A stretch of 64,000 nt of DNA, from positions 434,001-498,000 of the forward strand of contig JALHQT010000001.1 of assembly GCA_022841825.1 (NCBI GenBank), read 5' to 3'. Of the stretch, positions 1 to 64,000 are shown one piece after another. Positions within the stretch are counted from its first letter, which is position 1. Each line of letters opens with the position of its first letter. The notes under the pieces are model-generated. The model was not told the DNA's origin. It was given only the letters and a program-made list of their open reading frames with translations, and searched no databases. The stretch is from Anaerolineae bacterium. GTDB taxonomy: Bacteria > Chloroflexota > Anaerolineae > Aggregatilineales > Phototrophicaceae. Position numbers and translations under genes: made by a program.

Positions 1-92
1 CGATGCGGCTTGAACTGGCGTATGCGCAGAGCGGGGTGCTGCGTGGGTGGTTTGATGTCGGCATCAATGGCGGCGGGTGCGGCACCGTATGA
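1..92 (+). CDS. C-terminal end of an unidentified protein (partial)
   Basis: The third forward frame is open from the window edge and stops at TGA 90-92. Its last four bases (ATGA, 89-92) overlap the start of the next gene, which is the usual coupling in this operon. About 29 residues are visible, ending in FDVGINGGGCGTV. I do not recognise the family from so short a tail. Lying just upstream of a gene coupled to trpA, it may belong to the same operon, but its function cannot be judged here. Confidence 0.55.
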   Translation, partial: MRLELAYAQSGVLRGWFDVGINGGGCGTV

Positions 93-853
93 GCATCGCG
101 CTTGCATCGACCTGGCAGCCGCGGGGAGAGCTTGCCCGCTTGCAGCGTTATCGCGCCCGACTGATGGAGATCTTCGAGAGTCTGACCATCGTGATGCCGC
201 CATCGGCGGGGGATATCCTTGTGGCGACACTCGGCAGCATGTCAGGTGTACATCCTTTCGTCGCGCATGACTGGACCCGCGGGCGGCATATCGCGCTGGA
301 ACGTGCGCTTGGGCACTCAGCCTCGCACATCCTCTACTGTGACCTCGACCGCCTGATCCGCTGGGTGGAACTCTATCCTGACGAGTTAACCATGACGACG
401 CGGCGCGCGCAGTCGGGCGACTGCCTGGTCGTGGGGCGTACGTCGTATGCGTGGGAGACGCACCCGCGCTCGCTGCGGCACACCGAGAAGATCATAAATG
501 ATGTCTTCGCGCACATGATGGGTTGTGAGATGGATATCTGCGTGGCGACACGCGGCTTTAGTCGTGCCGCTGCCGAGCGCGTACTTCGGGAGAGCAAGGC
601 GGAGTCGTCGCTTGGCGTGGATGGCGAATGGCTGTACATCGTGCGTCGTGCGGGGATGGCGTTGGACTACGTTCAAGTCGATGGAATGGACTTTGAGACG
701 GCAGACCAGGGATTGGACGCGGCGGCAGACGGCGAACGTCAGCGAACATATGGCGAGGCGTATGATGCCGAGGCGTCCAGTTGGGCGCAGCGCGTCTTTG
801 TGGCAAATCAAATCATCGGCGCGCTTTTGAGTATTGCGAGGGACCAAAACTGA
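89..853 (+). CDS. Conserved hypothetical protein, possibly glycosyltransferase-like
   Basis: This 254-residue protein has no signal peptide or membrane segment. The ATG at 89 is chosen because it overlaps the preceding stop as ATGA; a GTG at 77 would add four residues. The N-terminus (residues 2-13, SIALASTWQPRG) followed by an RLQRYR helix, and a central CDLDRLIRW around residues 90-100, resemble a nucleotide-diphospho-sugar transferase fold in which an acidic Asp-x-Asp motif binds metal. That is a tentative fold impression, not an identified family. Its stop TGA (851-853) shares one base with the ATG of trpA, so the two are translationally coupled, yet nothing in it suggests a role in tryptophan synthesis. 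Confidence 0.7.
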   Translation: MSIALASTWQPRGELARLQRYRARLMEIFESLTIVMPPSAGDILVATLGSMSGVHPFVAHDWTRGRHIALERALGHSASHILYCDLDRLIRWVELYPDELTMTTRRAQSGDCLVVGRTSYAWETHPRSLRHTEKIINDVFAHMMGCEMDICVATRGFSRAAAERVLRESKAESSLGVDGEWLYIVRRAGMALDYVQVDGMDFETADQGLDAAADGERQRTYGEAYDAEASSWAQRVFVANQIIGALLSIARDQN

Positions 854-1662
854 TGAGTGATGCACGGACGCAGGGCGTGACCGCGCTTGAAACCATGTTT
901 GCAGCGGCGAAGGCAGAAGGGCGGTCGGCATTCCTGCCCTATTTCCCCATCGGGTATCCGAATTACGAGGAATCGCTGGCGGTGATTGAGGCCCTGGCGA
1001 AGACGGGTGTCGATGGGTTTGAGATCGGCATTCCGTTCAGCGATCCGCTGGCGGATGGCACGGTCATTCAGGCGGCGACCCAGAAGGCGCTCGAAAACGG
1101 CACCACTCTTAGAGCATGCCTGGCGGCAGTCCGTGAGCTGCGCGTGCGCGGTGTCGAGCAGCCGATGATGCTGATGGGGTATATGAACCCTTTTATGCGT
1201 TATGGGTTAGAGCGCTTCACCCGTGACGCGAAAGCGGCAGGCGCGGATGGGTTGATCATCCCAGATTTGCCGCCAGAGGAAGGCGCTGTTTTCGCGGAGC
1301 TGTGTCGCAAAGAGGGCTTGGCGCTGGCATTCTTCCTGGCACCGACCAGCAGCAGCGAACGCATTGCTCTGGTGGCACAGCAGGCAAGCGGGTTCATCTA
1401 TGTTGTTGCATTGACGGGGGTTACAGGCGCACGCACTGAGCTACCAGCGGATCTGACGAACTTTATCCAGCGCGTCCGCCAGCAAAGCGGCGATGTGCCG
1501 CTTGTCCTTGGATTTGGCATCAGCCAGCCAGAGCATGTGCAGGCAGTCCAGAAGCTGGTGGATGGGTATATCGTTGGCAGCGCCTTGGTGCGGGCGGGTG
1601 AGCATGGTGCCGAGGCGACACGCGCGCTTGCCGAACGCCTTATGCCGCGCGGCGCGCTATAA
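853..1662 (+). CDS. trpA: Tryptophan synthase alpha subunit
   Basis: TrpA cleaves indole-3-glycerol phosphate to indole and glyceraldehyde 3-phosphate and passes indole to TrpB through a tunnel. The 269-residue length is normal for the family. The motif FEIGIPFSDPLADG (about residues 56-69) carries the two catalytic acids, here Glu57 and Asp68. The C-terminal GFGISQP and VGSALV phosphate-binding segments of the TIM barrel are also present. The start ATG 853 overlaps the stop of the preceding gene (TGATG). No trpB lies in the window, so the partner must be upstream or elsewhere. A TATAAT-like sequence overlaps its stop codon (1658-1663) and could feed the downstream aroH, but no convincing -35 accompanies it. 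Confidence 0.96.
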   Translation: MSDARTQGVTALETMFAAAKAEGRSAFLPYFPIGYPNYEESLAVIEALAKTGVDGFEIGIPFSDPLADGTVIQAATQKALENGTTLRACLAAVRELRVRGVEQPMMLMGYMNPFMRYGLERFTRDAKAAGADGLIIPDLPPEEGAVFAELCRKEGLALAFFLAPTSSSERIALVAQQASGFIYVVALTGVTGARTELPADLTNFIQRVRQQSGDVPLVLGFGISQPEHVQAVQKLVDGYIVGSALVRAGEHGAEATRALAERLMPRGAL

Positions 1663-1716
1663 TCACCCTTTCTTTGCAGTCCTCACGGACCTATCACCGT
1701 CATAGGAGTCTGGATC

Positions 1717-2124
1717 ATGGTCATGGTGCGCGGTGTGCGCGGCGCGACGACCACACATGCCAACGACGCGGACTTGATTCGCGCAGCCACTGTAGAACTG
1801 CTGCAGGCGATGATTGCCGCCAATGGGATCGATGAGGAGCATGTCGCCAGCGCGTTGTTCACGACAACCCCCGATTTGAATGCGACATTCCCGGCGGCGG
1901 CGGCACGCGGTATTGGCTGGACGCAGGTTGCTTTGCTCGGCGCGCAGGAACTCGATTGCCCCAATGGCGTGCCGATGTGTATTCGCGTGTTGATTCACTG
2001 GAATACTGATAAGCCGTTGAATGCTATTCGGCATGTGTATATGCATGGGGCGCAGCGTTTGCGCCCTGACCTATACCCTGAGAACAAGATCGTTGTGGAA
2101 GACGAGGAGCAGCCGCCGATATGA
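1717..2124 (+). CDS. aroH: Chorismate mutase, AroH type
   Basis: AroH rearranges chorismate to prephenate, the entry to tyrosine and phenylalanine. The 135-residue protein matches the trimeric Bacillus-type AroH fold rather than the helical AroQ type. The family's catalytic residues are all visible: Arg8 in VRGVRGATT, Glu78 in AQELD, Arg90 in CIRV and Tyr108 in IRHVYM. The start ATG 1717 has an AGGAG Shine-Dalgarno about eight bases upstream; ATG 1723 is a less likely alternative. It ends in ATGA, which starts tyrA, so the two consecutive enzymes of the route are translationally coupled. Confidence 0.96.
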   Translation: MVMVRGVRGATTTHANDADLIRAATVELLQAMIAANGIDEEHVASALFTTTPDLNATFPAAAARGIGWTQVALLGAQELDCPNGVPMCIRVLIHWNTDKPLNAIRHVYMHGAQRLRPDLYPENKIVVEDEEQPPI

Positions 2125-3008
2125 GCGGGACGGGGTTTCATACGCGCCAACTGGCGGTCGTCGGTCTGGGATTGATGGGCGGGTCGCTGGCGATGGCGCT
2201 GAGGGGGCACGCCGATGTGATCGTGGGCGTCGATCAGGTGGCACGGTCGCGCGAAATCGCGCTGGAACGCGGCATCGTGGACGAAGCGACGGACGATCTT
2301 CGTGCGGCATGTCGAGAGGCAGATACCGTCGCACTGTGCGCGCCCGTGCGAATCATCCTCTCGATTGTACGGGGCCGGCTGGGGGCGTACCTGCGCTCCA
2401 ACACGTTTGTCATCGATATTGGCAGCACGAAAGAAGACATCTGCGAGGCGATGGGGCAGCTTCCTATCGGCGTGCAGGCAATCGGTGGACATCCGATGAC
2501 CGGAAAAGAGACAAGCGGCATTGAGTCCAGCGACGCATACCTCTACCGACAGCGCCCGTTTGTCTTGTGCAGCACGCGCCGCACAACCCCGGCTGCACGG
2601 CTGCGCGCGCTATCATTTGTCGAGGCGCTGGGTGGCGAAGGGATTGAGATGGACGCTCATCGTCATGACCGCACTGTCGCGGCGATCAGTCATCTGCCGT
2701 ATCTCCTGAGTGCGGCGCTGGTTGCGACGGTCAAGAGTGAGGGCGACAAGGACAGCGCGGTCTGGGATCTCGCGGCGGGTGGCTTCCGGGATACCTCACG
2801 CCTTGCCGCGAGCAACCTGGACATGATGGGCGATATTCTCAGCACCAACACCCAGGCAGTCGCGGCGCTGCTGGCGCGCTTTCGAGCGCATCTCGCACTG
2901 TTGGAAGCGGCATTGATCGATGAAGATGGGGAAGAGATTACACAACTGCTGCGCCCCGTACGACAGGCGCGGATTGACTGGCAGAAACACTACGAGAGGA
3001 AGCGGTGA
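2121..3008 (+). CDS. tyrA: Prephenate dehydrogenase
   Basis: TyrA oxidatively decarboxylates prephenate to 4-hydroxyphenylpyruvate using NAD(P). A Rossmann dinucleotide-binding loop, GLGLMGGS, sits at residues 15-22. The substrate-region motif IGGHPMTGKE lies near residue 125, followed by the helical dimerisation domain. At 295 residues it is a monofunctional enzyme: there is no fused chorismate mutase, consistent with separate aroH next door, and no C-terminal ACT domain, so feedback inhibition through ACT is not expected. ATG 2121 overlaps the aroH stop. Arogenate specificity cannot be excluded by eye. Confidence 0.94.
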   Translation: MSGTGFHTRQLAVVGLGLMGGSLAMALRGHADVIVGVDQVARSREIALERGIVDEATDDLRAACREADTVALCAPVRIILSIVRGRLGAYLRSNTFVIDIGSTKEDICEAMGQLPIGVQAIGGHPMTGKETSGIESSDAYLYRQRPFVLCSTRRTTPAARLRALSFVEALGGEGIEMDAHRHDRTVAAISHLPYLLSAALVATVKSEGDKDSAVWDLAAGGFRDTSRLAASNLDMMGDILSTNTQAVAALLARFRAHLALLEAALIDEDGEEITQLLRPVRQARIDWQKHYERKR

Positions 3009-3009
3009 G

Positions 3010-4320
3010 ATGATGCGCGATTACTTTGCAGTCCAACCGGGGAAAGCGCTAACAGGTGAGACGCGCGTCCCTGGTGATAAGTCAATATCCCACCGCGCCG
3101 TCATGTTCGGCGCGCTTGCCCAAGGGAGCACAACCGTGCGCGATTGGCTGCCTGCCGGCGATACCGAGGCATCGCTTGCTGCGATACGCGCACTCGGCGT
3201 CGAAATTGACCGCACCGGGCTGACGGAGATGACCATTCACGGCGGCGCGCTTCATGCGCCGAATGCACCGCTGAATCTCGTCAATGCGGGAACAGGGATA
3301 CGGCTCCTGGCTGGGATCATGTGCGGACAGCCGTTCGCCAGCGTGCTGGATGGCAGTGAGCAGCTTCGCCGCCGTCCGATGACGCGCATCGTCAATCCAC
3401 TGGCGATGATGGGCGCAGACATCACGGCGACGGATGGAAAAGCACCGCTTCATATTCAGCCTGTGGCGCTGCGCGGCATCCACTATCATTTGCCTGTCGC
3501 CAGCGCGCAGGTGAAGAGCGCGCTGCTGCTGGCGGGCTTGTTCGCGAGCGGCGAGACGGTTCTGACGGAGCCAGGTCCCGCGCGCGACCACACCGAGCGT
3601 ATGCTGGACGCGATGGGCGTGGACATCGCGGTTGATCATGCGAACTCGGTGATTACGCTCAAACCCGGACGGACATTACAGCCGATGGACTTCACTGTGC
3701 CGGGCGATCTGTCCTCGGCGGCGTTCCTGATCGTCGCGGCGCTTCTGATACCTGGCAGCGACATTACGCTCACGAACATCAGTATCAACAGTACCCGTAC
3801 CGGTATCCTGGATGTGCTGCGTGAGATGGGTGCCGACATCAGCGTGCAGAAGACTGGCTTGCAGGCAGGCGACCCGGTCGGTACCATCCGTGTGCGGCAC
3901 AGCGTCCTGAAAGGCAGCGACATTGGCGGGGAAGTTGTCGTGCGCATGATCGACGAGTTTCCGATCTTCATGGTGGCGGCGTTGGCGGCGGAGGGCAAAA
4001 CATCCGTGCGCGACGCGGGCGAGCTGCGCGTCAAGGAGACAGATCGCCTGAGCGTGATGACCGCCGAGCTGACCCGGATGGGCGCGCACATTGCGGAGTC
4101 CGAAGATGGATTCGTGATCGATGGTCCGCAGACACTGAAGGGTGCGCGCGTGCATGGGCATGATGATCACCGGATCTCGATGAGTCTGGTTGTGGCGGGT
4201 CTGGTGGCAGCGGGGACGACGACGGTTGATGACGCGCGCTGCGCGGGTGATTCCTTCCCAGGCTATGCCGAGACGCTGACCAGGCTGGGCGCAGATGTCT
4301 CTGTCGGGGTGTATTCGTGA
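3010..4320 (+). CDS. aroA: 3-phosphoshikimate 1-carboxyvinyltransferase (EPSP synthase)
   Basis: AroA transfers enolpyruvyl from PEP to shikimate 3-phosphate. The 436-residue protein shows the PGDKSISHR loop (residues 21-29, with the binding Lys24, Ser25 and Arg29), the PEP-site segment NAGTGIRLLAG, and the late RVKETDRL motif typical of the family. The start ATG 3010 (a second ATG follows at 3013) has GAGAGGAAGCGGTGAG just upstream, and only one base separates it from the tyrA stop. An open frame extends further upstream to 2920, but that would lie inside tyrA. It ends in GTGA, overlapping the aroE start. Confidence 0.97.
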   Translation: MMRDYFAVQPGKALTGETRVPGDKSISHRAVMFGALAQGSTTVRDWLPAGDTEASLAAIRALGVEIDRTGLTEMTIHGGALHAPNAPLNLVNAGTGIRLLAGIMCGQPFASVLDGSEQLRRRPMTRIVNPLAMMGADITATDGKAPLHIQPVALRGIHYHLPVASAQVKSALLLAGLFASGETVLTEPGPARDHTERMLDAMGVDIAVDHANSVITLKPGRTLQPMDFTVPGDLSSAAFLIVAALLIPGSDITLTNISINSTRTGILDVLREMGADISVQKTGLQAGDPVGTIRVRHSVLKGSDIGGEVVVRMIDEFPIFMVAALAAEGKTSVRDAGELRVKETDRLSVMTAELTRMGAHIAESEDGFVIDGPQTLKGARVHGHDDHRISMSLVVAGLVAAGTTTVDDARCAGDSFPGYAETLTRLGADVSVGVYS

Positions 4321-5126
4321 ATCGTGTTGGGGTGATTGGATTTCCCATCGAACACAGCTTGAGTCCGAGGATGCATCAAGCCGCTTATGAGTCGTTGGGC
4401 ATGGGCGATTGGCAGTATGACAAGATTGCCATTCCGCCGGATGTCCTGGGACACAGCATCAAGGAACTCCGCAATCACGATTTCGTCGGCATCAATGTGA
4501 CGGTGCCGCACAAGGAATCGATCATGAAGTTTGTGCGCGCCGACCCTGTGGCGCAGATGGTTGGGGCGATCAACACGGTCGATTTTCGTGAGAACATCGG
4601 CACTAACACGGATGTCGTCGGCTTCATGGATGACCTTGCGGCGAACGGGATCATCGTACGCGATCAGCGTGTGGTGGTGCTTGGCGCGGGCGGTGCGGCG
4701 CGCGCGGTGGTCTATGGGCTGGCAAAGGCGGGCGCGCAAGTTGCGATCGTCAATCGCTCTCAGGAGCGCGCGCAGGAACTGGCGCGAACCTTGCTTGTAC
4801 CGATGACGCTCATGTCGCAGGAGGAGGCTTTCGAGTGGCAGCCTTCGTTGATCGTCAACTGCACGTCGGTTGGGATGCACCCTGAGGTGTGTGCCTGCCC
4901 CTGGAGGGATGTGACACCCATGCCGCGCGCAATCACCGTCTACGACACGATCTATCGTCCAGCGAAGACGCAGTTGATGCAAAGAGCCGAAGAAGCGAAT
5001 GGGCGGGCGTTCAACGGCGTGGGGATGCTGGTGAGGCAGGGCGCGGCGGCGTTCAAGATTTGGACGGGTGTTGAACCGCCGATTGATGTGATGATTGACG
5101 CGGTGATGTCCGCGCTTCGTTCGTAA
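4317..5126 (+). CDS. aroE: Shikimate dehydrogenase
   Basis: AroE reduces 3-dehydroshikimate to shikimate with NADPH. The substrate-binding segment SLSPRMH lies at residues 14-20. The catalytic Lys66 is in NVTVPHK and the partner Asp99 is in NTDVVGF. The nucleotide-binding loop GAGGAARA lies at about 123-130. The length of 269 residues is normal. Translation starts at GTG 4317, which overlaps the aroA stop as GTGA. It is followed after 28 bases by aroC. Confidence 0.96.
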   Translation: MNRVGVIGFPIEHSLSPRMHQAAYESLGMGDWQYDKIAIPPDVLGHSIKELRNHDFVGINVTVPHKESIMKFVRADPVAQMVGAINTVDFRENIGTNTDVVGFMDDLAANGIIVRDQRVVVLGAGGAARAVVYGLAKAGAQVAIVNRSQERAQELARTLLVPMTLMSQEEAFEWQPSLIVNCTSVGMHPEVCACPWRDVTPMPRAITVYDTIYRPAKTQLMQRAEEANGRAFNGVGMLVRQGAAAFKIWTGVEPPIDVMIDAVMSALRS

Positions 5127-5154
5127 TTTGGTGGAGAGAGTAAAGGTTCGCAGA

Positions 5155-6333
5155 ATGCTTCGTTTCTTGACAGCAGGTGAATCGCATGGTCCCGAACTTA
5201 CCGCGATCATAGACGGGCTGCCCGCAGGCTTGCCGCTTGATCTCGAAGCCATTAATCGCGAACTGGCGCGCCGCCAGGAAGGCTATGGCAGCGGCGGACG
5301 GATGCAGATCGAGACGGACACCGTACGCATCACGTCGGGCGTGGCGGCGGGCAAGACCACAGGCGCACCTATTGCGCTGACGGTCATCAATCGGGATTAC
5401 AAGAACTGGCGCGAGAAAGACATCCCGCCGATGACAACGCCGCGACCCGGTCACGCTGATCTGACTGGCGCGATCAAGTATGGCTACCGCGAGCTTCGGA
5501 TCGCACTCGAACGCGCCAGCGCACGAGAGACGACGATGCGGGTTGCCGCTGGCGCGATCTGCAAGCTGTTCCTTGGGGAATTTGGCATTGCGGTCGGCGG
5601 ATATGTCGTGCAGATCGGTTCAGTGAAGACGCGGATACCGGATGACCTCGACTATGTCGAGCGCTTCAAACGTGCGGAAGCCAGTGACGTGCGCTGCCCC
5701 ATGACTGAAGCTGCCGAACAGATGCATGAGGAAATCCGTCAGGCGAAGATTGCGAAAGATACGCTCGGCGGCGTGATGGAAATCGTCGCGCTGAACGTGC
5801 CGCCTGGGTTGGGGTCGCATGTTCAGTATGACCGCCGCCTGGATGGGCGTATCGTCGCGGCGATGGTCAGCGTGCACGCGATGAAGGGCGCGGAGATTGG
5901 CAGCGCGTTTGAGAATGCCGCCGAGCGGGGTTCGAACGTGCATGATGAGATTTTCGTCTCGGAAGAGGGGCAGCTCTACCGCCGCAGCAATCGCGCTGGG
6001 GGACTGGAGGGCGGCATCACGACCGGCGAACCCATCATCGTGCGTGTGGCAATGAAGCCGATCTCGACTGTCATGAAGTCACTCCATTCGGTTAATCTCG
6101 CAACAGGCGAGGCGGAGCAGACCACCTATGAGCGGAGCGATCACTGCGCAACGCCGCGCGCCGTACCGATCCTGGAGGCGATGATGGCGCTGGTGCTTGC
6201 GGATGCGCTGCTCGAAAAGCTTGGCGGCGACAGTATTGATGAAATGCGCCCCCGCTTTCAGGCGCTGCGGCAGGCGCGCCTGGCGGATTTGCCGATGGAT
6301 AATGTGGAGTGGCGTTTTGGATACCCCGTCTGA
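5155..6333 (+). CDS. aroC: Chorismate synthase
   Basis: AroC eliminates phosphate from EPSP to form chorismate and needs reduced FMN. The start at ATG 5155 gives MLRFLTAGESHGPEL, with catalytic His11 in the canonical GESHG signature. An upstream TTG at 5128 is in frame but adds residues the family does not have. At 392 residues it matches usual chorismate synthases. The FMN-site segments around GYRELRIALERASARET and the C-terminal SDHCATPRA motif are clear. Its 3' end overlaps the start of aroK by 17 bases. Confidence 0.97.
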   Translation: MLRFLTAGESHGPELTAIIDGLPAGLPLDLEAINRELARRQEGYGSGGRMQIETDTVRITSGVAAGKTTGAPIALTVINRDYKNWREKDIPPMTTPRPGHADLTGAIKYGYRELRIALERASARETTMRVAAGAICKLFLGEFGIAVGGYVVQIGSVKTRIPDDLDYVERFKRAEASDVRCPMTEAAEQMHEEIRQAKIAKDTLGGVMEIVALNVPPGLGSHVQYDRRLDGRIVAAMVSVHAMKGAEIGSAFENAAERGSNVHDEIFVSEEGQLYRRSNRAGGLEGGITTGEPIIVRVAMKPISTVMKSLHSVNLATGEAEQTTYERSDHCATPRAVPILEAMMALVLADALLEKLGGDSIDEMRPRFQALRQARLADLPMDNVEWRFGYPV

Positions 6334-6841
6334 GGCACTGCCTCGGCACAACATCGTTCTCGCGGGTTTCATGGGGACGGGAAAATCAACGGTCGCGCGG
6401 GTGCTGGCAGCACGCCTCGGATGGCGCATGATCGATAGCGACGCGCGTATCGTTGAGCAGGTACACATGAGTATTCCAGAGATCTTCGCCAGCCGAGGGG
6501 ATGCCTATTTCCGTCAACTTGAGCGTGAGATAGCCCCTCAGCTCGCGGCGATACCTCATGTGGTGATCGCCACAGGCGGCGGGATGCTGACCCGCGCAGA
6601 AAATCTTGCGACATTCAATGCCCGGGGGATGGTGGTGTGCCTGAATGCGTCCCCGGAGTCAATCTGGGCGCGCATCGGACACGACCGGAATCGACCGCTC
6701 CTGCACGGGGATTGGCGGGCGCTGCTGGAAAGCCGCAAGGCTGCATATGCCGCTATTCCATTACAGGTGGATACGAGTGGTAAGTCGATTGAGCAGGTTG
6801 CAGACGAGGTGCTCGCGTTATGGAAGTCCGAATCGACGTAA
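6317..6841 (+). CDS. aroK: Shikimate kinase
   Basis: AroK phosphorylates shikimate at the 3-hydroxyl with ATP. The Walker A loop GFMGTGKS is at residues 17-24. Asp42 in MIDSD is the expected shikimate contact, FRQLERE contributes the binding arginine, and ATGGGM forms the glycine-rich Walker B region. I chose TTG 6317, inside the end of aroC, because GGAG at 6306-6309 is correctly spaced and it gives the normal 174 residues. ATG 6302 would add five residues without a ribosome-binding site. Its end overlaps aroB by 22 bases. Confidence 0.93.
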   Translation: MDTPSEALPRHNIVLAGFMGTGKSTVARVLAARLGWRMIDSDARIVEQVHMSIPEIFASRGDAYFRQLEREIAPQLAAIPHVVIATGGGMLTRAENLATFNARGMVVCLNASPESIWARIGHDRNRPLLHGDWRALLESRKAAYAAIPLQVDTSGKSIEQVADEVLALWKSEST

Positions 6842-7866
6842 GTAAGCCCGGCGGCGGAAGCTATCCGATCCTGATCGAACGCGGTGCTCTGAAAGCTCTC
6901 CATGCGCGCGCGGCGGAATATGGGCTGGACAAGCGCGTTGGAGTCATCACGAACACGACTGTCGCGCCCCTCTATGGCGAGGCACTGTCTTCCGCGCTGC
7001 CCAACGCTGCGCTCATCACGATGCCCGATGGCGAGCAGTTTAAGACGTTAGAGACGACTTCATCCTTGTACGCGCAAATGGTCAATGTCGGGTTAGATAG
7101 AGGCGGGACGGTGGTCGCGCTCGGCGGGGGAGTTGTCGGGGACACGGCGGGTTTTGCAGCGGCGACTTTCATGCGTGGCGTGCGCCTGGTGCAGATTCCG
7201 ACGACCCTGCTCGCGATGGTCGATTCAAGCGTTGGCGCGAAGGTCGGCGTTGACCTGCCTCAGGGCAAGAACCTGGTGGGTGCCTTCAAACAGCCCGCGC
7301 TCGTGCTGATCGACCCTGATGTCCTTGCGACGCTTTCGTCCCGCGAGCGACGATGCGGTTTGGCAGAGGTCATCAAGCACGGGTTGATTGCAGATCCTGG
7401 GCTTCTGGATGATGTGGAGAGACAGGCTGATGATGCGAAACTCATCCAACGGGCTGTCCAGGTCAAAGTCAACATCGTGGAAGAAGATCCTTACGAGCAG
7501 AATATTCGCGCTTATCTCAACCTGGGTCATACGTTCGCGCACGCAATTGAGCAAGTCAGCAATTACGCATGGCTGCATGGTGAAGCAGTGGCTGTTGGCT
7601 TAATCGCGGCTGCTCGTTTGTCTCATCGCCTGCACCTCTGCGAAGCCGACCTCGTTGACACCGTCGAGCGGGCGGTCGCGAATGCCGGGCTGCCACAGTC
7701 CATTGAGGGGTTGGAGCCAGAGGCGCTGTGGGCAGCGATGGCGACCGATAAGAAGTGGCAGCAGGGCAGGTCGCGTTTCGTGCTCTTGCGCGGTTTGGGC
7801 AACCCGCAGATTGTCGAGGCGGTTCCGCGCGAGGACGTGATTACGGTGTTGGAGCATCTCCGCTAA
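6820..7866 (+). CDS. aroB: 3-dehydroquinate synthase
   Basis: AroB converts DAHP to 3-dehydroquinate, using NAD and a divalent metal. The 348-residue protein shows the DGEQFKT segment, the glycine-rich GGGVVGDTAGF that binds NAD, the PTTLLAMVDSSVGAKVGV core, and the metal-ligand region with the LNLGHTFAHAIE histidine cluster. ATG 6820 lies inside the end of aroK, so the genes are coupled. The gene for the preceding step, DAHP synthase, is not in this window. Confidence 0.97.
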   Translation: MEVRIDVSKPGGGSYPILIERGALKALHARAAEYGLDKRVGVITNTTVAPLYGEALSSALPNAALITMPDGEQFKTLETTSSLYAQMVNVGLDRGGTVVALGGGVVGDTAGFAAATFMRGVRLVQIPTTLLAMVDSSVGAKVGVDLPQGKNLVGAFKQPALVLIDPDVLATLSSRERRCGLAEVIKHGLIADPGLLDDVERQADDAKLIQRAVQVKVNIVEEDPYEQNIRAYLNLGHTFAHAIEQVSNYAWLHGEAVAVGLIAAARLSHRLHLCEADLVDTVERAVANAGLPQSIEGLEPEALWAAMATDKKWQQGRSRFVLLRGLGNPQIVEAVPREDVITVLEHLR

Positions 7867-7983
7867 CTGCGTATCGCGGCATGTTCTGTGGTTTATCGCC
7901 GATTGATGTTATTCTGTCCCAAGTTGCATTGTGCGCTTGTGGTGGATGAGGTGCGCCTCGTCACTATGAATGGGGCAGCGGCT

Positions 7984-8442
7984 ATGAAGCGAAAAATACT
8001 CCTTCTGCATGGTCCGAATCTCAATTTGCTGGGCACCCGTGAGCCGCACATTTACGGGAAATACACGCTGGAAGTCATCAACGAGGTTTGCGCGAAACAT
8101 GCCGCGCAGCACAACACGGAGCTGCGCGCGGATCAGTCTAATCATGAGGGTGACCTGATCGATGTGCTTCAGTTGGCGCGGAACTGGGCGGATGGTGTGG
8201 TCTTCAATCCTGGCGGGTATACCCATACCTCTATTGCGCTACGCGATGCGATTTCCGGCATTTCGCTGCCTGTGATTGAGGTTCATCTCTCCAATATCCA
8301 TGCGCGCGAAGAATTCCGACATCGTTCAATGTTGGCACCCGTGTGTGCCGGACAAATCAGCGGATTTGGTTGGCGCAGCTACCTGCTTGGCATTGACGCG
8401 CTGCTGGGAATTCTGGGAGCTTTCCGCGATCCGGAGGTTTAG
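7984..8442 (+). CDS. aroQ: 3-dehydroquinate dehydratase, type II
   Basis: AroQ dehydrates 3-dehydroquinate to 3-dehydroshikimate. The N-terminal [13 protein letters not shown] (residues 9-21) with Arg19 and Tyr24 is the catalytic region of the dodecameric type II enzyme. NPGGYTHTS and [17 protein letters not shown] follow. ATG 7984 gives 152 residues, normal for the family; ATG 7966 is possible and adds six. About 117 bases separate it from aroB, so it may be semi-independent. A small hairpin (7945-7951 pairing with 7956-7962) lies just upstream. Confidence 0.96.
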
Positions 8443-8552
8443 CAGTACTGCGCAAAACGGGTGAGATGCAGGGTGTGGTTATCGGTTGTGATTTGTGATG
8501 GTGCTCCTGTTCTGAATATTCGTGTGTGAGGTGGGTCTTGGGCTATTTTCCG

Positions 8553-9887
8553 ATGTTCTCCAAAGATGATGTGCTCCGCGTGATTGACGAACAGCAGGTC
8601 AAGTTTGTCGTCATGTGGTTCACCGACATCACCGGGATTGTCAAGAATGTGACGATCCCTAGCAGTCGTATAGAGCGGATCATCGACCATGGAATGTCGT
8701 TTGACGGTTCGTCCCTGGAAGGCTTTGCCCGAATCGCAGAGAGCGACATGGTGCTGCGTCCGGATTTGAACACGTTCACCGTGCTGCCCTGGGAGAGCCG
8801 CGAGTCGAGCACTGCGCGACTCATTTGCAGTGTGCATACGCCGTCGGGTGACCCATTCATCGGTGATCCTCGAAATGTTCTCAACCGCCAACTCAGACAT
8901 GCAGCCGAACTTGGGTATGGCTTCAAAACCGGCGTTGAGCTGGAATTCTTCCTGTTTCGTGCTGATCAGGAGAAGCCGCAGTTTCCGCTGATAGCGCATG
9001 ATGAAGCAAGCTATTTCGACATCTCGAACGATTTCGCGCATGGGATTCGCCGCAAGATGATCGACACGCTGACCGCGACCGGCATCGCGGTTGATTCAGC
9101 ACACCACGAAATTGGCTTTGGACAGCATGAACTCATTCTGGATTACAGTCACGCGCTGGTGAGTGCGGATCAACTTCTGACCGCGCGCGTTGCGCTGCGA
9201 ACGATTGCCCAGCGTAATGGGCTTTTCTGTACGTTCATGCCGCGCCCCTCCGGGCAGCTTCCTGGGTCAGGCATGCACACCCATCAAAGCCTGCATTCGC
9301 TGGACAGCGATGCGAATGTCTTCGCTGATCCGTCGGACGAATACGGGTTGTCGGAGACCGCGCGTTACTTCATGGCAGGGCAGTTGGCGCATGCTCGGGC
9401 GATGTGCGCGGTGCTGGCACCGCTGGTGAATTCGTATAAGCGCTTGGGTGTCAGCTTTGAAGCACCGATGTATGTGGCATGGGGGCATGTCAATCGAGGG
9501 GGTTCGGCGGTCATTCGTGTGCCGCACGTTCCGCCCGGACGAGAAGCGCATACACGGCTGGAGATTCGCTGCCCAGATCCGTCCGCAAATCCCTATCTTG
9601 CCTTTTCGGTCATGCTGGCGGCAGGGTTGGATGGAATCGAACAGCAGATGTCTCTGCCGGATGCGATGGAAGAAGCGTTTGTCAAAGAGGAACGGCGTCG
9701 CCAGCGCCAGATGCTGCCGTTTTCGTTGGGAGAAGCTCTGGATGCTTTGAGCCAGGACGATGTCATGCTCGGCGCGCTGGGTCCGTACATCAGCGACCGG
9801 TATCTCGCGGCAAAACGACAGGAAGTGGACGATTACAATCGCCAGGTCACCACGTGGGAGGTCGAGCGGTATATTTCGCGCTATTGA
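8553..9887 (+). CDS. glnA: Glutamine synthetase, class I
   Basis: GlnA makes glutamine from glutamate, ammonia and ATP and is the main ammonia-assimilating enzyme. The 444-residue length suggests the short GSI-alpha form found in Gram-positives, which lacks the regulatory insertion. Visible motifs are MSFDGSS near residue 50, the metal and substrate segment ELEFFLF, the ATP-site histidine segment, and the NPYLAFSVML region near the C-terminus. The start is ATG 8553; the open frame begins at GTG 8526, but the extra residues do not fit the family. A weak promoter-like pair (TTGTGA 8493-8498, AATATT 8515-8520) lies upstream. Its stop overlaps the stop of the opposing lysC by three bases, with the genes converging. 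Confidence 0.95.
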   Translation: MFSKDDVLRVIDEQQVKFVVMWFTDITGIVKNVTIPSSRIERIIDHGMSFDGSSLEGFARIAESDMVLRPDLNTFTVLPWESRESSTARLICSVHTPSGDPFIGDPRNVLNRQLRHAAELGYGFKTGVELEFFLFRADQEKPQFPLIAHDEASYFDISNDFAHGIRRKMIDTLTATGIAVDSAHHEIGFGQHELILDYSHALVSADQLLTARVALRTIAQRNGLFCTFMPRPSGQLPGSGMHTHQSLHSLDSDANVFADPSDEYGLSETARYFMAGQLAHARAMCAVLAPLVNSYKRLGVSFEAPMYVAWGHVNRGGSAVIRVPHVPPGREAHTRLEIRCPDPSANPYLAFSVMLAAGLDGIEQQMSLPDAMEEAFVKEERRRQRQMLPFSLGEALDALSQDDVMLGALGPYISDRYLAAKRQEVDDYNRQVTTWEVERYISRY

Positions 9888-11299
9888 GCGGGACTGCTGT
9901 CCTCGATGATCAAGTCATGTAAACGCTGCAGCGCAATCTCCGCATCGCGCATTTCGACGATGACAGACATTCCACATCTGCTAGGGCTGTAGGCTGCGCC
10001 CAGGATACGAAGCCCGTCGAGCGCAAGGAGGATCTTTGCGCCCAGTTCGTGAGATCGCTCAAGCCCCGCGCCGACGACTGTGACAATCCCTACGGTGCGC
10101 GCCTGCCAATCCGCGAGTTCGGTGGTGTCTCGAATGCGGTCAGCCAACGCCAGATGGAGTTCATGGACTGCGTTCGGGCTTGCGGTTGTCGGGACTATGT
10201 AACAGGCGAGCGAGGTGTGCGGTCCCTGCGCCGCAATCACGATCTCTGCATGGCTGCCTGTCGTCGCGAAGAAGACCTCATCCACGAGCGCACTTACTGA
10301 AGCCAGCGAACCATTCTGGTTCCTGGTCAGGGCTATGCCTGAAATCAACGCGACCGCTTGCAGATGGCGTGCTGCCTGGGCTGACGGCAATTCACGGATG
10401 AGTGTGCCGCTCGACTGTGGCAGGTAGATGTTACAGACGCGAACCGGCACTCGGCGCTCGCGCAGGAGTCCGATCATTCTGGCGTGCAGAATTCGCGCGC
10501 CGAAGCAGGCAAGTTCAGCCGCCTCATCGTAGGACAGTTGGGGAATATTCCGCGCCTGCGGAATGTCAAGAGGATCGGCGGACATCATGCCGTCAACATC
10601 TGTCCAGATCCAGACTTCGTCCGCCTTCATGCATACACCGACGATTGATGCCGTGTAGTCGCTGCCGCCGCGCCCCAGGGTGGTGGGATTGCCGGATGAT
10701 GTTGCGCCAATGAAGCCGGTCACAACCGGAAGAATACCGCGTTCGAGCATCGGCACGATCTGCGTCTCAATGTTGCGGCGCGTGAGTGCCATGTTGGGTG
10801 TCGCGTTGCCATACACATCATCGGTAATGATCAGGTCGGTCGTATCGATGGCGACGCTGCGCAGTCCGCTTTGCCGCAGGAGGGCGGCGATAATGCGCGC
10901 CGACAATCGCTCTCCAACGCCGATGATGGCATCCAGTGAGTCCTGCCTGGTCGAAAGCGGGTTATCAGACATCATCTGGCAAATATCAAGCATGTCATAG
11001 AGGAGGCTGTCAATCGAAGGCAGCAAGGAAGCGCGTTCTGCGGGTTTGATCAGATGCTCGATGAGTGCGAGGTGCCGTGCCCGGAGGGTAGCCGCGATGC
11101 GACGATAGCCACGTCGCTGCGAAAGCTGGGCGAATTGTGCCGCTTCGATAAGTTGGTCGGTGATGCCGTCGAGGGCAGAAACAACCAGCACCAGACGATC
11201 CCACCGCTCACGTTCGGTCAGGACGATACTTGCAAGCTGTGCCAGCGCAGCAGTCGTCCCGACGGTCGAACCTCCGAACTTCATGACCAATGTCCGCAT
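9881..11299 (-). CDS. lysC: Aspartate kinase
   Basis: Aspartokinase phosphorylates aspartate, the first step to lysine, threonine and methionine. The N-terminal KFGGSTVG (residues 8-15) is the amino-acid-kinase signature. Later segments include VSALDGITDQL, the GRGGSDYTA catalytic loop near residue 213, and a C-terminal third with two ACT-like regions, including GIVTVVGAGLE, which implies feedback control by an end product. Its 472 residues are close to the LysC type. It is monofunctional, with no homoserine dehydrogenase fused. No lysine riboswitch is recognisable in the roughly 200-base upstream gap. It is transcribed toward glnA. Confidence 0.94.
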   Translation of the reverse strand: MRTLVMKFGGSTVGTTAALAQLASIVLTERERWDRLVLVVSALDGITDQLIEAAQFAQLSQRRGYRRIAATLRARHLALIEHLIKPAERASLLPSIDSLLYDMLDICQMMSDNPLSTRQDSLDAIIGVGERLSARIIAALLRQSGLRSVAIDTTDLIITDDVYGNATPNMALTRRNIETQIVPMLERGILPVVTGFIGATSSGNPTTLGRGGSDYTASIVGVCMKADEVWIWTDVDGMMSADPLDIPQARNIPQLSYDEAAELACFGARILHARMIGLLRERRVPVRVCNIYLPQSSGTLIRELPSAQAARHLQAVALISGIALTRNQNGSLASVSALVDEVFFATTGSHAEIVIAAQGPHTSLACYIVPTTASPNAVHELHLALADRIRDTTELADWQARTVGIVTVVGAGLERSHELGAKILLALDGLRILGAAYSPSRCGMSVIVEMRDAEIALQRLHDLIIEDSSPAQ

Positions 11300-11343
11300 A
11301 GAGTGCTTTGACCCCGGTGCCGATATTGCGTATGCCCCTCACT

Positions 11344-11352
11344 ATTGTAACA
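11344..11352 (-). promoter_or_regulatory. Possible extended -10 promoter for lysC
   Basis: Read on the minus strand, the gap upstream of lysC contains TGTTACAAT, an extended -10 (TGn followed by TACAAT), about 45 bases before the lysC start. No good -35 is present at 17 bases, which is tolerated for extended -10 promoters. On the plus strand the same gap has TTGAAA (11354-11359) and TAGAAT (11379-11384), but with 19 bases between them. Confidence 0.33.
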
Positions 11353-11507
11353 GTTGAAACCGATTTCAGATGCTGCATTAGAATGGGGATTACGAAATGC
11401 GCCTGTGCGGACGCGCCAACACAGGTTATTATCTTCGTCATGTAGCCACCACTTCGCGTAGTGGCTGCAATCATGGAATGTTCAGCAAGTTATCCATTGG
11501 ATGCAAA

Positions 11508-12491
11508 ATGTCGGACGCACCTGTAATTGAAACGCAACAGCGTATGGTCGCGGGCGTGCGATTTAACAAGGTGGGAAAGCTCTACCACTTTGACTACTCT
11601 GAGTACCCGCAATTGCAACTGAATGACTTCGTCATCGTTGAAACCACACGGGGACGACAAATGGGGCAGGTGCTGGGCTTTGCACCTGCTGAGACGGATG
11701 GTCGTGATTACAAAGCGATTATGCGGCTTGCCACACCGCGCGATCTGACCCTCAAGCAGTATTGGGAGGGGAAGCAGGAAGAGGCGTTTGAGGTGTTGTT
11801 GCAGCGCGTGCAAGAACACGGTGGCTATTTTGGGGTCAAGTTCGTCGCAGCGCTTTACAATTACGATGGGTCGCTGCTGACGTTTCTCTACAGCACCGAA
11901 GAGAAGTTCAACCCCAACCGCTTGTGGAACGAGTTAAGCCGTGCGTTTGAAGCTCAGGTTGAACTTCGGCAAATCGGACCTCGCGATGTGGCAAAACTCC
12001 TGGGTGGTTTCGGGGCATGTGGCGAACTGCGCTGCTGCAGCACATTCCTGACGGACTTCAGCCCGATATCGATCAAAATGGCGAAAATGCAGGGCATATC
12101 GCTCAATCCATCCGAGATCACAGGCATGTGTGGGCGGCTTCGCTGCTGCCTTGTGTATGAATACGAGCAGTATGTCCAGGCGCGGGCGCAGCTTCCCAAA
12201 CGCAATAAGCGTGTGGGCACACCACAGGGTGAGGGCAAGGTGCTCGATGTGTACCCTTTGCAGGATGCCGTGTTGGTGCAGTTGGAAGAAACGCGAATTG
12301 TCGTAAAGCGCGAAGAACTTGTGCCGTTGGAGGAACTGGAAGCCCTCGCCAGGAAGTCGAAGGAGCCATGCAATAAGCACGGCGATGGTCCTTGTGAGTG
12401 TGGTGCCAAGCCGGGCAAGAACGCACAATCGGACGAAGTCACTTCGGCTGATCGGGAGGACAATCCTGATCTGTCCGACCTGGATGGTTGA
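11508..12491 (+). CDS. ricT: PSP1-domain protein, RicT (YaaT) homologue
   Basis: This 327-residue protein has the PSP1/YaaT core, ending in the double cysteine signature CGELRCC and CGRLRCC (about residues 170-215). In Bacillus YaaT these cysteines help hold iron-sulfur clusters of the RicA-RicF-RicT complex, which promotes RNase Y-dependent mRNA processing. That role is known for the family and inferred here. An extra C-terminal tail adds a histidine-cysteine cluster (CNKHGDGPCECG) and an acidic end. ATG 11508 is preferred; ATG 11478 would add ten residues, and neither has a strong ribosome-binding site. RicA and RicF are not nearby. Confidence 0.88.
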   Translation: MSDAPVIETQQRMVAGVRFNKVGKLYHFDYSEYPQLQLNDFVIVETTRGRQMGQVLGFAPAETDGRDYKAIMRLATPRDLTLKQYWEGKQEEAFEVLLQRVQEHGGYFGVKFVAALYNYDGSLLTFLYSTEEKFNPNRLWNELSRAFEAQVELRQIGPRDVAKLLGGFGACGELRCCSTFLTDFSPISIKMAKMQGISLNPSEITGMCGRLRCCLVYEYEQYVQARAQLPKRNKRVGTPQGEGKVLDVYPLQDAVLVQLEETRIVVKREELVPLEELEALARKSKEPCNKHGDGPCECGAKPGKNAQSDEVTSADREDNPDLSDLDG

Positions 12492-12498
12492 CGGTTTC

Positions 12499-13152
12499 AT
12501 GCCACGCGCAAACGTGTTTCGCTGGATAGAGGGGAATGGGTTGATCGCCCTCGCTCCGGGGCAGGGCAGCAGCGATCTCCGTGCTGAAGCATTGGGTCGT
12601 GCTGCTGCTGACGGTGCGTTGGTATGTGCGCTTGCCAATGGAATCGGAGCATCTGCCGACGCCTTACTGGATGACCTGGAGCAGCTCGGCGCACCCACTG
12701 GGTACGTCGTCGATCTTGTCACAGAAGATGATGACACTATCGAAGGTCAGCTAGGCGAGGCTGGAATCATTATTGTCGAAGCGAGCAAAGATATTCATGG
12801 GGCACGCTCGATTCTCCTTGGAGCGGCAGTGCGCGGAATTCGCGCCGCCTACGAGCGTGGCGCATTGGTCCTGGTTGAAGGTCCAAGCGCGCTGGTCTTT
12901 GGTGAATGGGTGATGAAAGAAGATCAGTCCGTCACCGAGGGTCTTAACTGGGTGGCTGAATCAATTATCGTGCCGATGGCAGCGGGGCTTTCCGCCCGTG
13001 TTAAGCCGCTTCTGCTGAAGCACCCTCATGCCTATGCAATAGGAATTGACCCGAATGCGGCGCTTGCATTGGGTCCCGGGGCGTCTGTATCCGTATGGGG
13101 GAGTGGGCAAGTTGGCATTGCCCTCGGTACGGAATATGGTCAGTCGCCGTAA
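12499..13152 (+). CDS. Degenerate cyanophycinase-like (S51 family fold) protein
   Basis: The C-terminal part carries YAIGIDPNAALAL and VWGSGQVGIAL, which resemble the closing GIGIDENTAL and GSG motifs of cyanophycinases and related S51 peptidases. The nucleophile elbow, normally GTSAGA, appears as EGPSALVFG, keeping a serine. The segment that should carry the conserved histidine and arginine reads PMAAGLSARVKPLL instead. At 217 residues it is also shorter than typical cyanophycinase. I infer a fold relative that may be inactive or altered in substrate. ATG 12499 is chosen; ATG 12484 overlaps the ricT stop and is equally possible. No cyanophycin synthetase is in the window. Confidence 0.6.
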   Translation: MPRANVFRWIEGNGLIALAPGQGSSDLRAEALGRAAADGALVCALANGIGASADALLDDLEQLGAPTGYVVDLVTEDDDTIEGQLGEAGIIIVEASKDIHGARSILLGAAVRGIRAAYERGALVLVEGPSALVFGEWVMKEDQSVTEGLNWVAESIIVPMAAGLSARVKPLLLKHPHAYAIGIDPNAALALGPGASVSVWGSGQVGIALGTEYGQSP

Positions 13153-13165
13153 GGACACTTATAAT
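13137..13165 (+). promoter_or_regulatory. Predicted sigma-70-type promoter for the metal-chelate-binding protein gene
   Basis: TGGTCA (13137-13142) and a perfect TATAAT (13160-13165) are separated by 17 bases. The expected start of transcription would lie about 34 bases before the GTG at 13206. The -35 overlaps the end of the preceding gene. Confidence 0.45.
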
Positions 13166-13205
13166 AGGCTGATCGTTCGAAAGCTGTGTCGTATCGGGGA
13201 GATTC

Positions 13206-14030
13206 GTGGCTTCAACCTCCTACCACTACGAGATGGAGCACCCAATAGATTTTGTCCCACGACGTGTGGTTTCGCTTGTCCCGTCTGTGACTGAGTCGTT
13301 GTTCGATCTGGGGTTGGGTGATCGCTTGGTGGGAATCACGGACTTCTGTGTCCGTCCGGCGGCGGGAGTGGCGGTTCTGCAACGTGTCGGTGGTACCAAA
13401 ACGCCTCACCTGGAAAGCATCATTGCACTTCAGCCCGATCTCGTCATCATGAACCGCGAGGAAAACCGTCGCGAAGATGCCGAGGCGTTGCAGGGCGCTG
13501 GGATTGCTGTCTGGGTGACTTTTCCGACAAGCGTCCAGGACGCGATGAATCTGCTTTGGAGCATGATGGATGTGTTCGATGAGGCAAGCATGGTGCATCG
13601 CGTGCGATCCATCGAACAGACTGTCGATTTCATCAGCCGGATAGAACTGACGCGAACGCGCCCATGCCGTGTTTTTGCGCCCATCTGGTATGATCCGCTG
13701 ATGACCTTCACGCGCGAGACTTTTGCTCATGACCTGCTGCGAGTCTGTGGCGGTAACAACATCTTTGCCGAGTTTAAGTCTGAGCATCGGTATCCTCGCG
13801 TGACGTTTGAGGACGTTGTCGATGCGCAGCCTGATGTCATTTTGCTGCCTAACGAGCCATACGCTTTCGACCAGGATGATATCGCTGAATTTGCAGCGCT
13901 TGATGTACCCGCTGCTCATAACGACAATATCCATCTCATCGATGGTTCCCTATTGAGTTGGCATGGAACGCGAATTGCACATGCGCTAACGGTTATCCCT
14001 GCTCTAATGTGTTCAACGGACGATACATAA
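13206..14030 (+). CDS. Metal-chelate/B12 periplasmic-binding-fold protein without signal peptide
   Basis: The 274-residue sequence matches the helical-backbone binding-protein fold (BtuF/FhuD type): RVVSLVPSVTESLFDLGLGDRLVGITDFC near the start, ESIIALQPDLVI, and a C-terminal lobe with EDVVDAQPDVILLP. Such proteins normally feed cobalamin, haem or siderophore transporters. Here translation begins at GTG 13206 with a polar N-terminus and no signal peptide or lipobox, and no permease or ATPase gene is adjacent. It is therefore probably cytoplasmic, or the ligand role has been repurposed. One base separates it from the histidine kinase gene, suggesting a sensory unit. Confidence 0.78.
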   Translation: MASTSYHYEMEHPIDFVPRRVVSLVPSVTESLFDLGLGDRLVGITDFCVRPAAGVAVLQRVGGTKTPHLESIIALQPDLVIMNREENRREDAEALQGAGIAVWVTFPTSVQDAMNLLWSMMDVFDEASMVHRVRSIEQTVDFISRIELTRTRPCRVFAPIWYDPLMTFTRETFAHDLLRVCGGNNIFAEFKSEHRYPRVTFEDVVDAQPDVILLPNEPYAFDQDDIAEFAALDVPAAHNDNIHLIDGSLLSWHGTRIAHALTVIPALMCSTDDT

Positions 14031-14031
14031 G

Positions 14032-14766
14032 ATGTCAGATTATCACGACTCCTGGCTGGAAAACATACGTATGGTGGCGCATGAACTTAAGACGCCGATT
14101 TTTGCGGCGCGCGGTTTCATCGATTTGGCGGAGAATCTTGGTCCGCTTAATGAAAAGCAGGAACAGTACCTGGGTCGTGCGATTGACTCGCTGGGACGAA
14201 TGGAGCGCCTCGTCCTACTGATTCTCCAGGCTGCCCGCGTTGACTCTGGAAAAGCCGTGCGGTTCGAAGAATTGAATATCGCGAATGTAATCGAGCGGGA
14301 TGTTCACCAACTGGAACCATTTGCAGATCAACACAACGTGAAGCTGCATGTTGAACTTGGCGCAGGCTTGGGGTTACTGCGCGGCAATATCGATTCCCTG
14401 AGTCAGGTCATCAGCAACCTGCTGACCAACGCCATTAAGTACTCGAAGCCCAATGATGGCGGAAGTGTATGGCTCAATGCCGATGGAGATGACCAGTGGG
14501 TCACCATTGTTGTTCGTGATGACGGTATCGGCATATCCTCAGAGCATTTAGCACGCATTTTCGACCGCTTCTACCGTGTTGAGAATGGTAAACAAAAGAT
14601 AGAGGGCGTTGGTCTCGGACTTTACATTGTTCGCGCGCTGGTTGAGCAGCATGGCGGTGTTGTTTCGGTGGAGAGTGCTGTCGATCAGGGGACGACCTTC
14701 ACTATCCGGCTTCCACGAATTGCTAAACCGCCAGAGTCGGTAGTGGATGAGGCAGCAAGTGCCTAA
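14032..14766 (+). CDS. Soluble sensor histidine kinase
   Basis: The 244-residue protein is almost only a kinase core. The H-box VAHELKTP places the phospho-accepting His17 very near the N-terminus. The HATPase_c domain shows the N-box NLLTNAIKYS, the G1 box VRDDGIGIS, the F-box FDRFYRVE and the G2 box GVGLGLYIV. There are no membrane segments, PAS or HAMP domains, so it needs an input partner. It starts one base after the upstream binding-fold protein, which could supply that input. No response regulator gene is adjacent. Confidence 0.9.
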   Translation: MSDYHDSWLENIRMVAHELKTPIFAARGFIDLAENLGPLNEKQEQYLGRAIDSLGRMERLVLLILQAARVDSGKAVRFEELNIANVIERDVHQLEPFADQHNVKLHVELGAGLGLLRGNIDSLSQVISNLLTNAIKYSKPNDGGSVWLNADGDDQWVTIVVRDDGIGISSEHLARIFDRFYRVENGKQKIEGVGLGLYIVRALVEQHGGVVSVESAVDQGTTFTIRLPRIAKPPESVVDEAASA

Positions 14767-14802
14767 TCGTACTCGTTCTGGGTGGCTCTTCGCGGCAGGT
14801 CG

Positions 14803-14831
14803 TTGAAACCTTTTGTGACAGCAAGTACAAT
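14803..14831 (+). promoter_or_regulatory. Predicted sigma-70-type promoter
   Basis: TTGAAA (14803-14808) and TACAAT (14826-14831) are separated by exactly 17 bases. They lie about 40 bases upstream of the ATG at 14872, so this is a good candidate for driving the small membrane protein gene and perhaps ctaA-ctaB. Confidence 0.6.
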
Positions 14832-14871
14832 GAACATCTGACGTGGGTTTAATCCTATTTGGAGCAGTGCG

Positions 14872-15195
14872 ATGCGTCGTCTTGCCACTTTTGCAGTTCT
14901 CATGTTGTTGCTGGTGCTAGGCGGCGGTCTGACTGCGCTGCTGATTGATGCGTCTGCTGGGGGTACTGTACTGCCAGTGCTGACGCAGACGGTAAATCCA
15001 GACGCTTCGCCGAGCCTGGTCTTGCCCTGGAAGGCAGAACAGTTCTTTCTCCTGGTTGGGTTTGTGCTGTTCAATCTGATTGGAATTGCCGCGACCATTG
15101 CAGTGATCGTCTGGCTGATCGACCGGGGTGTGAAACGCAATGCCAAGACCACGGTTGCGTCAACAGCAAGCGGCACGAAACTGCCATCATCCTGA
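14872..15195 (+). CDS. Small two-helix membrane protein
   Basis: The 107-residue protein has one hydrophobic segment at the N-terminus (about residues 5-25) and a second at about 62-86. They are joined by a polar loop, and a short basic, Ser/Thr-rich tail follows. GGAG lies seven bases before the ATG, and a good promoter precedes it. I do not recognise the family. Its place in front of ctaA and ctaB suggests a link to respiratory haem or cytochrome assembly, but that is only positional. Confidence 0.78.
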   Translation: MRRLATFAVLMLLLVLGGGLTALLIDASAGGTVLPVLTQTVNPDASPSLVLPWKAEQFFLLVGFVLFNLIGIAATIAVIVWLIDRGVKRNAKTTVASTASGTKLPSS

Positions 15196-15275
15196 AAGGC
15201 GCGCATCATTCGCCAATCGCAATCTGCGTATCCCGTTCAACATCGTCATGACTTGAGTTGTACCGGAGTTCCCTC

Positions 15276-16232
15276 ATGCAGGCAGTCCCTGCACGTCCCT
15301 CGCGTCTCTATTCGTATCTGGCGCTGACCACCTCCCTTCTCACTCTCGGTTTGATCGTGTTTGGCGCTGTCGTTCGTGTGACAGACAGCGGCTTAGGCTG
15401 TGGTGACGAGTGGCCGACCTGTCACGGGTCGCTCATTCCTCCACTCGATAATATTACGGCTGTCATTGAGTGGCTGCACCGCGCCTTCGCGGTGCTGATA
15501 GGTTTGTTTGGCATTGCGACGCTGGTGCTTGCCATCCGCGCCTACCACAAGCGTAATCGCCTGGTGCTGATGGCGACCGTCACCGCCGCGGTGCTCTTCG
15601 CGCTGCAAAGCGCTTTGGGGGCACTTGTCGTGGTGCTGGAACTGCCGCCAACCGCGGTGACGCTGCATTTGGGCACGGCGATGCTGCTGCTCGGCTCGCT
15701 GCTGGTGGGTGGGGTTGCCGCGCTTTACCAGCCTCAGGTGCGTTACGCTCGCGACCAGTTCACGACGTTTGCATTTCTTGCTGCCGCGCTGACCTTCATC
15801 ATTATCCTGACCGGCGCGCTGGTACGCGGGGCGGGTGCTTCGCTTTCGTGTACGGATTGGCCGTTGTGCAATGGTGCGCTGGTGCCCATCGGACAGGGGC
15901 AGGGCGCGCTCATTCACTGGACGCATCGCGTTGCGGTGCTGGGCTTAGGCATCACGCTCGCGATGCTGGTTTGGCAAGCCTGGAGGGTGCGCCCTGCCGG
16001 ATTGATCCGTATCGTCTCGGTGGCAGCGTTTTTTGCCTATCTGATGCAGGTAGGCGTGGGCGCTCTGTATGTGTTCAGTATGGCGTCGGATTGGGCGGGT
16101 GCCGCGCATGTAGGATTTGCCGCAATCACCTGGGCGCTCCTGATCTGCCTGTGTGTTGTGGAAGTGATGCAAACGAGTGTGGAACGTAATGGAGATACAT
16201 GGAAACTTCAATCCGAAGCCACGATCAATTAG
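15276..16232 (+). CDS. ctaA: Heme A synthase
   Basis: CtaA oxidises the methyl group of haem O to make haem A for aa3-type oxidases, and its presence implies aerobic respiration. The 318-residue protein is highly hydrophobic, with about eight membrane helices in two related halves. Each half has a Cys-containing outer loop (CGDEWPTCHG and CTDWPLCNG) and HR-type histidines (WLHRAF, WTHRVA) that bind haem. ATG 15276 has GGAG seven bases upstream, so it is preferred over the TTG at 15258. The 3' end overlaps ctaB by 34 bases. Confidence 0.93.
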   Translation: MQAVPARPSRLYSYLALTTSLLTLGLIVFGAVVRVTDSGLGCGDEWPTCHGSLIPPLDNITAVIEWLHRAFAVLIGLFGIATLVLAIRAYHKRNRLVLMATVTAAVLFALQSALGALVVVLELPPTAVTLHLGTAMLLLGSLLVGGVAALYQPQVRYARDQFTTFAFLAAALTFIIILTGALVRGAGASLSCTDWPLCNGALVPIGQGQGALIHWTHRVAVLGLGITLAMLVWQAWRVRPAGLIRIVSVAAFFAYLMQVGVGALYVFSMASDWAGAAHVGFAAITWALLICLCVVEVMQTSVERNGDTWKLQSEATIN

Positions 16233-17113
16233 GGAATGAGATCCCTGGTTTCGGGCAGACTGTTCGAAGCTATCTGGAGCTTACGAAGGTTCGTATTGTC
16301 CTGCTGCTGATCTTTACGACCGTGACGGCGATGTTCATTGCCGCTGATGGCGTTCCTGCGATTGAGATTGTGCTGCCAGCGGTGGTGGGCGGGGCGCTTT
16401 CTGCAGCGGGCGCGAGTGTGATGAACCAATTTCTGGATCGCGACCTGGACGCGAAAATGACGCGTACGTCGCGTCGCCCAATTCCCGCTGGGCGGATTGC
16501 GCCGATTAATGCGCTGCTTTTCGGATTAACCCTGTTGGTGTGGTCTACGCTCATACTGGGTTATTTTGTGAACTGGCTAACTGCGCTGCTGGCACTGGGC
16601 GGCGCGATCTACTATGTCGTGATTTACACGATGATGCTGAAACGCAACACCGCGATCAATATTGTCATCGGTGGCGGAGCGGGTGCAATGCCGGTGTTGG
16701 TTGGGTGGGCGGCAGTGACAGGTACGCTGAATTTCGAGGCGTTCCTCTTGTTTTGCATAATCTTCTTCTGGACTCCTCCGCATAGCTGGGCGTTGGCGCT
16801 GCTGGTCAATACGGACTATGCGCGCGCCGGAGTACCGATGATGCCCGTTGCGCGCGGTGAAGCGACAACGCGGCGACAAATCGTGATGTATACGGTTGTC
16901 CTGCTCGGCGTCAGCATTATCCCGTTCTTTACGGACACGCTGGGTGCCGTCTACCTTCTCACGGCGTTGGCGCTGGGCGGCGGCTTGCTCTGGTGGGCGG
17001 TCGAGCTGTTGAAGCGTAAGGATGGCGCGACGGCAAAGCGAACCTATAAGTATTCAACGGCTTATCTCGCTTTTCTGTTCCTGGCGATGATCCTCGATCG
17101 CGTGATTCTATGA
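16199..17113 (+). CDS. ctaB: Protoheme IX farnesyltransferase (heme O synthase)
   Basis: CtaB attaches a farnesyl group to protohaem, making haem O, the substrate of CtaA. The 304-residue UbiA-family membrane protein carries the polyprenyl-diphosphate motif NQFLDRDLDAKMTRTSRRP in its first loop and a second Asp-rich region following HSWALAL. About eight to nine hydrophobic helices are apparent. A GGAG lies before ATG 16199, within the end of ctaA. The two haem A biosynthesis genes are thus tightly coupled, although no cox structural genes are present nearby. Confidence 0.94.
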   Translation: METSIRSHDQLGNEIPGFGQTVRSYLELTKVRIVLLLIFTTVTAMFIAADGVPAIEIVLPAVVGGALSAAGASVMNQFLDRDLDAKMTRTSRRPIPAGRIAPINALLFGLTLLVWSTLILGYFVNWLTALLALGGAIYYVVIYTMMLKRNTAINIVIGGGAGAMPVLVGWAAVTGTLNFEAFLLFCIIFFWTPPHSWALALLVNTDYARAGVPMMPVARGEATTRRQIVMYTVVLLGVSIIPFFTDTLGAVYLLTALALGGGLLWWAVELLKRKDGATAKRTYKYSTAYLAFLFLAMILDRVIL

Positions 17114-17123
17114 GGTGCTGCCA

Positions 17124-17597
17124 ATGACGGACGCGGGAACGAAAAGGAATGCCGGACTGCCGGTTGCCATCTTCGTCACCGTTGTGCTTATCCTTCTGAT
17201 CGGTGGCGTCTTTCTGCTGGAGGTTTTCAGCTTCAGCGAAGAGGCAGCTCTTTCGTCTGCACCGGATGAAGATATCGAAGCGCGCGCCGCTGCTTTGCTG
17301 GCTCAGGGGGATGCGACACGCGGCGCGGTGCTGATAGAGACCTACCAGTGCGCGGCGTGTCATGTCATCGGCGCAGAAAACAACATCGCTCCCCCCTTTG
17401 CTGGGTTAGCGGATCGGGCTGAGGCGCGCCATCCGTCGCTCTCGGCTGCCGCGTATGTCTATGAGTCGATAGTCAACCCTGCCGCGTTTATCGTTGAGGG
17501 GTTTCAGAATTCGATGGTGCAGAACTTCAAAGATCGCGTGACGGATCAGGATCTTGCTGACCTGATGGCATACTTGCTCACTCAGACAGGCAGTTAA
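17124..17597 (+). CDS. Membrane-anchored single-haem cytochrome c
   Basis: Residues 10-34 form a membrane anchor or uncleaved signal. A CxxCH haem-binding site (YQCAACH, Cys76, Cys79, His80) follows, and a probable axial Met131 lies in GFQNSMVQNF, typical of small class I cytochromes c. The 157-residue protein would shuttle electrons on the outer face of the membrane. ATG 17124 is preferred to GTG 17115 because TGAGG is properly spaced before it. It follows ctaB by ten bases and probably serves the same oxidase. Confidence 0.87.
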   Translation: MTDAGTKRNAGLPVAIFVTVVLILLIGGVFLLEVFSFSEEAALSSAPDEDIEARAAALLAQGDATRGAVLIETYQCAACHVIGAENNIAPPFAGLADRAEARHPSLSAAAYVYESIVNPAAFIVEGFQNSMVQNFKDRVTDQDLADLMAYLLTQTGS

Positions 17598-17608
17598 GCC
17601 AGCTTCTT

Positions 17609-19312
17609 ATGTACCTCGATGCCTATACGTTATCGGCAGTGACGGATGAATTCCTGGATACGCTTGTGGGCGGTCGAATTCAGGATGTGCTGGATGTCAA
17701 CGAAACAGGTATTGGGCTGGAAATCTATGCCAATCACAAGCGCCATTATCTGTATTTGAGCGCCGACCCGAACGCGCCTCGTGTCCAGGTTTTTCCGGAC
17801 CGGCTGCGACGCGGATTGCCGAAGCCAACGACCCTCGGCTTGCTGATGCGCAGGCATATCGAGGGGGGGCTTCTGAGCCATGTGTCTCAGCCCGCGTGGG
17901 AACGGCTTCTTCAGTTCGATGTTGAGACGCAAGCCGGGACCTTCCAGGTGATCATCGAACCTCTGGAGCGGCGAGCGAACCTGCTGCTGGTGCAGGATGG
18001 CATCATATTGGACTGCATCCGGCGTGTGAGACCCAACGAGCGGCGGGTGCGCGCAGCGCTGCCTGGGCATCCGTACTCGCTCCCTGCGCCGCAAACGGGG
18101 AAACATGATCCAACGCGAGTCACTGCGGAAGTCGTAAGGACGATCCTTTCTGCGGAGGGTGATTCCAAGCCCAAGGCACATCAGGTGCTGACCGCGCAAC
18201 TGCTCGGCTTCAGCCCGCTGCTGGCAAAAGAAGTCGTGTTTCGCAGCGAGGGGACTGCCGATGCTTTAGCCGCGAAAGTGGATGCCGAACGAGTTTACGC
18301 TGTGCTTACGGAGATGATCGCTCCACTTTCTCGCCGTGAATGGCAGCCTGGTGTGGCGGAGGCGGACGGGCGCGTGACCGCTTACAGCGTGTACCCCGTA
18401 ACCTGGCAGCCAGGTTGGCGGAGGACTGAAAGCATCACCGAAGCGCTTTTGCTGTTTTACGCAGCGCCAGTCGGCGAACATGCCTATGACCGCGCCAAAG
18501 ACCCTGTCCGTGAGGTGCTGAAAGACGCTGAGGGGCGCGTAGCGGCGCGCCTAGCTTCGCTGCGCAATGCGATGACGGATGACACGGAACGCGAAGTCCT
18601 GAAACAAAGTGGCGAGTTGATTCTGGCATATCAGTACCTGCTTACACCCGGACAGGTCGAATTCAGGGCACAGTACGATGCCGAGCTGCCTGAGCTTCTG
18701 ATCCAGCTCGACCCCACACTGAGCGCGCTTGAAAACGCCCAGCGCTATTTTGAACGGTATAACAAGGCGAAGCGTGCGCTCGATGATGTGCCGCGACTGA
18801 TCGCAGAGACCGAAGCGACTCTTGCGCAGATACGACAGTTAAGCGTCGATCTCGACCTCGCGAGCAGCTTCCCTGATATTGACGAGGTACAGCAATCGAT
18901 GCAGTCAGCGGGGCTTTGGCGAGGCGAAGCGCGACGGGTGCCGGGTGGTCAGAAGAGCGCGCCACTCAGGGTCTTCCTCGATGACTGGGTGATCTGGATC
19001 GGGCGGAACAGCCGTCAGAACGAGCAAGTGACCTTTGACAAAGGGAGCGCGAATGACCTCTGGTTGCATGTTCGGGATGTGCCAGGCGCTCATGTTATCA
19101 TCAAGAGTGGGGGGCGTTCGGTGCCGGAGCCTATCATTGAGCAGGCGGCGGCTCTGGCGGCGTACTACAGCCCGCTGCGCGGTGAGACAAAGGCACCCGT
19201 CGATGTGACGCTCCGCTCGAATGTCCGCAAGATCAAGGCTGCGGCGGTTGGGATGGTGACCTATCGCCAAGAGCGAACGATTATGGTGACGCCGCGCAAA
19301 TACGAAGCGTAG
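17609..19312 (+). CDS. rqcH: NFACT family protein, RqcH-like ribosome quality control factor
   Basis: This 567-residue protein has the NFACT-N domain (from DAYTLSAVTDEFLDTLVGGRI, with the RRGLPKPTTLG region), a helix-hairpin-helix and coiled-coil middle (about residues 330-430), and a C-terminal NFACT-R domain with NEQVTFDKGSANDLWLHVRD and PGAHVII. RqcH binds obstructed 50S subunits and recruits tRNA-Ala to add C-terminal alanine tails. Older databases call this family fibronectin-binding protein A. The annotation to RqcH is by family, and the Ala-tailing role is inferred. It starts 11 bases after the cytochrome c stop. Confidence 0.9.
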   Translation: MYLDAYTLSAVTDEFLDTLVGGRIQDVLDVNETGIGLEIYANHKRHYLYLSADPNAPRVQVFPDRLRRGLPKPTTLGLLMRRHIEGGLLSHVSQPAWERLLQFDVETQAGTFQVIIEPLERRANLLLVQDGIILDCIRRVRPNERRVRAALPGHPYSLPAPQTGKHDPTRVTAEVVRTILSAEGDSKPKAHQVLTAQLLGFSPLLAKEVVFRSEGTADALAAKVDAERVYAVLTEMIAPLSRREWQPGVAEADGRVTAYSVYPVTWQPGWRRTESITEALLLFYAAPVGEHAYDRAKDPVREVLKDAEGRVAARLASLRNAMTDDTEREVLKQSGELILAYQYLLTPGQVEFRAQYDAELPELLIQLDPTLSALENAQRYFERYNKAKRALDDVPRLIAETEATLAQIRQLSVDLDLASSFPDIDEVQQSMQSAGLWRGEARRVPGGQKSAPLRVFLDDWVIWIGRNSRQNEQVTFDKGSANDLWLHVRDVPGAHVIIKSGGRSVPEPIIEQAAALAAYYSPLRGETKAPVDVTLRSNVRKIKAAAVGMVTYRQERTIMVTPRKYEA

Positions 19313-19334
19313 TGATGAATGGCGAGGTTTTTGT

Positions 19335-20141
19335 ATGCCTGAACAACTGTTGATTCCGCCAGAGGGTGAAAAGATCCAACTTAAGGATTACGATCCGGAC
19401 TACACGGAAGGGCTGGACAAGGACGAAGCGAAAACCCTGGAAGAAGGCTTCGAGAGGCGGCTTGCTGAACTTCAGGACATGTTATACGCGCAGTCTATGA
19501 AGTCGCTTCTGGTCGTCTTCCAGGCGATGGACGCGGGTGGCAAAGATGGTGCCATCAAGAAAGTGTTCGACAGCGTCAACCCACAGGGCGTGCGCGCTGC
19601 AAATTTCAAAGTGCCGACACCCATTGAACTTGGGCACGACTTTCTGTGGCGCATTCATCAACAGGTGCCGCAAAAGGGCTACATTGGTATCTTCAACCGA
19701 AGCCATTACGAAGATGTGCTGGTCGTCCGTGTTAACGAGATCGTGCCGCGTTCCGTCTGGGAGAAGCGGTTCGATATGATCAACGAGTTTGAACGGCTTC
19801 TTGCCGAAAACAACACCGCCATCCTTAAGTTCTATTTGCACATCAGCAAGGACGAACAGCGGGAACGGTTGCAGGCTCGGCTGGATGACCCCGAAAAGCG
19901 CTGGAAGTTTTCGGTCGGCGATCTGCCGGTGCGTGAGCGCTGGGACGATTACATGACGGCGTATGAGGATGTCTTCTCGCGCTGCAACACGCCATACGCG
20001 CCCTGGCATATCGTACCCGCGAACAAGAAGTGGTACCGCGATCTTGTCATCACGCGTGCTATCGTCGAAAAGATGGAAAGCATGGGATTGGCATACCCCG
20101 AACCGGACTTTGACTACGCTACAGTGGTGATACCGAAGTAG
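19335..20141 (+). CDS. Polyphosphate kinase 2 family protein
   Basis: PPK2 enzymes move phosphate between polyphosphate and nucleotides. The 268-residue single-domain protein has the Walker A region DAGGKDGAIKKV (about residues 66-77), a Walker B region FNRSHYEDVLVVRV, and the lid segment with Arg and Lys residues (DDPEKRWKFSVGDLPVRERWDDY). The size suggests a one-domain PPK2 of class I or III; the class decides nucleotide preference and cannot be assigned by eye. It follows rqcH by 22 bases and converges on the glycosyltransferase operon. Confidence 0.92.
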   Translation: MPEQLLIPPEGEKIQLKDYDPDYTEGLDKDEAKTLEEGFERRLAELQDMLYAQSMKSLLVVFQAMDAGGKDGAIKKVFDSVNPQGVRAANFKVPTPIELGHDFLWRIHQQVPQKGYIGIFNRSHYEDVLVVRVNEIVPRSVWEKRFDMINEFERLLAENNTAILKFYLHISKDEQRERLQARLDDPEKRWKFSVGDLPVRERWDDYMTAYEDVFSRCNTPYAPWHIVPANKKWYRDLVITRAIVEKMESMGLAYPEPDFDYATVVIPK

Positions 20142-20147
20142 GTCGAT

Positions 20148-21350
20148 CTAGAATCGATCTCTCTGAACGACTCGGCGTGCCGCTTCCAGTACCCGTTCAA
20201 TGGTGATGTCCCGCACGCAGGGGTGATTTGCAGGGTCGTCGCTTCCCCAGTCGATGACCCGGCAGGGGCGACATCCGATATTGGACGTGACGATCACATG
20301 ACGCTCTGGTGGACCCCAGGGTCCAAATTCCGTTGGATCAGCCGGACCAAAAAGCGTCACTGTGCCGGTGCCGACGGATGCTGCGAGATGGAGCGGTCCG
20401 CTATCGGGACCCAGGACAGCGACGCAGCGCTTGTAGAGTGCCGCGAGCTGCCCAATCGATGCATCGCCCACCATGAGCGTGGGCGTATGTTTCATCTGGG
20501 CGACGATCTGGCTGACCATCGGCAGCTCATGGTCGGCACCTGTGAAGATGATTTGCACACCCAGCTGCTCGTGAAGCGCGTCCGCGACCACTGCCCACCG
20601 GGATTCTTCCCAGCGTTTGACCCATGTGCCAGACCCAGGATGAATGGCGAGCAGGCGGTCACCAGCTTCCAGCGCCCATTCTTCCAGGTAGCCCTGTACC
20701 CAATAATCGTCTTCAGGGCGGACGTTAAACTCCAGTCCAACATTCTGATCCGTTTCTGAGCCGGTGAATGCGGCGACCAGGCGCATGCTTTGCAAGACCG
20801 CATGTTCATACTGGTAGGGTATTCGCTCGTTGATGAAGAGCCGTGTATCGTCGCGGTCGTATCCAATACGCTTCGGAATACCTGCCAGGCGTGTCAGCAG
20901 CGCACCCCACCAGTGATCGGGGCGCATGATGATGGCGGCGCTGTAACCGATGCGCCGCAACTGGCTGGCTGAACGGAAAACCTGTTCGTATGGGGATCGC
21001 CAGTTTGCCTGCGGGACTCGGCTGAAGCCGGGAAAGCTGAGTGTAATCACGACATCGAGCGCATCGAAGTTGGCAACGACTTCGGCTGCCCAGGGTCCGA
21101 CGAGCGCGTGGATTTCAGCATTGGGGCAGGCGGTTCGCAGTGTTTGTATGGCTGGTGTGGAGAGGAGAACATCGCCGAGGTGATCGGGACGAATGAGAAG
21201 AATGCGCTCGGTTTCAGTTCGGCGCGGGATGAACGGCAAGTTCGCCAGCGCAACCAGCCCGGCGTGGCGGGCGCGATGCTTGAGCGGCGGCTGATGAAAT
21301 GCTTCCGCCATCGCTCGGTTACGAAGTACCAGCGCCTCTCTGTCGGTCAA
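20148..21350 (-). CDS. Glycosyltransferase family 9 (heptosyltransferase-like)
   Basis: This GT-B fold protein of about 400 residues shows ILLIRPDHLGDVLLSTPAIQTLR, the classic GT9 N-terminus, and later AIHPGSGTWVKRW, FTGADHE and a GPDSGPLHLA motif of the nucleotide-sugar pocket. GT9 enzymes add heptose or related sugars to lipopolysaccharide cores; this lineage may use them on other surface glycans. TTG 21350 is proposed as the start because GGAGA lies correctly upstream; ATG 21311 is the alternative. It is the last gene of a five-gene minus-strand operon and converges on the PPK2 gene. Confidence 0.88.
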   Translation of the reverse strand: MTDREALVLRNRAMAEAFHQPPLKHRARHAGLVALANLPFIPRRTETERILLIRPDHLGDVLLSTPAIQTLRTACPNAEIHALVGPWAAEVVANFDALDVVITLSFPGFSRVPQANWRSPYEQVFRSASQLRRIGYSAAIIMRPDHWWGALLTRLAGIPKRIGYDRDDTRLFINERIPYQYEHAVLQSMRLVAAFTGSETDQNVGLEFNVRPEDDYWVQGYLEEWALEAGDRLLAIHPGSGTWVKRWEESRWAVVADALHEQLGVQIIFTGADHELPMVSQIVAQMKHTPTLMVGDASIGQLAALYKRCVAVLGPDSGPLHLAASVGTGTVTLFGPADPTEFGPWGPPERHVIVTSNIGCRPCRVIDWGSDDPANHPCVRDITIERVLEAARRVVQRDRF

Positions 21351-21376
21351 ACTACATTCTCCGTATACACATCGGT

Positions 21377-22588
21377 TTATGTCAAACCGAGTTCTGCGTA
21401 AACGCTGCACAGGCGCGATACGATTGCTGACCAATCATAGTTGGCACGCACTGCTGCCTGCGCGCGCTCGCCGAACTCATTGCGCATCGTTTCATTAGCC
21501 AAAAAGCCGATGACCGCTTGCGCAAAATCAGCAGGTGAGTCTGCAATCCAGAGGGCGGCGCGCGCTGGTGCGTCAAGCCCTGCGGCGGCGATGTCTGTGG
21601 CGACGATGGCGCAGCCACATGCCATCGCTTCCAGCAGCTTGAGGCGTGTGCCGCTGCCCATACGTAATGGCGCGACATAGACAGACGCGCCTTTGAGATA
21701 GGGTGTTACCTTAGTAACCTGCCCTGTCACGGTAATGTTATCCATTGCGGCGAGATCGCGCACGGTTTGATTTGGCTGCTGCCCGACAATGTAGAAAGAG
21801 ACGTCTGAGCGCACGACCTGGATGCGCGGCAGTATGTCGCGCGCGAACCAGCTCACGGCATCCACATTGGGGCGATAATCCATCTTTCCGGTGAAGACCA
21901 GTGCCTGAGGCTCAAGCGTCGCGCGTTCGCCATCCTGATAGTCATCGACAAAGATACCGCTCGGCACGATCGGGAGCGACGATGCTCCTCGGAGTGGCAT
22001 CAGCAATTCTCTGTCTTCTGGTGAGACCACGATGAACCCATCCGCATGTTCACCGAGCCAGCGTTCGAGGGCGTAAATCCGCTGCGCCTGGATCGTGGAA
22101 TAGAGGGCAGCGGGCAAACGCAGGAGTGACGAACGTTCGACCTGTGCTATGTTCCGCTGCAGGGCATATTCAGCGTTGAAGGAGTCGTAGACGAGTTTCG
22201 CGCGCGTTTGCGTGTTCGCGGCAACCGGCAGGTAGGTTGCCATTTCCAGCCCTTCAAACTGAATGATGTCAAAGTCCTGCCGGCAGCTCTCGACGAGCAT
22301 TGCTGCCAGTTCGGGGCTGTACATGCGCTGGACGATATCGGGTTGTGATGTGAGCAGGAGGTGGCGTAAGCGATTGAGCGCCGTGCGTGATGGCGGAGGA
22401 ACCGTGGTGATTGACTTACAGAGCGTTGGCAGCGGTGTACTTTCGAGCGCCGAAGGTGACTCTGCGAAACATAGCAAATGCATTTCGTGCCCGGCATTAT
22501 GCAGACTGCGGAGGATGCCGTACGCGCGTAAGGCACCGCCTGATTGTGGCGGATATGGGGGATTGGGCGTCAGCAGCAGGATGCGCAT
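21377..22588 (-). CDS. Glycosyltransferase family 4
   Basis: The 403-residue GT-B protein begins RILLLTPNPPYPPQSGGALRA, a glycine-rich acceptor-side start. Its C-terminal Rossmann domain shows VFTGKMDYRPNVDAV and PLRMGSGTRLKLLEAMACG, where the glutamate of the ExxxxxxE-type motif contacts the nucleotide sugar. It is likely a cytoplasmic enzyme extending a surface polysaccharide. The stop of the preceding gene and this start abut with no gap, which supports an operon with the neighbouring transferases. Confidence 0.9.
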   Translation of the reverse strand: MRILLLTPNPPYPPQSGGALRAYGILRSLHNAGHEMHLLCFAESPSALESTPLPTLCKSITTVPPPSRTALNRLRHLLLTSQPDIVQRMYSPELAAMLVESCRQDFDIIQFEGLEMATYLPVAANTQTRAKLVYDSFNAEYALQRNIAQVERSSLLRLPAALYSTIQAQRIYALERWLGEHADGFIVVSPEDRELLMPLRGASSLPIVPSGIFVDDYQDGERATLEPQALVFTGKMDYRPNVDAVSWFARDILPRIQVVRSDVSFYIVGQQPNQTVRDLAAMDNITVTGQVTKVTPYLKGASVYVAPLRMGSGTRLKLLEAMACGCAIVATDIAAAGLDAPARAALWIADSPADFAQAVIGFLANETMRNEFGERAQAAVRANYDWSAIVSRLCSVYAELGLT

Positions 22589-23689
22589 CTAAAGCAGTCT
22601 TTCGTAGGCGGTTAGCGCTGCACGTGCCGTACGTTCCCAGGTGAATTCTCCCGCGCGGCGAACGCCTTTTTCTCGCTCATGAGTATGCCATGTGTCGTCC
22701 GTAAGCGCATGTTCGAGTGCGTGTGCGAGGTCATCTTCATCGTCCGGGTTGATTTGCAGCCCGACATCGCCAACGACCTCAGGTAAGGAAGAACGGTTGC
22801 TGACGATGGGCGGAGTGCCACACGCCATTGCCTCCAGTGCGGGCAGACCGAATCCCTCATAGAATGATGGAAGCACGAGGACGCGCGCTAATGCGTACAA
22901 CGCCGGGAGCATCGCTTGCGGGATGTTTTCGCGCCAGAGAACGCGGTCACCCAGTTCGAGCCGCTGGATTTGTGCCATTGTCTCATCAAACAGCCAGCCG
23001 CGTGTTCCCGCCAGCACGAGCGGCGGTGCATCAGGCAAGCGGGCGATCAGCGTCCGATAGGCGTTGAGAAGCCCAAGGATGTTTTTGCGCGGCTCAAATG
23101 TGCCGAGGAACAGGATGTAGTTGTCGGGTAAGTGGAGCGCATCCTTAAACTGCGCCAGCACGGCAGCGGAGGGGCGGACGAATTCCTCGCCCACTCCAAG
23201 CATGTGCACCGTTATCTTATCGAGAGACACATTCAGGATTGCGTGCAGATCGTCTTTGGTCGCCTGGCTGTCCGCCAGGATGTGGTCGGCGTGACGCACT
23301 GCCGCATGGATATTGCCATTGTAGTAGCGGCGGGCATCGTCGGTGAGGTACTGCGGGTACCGAATGAACGTCAGATCGTGAACGGTGATGATGTGCCGAC
23401 GGGCACCCCGCAATGGTGGGATGAAGTCGGGGCTGTGCAGCAAGTCCAGCCCAAAGCGCGCCAGTTCGATTGAGAGCGCCAATCGCTCAACACGATGATG
23501 CGGAGGCGTCCATAATGGGGCGTCTGCGAAGTTTGTCGCAACTGGGCTTTGCGCCTTTCGACTGCGGAAGATCGTGAAGCGATGCCTGGGTTCAAGCGCT
23601 TCCAGAGCGGCGACGAGCCGCCGAATGTAGGTGCTTATGCCACCTGTTCGATAGTGTGTGAGACGTGAGTCGATGCCGATGTGTGCCAT
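22589..23689 (-). CDS. Glycosyltransferase family 4
   Basis: This 366-residue GT-B transferase begins HIGIDSRLTHYRTGGISTYI and has the family's donor-site segments FLGTFEPRKNI and PSFYEGFGLPALEAMACG, with the EGFGLPALE glutamates. The pattern is that of mannosyl- or rhamnosyltransferases of surface glycan synthesis, but the sugar cannot be read from the sequence. It lies between the solute-binding lipoprotein gene, six bases upstream, and another GT4 gene that starts directly after its stop. Confidence 0.91.
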   Translation of the reverse strand: MAHIGIDSRLTHYRTGGISTYIRRLVAALEALEPRHRFTIFRSRKAQSPVATNFADAPLWTPPHHRVERLALSIELARFGLDLLHSPDFIPPLRGARRHIITVHDLTFIRYPQYLTDDARRYYNGNIHAAVRHADHILADSQATKDDLHAILNVSLDKITVHMLGVGEEFVRPSAAVLAQFKDALHLPDNYILFLGTFEPRKNILGLLNAYRTLIARLPDAPPLVLAGTRGWLFDETMAQIQRLELGDRVLWRENIPQAMLPALYALARVLVLPSFYEGFGLPALEAMACGTPPIVSNRSSLPEVVGDVGLQINPDDEDDLAHALEHALTDDTWHTHEREKGVRRAGEFTWERTARAALTAYERLL

Positions 23690-23694
23690 GCGCT

Positions 23695-24465
23695 TCAGTA
23701 TAACCAGCGACGAAGAAGCGCTGCCAATGTCCCATCGGCTTCCAGGCGGTCAAGGCTGCGGTCAAGCGCCTCCGCCAGAACGCCGAGGCGCGGGTTGACC
23801 GCGATCACAAACGGCTGATGTGTTACGGATGTCGTTGCTGGCATCCATGCGGGGTGATTTCGCCGGTAAAGCTGCATGTCAGTTGCGCTCACCAGGGCGG
23901 CATCGACGGCTCCAAGGCGCACTGCATCGAGCGCAATGGATGGTATTTCGTAGGGATGGGTATAAAAGGGCGAGATACGTCTCAGCCAGCGGTTCGCCTC
24001 CGAATGGGCAGCCGAACCGTAAGCATATGCCAGCTTTCGCCCGGCAAGGTTGGACATGTCCACCAACTCGGCATTCGCTGATACCAGGACGAGACCGGCA
24101 TCGTAGTAAGGTCGGGAGTATAGCGCGTCGCTGCGGCGAAGCGGGTCGGGCGAAACTGCGGCGATGATCAAGTCTACGCGGTCGGCGCGTAGCGCATCAT
24201 AAAGCCCGTCAAATCCAAGTGCAACCCACTGAATATCGAGGGCGATATCGGCTGCAAGGGTATATGCCAGGTCGATTTCGAAGCCGACCAGAGTCTCATT
24301 TTCATAGAAGGCGAATGGCGGCAGGCTGGGGTCAACGCCGATGCGGACGAACTCTGAAGGGAGTGCCGGACGCAGGGCACGCCACTGCCCAACCACCCAG
24401 GATAAGCCCGCCACGGCGCAGCCGATGAGGAGAATGGTTAGTTTGAGTCGGGCGGCGGCAGCCAC
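23695..24465 (-). CDS. Extracellular solute-binding lipoprotein, family 3
   Basis: GTG 24465 is chosen because GAGGAA lies five bases upstream; the longer open frame runs into the preceding gene. The resulting 256-residue protein starts with a short hydrophobic signal ending in a lipobox (LLIGC, Cys16). It continues as a family 3 periplasmic-binding fold: FVRIGVDPSLPPFAF, GFEIDLAYTLA, DLIIAAVSPDPLR. Such proteins bind amino acids or act as receptor domains. No ABC permease or ATPase is adjacent, and the gene sits between a glycoside hydrolase and glycosyltransferases, so its ligand and purpose are unclear. Confidence 0.85.
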   Translation of the reverse strand: MAAAARLKLTILLIGCAVAGLSWVVGQWRALRPALPSEFVRIGVDPSLPPFAFYENETLVGFEIDLAYTLAADIALDIQWVALGFDGLYDALRADRVDLIIAAVSPDPLRRSDALYSRPYYDAGLVLVSANAELVDMSNLAGRKLAYAYGSAAHSEANRWLRRISPFYTHPYEIPSIALDAVRLGAVDAALVSATDMQLYRRNHPAWMPATTSVTHQPFVIAVNPRLGVLAEALDRSLDRLEADGTLAALLRRWLY

Positions 24466-25646
24466 AGCGTTTCCTCGTCTGCCCAACCGCGTGCGGCAGC
24501 TTGTAGGGCATGGTAGATGGGGCTGGTGACGAAGTCGGGTGTCACAAGCGTGAAATGATCCGGGTAGGTTCCGGTTGGCGATGGGAAGCGCATTACCCAG
24601 ATGCACACGACTTCTGCCCAGTCCCATTGGTTTTCGCCGTAGTCCAAGGCAGCGAGGGTATAGGCAATTCGCCGGGACGGCGCGACTGCCATAGACCACC
24701 GCGGGCTGTCGTTCCATCCGGTTTCGGTGACATAAACCGGTGATGGGTCGTCATAGCGGAGCATGATGTCCCGGAGCAGTTCAGCCCGGCGATAGTTGAG
24801 CCGGTTGGCGGAGGGGACGACCTCAGGCGCTGAGGTAAATCCATAGGTGTGCATGGCAATACCATCGCTGACGTCGGCAAGCCCAGCCTCGTACATGTCC
24901 TCGAAGTACAGCAGGTCATTCAGTCCCGCAGCGCTGCCGACGGGTTCCAGGGTGGGTGCAAGCGGCGCACCCAGAACCATCGTATTCGGTACGGCAGCCT
25001 TGACAGCCGCGTAGACCTCACGCAGCATAGCTACGTACTCTTCGGCGCTGACCGGGCGAAACCCCCATTCAAATGAAAGATTTGGCTCGTTCCAGATCAC
25101 CAGGTGGTCGATGGACCCCTGGTAGCGTTCGGCAAATCGCGCGACGAAATCCGCGAATTCGTCATAAGACTCTCGCGGCAGTTCGTTGAGCGTGGTTTGC
25201 CTTGTTTCCTCGTTCGGTCGTGCCCACTGCGGCACCAGACCCATTCGCGCAATGATGCGGATACCCTGGTTTTGCGCGTGGCGGACTATTCTATCTGCGG
25301 AAGCCCAATCGTAGCGGTCGCGTTCGGGTTGCAGATACGCCCAGGGAAAGAATTCGACAATAGTGGGCGCGCCCAACTCGCGCACAAGTTCCAGAGTGCG
25401 CTGGATTTTCCACTCATCCACTTCCTCCATCAAGCGCGTATGGACACAAAGATGGGGTAGTTCGGTTTGGACGTGCTGCTGTGCGGTCAGAGAGACGAGT
25501 GGGGGACTGGGCACGATGAGGGTGCAGAGGAAAATGATGACAATCGCGCGAAGTACGGTCGTTGCAAGGACTTCCCGGACGTTCGCTCGTGCGCTGGTAG
25601 AGCTATCCGCGTCATGCCGCAGATCTGGACGGGGTGGCAACTGCAT
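24438..25646 (-). CDS. Membrane-anchored glycoside hydrolase, clan GH-A (GH39-like)
   Basis: The 402-residue protein has a hydrophobic anchor at about residues 31-50, after a polar N-terminus. A TIM-barrel glycosidase follows: VIWNEPN (Glu187, predicted acid/base) and YVTETGW (Glu308, predicted nucleophile) are the two clan GH-A catalytic sites. AHTYGF-like and IARMGLVPQWARP segments support a GH39/GH5-type barrel; substrate specificity is unknown. No strong ribosome-binding site precedes ATG 25646. It is the first gene of a minus-strand operon and overlaps the start of the solute-binding lipoprotein gene by 28 bases. Confidence 0.8.
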   Translation of the reverse strand: MQLPPRPDLRHDADSSTSARANVREVLATTVLRAIVIIFLCTLIVPSPPLVSLTAQQHVQTELPHLCVHTRLMEEVDEWKIQRTLELVRELGAPTIVEFFPWAYLQPERDRYDWASADRIVRHAQNQGIRIIARMGLVPQWARPNEETRQTTLNELPRESYDEFADFVARFAERYQGSIDHLVIWNEPNLSFEWGFRPVSAEEYVAMLREVYAAVKAAVPNTMVLGAPLAPTLEPVGSAAGLNDLLYFEDMYEAGLADVSDGIAMHTYGFTSAPEVVPSANRLNYRRAELLRDIMLRYDDPSPVYVTETGWNDSPRWSMAVAPSRRIAYTLAALDYGENQWDWAEVVCIWVMRFPSPTGTYPDHFTLVTPDFVTSPIYHALQAAARGWADEETLWLPPPDSN

Positions 25647-25690
25647 CAGGATTTAGCGACGTTTAAGGACGGGTTTGTGAAGAGGCTGAA

Positions 25691-25762
25691 TGCTCCCAGC
25701 AGGAATCGAACCTGCGCCTTCGCCTCCGGAGGGCGACGCTCTATCCGCTGAGCTATGGGAGC
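25691..25762 (-). tRNA. tRNA-Arg (anticodon CCG)
   Basis: On the minus strand a complete cloverleaf can be folded. The acceptor stem GCTCCCA pairs with TGGGAGC, the D arm is GCTC-AGCGGATA-GAGC, and the anticodon stem TCGCC/GGCGA closes the loop CTCCGGA, whose anticodon is CCG (reading CGG). The T arm is GCAGG-TTCGATT-CCTGC and the discriminator is A. CCA is not encoded. The gene is 72 bases long and lies about 45 bases upstream of the glycoside hydrolase gene on the same strand. Confidence 0.95.
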
Positions 25763-25841
25763 GACTTCGCCTAGTGTAGCAAGAATCTTCAGATCGGACA
25801 ACCCCCGCGCGCTACTATGCTTGTCGTTGCCTGTAGTCGAT

Positions 25842-25869
25842 TTGCGTTTTCGGGTGTGCCCGCTATTAT
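25842..25869 (+). promoter_or_regulatory. Predicted sigma-70-type promoter for the lipoprotein gene
   Basis: TTGCGT (25842-25847) and TATTAT (25864-25869) are 16 bases apart. They lie about 43 bases upstream of the TTG start at 25912, in the gap after the divergently oriented tRNA gene. Confidence 0.42.
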
Positions 25870-25911
25870 TCCTCATGGAGATGAATCACAGATTGCAGGT
25901 GCGGAATTCTG

Positions 25912-26613
25912 TTGTCGCGATTGACTTGGATCATGGTGGGCGTAATACTCAGCGCGTGTGCTGTCTTGTCCGGCGATAGCATTGCCGTCACGCAGCAGGC
26001 AGAGATGACTGCTTTCCAGCAGGAGATGACAGGTATTGCGGATCGGATCGCTGCGGCAGGGACTCAGGCGGCTGCTACCGCTGTTGCCGTCGAGACTTAT
26101 GTTGCCCAGGTGGATGGCGTAAATCGGCAGGTCGTTGCCACGTTGCGAGCGGGGATTCCACCAACACCTCAGATCGTTACGGCGCTAGATCCGGCACTCC
26201 CTATTGGCACGTTGGATGCCGGGTCCGCTGCGGCGGCAGGCGGCGCGGGCGGCACAATGTCCGACAGCAATATCGCGCAGTTTCTCCAGTTCACCCAGAC
26301 CGCAAGTAGTGTGCGCAGCAGTGATGGATGTGCTGAGAATGTGACCAGCCAATTTTCCACGGGGACATCCCAGATCTATGCGACGGCGCGCGCGCTGAAT
26401 GTTGCGGCGGGAACGGAAATGGGTGTCGAATGGTCGTTGGCTGGACAGATTGTCTATAGTTCCAGTTTTGTTGTCGAACAGAATAATCCGGACTTCTGTT
26501 TCTGGTTCTTCATCACGCCTGAAGATGTGCCATTTACGCCTGGTGAATGGTCAGTACGAATTCTGGTGAATGGTGCGCCCATCCAACCGTTCACTTTCAT
26601 GATCACGGAATAG
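25912..26613 (+). CDS. Hypothetical secreted lipoprotein
   Basis: The 233-residue protein has a signal ending in a lipobox-like ILSAC (Cys16) when started at TTG 25912; the ATG at 25933 would leave too short a signal. An Ala/Gln/Thr-rich helical stretch (about residues 22-70) is followed by a Gly/Ala linker and a C-terminal beta-rich domain with GVEWSLAGQIVYSS and CFWFFITPEDVPFTPGEWSV. The C-terminal domain looks like an extracellular ligand- or protein-binding fold, which I cannot name. The next gene begins 12 bases downstream, so they are probably expressed together. Confidence 0.75.
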   Translation: MSRLTWIMVGVILSACAVLSGDSIAVTQQAEMTAFQQEMTGIADRIAAAGTQAAATAVAVETYVAQVDGVNRQVVATLRAGIPPTPQIVTALDPALPIGTLDAGSAAAAGGAGGTMSDSNIAQFLQFTQTASSVRSSDGCAENVTSQFSTGTSQIYATARALNVAAGTEMGVEWSLAGQIVYSSSFVVEQNNPDFCFWFFITPEDVPFTPGEWSVRILVNGAPIQPFTFMITE

Positions 26614-26625
26614 GGATAAGCACTC

Positions 26626-28491
26626 TTGCCTACTCATTTCCGACCTATGCGCCTGTTCTGGTTAGGACTTCTGGGATTCGTGGTCTGTGCGACGGTCCTG
26701 GTGCCTGCGGTTGCGCAACCGCTGCCTTCGGCGACACCCGCCGTGAGCCAGGTCACTGTGCGCGATCTGTTTCTACGCGCAGGACCTTCGGAGGCGTTCC
26801 TCCCGGTCTCCAGCGTAGTCCTTGGAACTGTCTTGACTCCGCTGGGACGGAATGACGACGCGAGTTGGATAGCGGTACGGGCACGCGGAGTGATTGGTTG
26901 GATGAGGGCGGATCTTGCGCGTTGGGCGGTCGATCTTCAATCACTGCCCATTGTTGCCCCCGAGGTGCTGACGCCCATACCCTCCGCGACGTTCATTCCG
27001 CCGACGCCAACGCCTACGGGTAACTGGGTGAGTGCCGGGGATGTTGGAGCGTTCGTACGGAGCGGTCCAGGGTTCACGTATGCGCCACTGGGAATTCTGA
27101 ATACGGGTGACTTGGTTGAGCCGGTAGGGCGAACATCGGAACTAGACTGGATACTCATCCGATTTGGTTCGGGTTTCGGCTGGATAGCGCGCCCGCTGGT
27201 TCGGTGGACGGTAGAACTTCGCGAGTTGCCCATCCTGATTCGTGGAAATTTGACTCCAAGCCTAACATTTACATCCACGTATACCCCTTCGGTCACCGCG
27301 AGCGTCACGCCCAGCGCAACTGCCACAGATACGCCTTCGGCAACGGCGACGGTGACGCCGAGCGCAACGCTGACACACACGCCATCGGTGACCGCGAGCG
27401 TCACGCCCAGCGCGACCGCCACTGAGACGCCATCGGCAACAGCGACGATCACGCCGAGCGCAACGCTGACTCACACGCCAACGATGACGGCGACCCTCAC
27501 GCCCAGCGCGACCGCCACAGAAACGCCTTCGGCAACTGCGACGGACACGCCCGGCGCAACGCTAACACATACGCCTTCCGTGACCGCTACTCTCACGCCC
27601 AGCGTGACCGCCACTGAGACGCCTTCGGTAACGGCGACGGACACGCCCAGCTCAACGCTGACACTCACGCCGTCGCTGACGGCGACCCTCACGCCCAGTG
27701 CAACGCTCACGCTAGTGGCGATCATCATGCCATCGCCCTCTATCACAGCAACACTGATGGTGGCAGCGGGCGCGCCGTCACCCACGATTGCCGCAGTCGT
27801 AGTGGAAGTAACGACACCCCCGACGGCGACGGCGTCCCCGTCTCCAAGCGCGACGAGAGCCGCTACCTCGACTTTGCCGCCGACTGCGACCGCTTCTTTG
27901 ACTGCTGCGCCATCCCTCACGCAATTGGCAGCTTCAGCCACGACGCCAACGCCAGTCATGGCGGGGGTAGAGGTCAGCCCGACCGCCGCGACAACCATGC
28001 TGACGGTTACGCCGCAAGCGCCTCTGGTCGTGGCAGGCGACGAAGTCAGCAGCGATGGCGTGCCCGTTGAGCTGCTCGTCGGTGTTATCGCCATCACGGG
28101 CGTATTGGGCTATGCATTCCTCTACTGGCGTGGTTTGGCAGCGCTTGAGCGCTACAAGGATGGCTTTGTTATCCGCCAATGCCCCGTGTGTCAGCAGGGC
28201 AATCTCTATGTGGAAACGCGGCGCGTCAGAATTTTCGGGATACCCAGAGCGCGCCATGTGGTCGGCTGTACGTATTGTCGCTCAGTGCTGCGCGAGGCGG
28301 GCAGCAGACGCTGGCGTTATGCGGTGGACCGCATGGATAATCCGCAGTTGTATCTGAGCCTGAATGGTCGGACACTGAACGAAGATGAGCTGCGAAAGAT
28401 CTCCTCACAGCCGACTGGTGACGTGCCTGTGCAACCGAAGATACCGCCAAAGCCGCCGAGCTTCGTTGATGACGACGAGTTGCGCTCGTGA
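26626..28491 (+). CDS. Membrane protein with two SH3-like domains, Thr/Pro repeat linker and zinc ribbon
   Basis: The 621-residue protein has several parts in order: a signal peptide (to about residue 31), two bacterial SH3-like domains (about 42-105 and 130-200, each with an LRAGPSE- or VRSGPGF-type start and a GW-type core), a Thr/Ser/Pro/Ala-rich linker (about 215-470) built from eight-residue units, one membrane helix (about 482-505), and a C-terminal zinc ribbon (CPVC at 519, CTYC near 547). The SH3 part should face outward and the ribbon the cytoplasm. TTG 26626 has AGGGAT properly spaced; ATG 26647 is the alternative. It ends GTGA, overlapping the next gene. Confidence 0.82.
   Translation: MPTHFRPMRLFWLGLLGFVVCATVLVPAVAQPLPSATPAVSQVTVRDLFLRAGPSEAFLPVSSVVLGTVLTPLGRNDDASWIAVRARGVIGWMRADLARWAVDLQSLPIVAPEVLTPIPSATFIPPTPTPTGNWVSAGDVGAFVRSGPGFTYAPLGILNTGDLVEPVGRTSELDWILIRFGSGFGWIARPLVRWTVELRELPILIRGNLTPSLTFTSTYTPSVTASVTPSATATDTPSATATVTPSATLTHTPSVTASVTPSATATETPSATATITPSATLTHTPTMTATLTPSATATETPSATATDTPGATLTHTPSVTATLTPSVTATETPSVTATDTPSSTLTLTPSLTATLTPSATLTLVAIIMPSPSITATLMVAAGAPSPTIAAVVVEVTTPPTATASPSPSATRAATSTLPPTATASLTAAPSLTQLAASATTPTPVMAGVEVSPTAATTMLTVTPQAPLVVAGDEVSSDGVPVELLVGVIAITGVLGYAFLYWRGLAALERYKDGFVIRQCPVCQQGNLYVETRRVRIFGIPRARHVVGCTYCRSVLREAGSRRWRYAVDRMDNPQLYLSLNGRTLNEDELRKISSQPTGDVPVQPKIPPKPPSFVDDDELRS
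27289..27717 (+). repeat. In-frame 96-bp higher-order tandem repeat
   Basis: Four full 96-bp units (27289-27384, 27385-27480, 27481-27576, 27577-27672) and a partial fifth (27673-27717) are arranged head to tail. Each encodes 32 residues made of four eight-residue modules that end in TP, following the pattern SVTASVTP-SATATDTP-SATATVTP-SATLTHTP. The DNA, not just the protein, is repetitive, and late units drift more than early ones. This implies recent expansion by slippage or unequal exchange within a coding region. Confidence 0.93.
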
Positions 28492-29399
28492 GCCTGATCG
28501 AGTGTATTCCCAATTTCAGTGAAGGGCATTCACGAGAGGTTGTGGAGGCAATCGTGGATGCCATCCGCGCCCATTCGGTGCATGTGTTGGATTTCAGCAT
28601 GGATAGCGATCACAATCGTTCAGTTGTGACGTTTGTGGGCGATGCGCAAGCGGTCGAGGATGCCGCGATTGCGGGGATCATCACTGCCGCAGAGCGCATT
28701 GATTTGCGCACTCACCGAGGTGTTCACCCACGCATCGGCGCGGCAGATGTCGTGCCTTTTGTTCCCTTGCATGATGCATCGATGGAAGAATGTGTGCAGA
28801 TTGCGCATCGCGTGGGGAAGCGTGTGGGTGATTGGGGGCTGCCGGTATATCTCTATGAGGCAGCCGCACAGCGCCCGGAGCGTCGAAACCTGGCTGCCGT
28901 CCGCCGAGGCGGTTACGAAGCCCTGGTTGCTGAAATCGCTTTGCCGGAACGAGCGCCGGATTACGGTCCTGCTCAGATCGGACGGGCTGGCGCGGTCGCC
29001 ATCGGCGCGCGTGCACCCCTCATTGCCTTTAACGTGTTTCTCGCCAGTCATGATGCTGAATTGGCGAAAGTAATCGCCGAAAAGATTCGCACGTCGAGCG
29101 GCGGTCTGCCCGAACTGAAGGCGATGGGCGTGATGGTTGGGGGAAGGGCACAGGTGTCCATGAATCTCACGGATTACCGAGTCACTTCTCTGCACACGGT
29201 GATGAGCGCAGTCCGCAAAGAGGCATCCGCACTTGGCGTCGCGGTGCTTGAAAGCGAGTTGATTGGGTTGATCCCGCAGGCAGCTCTGCTAGACTATGCT
29301 ATGGAAAGTCTGGGTTTCCCGAAGACCCAGAAGTTGCGCGTTCTTGAGTACGCCGTTGGAGCCGCAACCGGAGATTATCGCCCGATCAATTTCGAGTAA
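28488..29399 (+). CDS. ftcD: Glutamate formimidoyltransferase family protein
   Basis: The protein of 303 residues has both halves of the formiminotransferase fold: IECIPNFSEGHSREVVEAI and DSDHNRSVVTFVG at the N-terminus, then THRGVHPRIGAADVVPFVP and GVMVGGRAQVSMNLTDYR. The family transfers formimino groups from formiminoglutamate to tetrahydrofolate in histidine breakdown. The cyclodeaminase domain of bifunctional FtcD is absent. No hut genes are adjacent, so it could equally serve in one-carbon metabolism. GTG 28488 overlaps the stop of the preceding gene. Confidence 0.9.
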   Translation: MSLIECIPNFSEGHSREVVEAIVDAIRAHSVHVLDFSMDSDHNRSVVTFVGDAQAVEDAAIAGIITAAERIDLRTHRGVHPRIGAADVVPFVPLHDASMEECVQIAHRVGKRVGDWGLPVYLYEAAAQRPERRNLAAVRRGGYEALVAEIALPERAPDYGPAQIGRAGAVAIGARAPLIAFNVFLASHDAELAKVIAEKIRTSSGGLPELKAMGVMVGGRAQVSMNLTDYRVTSLHTVMSAVRKEASALGVAVLESELIGLIPQAALLDYAMESLGFPKTQKLRVLEYAVGAATGDYRPINFE

Positions 29400-29403
29400 T
29401 GCT

Positions 29404-30534
29404 ATGCGTCGATGCCTGCTCATCTGTGTCCTCTTGCTTGCTGGCTGTCAGTCGATGGTAGAACAGAGTTCGTTTGCCGCAACGGTCGTGCCATCGGCGA
29501 CGGTTGTGACGATTTCTCAGCCTTCGACTCTTGTCCCAACCGCGAATCTCGCACCCAGCCGCACACCCACGCTGCCGCCATCTGCGACCTATACGCCATC
29601 GCCGACGCCAACGGCTACCCTGACGCCGACGATTACCGCCAGCCCGACCATCACCCTTTCGCCCACGACAGCGCCAAGTGTCACGCCGATTGCGTCGTCT
29701 ACCCCGACCGATCCTTCAAGCGATCCGAATTACACCCCGCCGCCAACCTGGACACCGCCGCCCGCTAACCCAGCAGCTCAGATCGCCGACCACTATGTAT
29801 TTGGACGCCCGATCTCAAATAATGGCGTGGACTGGATCGATAGAGTCTATCCGTACGGCGCAACCGCAGGGGGCACATTTGCGACCCATCACGGCGTTGA
29901 GTTTGTCAACCCGACCGGGACTCCGATCCTGGCGGTGGGTGACGGCGTTGTCCACTTTGCGGGCAGTGACCTCGCCACAACCTACGGTCCAAGCTCGGAT
30001 TTCTACGGTAACCTGGTCGTCATTCAGCACAACGTGACAGATGTTGATGGGCAGGGCGTTTATACGCTTTACGGGCATATGAACACGGTGGATGTGCAGG
30101 TTGGACAGCCGGTGCGGCGGGGGGATCGGATCGGGACGGTCGGAGCGTCCGGAATTGCGCTGGGTCCGCATCTCCATTTTGAGGTGCGCGTCGGAAACCC
30201 GATGGATTATTTCGCAACGCGCAACCCGGAGCTATGGATACGCCCGTATCCGACCTACGGGACGTTGGCTGGAATCATCACCGATGCCGATGGCAACCGG
30301 CTTTACTCAGCTCCGCTGCGCGTCGAGTCGCTGGACATCACACGCTATACGTGGAGTTACAACGACGACTCTGTAGACCCCGACACAACATTCAACGAAA
30401 ACTTTGCGTTGGGCGATTTGCCCGCCAATTACTACGAAGTCACCGTGAGCGAAAATGGGCGGGTGAGGTTTCGGCAGATCGTCTATGTCTATCCGAATCG
30501 GACGACGTGGTTGAATGTTGTTCTGAACCGTTAG
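29404..30534 (+). CDS. M23 family peptidase-like lipoprotein
   Basis: The 376-residue protein begins with a lipoprotein signal (LLICVLLLAGC, Cys14), followed by a Thr/Pro-rich linker to about residue 122 and an M23 LytM-type domain. The zinc-site motif appears as THHGVEF (His162 and Glu166) and the second half as GPHLHFEV (His256 and His258). Classical family members have Asp where Glu166 stands. A C-terminal beta domain of about 110 residues (from YPTYGTLAG onward) may bind carbohydrate or protein. It probably acts on, or scaffolds, peptidoglycan outside the cell. ATG 29404 is five bases after the preceding stop. Confidence 0.87.
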   Translation: MRRCLLICVLLLAGCQSMVEQSSFAATVVPSATVVTISQPSTLVPTANLAPSRTPTLPPSATYTPSPTPTATLTPTITASPTITLSPTTAPSVTPIASSTPTDPSSDPNYTPPPTWTPPPANPAAQIADHYVFGRPISNNGVDWIDRVYPYGATAGGTFATHHGVEFVNPTGTPILAVGDGVVHFAGSDLATTYGPSSDFYGNLVVIQHNVTDVDGQGVYTLYGHMNTVDVQVGQPVRRGDRIGTVGASGIALGPHLHFEVRVGNPMDYFATRNPELWIRPYPTYGTLAGIITDADGNRLYSAPLRVESLDITRYTWSYNDDSVDPDTTFNENFALGDLPANYYEVTVSENGRVRFRQIVYVYPNRTTWLNVVLNR

Positions 30535-30630
30535 CCGAGCTTCTGCATTCACAGTACTGTCTCTCAGGCGTAGAATGCAGGAAGAAGCGAATCGTCTCTT
30601 TGAATGACCCACCAAACCTTAGGAAGAATC

Positions 30631-31098
30631 ATGACCGATGTGACGTATCTGACTCTGGAGGGAAAAGAAGCACTGAAGAGGGAGCTTGACTTGCTCGTCA
30701 ATGTACAGCGCCCCGAACTGGCGGCGAAGCTGTCAGAGGCTGTCTCTCAGGGTGACCTCAAGGAAAACGCTGATTACCACGACGCCAAGGAGAAGCAGGC
30801 TTTTCTGGAAGGGCGTATTCAGCAGCTTGAGAAGATGCTTCGTTCGGCAGTCATCATCGAGAAGGACGCCAACAGCAGCTTTGTTGGGATGGGCAGCGTC
30901 GTCACCATCATCGAAGAGGGCTATGATGATGAAGAGACGTATACGATCGTGGGTGCCGCTGAGGCAAACCCAAGTTCCAACAAGATCTCGAACGAAAGCC
31001 CGGTTGGAAAGGCGCTGCTTGGTCGTGCGAAAGGCGACAAGGTGAAGGTCAAGACGCCAGTCGGCGAGACCGTCTTCAAGATCAAGTCGGTCAAGTAA
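30631..31098 (+). CDS. greA: Transcription elongation factor GreA
   Basis: GreA rescues backtracked RNA polymerase by stimulating transcript cleavage. The 155-residue length is normal. The N-terminal coiled-coil hairpin (about residues 10-75) has the family motif LSEAVSQGDLKENADYHDAKEKQ, whose acidic tip enters the secondary channel. The C-terminal FKBP-like domain ends in VKVKTPVGETVFKI. ATG 30631 has AGGAAG just upstream. A strong inverted repeat follows the stop. Confidence 0.96.
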   Translation: MTDVTYLTLEGKEALKRELDLLVNVQRPELAAKLSEAVSQGDLKENADYHDAKEKQAFLEGRIQQLEKMLRSAVIIEKDANSSFVGMGSVVTIIEEGYDDEETYTIVGAAEANPSSNKISNESPVGKALLGRAKGDKVKVKTPVGETVFKIKSVK

Positions 31099-31122
31099 GT
31101 TCTCATCACATGACCTGTAATG

Positions 31123-31151
31123 AAACGAGGTACAACATTTGTACCTCGTTT
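31123..31151. terminator. Bidirectional hairpin between greA and the opposing gene
   Basis: A perfect 13-base inverted repeat, AAACGAGGTACAA (31123-31135) and TTGTACCTCGTTT (31139-31151), with a three-base loop, lies between the 3' ends of greA and the opposing membrane protein gene. It would fold in either transcript. The stem itself supplies short A and T runs at its ends, though there is no long T tract. Confidence 0.75.
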
Positions 31152-31164
31152 GAATTCAGCGCAG

Positions 31165-32508
31165 CTAGCGGATAGGCTTGAAGTCGCCAGTGCCCCCGAA
31201 GGGATCATCGTCAATCGGCGGTTGCAGTGGCGGTGGCGCGGGAGGCGGTGTAAACGGGCGCGGGGCAAAGCCACCACTGAACGGTGGCGGCGCAGGCGGC
31301 GGCGATAGCGGCATCGGGGCTGCCTGTGGCGATGGGTTCATGGGAGCTATTGGGGCGGGCGCGGGTGCTGGGTCGAAGCGGGGCAGGGGAGCCGGCGTCG
31401 TGGGGATTGAAGGCGCGGCTGGCTGCGACGGCTGCGCCGTGCTGCCTTCCTTGCGCCAGGCAGCAAGCTCGATAGTCAGCTTGTCGAAGTAGCTGCCAGG
31501 GGGCAGCGGTCCGCTCCCGTATTCCGATTCGAGTATGCGCGCTTGCAGCCTGAGCGATGCGGTTTCCAGGATGGTTGTCGCACCAGGCTTGACGAGGATG
31601 ACCGGTCCCTTCGGGTCGAGCTTGCTGCGGATGCCTGGGTCATTGTAGGCATGTTCGGAGGCGAAAACGTGCGTGATTGTGCGGACGAAATCGTCCTTGT
31701 CGAACAGCCACACTTCCACCGCAGTGACGTTTTGTCCGCCGACGCCAATTTGCTCAGAGATTCCTGCGCCGCACTCGCCCAGGAATTTTCCCTGGTCATC
31801 TTCGATGCTGAATGAGTCATCAAACTGCCCGCGCCCAGGGATGTAGACGGACATCCGCTGCATAAGCGGTTTGCCGAAGTTTGTGATCGTGAAGTCGGTC
31901 TTGAGGGTACTCTCTGCCGCCTTTCGTACTTCATTTGCTTGGCGATTGAGCTGCACCCCTGCATCAGGCGTGCGATCGCGTCCACGCCCTTTGAGCATTG
32001 GCTCGACCAGGTTCGGATGAATGAAAAGGCTGTAAATCCACGTCAGAACGACGAACAGGATCGCAATCAGCAAAGGCGCGACGATGTAAGGAAGGATGTT
32101 CTGAATTAAGCTCGGCTGGGGAGCCACTGCTGCGGTCGGTTGCGCAGCATCCGCCAGCGGCAGGATGGCTTGCAGGCGCGCTGCATAATTTGGCTGTTCC
32201 ACGATAATGCGGTTGATCGTGCCAACGGGGTCGTCCACCTCGCGCAGCAGCAGCGTAATCTCTTCCCGGACATCCGCATTGGCGGCAGCATTGCGCTCTG
32301 CAAGCAGTTTGACCCACTCATCCTGCCAGCTCTGATGGAGGCTGACCGGGTCGGCATCGTAGAAGACGACTGGTTGCAGCACATACGCCCAGAGCAAACC
32401 CAGCAGCACGCCGATGACCAGCGCTGCGACCATTTTGCGCTTGGGGGTAACGGGTTCCAGGAGAATCTTGTAGAGACCGTTGTAACTGTCCTGCAGCCAC
32501 TTGATCAT
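31165..32508 (-). CDS. Hypothetical membrane protein with proline-rich C-terminal tail
   Basis: The 447-residue protein has two membrane helices (about residues 28-47 and 137-160) flanking a helical segment. A beta-rich soluble region (about 185-345), including VEVWLFDKDDFVRTITHVFASE, is followed by a tail of some 100 residues dominated by Pro, Ala and Phe, ending FGGTGDFKPIR. It resembles conserved membrane proteins of unknown function in Anaerolineae; I cannot name a family. The tail may bind partners or stay disordered. Its promoter probably lies in the 195-base gap upstream. Confidence 0.78.
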   Translation of the reverse strand: MIKWLQDSYNGLYKILLEPVTPKRKMVAALVIGVLLGLLWAYVLQPVVFYDADPVSLHQSWQDEWVKLLAERNAAANADVREEITLLLREVDDPVGTINRIIVEQPNYAARLQAILPLADAAQPTAAVAPQPSLIQNILPYIVAPLLIAILFVVLTWIYSLFIHPNLVEPMLKGRGRDRTPDAGVQLNRQANEVRKAAESTLKTDFTITNFGKPLMQRMSVYIPGRGQFDDSFSIEDDQGKFLGECGAGISEQIGVGGQNVTAVEVWLFDKDDFVRTITHVFASEHAYNDPGIRSKLDPKGPVILVKPGATTILETASLRLQARILESEYGSGPLPPGSYFDKLTIELAAWRKEGSTAQPSQPAAPSIPTTPAPLPRFDPAPAPAPIAPMNPSPQAAPMPLSPPPAPPPFSGGFAPRPFTPPPAPPPLQPPIDDDPFGGTGDFKPIR

Positions 32509-32612
32509 GCTGCCGCCTTTCGTGTGATGTTTCAGCGCCGTCTACGAATCAATAATCCAGGAAAGGCGCACATACATCTCGGATTGCGCCCAGGTTGAGA
32601 TCTAATCATCAT

Positions 32613-32618
32613 AGTATA
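32613..32618 (-). promoter_or_regulatory. Possible -10 element upstream of the proline-rich membrane protein
   Basis: The minus strand reads TATACT here, about 100 bases before the start at 32508, inside the 195-base gap after topA. No convincing -35 accompanies it. A short hairpin (CACCACT 32662-32668 with AGTGGTG 32673-32679) lies between topA and this element and may partly separate the two transcripts. Confidence 0.3.
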
Positions 32619-32703
32619 GACGATTTTTGTCGCGGAACGCGAATAAAGGATGTGATGGCGACACCACTGAGCAGTGGTGCCTCCATTGAGAATATCTGCG
32701 GGA

Positions 32704-35157
32704 TCAGGCGGTTTCTGTGGCTGGTTCGTGGAGTGGCTCAATCGATTGAACAGTGCCGCAAATCGTGCAAACGCCCGAATTGCGGTTTTGCTGTACAACC
32801 AAGCCGCCACACTTGATGCAGGGCTGTTGGAGCGGTTTTTTCCAACTGGTGAAATCGCAATTTGGAAAGCGGCTGCAACCATAGAAGACGCGCCCGCGTT
32901 TGGAGCGGCGAACGACGAGCTCGCCCGCGTGCGCTGTGCCGCAGGTCGGGCATGGGATGCCCATGCGCTCTAACCAGGGTTCTGTGTGCGTGCATTCCGG
33001 ATAGGTCGAACAGCCGATGAACTTACCCATGCGCCCATAGCGTACGACCAGCGCGTTTCCGCAGACAGGGCAATCTCTGCCGACTGATTCGACCTTCTTT
33101 ACGACCGGCATTTTTTCACGGGCATCGATGAGCATACGCTGGAACGGCGAATAGAAGTCACTGAGAACGGGTCGCCACTGGGCATGACCCTCAGCGATTT
33201 CGTCAAGCTGGTTTTCCATGCGCGCCGTGAACTGGTAATCCATGACTTCTGGGAAGTAGGCGACGAGCAGGTCGGTGACGGTCTTGCCGATCTCGGTGGG
33301 TTTCAGCCGCTTGTCCGTCTTGGTAACGTACTCTCGTTCCTGAATGACGCCCACCGTCGCGGCGTAGGTGCTTGGACGCCCGATGCCATACTCTTCCAGC
33401 GTGCGCACCAGGCTGGCTTCAGTGTAACGGGGTGGTGGCTGTGTGAAGTGCTGCTCTGGCAGCAGGTCCAGCAGATCAAGCTTTTCGCCGACGACTACAT
33501 CGGGTAGGTAGCGGGCATCATCTTCTTCCAGCGTCAGATCTTCATCGCGCGTATCTTCATAGAGGACGAGGAAGCCCGTGAATTTGATCGTGCTGCCTGA
33601 AACACGGAAGAGATAGCCAGGGCTGCCTGCATCGCTTGCGCGTATATCGACACGCAGCGTGTTATAGACCGCATTCGCCATTTGACTGGCAACGAAGCGC
33701 TGCCAGATGAGCGTGTACAGCTTCTGCTGGTTGGCGTTCAGCGTTCCCTTGACGCTTTCCGGGGTTCTGGTGATGTCTGTCGGGCGAATTGCCTCGTGTG
33801 CTTCCTGGGCGTTCTTGGCGCGTGTGCGGTACTGTGGCGCTTTGTCTGGAAGGTAGCTCTTTCCGTAGCGTTCCTCGATGAACTGGCGTGCTTCGCCCTG
33901 CGCTTGCGGTGAGACATGCGTGCTGTCCGTGCGCATGTAGGTGATCAAGCCGCCGGTCGAACTTGATCGACCAACTTCGACGCCTTCATACAATTGCTGC
34001 GCGGTTGCCATGGTGCGCTGCGCATTGAAGCCAAGCCGCCGCGATGCCTCCTGCTGGAGGGTGCTGGTAGTAAAGGGCGCGGACGGCTTGCGCTGGCGTT
34101 CTCCGCGCTTGACGTCTTCGACAAGATAGTCACTGCGCCGGACTATCGGGAGATGGGGCGTGACATCGCCTTCAGCCTTCAGTTCGGCATCCTGATCCCC
34201 GATCTTGACAAGGTGCGCCAGGAATGGTCGATGGTCTTCGGCTTTGTGGGCAGCATGCTTGCGGAGTTTGGCGTCGAGCGTCCAGTACTCCTGCGGCACG
34301 AACGACTCAATCTCGTGCTCACGATCCACAATAATTCGTACGGCTACGCTCTGTACACGCCCTGCGGATAAGCCATTGCGGACTTTTTCCCAGAGCAGCT
34401 CGCTGACGGGGTAGCCGACCAGACGATCCAGGATTCTGCGCGCCTGCTGCGCATTGACGAGGTTCATGTCAATCTCGCGTGGATGCTGGAAAGCATCGCG
34501 CACTGCCTGGGGGGTGATTTCGTTGAAGGTAACGCGATGTGTCTTATTTGCGTCAGTTTCCGTCGCCGCTATCAGATGCCACGCGATGGCTTCGCCTTCG
34601 CGGTCGGGGTCGGTCGCCAGGAAGACCTCATCGGCAGATTGCACCGCGCTTCTGAGTTCCTTGACAATGGCACGCTTGTCGTTGAGTACTCGATAGCGTG
34701 GCTCGAAGTTGTTCTCGACATCGACGGAAAGCTGTGAGGCAAGCAAATCGCGCACATGCCCAATACTCGCCTTGACGGTATAACCTTTGCCGAGGTAGCT
34801 GCTGACACTGCGCGCTTTGGCAGGCGATTCGACAATGACGAGTTTGCCAATGCGGCTTGCGCCTGTCATTGGCTTGCTCGCTGCGCTTTTCTTCGTCGTT
34901 TTTGACTTGCCCGATGCCGTTGCCTTTGTTTTGCCGGGGGACTTTTTGGCGTTTTGCGAACGCTTCTTTGTCGTGGGTTCAATGACTGGCTTGGGCAGAT
35001 TCGCATGGGCTTCAATGGCACCCATTCGGAACAGGTTTGTTCCACAGACAGGGCAGCTACCCTTTACGCCGGGCGTTCCCTTGCTCGTAAAGGTCGGCTG
35101 TGGATTGGTGATTTCACGTTTCGTCTTGCATTTTACGCAGTAGGCTTCAAATGCCAT
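32704..35157 (-). CDS. topA: DNA topoisomerase I with extra N-terminal zinc ribbon
   Basis: TopA relaxes negative supercoils by single-strand passage. In this 817-residue protein the Toprim domain starts near residue 105 (KLVIVESPAKARSV) with ATDPDREGEAIAWHL as the metal-binding region, and the catalytic Tyr407 is in ITYMRTDST. The C-terminus has three zinc ribbons (CPVC...CSTYPEC, CPTC...CSRFPNC and CIKC...CTIC). An additional domain precedes the enzyme: residues 1-50 carry CVKCKTK and CPVCGTNLFRMG, resembling DUF5679, then a Lys/Ser/Thr-rich linker to about 103. It is preceded by manC, nine bases upstream. Confidence 0.95.
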   Translation of the reverse strand: MAFEAYCVKCKTKREITNPQPTFTSKGTPGVKGSCPVCGTNLFRMGAIEAHANLPKPVIEPTTKKRSQNAKKSPGKTKATASGKSKTTKKSAASKPMTGASRIGKLVIVESPAKARSVSSYLGKGYTVKASIGHVRDLLASQLSVDVENNFEPRYRVLNDKRAIVKELRSAVQSADEVFLATDPDREGEAIAWHLIAATETDANKTHRVTFNEITPQAVRDAFQHPREIDMNLVNAQQARRILDRLVGYPVSELLWEKVRNGLSAGRVQSVAVRIIVDREHEIESFVPQEYWTLDAKLRKHAAHKAEDHRPFLAHLVKIGDQDAELKAEGDVTPHLPIVRRSDYLVEDVKRGERQRKPSAPFTTSTLQQEASRRLGFNAQRTMATAQQLYEGVEVGRSSSTGGLITYMRTDSTHVSPQAQGEARQFIEERYGKSYLPDKAPQYRTRAKNAQEAHEAIRPTDITRTPESVKGTLNANQQKLYTLIWQRFVASQMANAVYNTLRVDIRASDAGSPGYLFRVSGSTIKFTGFLVLYEDTRDEDLTLEEDDARYLPDVVVGEKLDLLDLLPEQHFTQPPPRYTEASLVRTLEEYGIGRPSTYAATVGVIQEREYVTKTDKRLKPTEIGKTVTDLLVAYFPEVMDYQFTARMENQLDEIAEGHAQWRPVLSDFYSPFQRMLIDAREKMPVVKKVESVGRDCPVCGNALVVRYGRMGKFIGCSTYPECTHTEPWLERMGIPCPTCGTAHAGELVVRRSKRGRVFYGCSRFPNCDFTSWKKPLQQPCIKCGGLVVQQNRNSGVCTICGTVQSIEPLHEPATETA

Positions 35158-35166
35158 GAGGTCTCT

Positions 35167-36249
35167 CTATAGATATTCGGATTTGTGTTGCTTTTTGAGT
35201 TGTTCCACGACTGTCTTTACGTCCTGGGAACGGTCTTTATGGCAGACCAGCACCGCATCGTCTGTCTGGACGATGATGAGGTCATCGACGCCGATGGTGA
35301 CGACCATCTTGTCGCTGAATACGAGTGTGTTGTGGGACGTGATGTCGATCCGGTGCGGAGCGCTGCCCTTTGTGATGTTGCCGTGTTCATCCTGATCGAG
35401 CACGTCAAAAAGGGCACTCCAACTGCCGACATCGCTCCAGCCGAAATCCACCGGAATGACCGCCATCTGCTCGGCTTTTTCCATAACCGCGTAGTCGATG
35501 GAGATCTTGTCGATCTTCTCCCAGTGTTCGGCAAGCACCTGAGGGTAGTCGGGCGTATCCACTGCCTTCTGGATTTGGCGAATGCTTGCCATCATAGCAG
35601 GCTGTTGACGCTCATACTCGCGGAATGCGGTGTCCGCCTTCCAGGCGAACATGCCCGAATTCCAACTGTATTCGCCAGACGCGATGAACTCTGCTGCGCG
35701 CGGCGCATCTGGTTTTTCTGAGAAGCCGAGCGATCTGTAACAATCCAGACCCTTGATCTGGGTGAGAAAGTCGCCACGGCGGATATATCCGAAACCCGTC
35801 GAAGGGTGATCTGGCTTAATGCCAAGCGTAACGATGGCTCCGGTCTGTGCCAGTTCGTAGGCGCTGGCAAGCGCATTACGAAAACCGGGCTTATCGGCAA
35901 TGTGATGATCTGCCGTCAGGATGACGATAGTCGCCTCAGGATCGCGTTTGGCGATGACGGCGACTCCAAGCGCCGCTGCTGGCGCACTGTCTCGCGCAGA
36001 CGGTTCAAGGACAAAGTTCCCCTCCGGGATTTCTGGCGCATCCGCACGCAGCGACTCGGCGTAGCGCGCGCCCGCAACCACATAAATGTGGTCTGGGGGG
36101 AAGAGGGGAGCGAGTCGTGTAACGCTGACGCGAAACATCGAGTCGTCCTCGACCAACGGCAAGAACTGCTTTGGCATGTTTCCTCGGCTGAGGGGCCATA
36201 AACGTGTTCCACCACCACCAGCCATGATCAGTGCGTAGTAGTGTTCCAT
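35167..36249 (-). CDS. manC: Mannose-1-phosphate guanylyltransferase
   Basis: ManC makes GDP-mannose from GTP and mannose 1-phosphate. The N-terminal GGGGTRLWPLSRGNMPKQFLPL (residues 12-33) is the nucleotidyltransferase signature, and LTADHHI and GFGYIRRGD follow; the substrate region includes YSWNSGMFAWK. At 360 residues it lacks the phosphomannose isomerase cupin domain of bifunctional enzymes. GDP-mannose would feed the glycosyltransferases elsewhere in the window and perhaps the dehydratase whose end lies at 63.9 kb. It sits between dprA and topA on the same strand. Confidence 0.94.
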   Translation of the reverse strand: MEHYYALIMAGGGGTRLWPLSRGNMPKQFLPLVEDDSMFRVSVTRLAPLFPPDHIYVVAGARYAESLRADAPEIPEGNFVLEPSARDSAPAAALGVAVIAKRDPEATIVILTADHHIADKPGFRNALASAYELAQTGAIVTLGIKPDHPSTGFGYIRRGDFLTQIKGLDCYRSLGFSEKPDAPRAAEFIASGEYSWNSGMFAWKADTAFREYERQQPAMMASIRQIQKAVDTPDYPQVLAEHWEKIDKISIDYAVMEKAEQMAVIPVDFGWSDVGSWSALFDVLDQDEHGNITKGSAPHRIDITSHNTLVFSDKMVVTIGVDDLIIVQTDDAVLVCHKDRSQDVKTVVEQLKKQHKSEYL

Positions 36250-36280
36250 CGATTCCTCAAACTATGAACGGATAAGAACT

Positions 36281-37408
36281 TCACCTGCTCAGGCAGTATT
36301 GCATGTGACCGATATTTTGCGCAAGCCCTTTTAGCTCAAGCATCGTCAACGCGCTGCTGACGGTTGCAATGGGAAACCCGCTCAACTGCACCAACTCATC
36401 GATGTGCGTTGGTGACTTGCTCAAGAGCCGCATGAGGGAAATTTCGACATCAGTCACCTCGTCGTCAGCCACCGGTTCGGCTGATAAGTCCGTGCTGACG
36501 GGGATTGTGGGCATGGGCATCATGACAGGTTCGGGCAGGATGTCGGCGAACTTGAGCGCGTTCAGCACATCGCTTCCGCGCATGACCAGCGTTGCGCCAT
36601 CCTGAATCAGACGATGCGTGCCGGTGCTTGCGCTGCTGAAGATGCTGCCTGGGACTGCAAAGACATCGCGTCCCTGTTCCGCAGCCAAGCCGGCAGTGAT
36701 TATGGCACCGCTCTGGTCGGGGGCTTCGATGACCAGGACACCGCGCGACATACCGCTGATGACCCGGTTGCGGCGCGGGAAGTTGCGACCTTCCGGCGGC
36801 GCGCCGAGCGGGAACTCGCTGACAATCGCGCCGCGCTGGAGGATGTGTGATGCCAGTTCGGTGTGTTCTGGCGGGTAGATGCGGTCAATACCGCAGCCCA
36901 GAACCGCGATGGTGCGCCCGCCTTCAAGCGCACCCTGGTGAGCGGCTGCGTCAATGCCCTGGGCAAGCCCGCTGATAATGGTGACGCCATGTGATGCCAG
37001 TTGCTTACAAAGCTGGTGAGCTGCGCTGCGCCCGTAGTGGGTCGCCTTGCGAGTGCCGACCGCCGCAATTGCATTCGCGTCCGTAGGAAGTAACGACCCT
37101 TTGACATAGAGCACGGGGGGCGCGTCCGCGAGGGGTTTGAGATGAGGAGGATAGTCGTCATCATCCAGCGTGATAAGACGGGCACCCAGACGATGGATGC
37201 GATCCATCTCACGCGCAAGATCAAGCTGCGAGCGAGCACGTAGGAGATTCTCCAGCGCTTTGCCGCCAAGCCCCGCGTTTCTTATGGCATGTTCTGACGC
37301 TGTCCAAGCCGCGCGAAGTTCATGGAAAACGGACTTGAGGAGGGCGATTCGGCGGGGTCCAATCTCCGGAACGAGACTGAAACCAAGCCAAAAGAAGCTT
37401 TCTTCCAT
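36281..37408 (-). CDS. dprA: DNA processing protein DprA
   Basis: DprA binds incoming single-stranded DNA and loads RecA during natural transformation. The 375-residue protein has an N-terminal helix-hairpin-helix-like part (FSLVPEIGPRR), the Rossmann core with ISGLAQGIDAAAHQGAL, VLGCGIDRIYPPEH and PRRNRVISGMSRGVLVIEA, and a C-terminal winged-helix-like segment (ISLMRLLSKSPTHIDEL). ATG 37408 is chosen over 37471 because a GAGGG ribosome-binding site lies just before it. It is a late member of the ffh-rpsP operon; competence itself is not shown by this gene alone. Confidence 0.93.
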   Translation of the reverse strand: MEESFFWLGFSLVPEIGPRRIALLKSVFHELRAAWTASEHAIRNAGLGGKALENLLRARSQLDLAREMDRIHRLGARLITLDDDDYPPHLKPLADAPPVLYVKGSLLPTDANAIAAVGTRKATHYGRSAAHQLCKQLASHGVTIISGLAQGIDAAAHQGALEGGRTIAVLGCGIDRIYPPEHTELASHILQRGAIVSEFPLGAPPEGRNFPRRNRVISGMSRGVLVIEAPDQSGAIITAGLAAEQGRDVFAVPGSIFSSASTGTHRLIQDGATLVMRGSDVLNALKFADILPEPVMMPMPTIPVSTDLSAEPVADDEVTDVEISLMRLLSKSPTHIDELVQLSGFPIATVSSALTMLELKGLAQNIGHMQYCLSR

Positions 37409-37418
37409 GTCGCCCTCG

Positions 37419-37970
37419 CTATTTGGGATTGGGCAGAAGTCCGTCCATGATATGCACGGTGATTGTGCCACCGCTAATGTCTGTTTTCAGGATGATGCTG
37501 GGGATTGCAGGTAAGAGCACTTCACCGTAGCGTTCAGAATCGATGATATAGACATCGTTCGCACCCGTTTCCATCACCTCACGGACGGTGCCGAGTTCTT
37601 CGCCTTCGTCCGTGACGACCCGCACGCCGATCACCTGGTAGAGGTAGAACTCTCCCTCGTCAAGCGGCACGGCATCGTCCATCTCGACCAGGACCATCAA
37701 TTCACGCATCAGGTCGGCAGAATCGCGATCGTCTATGCCTTCTAATTTGAGCAGAGCATAGTTCTGATGCAATCGCATGGAGTCCAGGCGAAGGGTGCGC
37801 GCATTCTTGCCGTCTGCGTCTTCCGCGAGGATGATGGTTTGCTTTTCAGCGATGCGTTCCGGGTACTCGGTGAAGATGCGCATGCGGAGTTCGCCGCGTA
37901 CACCATGCGGGCGCAGGATTTCGCCCAGAATGAGATAGCGGGGCGATTCGGTAGGATTAGTTTGCGCCAT
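37419..37970 (-). CDS. rimM: Ribosome maturation factor RimM
   Basis: RimM assists maturation of the 30S head by binding ribosomal protein S19. The 183-residue protein has the N-terminal beta-barrel with LGEILRPHGVRGELRM and the PRC-barrel C-terminal domain beginning near FYLYQVIGVRVV and ending in PAIPSIILKTDI. Length and domain order are normal. It is in its usual place downstream of rpsP and a KH protein, with five bases between it and khpA. Confidence 0.95.
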   Translation of the reverse strand: MAQTNPTESPRYLILGEILRPHGVRGELRMRIFTEYPERIAEKQTIILAEDADGKNARTLRLDSMRLHQNYALLKLEGIDDRDSADLMRELMVLVEMDDAVPLDEGEFYLYQVIGVRVVTDEGEELGTVREVMETGANDVYIIDSERYGEVLLPAIPSIILKTDISGGTITVHIMDGLLPNPK

Positions 37971-37975
37971 GTGAA

Positions 37976-38206
37976 TCAGATAATCTTGAGAAGGACGCGC
38001 TTGCCCTTGAGGTTCGCTTCTTCGACGCGGAGCAGCGAGCGGATGGCATTTGCCACCCGCCCGCTCTTGCCGATGATGCGCCCTGCGTCTTCCTGTGCCA
38101 CCCGCAGCTCGATGACCACGGTGCCGCCCTGGTCGCGGCGGCGAACCTTGACCGCGGTTGGGTCATCGACCAGGCTCTTGGCGATATATTCGACGAGGGC
38201 TTCCAT
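37976..38206 (-). CDS. khpA: KH-domain RNA-binding protein KhpA
   Basis: The 76-residue protein is one KH domain. The GKSGRVANAIRSL segment (about residues 53-65) contains the family's GxxG-type loop, followed by the closing beta strand ANLKGKRVLLKII. KhpA, usually with a Jag-type partner, binds RNA and affects cell envelope growth in Firmicutes. The position between rpsP and rimM is the standard one. No Jag-like gene is in the window. Confidence 0.93.
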   Translation of the reverse strand: MEALVEYIAKSLVDDPTAVKVRRRDQGGTVVIELRVAQEDAGRIIGKSGRVANAIRSLLRVEEANLKGKRVLLKII

Positions 38207-38212
38207 TGGACT

Positions 38213-38617
38213 TTAACCTTCACTCTTCTCTTTGGCAGCGGCAGCTTTCCACTTGGACTTGCCAGCTTCGGGCGCGGGATAGCGTGTCTTGGGGCTGACA
38301 GGGTTGGCGGCTGCGCGCGCAACGGCTTCGGCGACGAGCGTCTCGATGGGTTCGCCGCTGCGCAGGCGTGCGAGGCGGTCGAGCGTACCCGTGCGCTTGA
38401 GGATGCGCTCAACGGCGGGGCTGGGCTGTGCACCGACATTGAGCCAGTGGAGCGCGCGTTCTTCCTTGACGATGTCCGTCGCGGGTTCAGTACGCGGGTT
38501 ATGTTGACCAATAATCTCGATGAAGCGTCCATCGCGTGGGCTGCGCTGGTCGGTGATGACGATACGATAGCTGGGCTGACCCTTCAGACCCATACGGCGG
38601 AGACGAATACGAACCAT
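38213..38617 (-). CDS. rpsP: 30S ribosomal protein S16
   Basis: S16 binds 16S rRNA and stabilises the 30S body. The N-terminal VRIRLRRMGLKGQPSYRIV is the family signature, followed by DGRFIEIIGQHNPR. The core ends near residue 85; a further 45-residue Ala/Lys/Pro-rich basic tail makes it 134 residues, longer than the usual 80-90. Such tails are common in this phylum-level group. It lies between ffh and khpA, in the conserved SRP-S16 arrangement. Confidence 0.96.
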   Translation of the reverse strand: MVRIRLRRMGLKGQPSYRIVITDQRSPRDGRFIEIIGQHNPRTEPATDIVKEERALHWLNVGAQPSPAVERILKRTGTLDRLARLRSGEPIETLVAEAVARAAANPVSPKTRYPAPEAGKSKWKAAAAKEKSEG

Positions 38618-38723
38618 GTTTCTTTAACTCCCTTTCAGAGTTGGCGCTGCCTACAATTTCGCCCGATGCGAAACTGGCAGCCACTGGCACAAATGTGACT
38701 CAGTAGCGGTAGGGGGAGATACC

Positions 38724-40061
38724 CTAGCGCATAAAGCCCGGCGGTAAACCTGGCATGCCTTTCAGCTTGCCTTTGCGCGCCTGAGCCATGAGTGTCTGCA
38801 TATCCTGAAACTGCTTGATGACCTGATTGACATCACTCACCTGGACACCACTGCCGGATGCAATGCGGCGGCGGCGACTGGCGTTCAAGACCTTTGGATT
38901 GCTGCGTTCATCTTTCGTCATCGAATTGATGATCGCTTCGACACGCTTGATCCGCTTATCGACATCCTGCTGGTCGATTTGGTCGGCGAAGCGGCTCATG
39001 CCTGGAATCATGCCCATCAACTGCGTGAGCGACCCCATCCGCTTGATCTTCTGAAGCTGGTCGAGGAAGTCCTGGAGGGTAAACTGATTCTCCATGAGCT
39101 TCTTTTGCAGCTTGAGCGCTTCTTTTTCATCGAACTGCGCCTGCGCCTTCTCGATCAGCGATAGGACATCACCCATGCCGAGGATGCGCGAGGCAAGACG
39201 ATCCGGGTGGAAAGGCTCGAAACCATCGAGTTTTTCGCCTGTACCGAGGAACTTGATCGGTACGCCCGTCACGGCGCGCATTGAAAGTGCAGCACCTCCA
39301 CGCGCATCGCCATCAATTTTCGTCAGGATCAATCCCGTGATGCCAATACGCTTGTTGAAGCCGTCGGCAATGTTGACCGCTTCCTGACCTGTCATGGCAT
39401 CGGCGACGAGCAGAATTTCGGCAGGGGTTGCCAGCTTCTTAATCTGCTCAAGTTCTGTCATCAGGGTTTCATCGATTTGCAGGCGTCCTGCAGTATCGAC
39501 GATGGCGACGGCGGCATTTGCCTCACGCGCTGCCTTTAGCCCTCGTTGAACAATGTCTGGCGGCGCGGCGCGGACACCTTCTTCGTAATAGGGCACGCTG
39601 ATCTGCTTCGCCAGCGTGACCAACTGGTCAACGGCTGCCGGGCGGTAGGTGTCGGCGGCGATGAGGAAGGGCTGTCGCCCGTCACGCCGGAGTTGCAGCG
39701 CCAGTTTTGCACCGGTCGTCGTCTTGCCCGACCCCTGCAACCCTACCAGCATGATGACATGCGGCTTGAAGCTGCCTGAGAAGTTGAGTCGCCCCGGTTC
39801 GCCCAGGGTTTCAAGCAGCTCGTCGTGGACGATCTTGACGACCTGTTGGCTGGGTTTCAGGCTCTTGGCAACTTCTGCGCCGATGGCACGTTCTTTGACG
39901 CGCTTGACGAAATCCTTCACAATCGGCAGCGAGACATCCGCTTCGAGGAGCGCCATGCGGACTTCGCGCATTGCCTCATCGACATCGCGCTCGGTAAGCT
40001 TGCCGACGCGCCCAAGGCGGTCAAATGTCGTTTGCAGTCGATTGGTCAGTTGTTCAAACAT
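38724..40061 (-). CDS. ffh: Signal recognition particle protein Ffh
   Basis: Ffh with 4.5S RNA targets nascent membrane and secreted proteins. The N domain is at about residues 1-90, the GTPase G domain starts with VGLQGSGKTTTGAKLA (G1, about 106-121), then DTAGRLQIDE and TKIDGDARGGAALS. The methionine-rich M domain with GMGDVLSLIEKAQ and RRRRIASGSG ends in a Met/Gly tail. The 445-residue length is normal. A well-formed promoter sits directly upstream, so this is the first gene of the ffh-rpsP-khpA-rimM-dprA-manC-topA series. Confidence 0.97.
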   Translation of the reverse strand: MFEQLTNRLQTTFDRLGRVGKLTERDVDEAMREVRMALLEADVSLPIVKDFVKRVKERAIGAEVAKSLKPSQQVVKIVHDELLETLGEPGRLNFSGSFKPHVIMLVGLQGSGKTTTGAKLALQLRRDGRQPFLIAADTYRPAAVDQLVTLAKQISVPYYEEGVRAAPPDIVQRGLKAAREANAAVAIVDTAGRLQIDETLMTELEQIKKLATPAEILLVADAMTGQEAVNIADGFNKRIGITGLILTKIDGDARGGAALSMRAVTGVPIKFLGTGEKLDGFEPFHPDRLASRILGMGDVLSLIEKAQAQFDEKEALKLQKKLMENQFTLQDFLDQLQKIKRMGSLTQLMGMIPGMSRFADQIDQQDVDKRIKRVEAIINSMTKDERSNPKVLNASRRRRIASGSGVQVSDVNQVIKQFQDMQTLMAQARKGKLKGMPGLPPGFMR

Positions 40062-40096
40062 GCGTCATCTGCAATTCCATGAACGTGTGAGGCTGC

Positions 40097-40125
40097 ATTG
40101 TAGTAGAGGGGCAAACGCTGGTCAA
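40097..40125 (-). promoter_or_regulatory. Predicted sigma-70-type promoter for ffh operon
   Basis: Reading the minus strand, TTGACC (40125-40120) and TACAAT (40102-40097) are separated by exactly 17 bases. The expected transcription start is about 30 bases before the ffh ATG at 40061. This is the best-formed promoter in the window. Confidence 0.7.
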
Positions 40126-40129
40126 TGGT

Positions 40130-40151
40130 TGGGACGCAGGGCAGCGTCCCA
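40130..40151 (-). terminator. Terminator-like hairpin after the flavin reductase gene
   Basis: An eight-base stem, TGGGACGC (40130-40137) with GCGTCCCA (40144-40151), and a six-base loop lies directly after the flavin reductase stop and before the ffh promoter. It lacks a T tract on the minus strand, so it may be only a partial terminator. Confidence 0.5.
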
Positions 40152-40157
40152 TGCATA

Positions 40158-40673
40158 TCAAGGGGTTGCGGTCTCACGCTGCATGGTGCGGTAGGCACGG
40201 TCGAAATAGAGGAGTGGGGCGGTCGTCAGGGAGTCTTGTCCGGTCGCCAGGACTTCTCCGATGTAGATCCAGTGGGTGTTGCCATCATGCTTCACTGCGA
40301 CTTTGCAATCGACCCAGGCGATGGCACCGCTGATGATCGGTGAACCTGTGGCTGCGACGTGAGTCGAGACCCCGGTGAAGCGATCTTCGTTTTCTGCGAA
40401 CTGAACGCGCCCTGCAAACCGATCTGAGAGCATTTGCTGTTCGGAACTCAGGAATGAGACGGCGAAGACACCCGACTCGTCGAGGATTGGGATACTGTGT
40501 GAGTCTTTATGCAGGCAAATCAGCACCATGGGGGGCTGCAGCGACAGAGAATTGAAGGCACTTACGGTCAAACCGCTGCGCAGTTCACCGTGTGCTGTTG
40601 TGACGATTGAGACGCCGCTTGCCCACAAGCGCATCGTCTCGCGGAGCGCCTGGGGATCGACAGGAGTAGACAT
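40158..40673 (-). CDS. Flavin reductase-like domain protein
   Basis: The 171-residue protein matches the flavin reductase family with a split-barrel FMN-binding fold: LRETMRLWASGVSIVTTA at the start, LTVSAFNSLSLQPPMVLICL in the flavin-binding core, then FAVSFLSSEQQ and WVDCKVAV. Members supply reduced flavin to monooxygenases or reduce flavins with NAD(P)H. No partner oxygenase is adjacent, so its cellular job is open. It has 65 bases upstream and may have its own promoter. Confidence 0.88.
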   Translation of the reverse strand: MSTPVDPQALRETMRLWASGVSIVTTAHGELRSGLTVSAFNSLSLQPPMVLICLHKDSHSIPILDESGVFAVSFLSSEQQMLSDRFAGRVQFAENEDRFTGVSTHVAATGSPIISGAIAWVDCKVAVKHDGNTHWIYIGEVLATGQDSLTTAPLLYFDRAYRTMQRETATP

Positions 40674-40738
40674 TCAAGCCTCGATTCAGTAGGACACATG
40701 CGTAAACTAATGATCAGTGTACGTCGTTAAGCTTAATC

Positions 40739-41689
40739 TTACGTTATTGCTGCCGGTGCATCGCGGTCTGTGGTCGTATCGAACAGGTAGCGCGCCATTT
40801 GCGGCACCAGGTCTGCCAATGAATGCAGGCTTGAGGCGAACGCCTCTTTTCCTTCACCAATGATTACCGTTGGGACCGTATTCTCCGTGTGCTTGGTATG
40901 CCGCAGATCTTCCATGTTGCCGTGATCGCTGGTGATGATCATCAGTCCGTCTTCGTCCTGCCATGATGCGAGGGCACCCGCCATGACGCCGTCGAAGATC
41001 TCCAGCATATGAGCGCCATCCGCGACGGTTCCGCGATGCCCGATGGTGTCTGTGACCCAGTGTGAGAAGAAAGAAAAGGCGTAGCGACGACCGAGATGTG
41101 CCATTTTGACCCCGGCTTCGATGGGAGTGTAGATGGGGTTATCGATATAGCCGAGTTCCTTACGCCAGCCGTCGCCTGTCCAATCGACGGTCAAGGCATC
41201 GCCACTGTAAATCTCTTTCTCAGTGAATAACGGAAGTCCGGCACTATGCGCGGCTTCCTGGTAGCTGGAACGAAGTCGCTTGCCGCGATTGACAGTGTCA
41301 TGCCAGCGCGGCGGATATCCTTCGAGGAGGGCGGCGGGGAGATCATGCGCGACGACCTGTTTGAAGAAGTTGTCCTGATGAAGGATCGTGCGGATTGCCT
41401 CATTGGGACGCGGTCCGTAATGCTCACCGATGAGGTGGGGTACGTTGCGACCTGTGAGAATGGTCGCCTGCCCGGTGGCGCTCTGCGGCTTGCCGGGGAC
41501 GCCCATCTGGGCGTCGGTCGGCACGAATACGGCTCGCTCGCTGTGCTGTATGCCTGTTCTGGCAAGCCAGCGATGCCCGTTCGCGAGCTTGATCAGCGTA
41601 GGGGTGTCGGCGACGGCGAACGGATTGGTCTCTGGATCGTCGTCGCCTAAGCCGATACCATCGAGAAAAATAAGCAGTATGTGTTTCAT
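40739..41689 (-). CDS. Alkaline phosphatase superfamily metalloenzyme
   Basis: The 316-residue protein starts KHILLIFLDGIGLGDDDPE, where the Asp-Gly pair is the metal-ligand start of the phosphatase/phosphoglycerate mutase superfamily. MGVPGKPQSATGQ carries the likely catalytic Ser or Thr, and ITSDHGNMED the C-terminal metal ligands. It resembles a cut-down phosphoglycerate mutase-like or phosphopentomutase-like protein, without the insert domain of full iPGM. The exact substrate is unclear. ATG 41689 overlaps the preceding stop as ATGA, so the longer frame to 42193 is a shadow. Confidence 0.82.
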   Translation of the reverse strand: MKHILLIFLDGIGLGDDDPETNPFAVADTPTLIKLANGHRWLARTGIQHSERAVFVPTDAQMGVPGKPQSATGQATILTGRNVPHLIGEHYGPRPNEAIRTILHQDNFFKQVVAHDLPAALLEGYPPRWHDTVNRGKRLRSSYQEAAHSAGLPLFTEKEIYSGDALTVDWTGDGWRKELGYIDNPIYTPIEAGVKMAHLGRRYAFSFFSHWVTDTIGHRGTVADGAHMLEIFDGVMAGALASWQDEDGLMIITSDHGNMEDLRHTKHTENTVPTVIIGEGKEAFASSLHSLADLVPQMARYLFDTTTDRDAPAAIT

Positions 41690-42333
41690 GGTTGGTAGTT
41701 GACTAGAAATGAATTGGTCTTGCGCTCGCGCCCCAGGGTGGTAGGTTTTCCATGTCCACTCAGGGCAATCACGTCGTCGCCCAGTGGGAGCAGGACATCG
41801 AAGATGCTGTGCATGAGGGTTTGATAGCTGCCACCGGGTAGATCGGTTCGACCAATGCCGCCGTTGAAGAGGCAGTCGCCGCAAAAGACCGTCTTCTGCG
41901 CAGCCATGAAGTAACTGACATGACCCGGTGCGTGACCCGGTGTGTAGAGGGTTTCGAGTGAAATGCTGCCGAGCGTAATGGTCTCGCGTGAATTTCCCAG
42001 GAGTTGATCGGGTTGCGCTGCATCGGGGAAGCGCGTGCCGAAGAAACGCAGCCCCTGTTCCGGCAAGGCGGCGAGCATTGGCGCGGCTTCCTGGTGGATT
42101 ACGAACGCGGCACTGGTCTTCTCCTTCAGCGCTTTGCTGGCGATGATATGGTCGAAGTGGGCATGGGTCGCCAGGATAAGCCTGATCGACCAACCCGCGT
42201 CTTGCGCGGTTGTGTAGATGGTGTCTGCTTCGTCAACAGGGTCAATGACCAGCGCCTCGCCGGTTTCCGTGTCTGCGACGATGTAGCAGTTGGTGTCGAC
42301 CATGCCAAGGGTCAGTGTGCGAATTTCGATCAT
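41686..42333 (-). CDS. Metallo-beta-lactamase fold hydrolase (glyoxalase II-like)
   Basis: The 215-residue MBL protein has THAHFDHI (about residues 55-62), the zinc-site motif, then TLYTPGHAPGHVSYF and CGDCLFNGGIGRTDLPGG, with the bridging Asp. ALSGHG supplies the final His. The arrangement is that of small glyoxalase II-like thioester hydrolases, but it lacks the long C-terminal helical domain of classic GloB. It starts ATGA on the murJ stop and overlaps the phosphatase gene by four bases, so the three are likely one transcript. Confidence 0.9.
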   Translation of the reverse strand: MIEIRTLTLGMVDTNCYIVADTETGEALVIDPVDEADTIYTTAQDAGWSIRLILATHAHFDHIIASKALKEKTSAAFVIHQEAAPMLAALPEQGLRFFGTRFPDAAQPDQLLGNSRETITLGSISLETLYTPGHAPGHVSYFMAAQKTVFCGDCLFNGGIGRTDLPGGSYQTLMHSIFDVLLPLGDDVIALSGHGKPTTLGRERKTNSFLVNYQP

Positions 42334-43949
42334 GGTGTTGTTGCCTCCGGCTGTGGGCGGCGAAAGTGCAGCAGGCGCGCGAGCATGGCTTTAAGTTCAC
42401 TCAGTCCCAATACCCAGGCTGCGCCGACGAAGACGAGCGCGCCCAGCAAAACCTGAAGTGTGACCTGGACGATGGTGATGAGGCGACCCTGCCCTCCGAG
42501 ACCCAGCGCGTTCCACACAACGTCGAAGAGAACCATCGCCAGCGCCATGATCAGGCTGGCTGCGACGGTTTTGATCGTGGTGACTGCCAGCTCATTCTCC
42601 TGAATGCCATGCCAGCGGCGGCGCAAAATGAAGAGCAGTATGATGACTTCAAAGGTGACGCCGAGTGTATTGCCGAGTGTGATTGCCTCGACTCCTCGGG
42701 GGTCTGGTGTTCCGCCATTGATCAACCCGCTGAAAACCCAGGCGAAACCGAGGTTAATGACTGCGCCGCCGGATGTGATGAATAGCGGTGTCCAGGTGTC
42801 CTTATCGGCGAAGAAGCTGCGTGCCGCGACTTCAAGGATTGAATGGATGACGATGCCGAGCGCGAAACCCCGCAGTGCAACATAGACCAGGTTGGTCGCC
42901 TGCGCGTCGAATGCACCGCCTTCGAGCAGGCTCAGGGCGGGGCGACCGACCAGGAGTAAGCCAATTGCCGAAGGGATAGTTCCGATGAGGATGAACTTGA
43001 GCGCGCCAGCCATCGCCCCGCGCTTTCCATCCACGTCGTTGAGCGCGCTGAGGGCTGCGAGCGTTGGGAAGATGACGACTGCCATTGCCGAACCGATCAG
43101 TGTTTGCGGGATTTGCATGAGTCGCCAGCCCCAGCTAAAGGCGCTGACTGCGCCTTCGCCAAGGCGGGACGAAAAGTTGATCGCCATCGTAAAGGTGAAG
43201 GTGAAGACGCCGACATCGACGATTCTTGGCAGCATAAGCATGAATACGCGCCGAAGGGTGGGGTCACTCCAGCCCAAGTCGGGGGTCCAGCGCGCGCCGA
43301 CGCGGATGAGGGCGGGTACCTGGATCGCAAAGTGGAGCGCTGCACCGATCAACGTGCCATAGGCGATCCCGTAGACGCCAAAGGGTCTGACGAGAAATCC
43401 CGCCCCAAAAAGGATGCCGATATCATACATGATGGGTGCCAGCGCAGGTGCGACAAATCGGTTGTGGCTTTGTAGCAAGCCCATCGTCGCGCCGCTGATG
43501 GAAAAGACTATCGTTGCAACAAGCAGCAAGCGCATCAGAGTCGCAGACTCTTGGATGCCTTCCTCGCTGAAGCCAGGGGCGACGACCGTCTGTATCAGCG
43601 TTGGCGCAAGGATGAAGGCGATCAGGCTGATGACACAGGACGCGAGGAAGACCGTGTTGAGGGCACGGCTGGCGAGTCGCCACGCCTGAACACGGTCACC
43701 CTGGGCAAGCATACCGCTGAAGAACGGCATCAACGCCGTCGTCAGAGTGACCCCGCCCAGAATGAGGACGATGGTCTCCGGGAGCTGATTGGCGGCGACA
43801 AAGCGATCCCACTCCGCCCCAATGCCGAAAATGTCGGTGATCAAGACTGTTTGCACAAGGCTGATCACGCGCGCAACCATGAAACCGAAGAACACAATGG
43901 CGGTGGAGCGGATGAGCGTGCGTTGGCTGGCGACGGCTTCTACTGCCAT
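42330..43949 (-). CDS. murJ: Lipid II flippase MurJ
   Basis: MurJ moves lipid II across the membrane for peptidoglycan synthesis. The 539-residue protein is a MATE-like membrane protein with about 14 helices. It begins with the conserved MVARVISLVQTVLITDIFG region, followed by PETIVLILGGVTLTTALMPFFSG, the typical N-terminal lobe. Arginines inside the cavity, as in known MurJ, fit the sequence. It follows the C39-like gene by 12 bases. Together with rodA it indicates that this organism builds peptidoglycan. Confidence 0.92.
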   Translation of the reverse strand: MAVEAVASQRTLIRSTAIVFFGFMVARVISLVQTVLITDIFGIGAEWDRFVAANQLPETIVLILGGVTLTTALMPFFSGMLAQGDRVQAWRLASRALNTVFLASCVISLIAFILAPTLIQTVVAPGFSEEGIQESATLMRLLLVATIVFSISGATMGLLQSHNRFVAPALAPIMYDIGILFGAGFLVRPFGVYGIAYGTLIGAALHFAIQVPALIRVGARWTPDLGWSDPTLRRVFMLMLPRIVDVGVFTFTFTMAINFSSRLGEGAVSAFSWGWRLMQIPQTLIGSAMAVVIFPTLAALSALNDVDGKRGAMAGALKFILIGTIPSAIGLLLVGRPALSLLEGGAFDAQATNLVYVALRGFALGIVIHSILEVAARSFFADKDTWTPLFITSGGAVINLGFAWVFSGLINGGTPDPRGVEAITLGNTLGVTFEVIILLFILRRRWHGIQENELAVTTIKTVAASLIMALAMVLFDVVWNALGLGGQGRLITIVQVTLQVLLGALVFVGAAWVLGLSELKAMLARLLHFRRPQPEATTP

Positions 43950-43961
43950 GATGGCATCTTT

Positions 43962-45602
43962 CTAGGCATTTGGCAGCTCGGCGAGCGCGGTCTGGGCGTC
44001 GGCAAACTGGTTGTTATGGGAAAGCGCGCGCTGGAACGCTGCGCGAGCGCCCGCGATATCGCCTTGCTGCTCCAGGACCCGACCCTGCCAATAGTGCGTT
44101 TCTTCGACGTAAATGCCGCCGTTATTCAGGTTGCTGTTGACGAGCGACATGACATCGGAATAGCGCCCCATGTTGAAAAACGCCTCGAAGTTATAGAACT
44201 GGTACCATGCCATGCGGAAAGGCAGACGATTGCGGGTGGCTTCGTCGAAGGCGAGTACGGCTTCGTCGTAACGCCCCAGGCGTGTCAGCGCTGTACCGAT
44301 GTTGTACCAGGCAAAAGGGTCTTGCGGGTTGGCAAGTGCTTCCTCGCGGGCAGTTTCGAGCGCGAGTTCGTTGGCGCGGGTGACATCGGCGAGGTCGCCC
44401 AGGATACTCACCACCTGAGACTCGCGCTGGGGTTCATAGACGACGATGAAGATGCGATTGAACGGCTGCCAGGTCGCCTCCAGGTCGGTGTAGGGCACTG
44501 GAATCCCGTTGCCTTCACCATTGCCTAGCCAACTGTCGTAGACGAGGAAAACACCGCTTGCGTCATCGTAGCCGACCAGCGTGCGGTAATGCCCGATCCA
44601 GTCCTCGCCCTCGTAAATTGCGCCCCCAACTTCGACAACCACCGGGAAGCCACCCGCGATGAACGCCTTCAGCATGTCCAGCGTGCCGCCAATGCGCGTG
44701 AGCGCTCGTACGGCGCTCTGTGTGTTGACAAAGCGGACAAGTTCGCTGGGCGAGACATTCTTGTCTTCGCGATCAGGCTTGAGTAAGGCAGCGGCATCTT
44801 CCTGGTCACCCTGCCAGCCGTAATAGCTCAGCGCCTGGGCGATGTTCGCGGGACCGCAGTTGTTCCAGGTTTGACGGAAGTGACGAAACCCACCATTGAA
44901 GTGGGTCGCAGGCAGAGAGAATGCAGGTTGTGAGACGACCTCGTTCACCACAGTTTGCAGCGTGGGCACAACCGCGGCTTGCGTGGGCGGTAGGGTTGCT
45001 GTAGGGAGCGTCGTTGCTGTGGGTTCGCTCGTTTCTTGTGTGGCGAGTGGCGTAGAGGTTACCGGTGCTGTTGGGCTTGGCGGCATCACTGTCGCCGTTG
45101 CTTCTGCTGTTGGGCTGCCGCCGAGTCCAAGCAGGAGATCTTGCGCAGAGCGCCCACCGGCGGTAGCCACCACAGTCGGAAGCGTGCCACCAATCGGGGT
45201 AGGGGGCAGGAATGCACCGAGGAACGGCAGCGGTGTAATCAGTTCAGCCTGATAACGCGGGGGCAGGTTGTTTCTGTAGAACGAGATGCCCGCGAAAATG
45301 CCAATGCCCAGCAGTACGATGTAGCCGCCGACCAGCCAGAGACTCATGTGGCGCGGCAATTCCCGGCGAAAGCGGATTGACAGCAGCCACGTATACGCAG
45401 CTGCGATGGCGATGGTTATCAAGACGGGTTGTACGAGACTGACAAGGCGTCCTGAATCGCGGAAGATCAGAAAGCAGGCGATGGCAGCCAGGACGAAGAG
45501 GACAAACAGCCCAACTACCCACCAAAATAGGAATCTTGGCGGCGTTGATACTGCGCGAACTGCGCGCAGGTTGGGCTGGGTTGAGTCGCGTCGATCATTC
45601 AT
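43962..45602 (-). CDS. Membrane-anchored C39-like cysteine peptidase with TPR repeats
   Basis: The 546-residue protein has three to four N-terminal helices (about residues 22-125), a Thr/Pro-rich linker (about 140-225), a C39-like domain whose NNCGPANIAQAL (Cys nucleophile) and GHYRTLVGYDD (His) are the catalytic residues, and then tetratricopeptide repeats (AWYNIGTALTRLGRYDEAV and further). The papain-like domain probably cleaves a peptide outside the cell. The ATG 45602 start removes ten residues of the longest frame. It is the first gene of a murJ-containing operon and diverges from the PHP gene. Confidence 0.85.
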   Translation of the reverse strand: MNDRRDSTQPNLRAVRAVSTPPRFLFWWVVGLFVLFVLAAIACFLIFRDSGRLVSLVQPVLITIAIAAAYTWLLSIRFRRELPRHMSLWLVGGYIVLLGIGIFAGISFYRNNLPPRYQAELITPLPFLGAFLPPTPIGGTLPTVVATAGGRSAQDLLLGLGGSPTAEATATVMPPSPTAPVTSTPLATQETSEPTATTLPTATLPPTQAAVVPTLQTVVNEVVSQPAFSLPATHFNGGFRHFRQTWNNCGPANIAQALSYYGWQGDQEDAAALLKPDREDKNVSPSELVRFVNTQSAVRALTRIGGTLDMLKAFIAGGFPVVVEVGGAIYEGEDWIGHYRTLVGYDDASGVFLVYDSWLGNGEGNGIPVPYTDLEATWQPFNRIFIVVYEPQRESQVVSILGDLADVTRANELALETAREEALANPQDPFAWYNIGTALTRLGRYDEAVLAFDEATRNRLPFRMAWYQFYNFEAFFNMGRYSDVMSLVNSNLNNGGIYVEETHYWQGRVLEQQGDIAGARAAFQRALSHNNQFADAQTALAELPNA

Positions 45603-45710
45603 CGGTCGGGTATGTACTCCAAACCAGGTCACAGATACCGTCGGATAGCATTTGTTGACACTACAAAGTGATCATTTCAGCGTCAACCGCTGGCTTCCCG
45701 ACGTTGCGCG

Positions 45711-45719
45711 ATTATAGCA
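45711..45719 (-). promoter_or_regulatory. Possible extended -10 promoter for the C39-like/murJ operon
   Basis: On the minus strand the gap reads TGCTATAAT, an extended -10 with a perfect hexamer, about 110 bases upstream of the ATG at 45602. A nearby TTGACG about 40 bases further downstream lacks a good partner. Confidence 0.4.
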
Positions 45720-45735
45720 TGTTTAGAATACAGGT

Positions 45736-45764
45736 TCTTGGAGGCAGAAGAAGCCTGTACAATG
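45736..45764 (+). promoter_or_regulatory. Possible promoter for the PHP gene
   Basis: TTCTTG (45736-45741) and TACAAT (45759-45764) are separated by 17 bases, and the -10 is about 20 bases before the start codon, leaving a very short leader. The -35 is weak. Confidence 0.33.
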
Positions 45765-45784
45765 TTGTCGTTGATTCGCCGTAG

Positions 45785-46525
45785 ATGGATGAGTGGGTGA
45801 TGACTCAGATTGCTTCGCAGCCATCGTCGTTAGGGACCGTCGCGCTAGATCGGTTGCGCGTGGAGCTTCACAGCCATACGCATTGGTCAAAGGACTGCCT
45901 GACCACGCCTGCGACGATCCTACAATTGTGCGAAAAGCGGAGGGTGGACAAGATCGCCATCACCGATCACAACACTGCGGAGGGGGCGCTTGAACTGCAT
46001 GCGCTCGCACCTGAGCGAGTCATCGTCGGAGAAGAGATCATGACTACGCAGGGTGAGCTGCTCGGCTACTTCATGACGGAAAGCATTCCCGCCGGACTGA
46101 CCCCGCAGGAAACCATCCGTCGCTTGCGGCGGCAAGGGGCAGCCATCAGCGTCTCGCATCCCTTCGATCGGCTGCGCAAGGGCGCGTGGGAGGAGGCGGA
46201 TTTGCTGCGAATCATCCATGACGTCGATGCGATTGAAATTTTCAACGCGCGGTGTGTGTTTCGAGAAGACAACCTGAAAGCGGCGAAGTTTGCCAGTGAG
46301 CGGAGAATCCTCGGCACTGTTGGCTCGGATGCACACTCATCTGTCGAATACGGGCGAGCGGTATCGCTGCTCCACCCATTTTCGAATGCGGCAGAGTTTC
46401 TGCAAGCCCTGGGGTCCGCCGAGGCGGAACGTCGCTACAGCTCGTGGTTGGTTCATGTCTCGAGCAAGACGGCAAAGTGGGCGAAGAAACTGAAATTGAA
46501 ACCGCGCCTATGGGAGGGTGGCTGA
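45785..46525 (+). CDS. PHP-domain phosphoesterase
   Basis: The 246-residue protein is built on the PHP fold. It has ELHSHTHWSKDCL (first metal-binding histidines), KIAITDHNTAEG (second), IVGEEIMTTQGEL, SVSHPFDRLR and GTVGSDAHS, the last metal ligands. Standalone PHP proteins of this size hydrolyse phosphate esters, for example of 3',5'-nucleotides or histidinol phosphate; the substrate is not readable here. ATG 45785 is used, though ATG 45800 is equally plausible. It converges with the PBP homologue, and their 3' ends overlap by 18 bases. Confidence 0.9.
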   Translation: MDEWVMTQIASQPSSLGTVALDRLRVELHSHTHWSKDCLTTPATILQLCEKRRVDKIAITDHNTAEGALELHALAPERVIVGEEIMTTQGELLGYFMTESIPAGLTPQETIRRLRRQGAAISVSHPFDRLRKGAWEEADLLRIIHDVDAIEIFNARCVFREDNLKAAKFASERRILGTVGSDAHSSVEYGRAVSLLHPFSNAAEFLQALGSAEAERRYSSWLVHVSSKTAKWAKKLKLKPRLWEGG

Positions 46526-47923
46526 GGGACTCGAAGCAGCGATGGCTGCCTGGAGCGCGCGGATGCCGATGTCGCGCGCGTCGGCTGGGTCGCGCGTGTC
46601 TTCGATGACGACCGCCACTGCAATCCCTTGACCCGTTGGCATCCTGGCGAAGCCCATGAACCAGACCAGCGCGCCTTCACCCGAATAGGCAAGCGCGGAG
46701 TGTGCGCCAACGAGGGCATCGGTGGTTTGGAAATTGCCTGCGAACTCGGTATCGGTCAATGCCATGATTTCCTGTAGGCGTGCTGCTGCCGCTGCTGTCA
46801 TCACTGGGACAGAGGCGGAGCTATCCGTACTGGGTGCCCACTCGCCAGCGTCTGGGTAGCGGGTGGCGAGTAACGAGCGAGGCTGCGGCGCATTCCCTTC
46901 ATTCAAGATCGAAGCGGCGAGCAGCGCAATATCTAATGGGCTGACGATTTGCTCTCCCTGCCCAAGAAGACTATTTCTCAGGTTATCCACGTTCTCGAAA
47001 TTGGCAGGCTCGGCTGAGGGTTGGGTTGCCTGGTTGAGTTGCTGAAGCGCGCGGGCGACCAGCGACGGCTGCAAGGCTGCGCCTAGTTGCAAAAAGGGCG
47101 CCGGGCAGCCAAACCTATATGCTTCGACGAGCGTCAACGCTGCACGAGGCGGGGTGACCGCACAGGTCATCAAGATGTTCTCCAGCGTGACGGGTGCGGA
47201 TGCTTGTGGGAATGGTGATATGAGCGCTATGCCGCTGATCTCGAATAACGCGAGGAGTGGCGTTTGCGTCATGCCGCCCGGTTGGTAACGACCTTGCAGC
47301 GCGCGATTAAAAAAGGGGTTTCCTGAATCTTCGAGGAGGACTGCCCAATTCTCATCGAGTGCATTGGGGTCGTAGGTGGGGTGGCTGAGGATTGCCAGGA
47401 TGTCCCCTGACGGCACGCTCATGACGACGGCAGCGCCCTGATGATTCTCAAAGGCGTCGCGTAGGGTAATCTGCACTTGGCTATCCAATGTGATTTGTAT
47501 GTCACTGCCCTCGACGGGCGCGGCGAAGAAGATTTGGTCGAGTGATCGTGGGCGGTCTGCTCCAGAGAGTATGCGATCATATTGGTTCTCGAAACCGCCA
47601 GTGCCGTAGGTCAGGCTGAAGTATCCCAGCGCGCCGTAGAAAGCGGGTGAGAGATAGTGACGGACGAGACGGCGCTGTGTGCCCTCGTCTACCTCGGACT
47701 GTTCCTCGGTGTGCACGAGCAGGTCGAGATCGCGGTCGTAAATCGCGCCGCGCCTGATGCTGGCGCGGGCTTCCAACAGGCGTGGATTGTCCTCGCGGGC
47801 AAGCAGGCGGTCGCGTTCGATCGACGCCCAGTATGCGCTTGCGGCTGCCACTACGGCAAAGGCAATGAGCAGGGCGCGCGTCAGGATACGCAGTTCTCGA
47901 TTAAGCGACACGTTCGTCCTCAT
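46508..47923 (-). CDS. Penicillin-binding protein homologue lacking the transpeptidase active site
   Basis: The 471-residue class B PBP-like protein has an N-terminal membrane helix (about residues 12-32), a short N-terminal domain with RRGAIYDRDLDLLVH and GYFSLTYGTGGFENQYD typical of PbpA, and a transpeptidase domain with GAAVVMSVPSGDILAILSHP, NRALQGRYQPG and the conserved LGQGEQIVSPLDIALLAASI. All three catalytic motifs are lost. SxxK is Gly217-Met-Thr-Gln220, SxN is Gly272-Cys-Pro274, and KTG is replaced by Ala-His-Ser around 407-409. ATG 47923 lies 23 bases inside the end of rodA. A structural, activator-like role with RodA is inferred. Confidence 0.88.
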   Translation of the reverse strand: MRTNVSLNRELRILTRALLIAFAVVAAASAYWASIERDRLLAREDNPRLLEARASIRRGAIYDRDLDLLVHTEEQSEVDEGTQRRLVRHYLSPAFYGALGYFSLTYGTGGFENQYDRILSGADRPRSLDQIFFAAPVEGSDIQITLDSQVQITLRDAFENHQGAAVVMSVPSGDILAILSHPTYDPNALDENWAVLLEDSGNPFFNRALQGRYQPGGMTQTPLLALFEISGIALISPFPQASAPVTLENILMTCAVTPPRAALTLVEAYRFGCPAPFLQLGAALQPSLVARALQQLNQATQPSAEPANFENVDNLRNSLLGQGEQIVSPLDIALLAASILNEGNAPQPRSLLATRYPDAGEWAPSTDSSASVPVMTAAAAARLQEIMALTDTEFAGNFQTTDALVGAHSALAYSGEGALVWFMGFARMPTGQGIAVAVVIEDTRDPADARDIGIRALQAAIAASSPSATLP

Positions 47924-49220
47924 CGGTTGAGAGCTGAAGCAGCAAGCCAATGATGATGAAATTGACGAGCAGCGAACTGCCTCCATAGCTTAAAAACGGA
48001 AGCGTGACCCCGGTTAGCGGGATGAGTTTGAGGACTCCCGCCATAATCATCAGACTTTGTATGGCGATGAGCAGGCTCAAGCCTGCTGCCATGAGTGAAA
48101 GGTACGGGCGCGCGCTGTGGAGCGAGGCGCTGCGCAGACCGCGCGTAACGATGGTGCCGATGCCTGCAACCAAGCCGATGACGCCGATTAAGCCCCATTC
48201 TTCGGCAAGCGCCGCGAAAATGAAATCAGAGTGGACGACCGGGATTGACGTGGGCAGCCCCTGACCGATGCCGCGACCGAAGATACCCCCTTCTGCAAAG
48301 GCAAAAAGACTCTGAACGATCTGGAACGCGCGCCCGTCCGGGTCGAGCCAGGGGTTCAGCCAGATGTCGATGCGAAGCTGGACGACGGCGAAGACAAAGT
48401 AAGCGGTGATGCCCGCCAGGATGACAAGCCCTGCGCCGCCGACCAGAACCCAGATGAATCCTGTTGCGAGATAGAGCATCAGGAGGAATACAAGAAAGAA
48501 AAGGGTCGCAGTCCCAAGATCGCGCTGCCAGAGCAGGACGACAAAAGAGATGATGAACATGAAGACGACGGGTCCCATCACCGTTGGCGAGAGCGATGGA
48601 AACCGCCGCTTGCTGCGGTCACGGAGCATTTGCAGAGAGGGATACTGCTCTGCAAGATAGCTGGCAAGGAAGGTGACGAGGATGATTTTGAGCAGCTCGG
48701 AGGGCTGAAAGAATATGTCTCCGAAACCCAACCAGAGTCGTGGTGCGCCAATCTGCCCGGACGGATTGACGCCGAGCAGGATAGTGGCGACGAGCAGAAC
48801 CAAACCTGTGATGAGGAGCGTGTAGCGATAGCGGCGCAGCCGCGCAAGCAGATTTGGGATGGCAACGACCACGCTCATCGTGAGTACACCGAGGACGAGC
48901 CAAACCGTCTGACGGTCAGCGAAGTTTGGCGCGAGCCGCTCGATCAATACCATCCCCCAACCGCTCAGGAGCATCACCAGGGGGAAAAGCAGCGGGTCAC
49001 GGTCTGGAAGGCGGCGCTTAAGCCAAAGGTGCCCTGCAAGCGCGGCGATGACCCAGATCGCGTAGTGAATCCAGTCCTGCCCTCGCTGACTTACGAGGGT
49101 AAGTGCGAAGGTGTTGACGAACAGGAATAAGCCTGCAACAGACAAGAGCCTTTGTTCGACACGATCGGGCGGAATCGGACGGTTGACGCGGCGTACCGGC
49201 ATGAGCGATAAGGTGGTCAT
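47901..49220 (-). CDS. rodA: SEDS family peptidoglycan polymerase RodA/FtsW
   Basis: SEDS proteins polymerise lipid II glycans with a class B PBP partner. The 439-residue protein has about ten membrane helices. WLGFGDIFFQPSE is the conserved central motif, NPWLDPDGRAFQ carries the predicted catalytic Asp293, and SDFIFAALAEEWGL and PLTGVTLPFLSYGGSS close the family pattern. Active-site residues therefore look intact, in contrast to the partner gene that overlaps its 3' end. RodA versus FtsW cannot be decided on sequence; gene context in the actinobacterial-type cluster favours RodA. Confidence 0.93.
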   Translation of the reverse strand: MTTLSLMPVRRVNRPIPPDRVEQRLLSVAGLFLFVNTFALTLVSQRGQDWIHYAIWVIAALAGHLWLKRRLPDRDPLLFPLVMLLSGWGMVLIERLAPNFADRQTVWLVLGVLTMSVVVAIPNLLARLRRYRYTLLITGLVLLVATILLGVNPSGQIGAPRLWLGFGDIFFQPSELLKIILVTFLASYLAEQYPSLQMLRDRSKRRFPSLSPTVMGPVVFMFIISFVVLLWQRDLGTATLFFLVFLLMLYLATGFIWVLVGGAGLVILAGITAYFVFAVVQLRIDIWLNPWLDPDGRAFQIVQSLFAFAEGGIFGRGIGQGLPTSIPVVHSDFIFAALAEEWGLIGVIGLVAGIGTIVTRGLRSASLHSARPYLSLMAAGLSLLIAIQSLMIMAGVLKLIPLTGVTLPFLSYGGSSLLVNFIIIGLLLQLSTDEDERVA

Positions 49221-49226
49221 CAGCAG

Positions 49227-50093
49227 TTATTCGAACTGCCGTCCAACAATCGGCTTGAGGCGTTCAAGTACATCGGAGGGTACGGCGTCTCGGTGGGTCA
49301 TGATGGCGTTTTCTAGAGCGCTGTGGCAGCTGCATACATGATGTTCTGGTACGTTGGCAACTGCCGCTGCAAGTGCCTGTTGAGCGAGTTCAACATTCCG
49401 GTGCAGGGTTGCGATGACCATTTCAACGGTGACCGGCGCTTTGCTGAGGTGCCAGACATCGTAATCGGTGATGTGCGCCATGACCGTATAGGCGATCTCT
49501 GCCTCACGGGCGAGGAATGCTTCCGGGCAGGTCGTCATGCCGATGATGTCGCAGCCTAATCTGCGGTAGATGTTGCTTTCGCCGCGCGTGCTGAAGCGGG
49601 GTCCCTCGATGGTTACGAAGCATCCGCCCATGTGAACGGTGCCTCCACTCGACTGCACAGCTTCGAAGGCGATCCTGCTGAGTTCCGGGCAAAAGGGGTC
49701 AGCGACAGAGGTGTGGGCGACAATACCCGTCCCAAAGAAGGAATTCCCGCGATCATGCTTGGTCATGTCGTAGAGCTGGTCGGGGATAATGACATGTCCG
49801 GGCGCGAAATCCTCGCGCAGCGAGCCGCAGGCGTTGACCGCGAAGATGTGGCGGACGCCCATCATCTTGAGCGCGCAGATGTTTGCGCGATAAGGGACGG
49901 TTGAAGGTGTAAAGACATGACCGCTGCCGTGGCGGGGCAGGAACGCCACCCGTTTGCCCCGAAGCGTTCCTACGACGACTGGACTGCTTGGCTTACCAAA
50001 GGGCGTGTCAATGTCTATCATCGCCCGGTCGGTGATCTCCGGCATCATGTAAAGTCCTGACCCGCCAATCACGCCGATCGTCACCTGTTCCAT
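49227..50093 (-). CDS. mtnP: S-methyl-5'-thioadenosine phosphorylase
   Basis: MtnP recycles methylthioadenosine to adenine and methylthioribose 1-phosphate in methionine salvage. The 288-residue sequence shows IGVIGGSGLY, PRHGSGHVFTPSTVPYRANI, VNACGSLREDFAPGHVIIPDQ, FVTIEGPRFSTRGES and GMTTCPEAFLAREAEI, the purine phosphorylase family pattern in its MTAP form. A strong GAGGAG ribosome-binding site precedes ATG 50093. It lies between fhaB and rodA. Purine nucleoside phosphorylase activity on other nucleosides cannot be excluded. Confidence 0.93.
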   Translation of the reverse strand: MEQVTIGVIGGSGLYMMPEITDRAMIDIDTPFGKPSSPVVVGTLRGKRVAFLPRHGSGHVFTPSTVPYRANICALKMMGVRHIFAVNACGSLREDFAPGHVIIPDQLYDMTKHDRGNSFFGTGIVAHTSVADPFCPELSRIAFEAVQSSGGTVHMGGCFVTIEGPRFSTRGESNIYRRLGCDIIGMTTCPEAFLAREAEIAYTVMAHITDYDVWHLSKAPVTVEMVIATLHRNVELAQQALAAAVANVPEHHVCSCHSALENAIMTHRDAVPSDVLERLKPIVGRQFE

Positions 50094-50147
50094 AAAAAAG
50101 CTCCTCTTGATTGAACATTTCCAAAGCGGTTAACCTTGGCAGAAGGC

Positions 50148-50588
50148 TTACCCCTCAAGTTCAAGGCGAAAATGAGATTGCCCAATGCTGATGATGTCAC
50201 CATCTGTGACGATGACTGCCTGATCGATCGGGACTCCATTCAGCAGGGTTCCGTTGGTGCTCCTGCGGTCTTCAAGCCACCAGCGATCATTTCTAAGCGC
50301 AACAAAGGCGTGGTCGTTTGAGGCGAAGGTGTCATTGATGGGGATGTTATTGGTGGCAGCACGACCGAAACTGGTCAGTGGCATGAGCGCATAACTCTCC
50401 TCCGACGCGGCATAACCGCTGGCGGTTTCCTGCACACGAACGATCCTGCCGTAGGTGCGGCGGGTGCTGCCCAGCTTGCTGACCCCATGAAAGTCGCGCC
50501 ACATGACCCAAAAGAGCAGCGCCAGGAAGCCTAACAACACGGCTGCAGACGCAATGCGGAGGACGAATAGGATGAGTTCTGTCGTCAC
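50148..50588 (-). CDS. fhaB: FHA domain protein with N-terminal membrane helix (FhaB-like)
   Basis: The 146-residue protein starts at GTG 50588 with a membrane helix (about residues 5-28). It ends in an FHA domain: FGRAATNNIPIND, SNDHAF and STNGTLLNGVPID give the phosphothreonine-binding Arg, Ser, His and Asn positions. This short TM plus FHA layout is that of actinobacterial FhaB/FipA, which links Ser/Thr kinase signalling to the division machinery. It is 19 bases downstream of the larger FHA gene and belongs to the same unit. Confidence 0.88.
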   Translation of the reverse strand: MTTELILFVLRIASAAVLLGFLALLFWVMWRDFHGVSKLGSTRRTYGRIVRVQETASGYAASEESYALMPLTSFGRAATNNIPINDTFASNDHAFVALRNDRWWLEDRRSTNGTLLNGVPIDQAVIVTDGDIISIGQSHFRLELEG

Positions 50589-50607
50589 CAGTCCGCCTTA
50601 TGATGTT

Positions 50608-51384
50608 TTAAGGATGCGATGGCGGATAAATGTCTGTTTGCCCGTAGTCGGCGTCCTGATTGTCCTCAATGTAGATCATGCGCGCATGACCCATGAGAAT
50701 GACATCACCAGGTTGCAACCGATGTTCTTGAATACGGACCCCATTGACATAGGTCCCATGCTGGCTGTCGTTATCAAAGAGTGTATAAGCGCCAAAACGC
50801 AGCCTGACCTGGGCATGATGCCTGGAGACCGTTGGGTCGGCAAGCACGATGTCGTTATCCCGACTGCGACCAATGTTGGTAATCGATGCATCAAGCAATA
50901 CGGTGCGTTCTGCATTGATGATCATCCGCCCGACAGTAGGGAGCGGTGGCGTGGTCGGAAGCTCTACGCGCTGAAGTGCGGCGGTTTCCTGCGATATGCG
51001 CACCTGATGCCCCGCTTCGACGATCACTTGTATGTGCGCCAGGTTGGAGTCGGGATTCAGGATGATGTTGGGAACCCGAAGCAATCGGTAGTCGTGGTTG
51101 GAGGCAAGTTCGCTGATGTGCTCCGTCAGGAGCGCGATGAGGTGCGGCTCTTCGCTGGTGAGATGAGCGACGATTTCTGGGTGCAGGTGTATCGTAAAGC
51201 GGTCAGGCGCTACGGTACGCTCATCTTCGCCCGCGATGGGTTCGCTCAGTTGGTCATCAAAGGCACGGGTGATATGCAGCAAAAGATCATGTGCCGTGAT
51301 GCGCTGGCGAAAAATCTGCGTGAAGGTGCCCTCAATGAGGCGCTCCAGTTGCGCTTCGATGCGCGCGAGGTGATGATTGCTCAT
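50608..51384 (-). CDS. fhaA: FHA domain protein with DUF3662 (FhaA-like)
   Basis: The 258-residue protein begins with ARIEAQLERLIEGTFTQIFR, matching the DUF3662 domain of actinobacterial FhaA (about residues 1-120). Its C-terminal FHA domain has GRSRDNDIVLADPTVSRHHAQ and DSQHGTYVNGVRI, with intact phosphothreonine-binding residues. FhaA in mycobacteria binds phosphorylated MurJ-like MviN and controls cell-wall synthesis; a similar role is inferred here. ATG 51384 is used; an in-frame ATG at 51393 would add three residues. No Ser/Thr kinase gene is in the window. Confidence 0.9.
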   Translation of the reverse strand: MSNHHLARIEAQLERLIEGTFTQIFRQRITAHDLLLHITRAFDDQLSEPIAGEDERTVAPDRFTIHLHPEIVAHLTSEEPHLIALLTEHISELASNHDYRLLRVPNIILNPDSNLAHIQVIVEAGHQVRISQETAALQRVELPTTPPLPTVGRMIINAERTVLLDASITNIGRSRDNDIVLADPTVSRHHAQVRLRFGAYTLFDNDSQHGTYVNGVRIQEHRLQPGDVILMGHARMIYIEDNQDADYGQTDIYPPSHP

Positions 51385-51465
51385 AGAGGGCATTATAGCC
51401 CGACTGCCCAGGGGCGGCAAAAGTGTACGGGGCAGACATGATCATCTGCCCCGCTTTGACTGCCT

Positions 51466-52842
51466 TTACTGGTCCGTCAGGAGCTGCAATGGAGGATCGG
51501 ACGGGACGTTATCGACCCAGATGTCGAAGCGCTGGATGTTCGCGTCGCTGGTGGTGCGAAGGTCGTCGAGCCAGGTGGAGAATTCCTGCGCTTTTGCCTG
51601 CTCGAATTCCTCATCACTGAGCGCACGGTCTTCGCGGGCGCGCACCTGAATGATATGCCAGCCAAATTCTGTCTCGACGGGTCCAACGAAGGCGTTGACC
51701 TCCGCGTTGCGTGCCGCCTCGGCGAACGGGGCGACATAGTTGGAAAGGGGTGCCCAACCGAGTTCGCCGCCGTTGTTGGCATTTGATGTATCCTGCGAAA
51801 CCGCTGCCGCCAGATCGCGGAAGGATTCTCCAGCCTGGAGCGCTGATAAGACATCCTGCGCCTCTTCTTCTGTTGCGGCGAGAATGTGGCGCACGTTCGC
51901 AAAAGGTGCAGTACGCGACTGTTCAGCCGTGATCTGATCCTGTAGTGCCTGGCGGAGCGCCAGCGTTCTGAACAGGCTTTGGAGATCATCCGGGCTTAGA
52001 CGCGCGTTACTGCTGACAAAATTGTCGAAGTCCTGCCGATTCGTACTGTATTCCGCCTGACGTGTCGCCAGTTCCAGCGTCGGCTCAAGGGTCGCGGTGG
52101 GCGTCGCCGAGGGCTGGGCTGTCACGGTCGGAGTCACGGAGGGGTCGGGGGTGCCTGTCGCCGTGGGAAGCGGTGTTGCCGAGGGAATGGGTGATGCGGT
52201 CGCTGTGATGAGCGGCGTTGGGCTGGATGTTGGCGTCGTGGACGGAGTCGCCGTGAAGAGGATGGCATTCGGGTCGAAGCCGAAGAACTGACGTGCCTGC
52301 TCGTCGATCTGTTCCTGCGTGACGGTGATACCGCGTTCCGCCGCTTGCTGGCGCACAAGCGTATCGTCGATCATGTCGTTCAGCACGCGGTTACCAAGCT
52401 GGTCTGGAACTGTCATCTCATTGTAGTAGTCGCTCCAGGGCGGCGTTTGCAGAAGCTGCTGTTGCGCTTGCTGTGGGTCACCGGTGAAGCTTAGAATGCG
52501 TAGATAGCCAGTGGTGAGCCGCTGGTTATTGAGCACGCGCTCCAGGCGCACGCGGCGTTCGAATTGTGCAACGGTGATGGTTTCGCCATTGACCGAAGCG
52601 ACCGCCTGATTCGGTCGGATGATCTGCTCGCTGATGAGCGCAACCGCGACCAGCAGTGCCGCAATCGCGCCGACCACAATGAGACCTATGTTGATGTAGC
52701 GTTGAATAGCGGCTTCGCGCTCATGGCGGGATTTGTATTCGCCAAGCAGGCGCGGTTGCCGTTTGTCATTTTGGGCTGCTGCGCCGGGTTTTTTCCCACC
52801 CGGCTTTGGCATCCCGGTCGTCTGCTCACTCTGTTTCGACAT
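51466..52842 (-). CDS. Parvulin-type peptidyl-prolyl isomerase, membrane-anchored
   Basis: The 458-residue protein has a cytoplasmic N-terminus, one membrane helix (about residues 60-82), a SurA/PrsA-like chaperone region (VNGETITVAQFERRVRLE and an RVLNDMIDDTLVRQQA segment) and a parvulin domain near the C-terminus (RHILAATEEEAQDVL, DTSNANNGGELGW, GPVETEFGWHIIQV). A long Thr/Pro/Ser-rich insert lies between about residues 205 and 260, inside the chaperone region. It would help fold exported proteins. ATG 52842 has GAGAGGGC before it. Confidence 0.9.
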   Translation of the reverse strand: MSKQSEQTTGMPKPGGKKPGAAAQNDKRQPRLLGEYKSRHEREAAIQRYINIGLIVVGAIAALLVAVALISEQIIRPNQAVASVNGETITVAQFERRVRLERVLNNQRLTTGYLRILSFTGDPQQAQQQLLQTPPWSDYYNEMTVPDQLGNRVLNDMIDDTLVRQQAAERGITVTQEQIDEQARQFFGFDPNAILFTATPSTTPTSSPTPLITATASPIPSATPLPTATGTPDPSVTPTVTAQPSATPTATLEPTLELATRQAEYSTNRQDFDNFVSSNARLSPDDLQSLFRTLALRQALQDQITAEQSRTAPFANVRHILAATEEEAQDVLSALQAGESFRDLAAAVSQDTSNANNGGELGWAPLSNYVAPFAEAARNAEVNAFVGPVETEFGWHIIQVRAREDRALSDEEFEQAKAQEFSTWLDDLRTTSDANIQRFDIWVDNVPSDPPLQLLTDQ

Positions 52843-52932
52843 AAGTGCCCTCTCTTGAGCAATAAAAAGGACGCGGCGCATACGCCGCGCCCTGATGGGT
52901 CGTCGTCCGTCAGGTTTGCACCCGTTGGAGGA

Positions 52933-53238
52933 TTATTCCGACAGGTTGACGAAAGGCAGGAGCGCTAGGTGCCGGGCGCGCTTGATTTCGCGGGCAAGTT
53001 CGCGCTGGCAGCGGGAGCAATTGCCAGTTTGACGGCGCGGCTTGATCTTGCCCGCTTCGGTGATGTAGCGGCGAAGGACATCAATGTCCTTGTAGTCGAA
53101 GCACTTGCCGTCCGGACAATAGATCTGATAGCGGCGCGGTCGTCCACCGCGTTCGCGGTCGCCACGCCGACGGTCGCCACCTTCGTCACCACCTTCAATG
53201 GTGTCCAGGCGTTCATTTTCGTTGGGCATATCGCTCAC
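52933..53238 (-). CDS. rpsR: 30S ribosomal protein S18, zinc-binding form
   Basis: S18 pairs with S6 in the 30S platform. The C-terminal two thirds carry [25 protein letters not shown] and [16 protein letters not shown], the family core. CPDGKC and CSRC supply two pairs of cysteines, indicating the zinc-binding C+ form. The N-terminus adds about 35 residues rich in Asp, Gly and Arg. The start could be ATG 53238 or ATG 53229. It follows ssb in the usual rpsF-ssb-rpsR order. Confidence 0.95.
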
Positions 53239-53270
53239 AGGGGTTTCTCCTGATGTAGTCCTATTTCTCG

Positions 53271-53663
53271 TTAAAAGGCATAATCGCCATTGTCGTCATC
53301 GCTGACGAAATCCATATCGTTGGAATGACCTTTGCGGTCTCCCAAAAGTATCATCTCTTGAGCGACCACTTCGGTGCGGAAGTGCTTCTTGCCCTGATCA
53401 TCTTCCCAACCGCGTGTCTGCAACCGTCCTTCGACGTAAACCTGTTGGTTACGTGTGAGATGTGCTTTGCAGATTTCGGCAAGGTTACCCCAGGCGACGA
53501 CATTGAACCATTCCGTCTCTTCACGTCGTTCACCTTCTGCCGAGACCCAGGTGCGTGTTGTTGCCACGCTGAAGCTGGTCACGGGGCGCCCGCTGGGGGT
53601 GTATCGCATTTCCGGATCACGACCAACGTTCCCAATGATGATGACTTTATTCAGCCCGCGCAT
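53271..53663 (-). CDS. ssb: Single-stranded DNA-binding protein
   Basis: The 130-residue protein begins [25 protein letters not shown] and continues with an OB fold ([30 protein letters not shown]), typical of bacterial SSB. The C-terminal tail is short and acidic (DDDNGDYAF), but lacks the usual IPF ending that recruits partner proteins, although a Phe remains last. ATG 53663 is preferred over the longer frame. It sits between rpsF and rpsR, as in most bacteria. Confidence 0.93.
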
Positions 53664-53710
53664 GATAACAATAATCCCGAAATCTGCTGGCAACGGCTGC
53701 GCGAATGCGT

Positions 53711-54004
53711 CTATTCGTCGCCGCGCACGACCAGGTAACGGAGGATGTGGGGCGACAGATTCAGATTCCGCTCGATTTCCTTGATCGCGTGAGGTTCAAT
53801 CTGGCTTTCGAGGAAGACGTAGAAGCCCTCGCGCTGCTTGTCAATTTCGTAGGCAAGCTTGCGACGACCCCATCGGTCAATCTTACGGACTTCTCCCAGG
53901 CTCTCGGCTTCGATCCAGCCTCGCACCTGCTCGACGGTATTGTTGACCTGCGTCTCATCGCCTTCCAGACGCACGACAACAGCAACCTCATAGGCTCGTT
54001 TCAT
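53711..54004 (-). CDS. rpsF: 30S ribosomal protein S6
   Basis: The 97-residue protein starts MKRAYEVAVVVRLEGDETQ and includes RKIDRWGRRKLAYEIDKQREGFY, a clear S6 core, ending LRYLVVRGDE. ATG 54004 gives the normal length; the longer frame to 54256 runs into an upstream gene. It is the first gene of rpsF-ssb-rpsR, and rplI (L9), the frequent fourth member, is not present. The roughly 110 bases upstream hold a hairpin that could be an S6:S18 leader. Confidence 0.95.
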   Translation of the reverse strand: MKRAYEVAVVVRLEGDETQVNNTVEQVRGWIEAESLGEVRKIDRWGRRKLAYEIDKQREGFYVFLESQIEPHAIKEIERNLNLSPHILRYLVVRGDE

Positions 54005-54085
54005 GGTGTATCCTGTTCTCCTTCCCCCGGAGTTGCCCTGGTCACGCGCGAAGATGCGCCCGCGCAGAGCGGAAAGTACATTGCG

Positions 54086-54108
54086 TGTCGGAATGGGGGA
54101 CTCCGACA
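54086..54108 (-). promoter_or_regulatory. Hairpin in the rpsF leader (possible S6:S18 leader or terminator)
   Basis: Seven-base arms, TGTCGGA and TCCGACA, face each other across a nine-base loop in the gap between the stop of the ligase-like gene (54117) and the rpsF start. S6:S18 complexes bind leader RNA hairpins with a conserved CCG element in other bacteria; CCG occurs here within the arm. A second GC-rich short stem follows. It might equally help end the upstream transcript. Confidence 0.38.
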
Positions 54109-54116
54109 ATGGGATG

Positions 54117-55586
54117 TTACATGAAGCGCGGTGGGTTTTCAACGGTGCTTTCCCGCGCGATACGAGCGCTGGCGAGCGCAAGCGCAACGGTAATCCAGAA
54201 CAATGTGATCGAAGCCTGGAAATCCAGACGGAAGAAGTAGAGGTCTGCAACGGCATTCACCAGTGCAGTCAACAGGGCGGCGTGATAGCCGAGAAATATG
54301 GCATTGAGGTCGGGATTACTGCGCACCCGCCGCCAGGTGCTGAGTCCGTAAACGAAGACGGCAATCATCGTCGTCACATACAGCAGCAACCCGACGAGCC
54401 CGATTTGATTCGCCATGATGAGGTACATGCTTGCGACATTGGTGTAGAGGTCGATGTCCGGCGTTCCGGTAAAGCCAACGCCGAAAATGGGGTAGCGGCT
54501 GATGAGCCGAAACGAGTCCGTGTACTCGCCAATGCGCATCTGTGTGGCTAAATCTGCCCCTGTGAAGGCGTCCACGAAGCGTTCAACCAGAGGCTGGGCA
54601 AATGGCAGTGCTAAGACAATGGCGACCACGATAACCAGAACTGCGAGAAACTTGCGATAGCGCAGCAGCCCAATGAATACTACACCGGCGGCAAAGGCGA
54701 GCATCGATGCACGGGAGAATGTCAGCAGAAGCGCTGCGCTGATGATGATCAGGATGAATGCCGCGACGCGGCGGCGGCGCAGAACGGGCTTTTCGGCGAA
54801 GACCTGGGGCGCGATGGTCGCGGCGGCGATGGCAAGCACCCCGCCCAGTGCGTTTGGATCGATCCACGTACCGATGGCGCGTTCACCCAGGGCGGGGGTG
54901 TCCTCGATGTAGCGTATGACGCCTCCGTCCGGATAGCCCAGACGAGCAAGGCGGACAAGAATTGATTCCGTGGTTACGTCAGGCAGAGCGTAGAGCACAA
55001 TCGCAAAGAGCGCCTGTATCCCGGCGAAGAGCAGGATGATGACGACGAGGCGACGTAGCGCGGCGGCGTCGCGCAGAAAATCGACCAGCACAAAGGTCAA
55101 GGCGATGGCAAGGAGTGTTTCTGCAAAACCACGCAAAATCGTGCTGGTCGGCGGTGCCCAGCGCAGTCCGAGGACGAAGCAGAGAATCAGCCATGCCATG
55201 TAGACCAGGATGAGCAGGTGAACGGGCGTGGATGTGAAAGTGCGTCGTTTGCCTACCATCCACTGACAGAGATAGACCAGAATGAATGCGCCTAACGCGC
55301 CATCCATCAGACTGGGCGTGAAGCCGAGGCGGATGGGAAAGGTTCCAAACGGAATCAATGCCATAATCGCAATGATGCCGTAGAGCGCAACATTAACATT
55401 GCTGAGGATGTAAAGCGCAAGAAGTGTGCCGATCAGCACACCGCCCGCGATGATCGGCTCTGCGAGGGTGGTCAGCAGCCCGACACCACCGCCGAGGATG
55501 CCGATGGCAGATCCGATGAGCAGCGCGTAAGCCCGGCGGTCGAGGTTGGCGAACCATATCTGGGCAGTGTTGAGCGGTTGCTGCAC
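54117..55586 (-). CDS. O-antigen ligase/polymerase-like membrane protein
   Basis: The 489-residue protein has about 12 membrane helices and a large outward loop around residues 205-250. The segments RFVDAFTGADLATQMRIGEY and GFTGTPDIDLYTNVASMYLIMANQIG are like those in the Wzy_C/O-antigen ligase family, where loop residues pass polysaccharide chains onto an acceptor. The exact reaction (ligase or polymerase) cannot be decided. Start GTG 55586 overlaps the stop of the upstream YfhO-like gene and has AGGAG upstream. It is the last gene of the glycan operon. Confidence 0.83.
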   Translation of the reverse strand: MQQPLNTAQIWFANLDRRAYALLIGSAIGILGGGVGLLTTLAEPIIAGGVLIGTLLALYILSNVNVALYGIIAIMALIPFGTFPIRLGFTPSLMDGALGAFILVYLCQWMVGKRRTFTSTPVHLLILVYMAWLILCFVLGLRWAPPTSTILRGFAETLLAIALTFVLVDFLRDAAALRRLVVIILLFAGIQALFAIVLYALPDVTTESILVRLARLGYPDGGVIRYIEDTPALGERAIGTWIDPNALGGVLAIAAATIAPQVFAEKPVLRRRRVAAFILIIISAALLLTFSRASMLAFAAGVVFIGLLRYRKFLAVLVIVVAIVLALPFAQPLVERFVDAFTGADLATQMRIGEYTDSFRLISRYPIFGVGFTGTPDIDLYTNVASMYLIMANQIGLVGLLLYVTTMIAVFVYGLSTWRRVRSNPDLNAIFLGYHAALLTALVNAVADLYFFRLDFQASITLFWITVALALASARIARESTVENPPRFM

Positions 55587-57871
55587 TACTTGTTTCTCCT
55601 GCGCATGAGCAACGTCCGGGTGCCCAGTATAGCAATGCCAACCCAGGTTACGAGGCTGATCGCTCCCCCTATGCGGACTGAGAGGGGATCGTAGGTCAAG
55701 CGGATGACACTCTCGCCTTCTGTCACGACGACCGCCATCAGTCCGCCATAAGCGCGCAGGATTTCGACTGGATCCCCGTTCACGGTGGCGTGCCAGCCGG
55801 GGTAATCGACCAGGCTGATGGAGACAGCCGCAGGAACGTCGGCGTTGACCTCGACACGAATGCGCTCTGGAGTTTCCATCTGCGTTGATACGGTGCCCGA
55901 ATTGCTTGACTGGCTGGGGATTCCGGGGTCTTTATCGAGAAGGAGCACTGCCCAGGGATCGAACCGTGCATCCCGCATTTGAGCGCGCGCGTCCGCATCA
56001 TCGGCAACAATCTGGATGCGTTGAAAAGGGAGGGCGAACGGTCGTGGTTCGCTAAGGCGATGTAAATTGATTGCTCCGAATCGATCAGTACCCCGCCCGA
56101 TGATCTCGCTGGGCACTGGGAGTTCGTTCCAATCGGTGAAGACGTAACGCACCGAAAATAGTCCCCAGATGGTGCGGGCTGGCAAGTCTCCTTCGATGAT
56201 GGCGTAAGCACTGCCGAGCCAGAGCGGACTGATGCCGCGAATGTCTGCCAACCCATAGAGGCTGCCGAAGTTATCGCCCAAACCGCGAAAGCCATCGACG
56301 CGGAAGGGTGTGTTGTTGTCTTCGAGCGCCTGCTGAATAAGGGGTGGGGGAGTCAGACTGAGCTGCTCGGACGGGGGGACCGAATCATAGACGACGTCGG
56401 CATCCATGTTGACGGTGAACAGCTCGAAGACCACCCACGTGGCGAGCAGCAGCGCGAAGAGCGTGTGTCGTGAGCGGGTGAGACGGGGAAGGATGAGGGC
56501 GCAAGCGAGCGCGACGACAGCCGAGAGGACGAAGTAGGGCATGAGTGGGGCATAGGCATCGCTGCTGCCAAGCCAGGCGACAAAGACCACAGCGGCAAGA
56601 CCCACGAGCGCGGCGGCAACACTCCACAGGAGCCGGCGCAGCAGGCGGCTGGTCGAGGCGGTTGGCAGCGCTCGCCACGCCATGAGCCTGAGTATGCCCA
56701 GTCCAGCCAGGATCGCGCCTGCGTTAGCGACGACAAACGCAGCGCGCTCCTGTCCACGAAAGAAGTACGCGCCGGGCAGGGTGTTGTAGAGGAGTGGGTA
56801 GAGAAGGCTATTTGCGCCAAAGCTCCAGACGAGCGCAATGAGCGCTGCTCCGCCCCAAAAGAGTGACTCCTTGCTGCGACGCCACAGCGCGATCAGCGCC
56901 AGGAGCAGCCCTGCGACGCCGAAGTAGAGCGGCGAGAAAAGGCTGACGACGTTTGGGACAAGGAACTGAAGCACATCCTGAATCGGGAAACCGTTGCCCT
57001 TGGCATCGAAACCGAAGCCGCTTCGCGTAGTCAAACGTAGATACTCAACGCCGGGGATCAACTGCACGGCTGCCAGTCCAAATGCGATCAAGCCGAAAAT
57101 CGCCGAGCAGAGGACGAAGGATCGCGTAGACCAGCCTCGCTGGTAGATGCGAAAGGCTAGATACGCGAGGAGCAACCAAGTCATGAGGAAGCTGGTTTGC
57201 GGGTGACCCGCCATCCACGACATGCCGAGCGCGAAGCCGGAAAGAACCAGTGCTGAGGTCTGAGTGCTGAGTACTGAGGATTGGGATGGGGCTGATAAGT
57301 CAGTGGAACGGGCGTGAGAAGAATGGGTGGCGAGGTGAATGCCCAGAAGCGCAAGCGGAAGCCAGCTTCCAGCTTCAAGAATGGCGAGCTGAAGCGGGGC
57401 GTAGCCAGTCATAAAGCCGCCGTAGCCCACGATGATAGCACTGAGGAAACTGGCAATGTGCGTGCCACGCTGCTCACCCACTAGATGGCGCATGAAGAGA
57501 TACATCAGGAGCGTGAGCAGCAGGATATGCGCAGTCATCTCCCATTCGAGCGCGCGATAGCTGAAGCCGCCGAATAGATTGGCGACGGCAAGGGTCAACA
57601 AGCGGGGTGGGTAGAAGACGGCAGCCTGAGTGTCGGCGATAAAGGGTAAGCCACCATTGTTATACGGGTTCCAAAGCGGAACCTGCCCCTGGCTGAAACG
57701 TTCGTACTGATAGGCTGCGAACGCGACGAACTGCCCGCTAAAATCGCCCTGCTTGAGCGACGCCTGATCTGCTTCGATGGGGGTGAATAAGCGCCAGAAG
57801 AATAGCAGCCACAAGAAAACAAGGGCGACGACTGCCAGGGCGTCCGGGTGACGCTGTGCCCAAGCTTTCAT
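55586..57871 (-). CDS. YfhO-like multi-pass membrane protein
   Basis: The 761-residue protein has about 11-13 membrane helices and a C-terminal soluble domain that faces outward. Its N-terminal part resembles YfhO family and GT-C transferases: GDFSGQFVAFAAYQYERFSQG, WNPYNNGGLPFIADTQ and MSWMAGHPQTSF. YfhO-type proteins transfer sugars to teichoic acids or lipids; the donor here is unknown. A low-complexity stretch around residues 185-210 is encoded by a heptamer-repeat region. ATG 57871 overlaps the stop of the preceding gene as ATGA. Confidence 0.83.
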   Translation of the reverse strand: MKAWAQRHPDALAVVALVFLWLLFFWRLFTPIEADQASLKQGDFSGQFVAFAAYQYERFSQGQVPLWNPYNNGGLPFIADTQAAVFYPPRLLTLAVANLFGGFSYRALEWEMTAHILLLTLLMYLFMRHLVGEQRGTHIASFLSAIIVGYGGFMTGYAPLQLAILEAGSWLPLALLGIHLATHSSHARSTDLSAPSQSSVLSTQTSALVLSGFALGMSWMAGHPQTSFLMTWLLLAYLAFRIYQRGWSTRSFVLCSAIFGLIAFGLAAVQLIPGVEYLRLTTRSGFGFDAKGNGFPIQDVLQFLVPNVVSLFSPLYFGVAGLLLALIALWRRSKESLFWGGAALIALVWSFGANSLLYPLLYNTLPGAYFFRGQERAAFVVANAGAILAGLGILRLMAWRALPTASTSRLLRRLLWSVAAALVGLAAVVFVAWLGSSDAYAPLMPYFVLSAVVALACALILPRLTRSRHTLFALLLATWVVFELFTVNMDADVVYDSVPPSEQLSLTPPPLIQQALEDNNTPFRVDGFRGLGDNFGSLYGLADIRGISPLWLGSAYAIIEGDLPARTIWGLFSVRYVFTDWNELPVPSEIIGRGTDRFGAINLHRLSEPRPFALPFQRIQIVADDADARAQMRDARFDPWAVLLLDKDPGIPSQSSNSGTVSTQMETPERIRVEVNADVPAAVSISLVDYPGWHATVNGDPVEILRAYGGLMAVVVTEGESVIRLTYDPLSVRIGGAISLVTWVGIAILGTRTLLMRRRNK
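57251..57278 (+). repeat. Four tandem heptamers inside the YfhO-like gene
   Basis: TGCTGAG, GTCTGAG, TGCTGAG and TACTGAG follow each other exactly at 57251-57278, consensus TNCTGAG. They lie antisense to the YfhO-like gene and encode part of its Ser/Thr-rich loop between two membrane helices. Flanking bases look like degenerate continuations. Confidence 0.7.
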
Positions 57872-60183
57872 GGCGTGCCTCGCGGCAGCACGCGCACGCG
57901 CGAGAGTTCGGTATAGTCGAATGCTTCGCCGCCGTCAGCCGTGACAACGCGCAGGCGGTTGAAACTCCCATCTTCGCCGCGCGTGTACAGCCCAACGTAG
58001 ATGTCGTAGATGCTTGGCGGCGTATCGGGATTGATGGTCAGGGCGTGGGCATCCTCGATGACTTCGCCTATGCTCCATGTGGTCGTCGGGCGCGTCCACA
58101 CGGCGGGCTGCGCATCGGATGCGCCGTAGATAGTCGTGGTGGCGCGGTCGATGATCTGCGCGAAGACGCTGTAGTCGGTCGTCATTGGTTGTAGGGCGCG
58201 CCAGTAGAGTGTCAAGGTCATTTGGTCGCCCGCTTCGGGGCTGAGATCGCTCACGGAATAGCCGACGAGTTCGATCTGATTGCCGAAGTTGACGCTCATG
58301 GGGTTGGGCACGTCGAGATCACTTTCGCGGGGAAGCAGTTCGACTTGTCCAAGCGTGATCGTTTCGCTGCCATCGATCAGCCGCAATCGCTCGCCCGTTG
58401 GCAGGTGATACCAGCCGATGACGACATCGAGCGTCTGCGGCGCGTATGCGTTGGAGGGAACCCAGACGGCGATCTTGTTGTGCCATGATGTGCCCACTGC
58501 GATATCGGAAGTGGCAAGGGTTCCTCCCCCTGGATAAACGTCGCGCTGCCCAATGATAACGCCATCGGGCGTTACAAGATGTACGAACAGGCTCCAGTCG
58601 CGTGTCAAGCGTTCGCCAGGTATCAGCACAGGATTGATAATCAGGTAGCTCTCTGGCGTCAGCGTGGGCGGTATCGTTTCGCCGTCCGTAACAGTGGTGA
58701 TGCTGATGCTGCCGCCATCATCCGCCGCAAACGACCCAGCATTCCCCGCCTGTGTATTCGCCGCGAGGAGTGGCGGCGTATAGGCAGGGGCGATGACTCC
58801 GCCTGGCACCGCTGCACTGACGACCAGCAGCGGCACGACAAATGCATACCCCCACTGACGAGGCAGCCACCACACCCAGCCGACGGCGACCCAAATGCTG
58901 ATCGTGCTGAGTGCGCCGAACATCAGACGACCCTGGCTAGCCGGAGTTTCTGCTGTCCAGCGCAGGTATGAGGCGAAGGTGACGAGTATCCAGAGCAGGG
59001 TGACGATGTGAGCGATTGAAAGGGAAGGGGCAATGCCTGAAGACGCCGCGAGTTTATCCTTTGCGCCCGCCGCGGCTGCCCGGTTCGCGCTATGTGCCAA
59101 GGCGTGTTTAATGGCGAGAACGCAGTAAACGATGCCACCGATAACCGCGACGCCAGCGAGAATGTTGAAGATGATATAGACCCAGGTCGCCATTGGCACG
59201 TTGACGCCGCCGAAGAAGCCCCAGAATGCCCATAGGAAACTGTCACGTTCGCTCCAGAGCTGCGCGAGGTTTGCAGGGATGGCGCGCCTGCCAACGATGT
59301 CGAGAAAGATATTCAGCCCGGTCGGGTCGCCATAGATCTGCCAGTTGCGCAGATACCACCATCCTGCGATGCCAATCGTGAGCGCGCCGCTGACGATGCC
59401 GCCGATCACAAGCGGACGCCAATCGCGGCGGCGAACGCTGACGATGAGCAGCGCCAGCGCGATAACCGGAATAAAGAAGCCAAGATTCATTTTTGAAAGG
59501 ATGCCTGCCCCGCAGGCAGCGCCCAGCAGGACGTAGTCGAGCAGGCGTGGGGGGCGGCTATCCTGAAGCAGTCGGACGACCAGCAGAGTCAATACGCCAC
59601 CGAGCAGGGTGGAGAGATTGTCATTGTTGACCGAGCCACTGATGAAGAGGAACATCGGCAGAAAGGCATTGAATGCTGCGGCGACCAGGGCGATGTCGGG
59701 GCGCATGGGGAAGAGGGCGCGTCCGAGGGCATAAGTGACGACGATGGTGCCCGCGCCGAGCGCAATTGAGAAGAAGCGCGAGATCTGGAGAGCCAGCAGC
59801 GCGCCTGTGAAGCGGTTCTGACCCTCTTCTGGACGATGAACGATCATGTTGGCGTTGCCGTCAGGGCGGACGACGCCAATATCGGCGTGCGGGTTGATGC
59901 GCCGCCAGTAATCCATGTCCGATGTGTCAATCCAGCTCGTCAGGACGGCGGCGATCATATAGTAGAGTGGGGGCTGGCTGCCTTCCTGACGCCATGCGGT
60001 GCTGACTGCCGGGTCTTGAAGCGGAAGCTGCACGGCATTATCTGCCAGATATTTGACCATCGGATAGTGCCACAGTTCGTCCGATGCCTCAAAAGGGGGC
60101 GTGTTCCAGCTCATGCTAAGGGCAAGAAAGAGATACCCCAGGAGGACTATCAGCAGCCAACGGCGTGGACGAGTTATCGTCAT
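57868..60183 (-). CDS. GT-C family glycosyltransferase (ArnT/PMT-like) with C-terminal beta domain
   Basis: The 771-residue protein has an N-terminal membrane part of about 11 helices that begins with FEASDELWHYPMVKYLADN, where the acidic pair after helix 1 matches the catalytic site of lipid-linked GT-C transferases. Residues from about 480 on form two beta-rich soluble regions (VVTPD and TLYWRALQPMTTDYSVFAQI segments), likely outside the cell. It should move a sugar from a polyprenyl carrier to an unknown acceptor. ATG 60183 overlaps the GT4 stop. It is grouped with GT4, YfhO-like and ligase-like genes in one operon. Confidence 0.83.
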   Translation of the reverse strand: MTITRPRRWLLIVLLGYLFLALSMSWNTPPFEASDELWHYPMVKYLADNAVQLPLQDPAVSTAWRQEGSQPPLYYMIAAVLTSWIDTSDMDYWRRINPHADIGVVRPDGNANMIVHRPEEGQNRFTGALLALQISRFFSIALGAGTIVVTYALGRALFPMRPDIALVAAAFNAFLPMFLFISGSVNNDNLSTLLGGVLTLLVVRLLQDSRPPRLLDYVLLGAACGAGILSKMNLGFFIPVIALALLIVSVRRRDWRPLVIGGIVSGALTIGIAGWWYLRNWQIYGDPTGLNIFLDIVGRRAIPANLAQLWSERDSFLWAFWGFFGGVNVPMATWVYIIFNILAGVAVIGGIVYCVLAIKHALAHSANRAAAAGAKDKLAASSGIAPSLSIAHIVTLLWILVTFASYLRWTAETPASQGRLMFGALSTISIWVAVGWVWWLPRQWGYAFVVPLLVVSAAVPGGVIAPAYTPPLLAANTQAGNAGSFAADDGGSISITTVTDGETIPPTLTPESYLIINPVLIPGERLTRDWSLFVHLVTPDGVIIGQRDVYPGGGTLATSDIAVGTSWHNKIAVWVPSNAYAPQTLDVVIGWYHLPTGERLRLIDGSETITLGQVELLPRESDLDVPNPMSVNFGNQIELVGYSVSDLSPEAGDQMTLTLYWRALQPMTTDYSVFAQIIDRATTTIYGASDAQPAVWTRPTTTWSIGEVIEDAHALTINPDTPPSIYDIYVGLYTRGEDGSFNRLRVVTADGGEAFDYTELSRVRVLPRGTP

Positions 60184-61319
60184 CGTTTCATCTCGATCAC
60201 GCGCAGGAAAAAGGTGAGATGCAGTTGGGCGATATGTTCCCAACGAAAGAAGTGGGCAGTTTCTGCTGCGCCGGCGCGAAGAGTACTGACGAGGACAGGT
60301 TCGCAGTGAAGACGCCGCAGGGCACCCGCTAGAGCAGCCGGATCTTCTGGTGGAACGAGGAGCATATTTTTGCCTGGAACAAGCCTCTCGTCGGCGTGAC
60401 GGGGCGTTGTGGTGACGATGGCGCTCTTGTGCGCCAACGCCGCCATCAGGCTGCCGCGTCGCAGCGAAGCACCATCTGTGTAGGGCAGAGCAATCGCGTC
60501 GCAGGCGCTGAGTGCAAGCGCGACATCCCGATCAACCAGAAACCCCGTAAAGCCGACATGCTCTTGCAGCCCACGCGCCGCGATTTCCTGCTGAATTTCC
60601 AAAAGGAACGCACTGTTGGTTGGGTCGCTTGCACCCGTTGTGCCGCCCACAATCAGTAGTCGCGCGGGAACTGATTGCGCGCGAAGCTGTGCGAGCGCCT
60701 CGATCAGGGTGTGGACACCCTTGGTACGGTTGAGCAGACCAAAGTAGCTGATGACGAACTCACCTTTTTGCGCACGTCGTAACCGTTCTGCGTCAATTTC
60801 GTACCCGGAAAACTGGTATTCCGGGATGTTGCTGCCAATCGGGATGACCGTTTTGGTTGGGATTTCAGGAAGCGCAGCCGCGTCTTCGTCGTTGGTGGTG
60901 ATGATGGCTGAGGAGTGGCGAGCGAGGCGGCGGACTATCCAGGTGCGAAGCTGACCTGCTTTCGGGAACAGATAAGGGTAGCGCAAGTCGTGGAATGTGG
61001 TCACGAATGGCTTTGGTCGCAGAATATTGGGTAGGAAATGCACCCAGGGCGACATCCCATAGGCGGCGGTCTGGTATTGCAGACTGATGACATCAGGTCG
61101 TTTTTCTCGCACCCAGGCGCGCGCCTGCAACCAGGCACGCCCATCCCAGCGCGTGACGACGCTGGCTACGTCAAGGTTCTCGCTCGCTCGCGCACGCATG
61201 TCCGTCAGGATGCTGACCTGCGCACCTTGCTCGATGAGGTGTTGGGAGAGCAGTCGAGTGTAATCGCCGATGCCGCCTTCCATCGGAGGATACTCGCCGG
61301 TGATGATGCCGATCCGCAT
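60180..61319 (-). CDS. Glycosyltransferase family 4
   Basis: This 379-residue GT-B transferase begins RIGIITGEYPPMEGGIGDYT, a glycine-rich acceptor-site loop, and has GLLNRTKGVHTLIEALAQL and ALPYTDGASLRRGSLMAALAH in the donor domain. The usual ExFGxxxxE acid pair is reduced to a shortened form around GASLRRGSL, so donor binding may differ from typical GT4 enzymes. It starts ATG 61319 sharing one base with the stop of the GT2 gene, so the genes are coupled. Confidence 0.87.
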   Translation of the reverse strand: MRIGIITGEYPPMEGGIGDYTRLLSQHLIEQGAQVSILTDMRARASENLDVASVVTRWDGRAWLQARAWVREKRPDVISLQYQTAAYGMSPWVHFLPNILRPKPFVTTFHDLRYPYLFPKAGQLRTWIVRRLARHSSAIITTNDEDAAALPEIPTKTVIPIGSNIPEYQFSGYEIDAERLRRAQKGEFVISYFGLLNRTKGVHTLIEALAQLRAQSVPARLLIVGGTTGASDPTNSAFLLEIQQEIAARGLQEHVGFTGFLVDRDVALALSACDAIALPYTDGASLRRGSLMAALAHKSAIVTTTPRHADERLVPGKNMLLVPPEDPAALAGALRRLHCEPVLVSTLRAGAAETAHFFRWEHIAQLHLTFFLRVIEMKR

Positions 61320-62269
61320 TAAGTCACCTTCAACCCGGAGCGCAGCACCTCGCGGTAGGCGGCAGTCCTTAGCCTGCGCATGGTCGGTTGACTACCCAAC
61401 AACGCCTTTGCGCTTTCGAGGGCGATCTGGAATTGGTAATTCGCAAGCAGAAATAGTCGTAAGTGATGCGCTGCGCTTCGCCCGTGAAACTTCCGAACAT
61501 AGCGGAGCTTGCTTTCCTGAAAGTGGATGTGCTTGCGCGCAGTGACGTGCTCGCTGCTCTTGCCGCCATGATGGGTGACGTAGGCGCTGCCCAGGTAGAC
61601 GATTCCCCAGCCCGCGTCTTTGGCTCGGTGGCACCAGTCGAGTTCTTCCGAGAACATGACGTAACCCTCGTCGAGTCCGCCAATTTCCTCGTAAACCTCG
61701 CGCCGGAACATGATTGCCGAACCCTGCACCCAGTCGATGTTCAAGGTCGCGTCATCGCGCGCCTCGCGCACGTAATAACGGTCGAGCAGCGCTCGTGGCG
61801 CATAAGGTTGAAGCCATGTGCTCTCGAAGTATGCTGTCGCCAGCGTGGGGAAGCGGCGGCGGGTTGATTGATGGCTGCCATCCGTATTCAGTGTATGAGG
61901 ACCCACGACACCCACCTTGGGGTGTTCGTCGAGATACTCCATCATGCGGTGCAGGGCATCCCCGACAATCTCGGTATCCGGGTTCAGGAGCAGTATGTAT
62001 TTTCCGCGGGCGGCGCGCAGACCGATGTTGTTGCCGCGCGTGAAGCCGACATTCTCGGTTTGTGCATGAAGGTGAATCTGGGGAAAGCGGGTGGTCAGCA
62101 ATTCGACAGTCGTATCCTGGCTTGCGGAATCAACTACGATGATCTCGATACCCCGACGGATGCCACCTGCTTCATTGAGCGCGAGGTCAGCGGCAAGGAT
62201 GCTTTCCAGACACAACGACAGATAGTCTGCGACATTCCAACTGACAATGATGATCGAGAGATCCAGCAT
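61319..62269 (-). CDS. Glycosyltransferase family 2 (rhamnosyltransferase-like)
   Basis: The 316-residue GT-A protein begins MLDLSIIIVSWNVADYLSLCL and has the donor-site IIVVDSASQD and NVGFTRGNN motifs, LLLNPDTEI (the metal-binding Asp-x-Glu-like element) and EELDWCHRAKDAG, which together match WbbL-type rhamnosyltransferases. It would start or extend a lipid-linked glycan. ATG 62269 is chosen; the longer frame to 62362 adds residues before the family start. It heads the minus-strand glycan operon and diverges from the secreted protein gene. Confidence 0.9.
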   Translation of the reverse strand: MLDLSIIIVSWNVADYLSLCLESILAADLALNEAGGIRRGIEIIVVDSASQDTTVELLTTRFPQIHLHAQTENVGFTRGNNIGLRAARGKYILLLNPDTEIVGDALHRMMEYLDEHPKVGVVGPHTLNTDGSHQSTRRRFPTLATAYFESTWLQPYAPRALLDRYYVREARDDATLNIDWVQGSAIMFRREVYEEIGGLDEGYVMFSEELDWCHRAKDAGWGIVYLGSAYVTHHGGKSSEHVTARKHIHFQESKLRYVRKFHGRSAAHHLRLFLLANYQFQIALESAKALLGSQPTMRRLRTAAYREVLRSGLKVT

Positions 62270-62314
62270 AAAGCGCAAAGCCTGCCGTGAGTTTGCAACG
62301 ATTTTACCAAAAGT

Positions 62315-62362
62315 TTGCACATCGTTGAATATCACACATTCCCGGATAACACCTATGTGCAA
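62315..62362. promoter_or_regulatory. Inverted repeat in the divergent gap
   Basis: TTGCACAT (62315-62322) and ATGTGCAA (62355-62362) are exact inverted copies, 32 bases apart, between the GT2 gene and the secreted protein gene. Such spacing suits a dimeric regulator or a pair of half-sites. No regulator gene is near. Confidence 0.35.
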
Positions 62363-62401
62363 TCATGACTTTAACGATGCAGAACATACAGGAGATATCA
62401 G

Positions 62402-63091
62402 ATGAAGCGGATCATTGTAGTCGCTCTGGCGCTTACTGCGCTCTTGGTTGCTGTAACGAGCGCCGCGGCGCAGGATGCCCCAGAACGTGGTCGTGACGGC
62501 GCAATTCAGCAACTGATCGAAATCGCCAGCGAACAGACGGGGCTTTCTCCTCGTGAGATCGCGCAAGGCGTGGCGGAAGGACTCACGATCGCGGACATGG
62601 CGACGCAGAACGGCGGCGATCCACAGGCGATTATTGACGCTGCCTATGCAGCCACACTCAGACAGATCGAACGCGCGGAGTCAAACGGACGCCTCACGGC
62701 TGAACGTGCACAGGAGATGCGTGAGAACGCTCTGGCTCGTATCACGCAGGCGGTCAATGGAGATCTGCGCGCGATGGCGGTTGAGGCGCGTGCTCGCCTC
62801 GGTGCTGCGCGCCTTGTTATGGAGCTTGCAATTGAGCAAAGCGGGCTTAATCCGCACGAGCTGCGGTTATCGCTGCGGGAGGGCGCGACTCTGGGGGATC
62901 TCCTGACGCAAAATGGCGTATCACTCGATGCGTTTGTCGCAGTGGCGACGGAACGTGCCCAGGCACGGCTCAATGTATTCGTCGTCGATGGGCGGCTGAC
63001 GCAAGAGCGGGCTGCCGAGCTTCTGAGCGAGTTCTCGGCAGCGCTGACGGAGCGCCTGAACAGTCCTGGAGGGCAGGCGGCAGGCGTCTAA
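62402..63091 (+). CDS. Secreted protein with two internal alpha-helical repeats
   Basis: The 229-residue protein starts at ATG 62402 with AGGAG upstream and has a cleavable signal peptide (to about AAAQ, residue 24). The rest is two homologous units of about 85 residues: GAIQQLIEIASEQTGLSPREIA with GLTIADMATQNG in the first, and RLVMELAIEQSGLNPHELR with GATLGDLLTQNG in the second, each ending in a helix with a GRLTxERAxE segment. I do not recognise a function. The pattern suggests a helical extracellular adaptor or a DUF2680-like module. It has its own gap upstream with an inverted repeat, and a terminator-like hairpin follows. Confidence 0.85.
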   Translation: MKRIIVVALALTALLVAVTSAAAQDAPERGRDGAIQQLIEIASEQTGLSPREIAQGVAEGLTIADMATQNGGDPQAIIDAAYAATLRQIERAESNGRLTAERAQEMRENALARITQAVNGDLRAMAVEARARLGAARLVMELAIEQSGLNPHELRLSLREGATLGDLLTQNGVSLDAFVAVATERAQARLNVFVVDGRLTQERAAELLSEFSAALTERLNSPGGQAAGV

Positions 63092-63116
63092 CGTTAATGG
63101 GACACCCGTGAACGGA

Positions 63117-63935
63117 TCAGGAGGATGTTAGGGAGACATCCTCCTGTTTCGTTTGTGGCAGCCCGAACAGCCTTTCGGCATTTTGCGTTGTTGCGACTGT
63201 GATTGCTTCAAGGCTGGACTGCCTGATCGCCGCGAGGCGTTCAACGATCAGTGGGATGTACTGCGGCTCGTTGCGTTTGCCACGATGCGGCACGGGCGTC
63301 AGATAGGGCGCATCCGTTTCGACCAGCAGGCGATCCAATGGCGCTGCTGCGGCGATGCTTCTCGTCATCTCAGCTTTTTTATAGGTCAAAGGTCCGGTGA
63401 AACCCAGGTAGAACCCTGCTGCAAGCGCGCGCTCGGCGATGGCGGAGGAGCCTGAGAATGAATGCATGACACCGGGACGCAGTCGCATTTCCGAATCTAG
63501 CCCGGCTGCCCAGTCTTCCAGAATGCGCATCACATCTTCGTCGGCTTCGCGGTTGTGAATAATGACGGGCAATCTGAGCGCTGCTGCCAGCGCAAGCTGC
63601 TCCTCAAATGCGCGAATTTGGGTCGAGCGCGGACTGTATTCCCAGTGATAATCCAGCCCAATCTCGCCGATGGCAATGACTTTGTGACCTTGACTGTAAT
63701 CTCTGACGGCTCCCAGGTGTTCCGGAGACCACGACGCTGTGCTGTTGGGGTGTACGCCGACAGCGGCGTAAACCTCAGTGAATTCATGCGCCAGGTCGAT
63801 ACTTGCCACACACGTTGCGAGATCCACCGCCGGGTTGATGATGCGATCAACGCCGGCAGCCGCAGCACGCGCGACAACTTCGCGCCTATCGGCACTGAAG
63901 TCGTCGAAATTGAGGTGGCAGTGTGTATCGATCAA
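63117..63935 (-). CDS. tatD: TatD family metal-dependent DNase
   Basis: TatD-type hydrolases use a TIM barrel with two metals to cut DNA 3' ends or repair lesions. The 272-residue protein begins IDTHCHLNFDDF (metal ligands), followed by AVGVHPNST, IGEIGLDYHWEYS, VIIHNREADED, GVMHSFSGS and LLVETDAPYL, the full family pattern. TTG 63935 is inferred as the start because the family begins at this Ile-Asp-Thr-His. Five bases separate it from the stop of the gene upstream. Its last codons lie within a hairpin that can end plus-strand transcription. Confidence 0.93.
   Translation of the reverse strand: MIDTHCHLNFDDFSADRREVVARAAAAGVDRIINPAVDLATCVASIDLAHEFTEVYAAVGVHPNSTASWSPEHLGAVRDYSQGHKVIAIGEIGLDYHWEYSPRSTQIRAFEEQLALAAALRLPVIIHNREADEDVMRILEDWAAGLDSEMRLRPGVMHSFSGSSAIAERALAAGFYLGFTGPLTYKKAEMTRSIAAAAPLDRLLVETDAPYLTPVPHRGKRNEPQYIPLIVERLAAIRQSSLEAITVATTQNAERLFGLPQTKQEDVSLTSS
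63118..63154 (+). terminator. Hairpin with T-rich tail after the secreted protein gene
   Basis: An 11-base stem, CAGGAGGATGT (63118-63128) with ACATCCTCCTG (63136-63146), and a seven-base loop are followed by TTTCGTTT. On the plus strand this is a good intrinsic terminator 26 bases past the stop at 63091. On the minus strand the same bases encode the last residues of TatD. Confidence 0.7.
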
Positions 63936-63940
63936 GCTGC

Positions 63941-64000
63941 TCAGGCTTTCAACAGCTTGAGATCGGCATCCACCATCATGGCGATCAGATCCTGGAAACT
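63941..64000 (-). CDS. C-terminal end of a nucleotide-sugar dehydratase/epimerase (partial)
   Basis: The minus strand is open from the window edge and ends TGA at 63943-63941. The last residues, SFQDLIAMMVDADLKLLKA, resemble the C-terminus of GDP-mannose 4,6-dehydratase or a related short-chain epimerase. With manC at 35 kb and many glycosyltransferases this would fit GDP-mannose-derived deoxysugar synthesis, but 19 residues are too few for certainty. It lies directly upstream of tatD. Confidence 0.55.
   Translation of the reverse strand, partial: SFQDLIAMMVDADLKLLKA

Follow-up and report, generated by a model that had tools for sequence, protein, structure and literature searches.

A PbpA-type penicillin-binding protein without transpeptidase motifs, retained in Anaerolineae as a probable non-catalytic partner of RodA

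In Actinobacteria the genes for RodA and its class B penicillin-binding protein (PBP) occur in the order fhaA-fhaB-rodA-pbpA, and in Mycobacterium tuberculosis the gene for PbpA likewise accompanies rodA and FHA genes. Which contribution a class B PBP makes to its SEDS polymerase, other than cross-linking, is an open question that has so far been studied with engineered mutants. According to excerpts of the published reports, E. coli RodA is stimulated by the PBP2 anchor helix alone, as it is by a full fusion (PMC10449877), and RodA is activated by alterations to the pedestal of PBP2 (PMC6207328). Opening of PBP2 activates RodA while cross-linking is blocked, and of the two contacts described between the proteins one is activating and the other inhibiting, the latter being relieved when the transpeptidase domain opens (PMC10257715). 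The same excerpts describe polymerisation that is uncoupled from cross-linking as toxic in E. coli (PMC6207328).

The window analyzed here is a stretch of 64,000 nucleotides (positions 434,001 to 498,000 of contig JALHQT010000001.1, assembly GCA_022841825.1) from an Anaerolineae bacterium. Next to rodA it encodes a PBP that lacks the motifs of the transpeptidase active site. We propose that, at an early point in this branch of the Anaerolineae, a PbpA-type PBP ceased to be catalytic and was probably kept as a structural and allosteric subunit of RodA, with cross-linking taking place in trans.

Sequence, fold and setting of the window protein

On the minus strand, positions 46508-47923 form one open frame of 471 amino acids, whereas the plus-strand translation of the same interval is riddled with stops. 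Frame and length are intact, as the preliminary description held, and its reading of two motif positions is borne out by alignment with active homologues, in which GMTQ (217-220) occupies SxxK and GCP (272-274) occupies SxN. For the third motif the loss stands but the register does not: K-T-G aligns with H408-S409-A410, one residue off the AHS (407-409) given before. Neither S..K nor K[ST]G occurs anywhere in the protein and, because it contains no lysine, a shifted SxxK or KTG is impossible in any register, which disposes of a misaligned or displaced motif. An assembly error or frameshift is excluded by the intact frame together with 56 orthologues, an argument that does not cover the broken frame of L256/L063 described below. 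Considering also that no complete motif was found in those 56 orthologues or in 80 named loci, the claim that the protein is non-catalytic appears as firm as sequence allows.

The assignment to a PbpA/FtsI-type fold, also made earlier, is upheld by several comparisons. Pfam detects PF00905 over two parts of the protein (46 bits) and, slightly below the cut-off of 27 bits, PBP_dimer_2 (26 bits); its best sequence match in the PDB is M. tuberculosis PbpA (E 4.5e-16). An AlphaFold model built from a 77-row alignment reached a mean pLDDT of 92.5 and a pTM of 0.89 (a single-sequence run gave a pLDDT of only 35.5), and a Foldseek search with this model returned M. tuberculosis PbpA for all of the top nine chains, with a best E of 2.4e-28. 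Pairwise structural alignment (VIA-align) gave Z 41.1 and rmsd 2.4 over 347 residues for 3lo7, and Z 40.3 and rmsd 2.9 over 382 residues for 3un7. Chance similarity to PBPs is ruled out by the PDB sequence match and the Foldseek match. As judged from sequence and model, this is a class B PBP in which the PbpA fold is predicted to be retained and the chemistry gone.

The 3′ end of rodA extends 23 bases into the PBP gene (47901-47923), and the encoded RodA retains D332 in an HSDFI motif, as previously noted, which we take to be the catalytic Asp of SEDS proteins. This column is Asp in all 51 rows with an unfused pseudo-PBP, in all 26 with an active partner, and in 17 of the 18 fused rows (the exception reads X). 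FhaA_N/FHA genes lie upstream of the rodA-PBP pair with a phosphorylase gene in between (Table 1), so that the window resembles an actinobacterial-type fhaA-fhaB-rodA-pbpA cluster. A gene for the lipid II flippase MurJ is located 2.6 kb downstream of the PBP gene (42330-43949). Between the two, on the minus strand, 43962-45632 encodes a C39-like peptidase with TPR repeats; 36 of 80 related loci contain a homologue.

Table 1. Features of the rodA-PBP locus, in coordinates of the window
Feature	Coordinates	Strand	Remarks
Pseudo-transpeptidase, a full-length class B PBP of PbpA type that lacks the catalytic motifs	46508..47923	-	471 aa; no lysine
Membrane anchor helix, residues 5-34	47822..47911	-	Helix in AlphaFold model; the part surviving in L254 and L261
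Pedestal domain, residues about 40-135	47519..47806	-	RodA-facing by homology; R43-x-DN-x-R48 and R58-G59
Inactive transpeptidase fold, residues 137-460	46544..47515	-	Pfam, model, structural matches
SxxK position, GMTQ, 217-220	47264..47275	-
Cys254	47162..47164	-	Likely disulfide with C273
SxN position, GCP, 272-274	47102..47110	-
KTG position in correct register, HSA, 408-410	46694..46702	-
rodA/ftsW, SEDS glycan polymerase	47901..49220	-	PF01098, 256 bits; Asp332 at 48225-48227
Nucleoside phosphorylase (PNP_UDP_1), a conserved neighbour on the upstream side of rodA	49227..50093	-	Homologue in 68 of 80 named loci
FHA-domain protein, presumably FhaB-like	50148..50588	-	Homologue in 55 of 80 named loci
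FhaA-like protein, FhaA_N and FHA	50608..51420	-	Homologue in 55 of 80 named loci

The FHA genes raise the possibility that the ectodomain mainly recruits RodA or its regulators, for instance as a link to FhaA/FhaB signalling, and is not an activator of polymerisation. We regard this as unlikely. The upstream position of these genes matches the actinobacterial rodA-pbpA cluster, but the association is unspecific: FHA homologues are found near only 55 of 80 loci (a count lowered partly by contig ends), and the ectodomain lies outside the cell, whereas FHA proteins are cytoplasmic. A role in recruitment would have a parallel in E. coli, where PBP2 governs localisation of the Rod complex (PMC7089770, excerpt).

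Extent of the loss and the constraint that remains

Our search of 61 genomes from the same genus, family and order recovered an orthologue in 56, the other five giving only weak matches that resemble other PBPs. No complete motif is present in any of the 56, as far as their sequences reach, nor in any of the 80 named loci, which come mostly from metagenome bins labelled Anaerolineae, Chloroflexi or Aggregatilineales (one, L195, is labelled Bacteroidetes). A wider set comprised 141 loci from 141 genomes: the 56 from the order, 59 from elsewhere in the class and 26 from elsewhere in the phylum, the latter two groups being a non-random choice of best-scoring matches plus selected N-terminal matches, with many class genomes lacking an orthologue. 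All three motifs are present in 39 of these loci (14 class, 25 phylum) and none in 102, with no intermediates; the 102 inactive rows include gaps, from partial sequences or deletions, in one case at position 217, in 19 at 272 and in six at 408. The loss is therefore shared among homologues. A canonical SxxK, which the preliminary description named as evidence that would speak against its reading, does occur in homologues, but only in active relatives outside the inactive clade and in none of the 56 order orthologues.

On a RodA tree of 117 rows the distribution of active and inactive states requires two changes, one deep and one for L121. Such counts give no direction; we infer that the direction was loss, and that the active relatives represent the ancestral state, because regain of three motifs is implausible. 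When the tree was rooted with the two other SEDS proteins of the genome, the root fell among inactive rows. Such rooting on distant paralogues counts against loss and would imply that three motifs had been regained; the two outgroup rows are separated by a distance of 3.5, and we took the placement as long-branch attraction and set it aside. L121 (G304, 1492-4152, minus strand), from another class of the phylum, encodes RodA fused to an inactive PbpA. It is possibly an independent loss plus fusion, or else a contaminant contig: a second loss is hinted at by an AU p of 0.041 on a quick tree thinned to 75 rows, and the genome is 8% contaminated.

Purifying selection acts on the inactive proteins. 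Of 275 candidate pairs the 40 closest, some of them repeats owing to a genome entered twice, gave dN/dS values of 0.04-0.37 for the PBP, 0.04-0.42 for its transpeptidase part and 0.03-0.24 for RodA. A loss of catalysis that spans species under purifying selection marks the family as one of pseudoenzymes. Constraint within these proteins has shifted toward the pedestal and away from the transpeptidase domain, as seen when the ratio of pedestal to transpeptidase identity is compared at matched RodA divergence (26 active, 51 unfused and 18 fused rows): active pairs gave 0.87-0.91 in five of six bins and 1.03 in the closest, whereas unfused pseudo pairs gave 1.08-1.38. For fused pseudo pairs, with 0.97-1.31 overall and 0.97 in the most diverged bin, the shift is less clear. 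Pedestal residues D45, N46, R48, R58 and G59 are found in all 51 unfused pseudo rows, and R43 in 50 of them.

In the transpeptidase part, the Asn of SxN has become Pro in all 51 unfused pseudo rows and in 17 of the 18 fused ones; the Ser of SxxK persists in 12 of 51 and 1 of 18, respectively, and its Lys in none. G321-Q322, W421-F-x-G and two cysteines are kept. Together with the low dN/dS, these residues suggest that the inactive part is not merely decaying and may have a binding or catalytic role of its own. Lysines are scarce: the 82 full-length pseudo rows average 2.1 per protein (17 of them have none) compared with 8.9 in 39 active rows. Part of this loss reflects composition, because RodA, too, has few lysines in the pseudo group (3.4 per protein, compared with 4.9 in the active group), and we used the scarcity only to exclude a shifted motif and otherwise set it aside as evidence.

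It is conceivable that the active site has been remodelled, such that the transpeptidase fold carries new chemistry or binds a new ligand, for example around Cys273 and His408 or by taking up uncross-linked stem peptides, as a neo-enzyme or sensor. C254 and C273 co-occur in 82 of 82 full-length pseudo rows, the lysine position of KTG is His in 57 of the 82, and the domain remains under purifying selection, all of which would agree with this possibility. However, the same Cys pair is present in 14 of 39 active rows and aligns with two Cys of M. tuberculosis PbpA, which presumably form a disulfide, and C254-C273 is likely a disulfide pair as well. Position 408 varies, with Q in 13 rows, Y and F in three each, L in two, T and M in one each and a gap in two. 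Among S, K, H, C, D, E, R, T and Y residues of the fold, the two Cys are the only ones conserved at 85% or more in pseudo but not in active rows. Finally, the core of the domain has been deleted in related lineages. On balance we think it decidedly unlikely that new chemistry explains retention, and we favor a subunit kept for its effect on RodA.

Fusion, erosion and joint absence with RodA

RodA and the PBP share a single stop-to-stop frame in 33 of the 92 inactive loci with RodA in view, and in none of the 29 active ones; on the RodA tree, at least seven switches of fusion status are needed. Most of the segment bearing SxN has been deleted in 19 inactive loci. Two of these, L124 and L136, come from single-contig genomes and match PF00905 over only the first 40-43 of its 299 positions.

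Erosion seems to have gone further in a few lineages, the anchor-only cases being two or three metagenome bins. In L254 (genome G032) rodA is followed by a 59-residue peptide that consists of the anchor and the DNPR motif only (37 bits to the PBP profile). In L261 RodA is fused to the anchor and DNPR and ends there (41 bits); its sisters on the tree, with a support of 100, are L108 and L155, which have the same genus code and full pseudo-PBP fusions. L254 and L261 seem to keep only the anchor of the PBP. L255 (genome G031) is a weaker case, in which RodA has an extra terminal hydrophobic helix with no PBP after it (5.6 bits, a weak score; the bin is 74% complete). All three recall the E. coli construct in which RodA carries no more of PBP2 than its helix (PMC10449877, excerpt). 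RodA also ends in an extra hydrophobic helix with no PBP following in L264 and L265 (G084, G118). We did not count these two as anchor remnants: the helix has no match to the PBP profile, although the phosphorylase neighbour is kept.

In the genomes examined, this RodA is usually missing where no PBP was recognized. Three of the five order genomes without a recognized PBP (G025, G030 and G050) also lack this RodA, and the other two (G032 and G031) retain it. Among 80 class genomes selected for a weak best profile match (E 5e-55 or worse, or none), this RodA is missing in 73 (at E 1e-60), making it absent in 76 of 85 genomes without a recognized PBP across order and class. Of the seven class genomes that keep RodA, two are cut by a contig end with the PBP start visible (L259, L260) and two are cut earlier (L262, L263); the others are the anchor-only L261, and L264 and L265 with their helix of unproven origin.

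Another reading would make the PBP a passenger in the rodA operon that is slowly decaying and is useful only through its anchor or through translational coupling to rodA. The core-deleted lineages, the anchor remnants and a transpeptidase domain that evolves faster than the pedestal could suggest as much. This reading is improbable given an inactive state that extends across the whole sampled order and many families of the class with dN/dS far below 1, 31 columns that are invariant in 77 sequences, and a single clearly broken frame noticed among the order orthologues, L256/L063 (G027). There, frames at 4526 and 4981 of L256 (G027:C92:40000-52000) split the orthologue into an anchor-plus-pedestal part and a transpeptidase part, by sequencing error, gene decay or a natural split.

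The inactive protein as a partner of RodA

The preliminary description envisaged an activator or scaffold for glycan polymerisation. We arrive at a similar role from the constraint on the pedestal, the restriction of fusions to inactive PBPs, the loss of the core with anchor and pedestal kept, the anchor remnants, and the joint absence with RodA, lines of evidence that are not fully independent of one another. By homology, and by analogy with published work on RodA-PBP2, the anchor helix and pedestal would dock on RodA and permit or stimulate polymerisation of lipid II by it. Having lost catalysis early in this branch yet stayed with RodA, the inactive fold, under weaker selection, might serve as a movable lid or as a docking surface for regulators, and could be dispensed with in those lineages in which it has been trimmed or deleted. 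The RodA series with its inactive PBPs would fit a partner kept for the published RodA contacts.

Glycan made by this RodA would then be cross-linked in trans by other PBPs, and it is plausible, as proposed earlier, that another enzyme performs this step. Because uncoupled polymerisation is toxic in E. coli, cross-linking in trans would have to be efficient. The genome has three SEDS genes, one adjoining a MurG-like gene; four further class B PBPs that have S..K and KTG (L244, near a MraW gene, L247, L248 and L249); three class A PBPs, counted by the presence of the same two motifs; two strong and two weak MreB matches; and six YkuD matches. Each of 41 genomes with the pseudo form has three to eight PF00905 matches (E 1e-15), possibly including the inactive protein in some. 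L247 and L248 carry MecA_N domains, and PBPs of this type are present in 39 of 41 pseudo genomes compared with 20 of 39 active genomes tested; as a case for compensating cross-linkers this is weak, since the pattern is largely one evolutionary event. The genome of the window also encodes a 1000-residue class A PBP (L253:1769-4768; G000:C8:217000-223500) with a transglycosylase domain of 96 bits, a sub-threshold PF00905 score of 21.6 bits and no S..K in frame, apparently a second PBP with an inactive transpeptidase.

Natural SEDS-PBP fusions are already known, one being that of Rhodococcus cited in PMC10449877 (excerpt). A survey of titles and abstract openings in the open-access literature found no naturally inactive, clade-wide SEDS partner, a weak negative with subscription papers mostly outside its scope. 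The Anaerolineae may present a graded series, from active PbpA to an inactive full-length subunit and then, in several lines, to fusion with RodA, loss of the transpeptidase core and an anchor helix alone, the pair becoming a single-function polymerase; for this series as a whole we hold belief and doubt in equal measure. If it is true, nature would have demonstrated that what a SEDS polymerase cannot do without in its class B PBP is the anchor and pedestal, and that a RodA remains functional when cross-linking is supplied wholly in trans, the synthase's own partner being blind to beta-lactams. On our reading, evolution has eliminated the chemistry of cross-linking in a large bacterial group while the other parts persist, and natural truncations there resemble laboratory constructs. 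The family makes the activator role directly testable, indicates which parts are dispensable, and implies that cross-linking need not come from the same complex. Matches to transpeptidase-family domains would cause these proteins to be annotated as enzymes and as beta-lactam targets; on sequence grounds they are unlikely to be either.

Of the systems described to date, M. tuberculosis PbpA (PDB 3un7/3lo7) is closest to the window protein in sequence and fold and has its two Cys at the same alignment positions. It differs in being a working enzyme that is acylated by beta-lactams, as acyl-enzyme entries in the PDB document. The RodA-PBP2 pairs of E. coli and Thermus thermophilus share with the window pair a SEDS protein and a class B PBP, and PBP2 acts on RodA apart from cross-linking (PMC10449877, PMC10257715, PMC6207328; excerpts). 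In contrast to the partner described here, which would be unable to cross-link, PBP2 does so and is the target of mecillinam. The single-ORF fusion of Rhodococcus RHA1 likewise places SEDS protein and PBP in one polypeptide (cited in PMC10449877, excerpt). Fusions in our set were seen only with an inactive PBP, some of them core-deleted, whereas the Rhodococcus PBP may or may not be active. In Clostridioides difficile, PBP3 and SpoVD provide a case in which a class B PBP promotes synthesis of the asymmetric-division septum without catalysis; as far as the excerpted report describes, catalysis was removed there by experiment (PMC12713402), whereas in the Anaerolineae the loss is natural and common to a clade.
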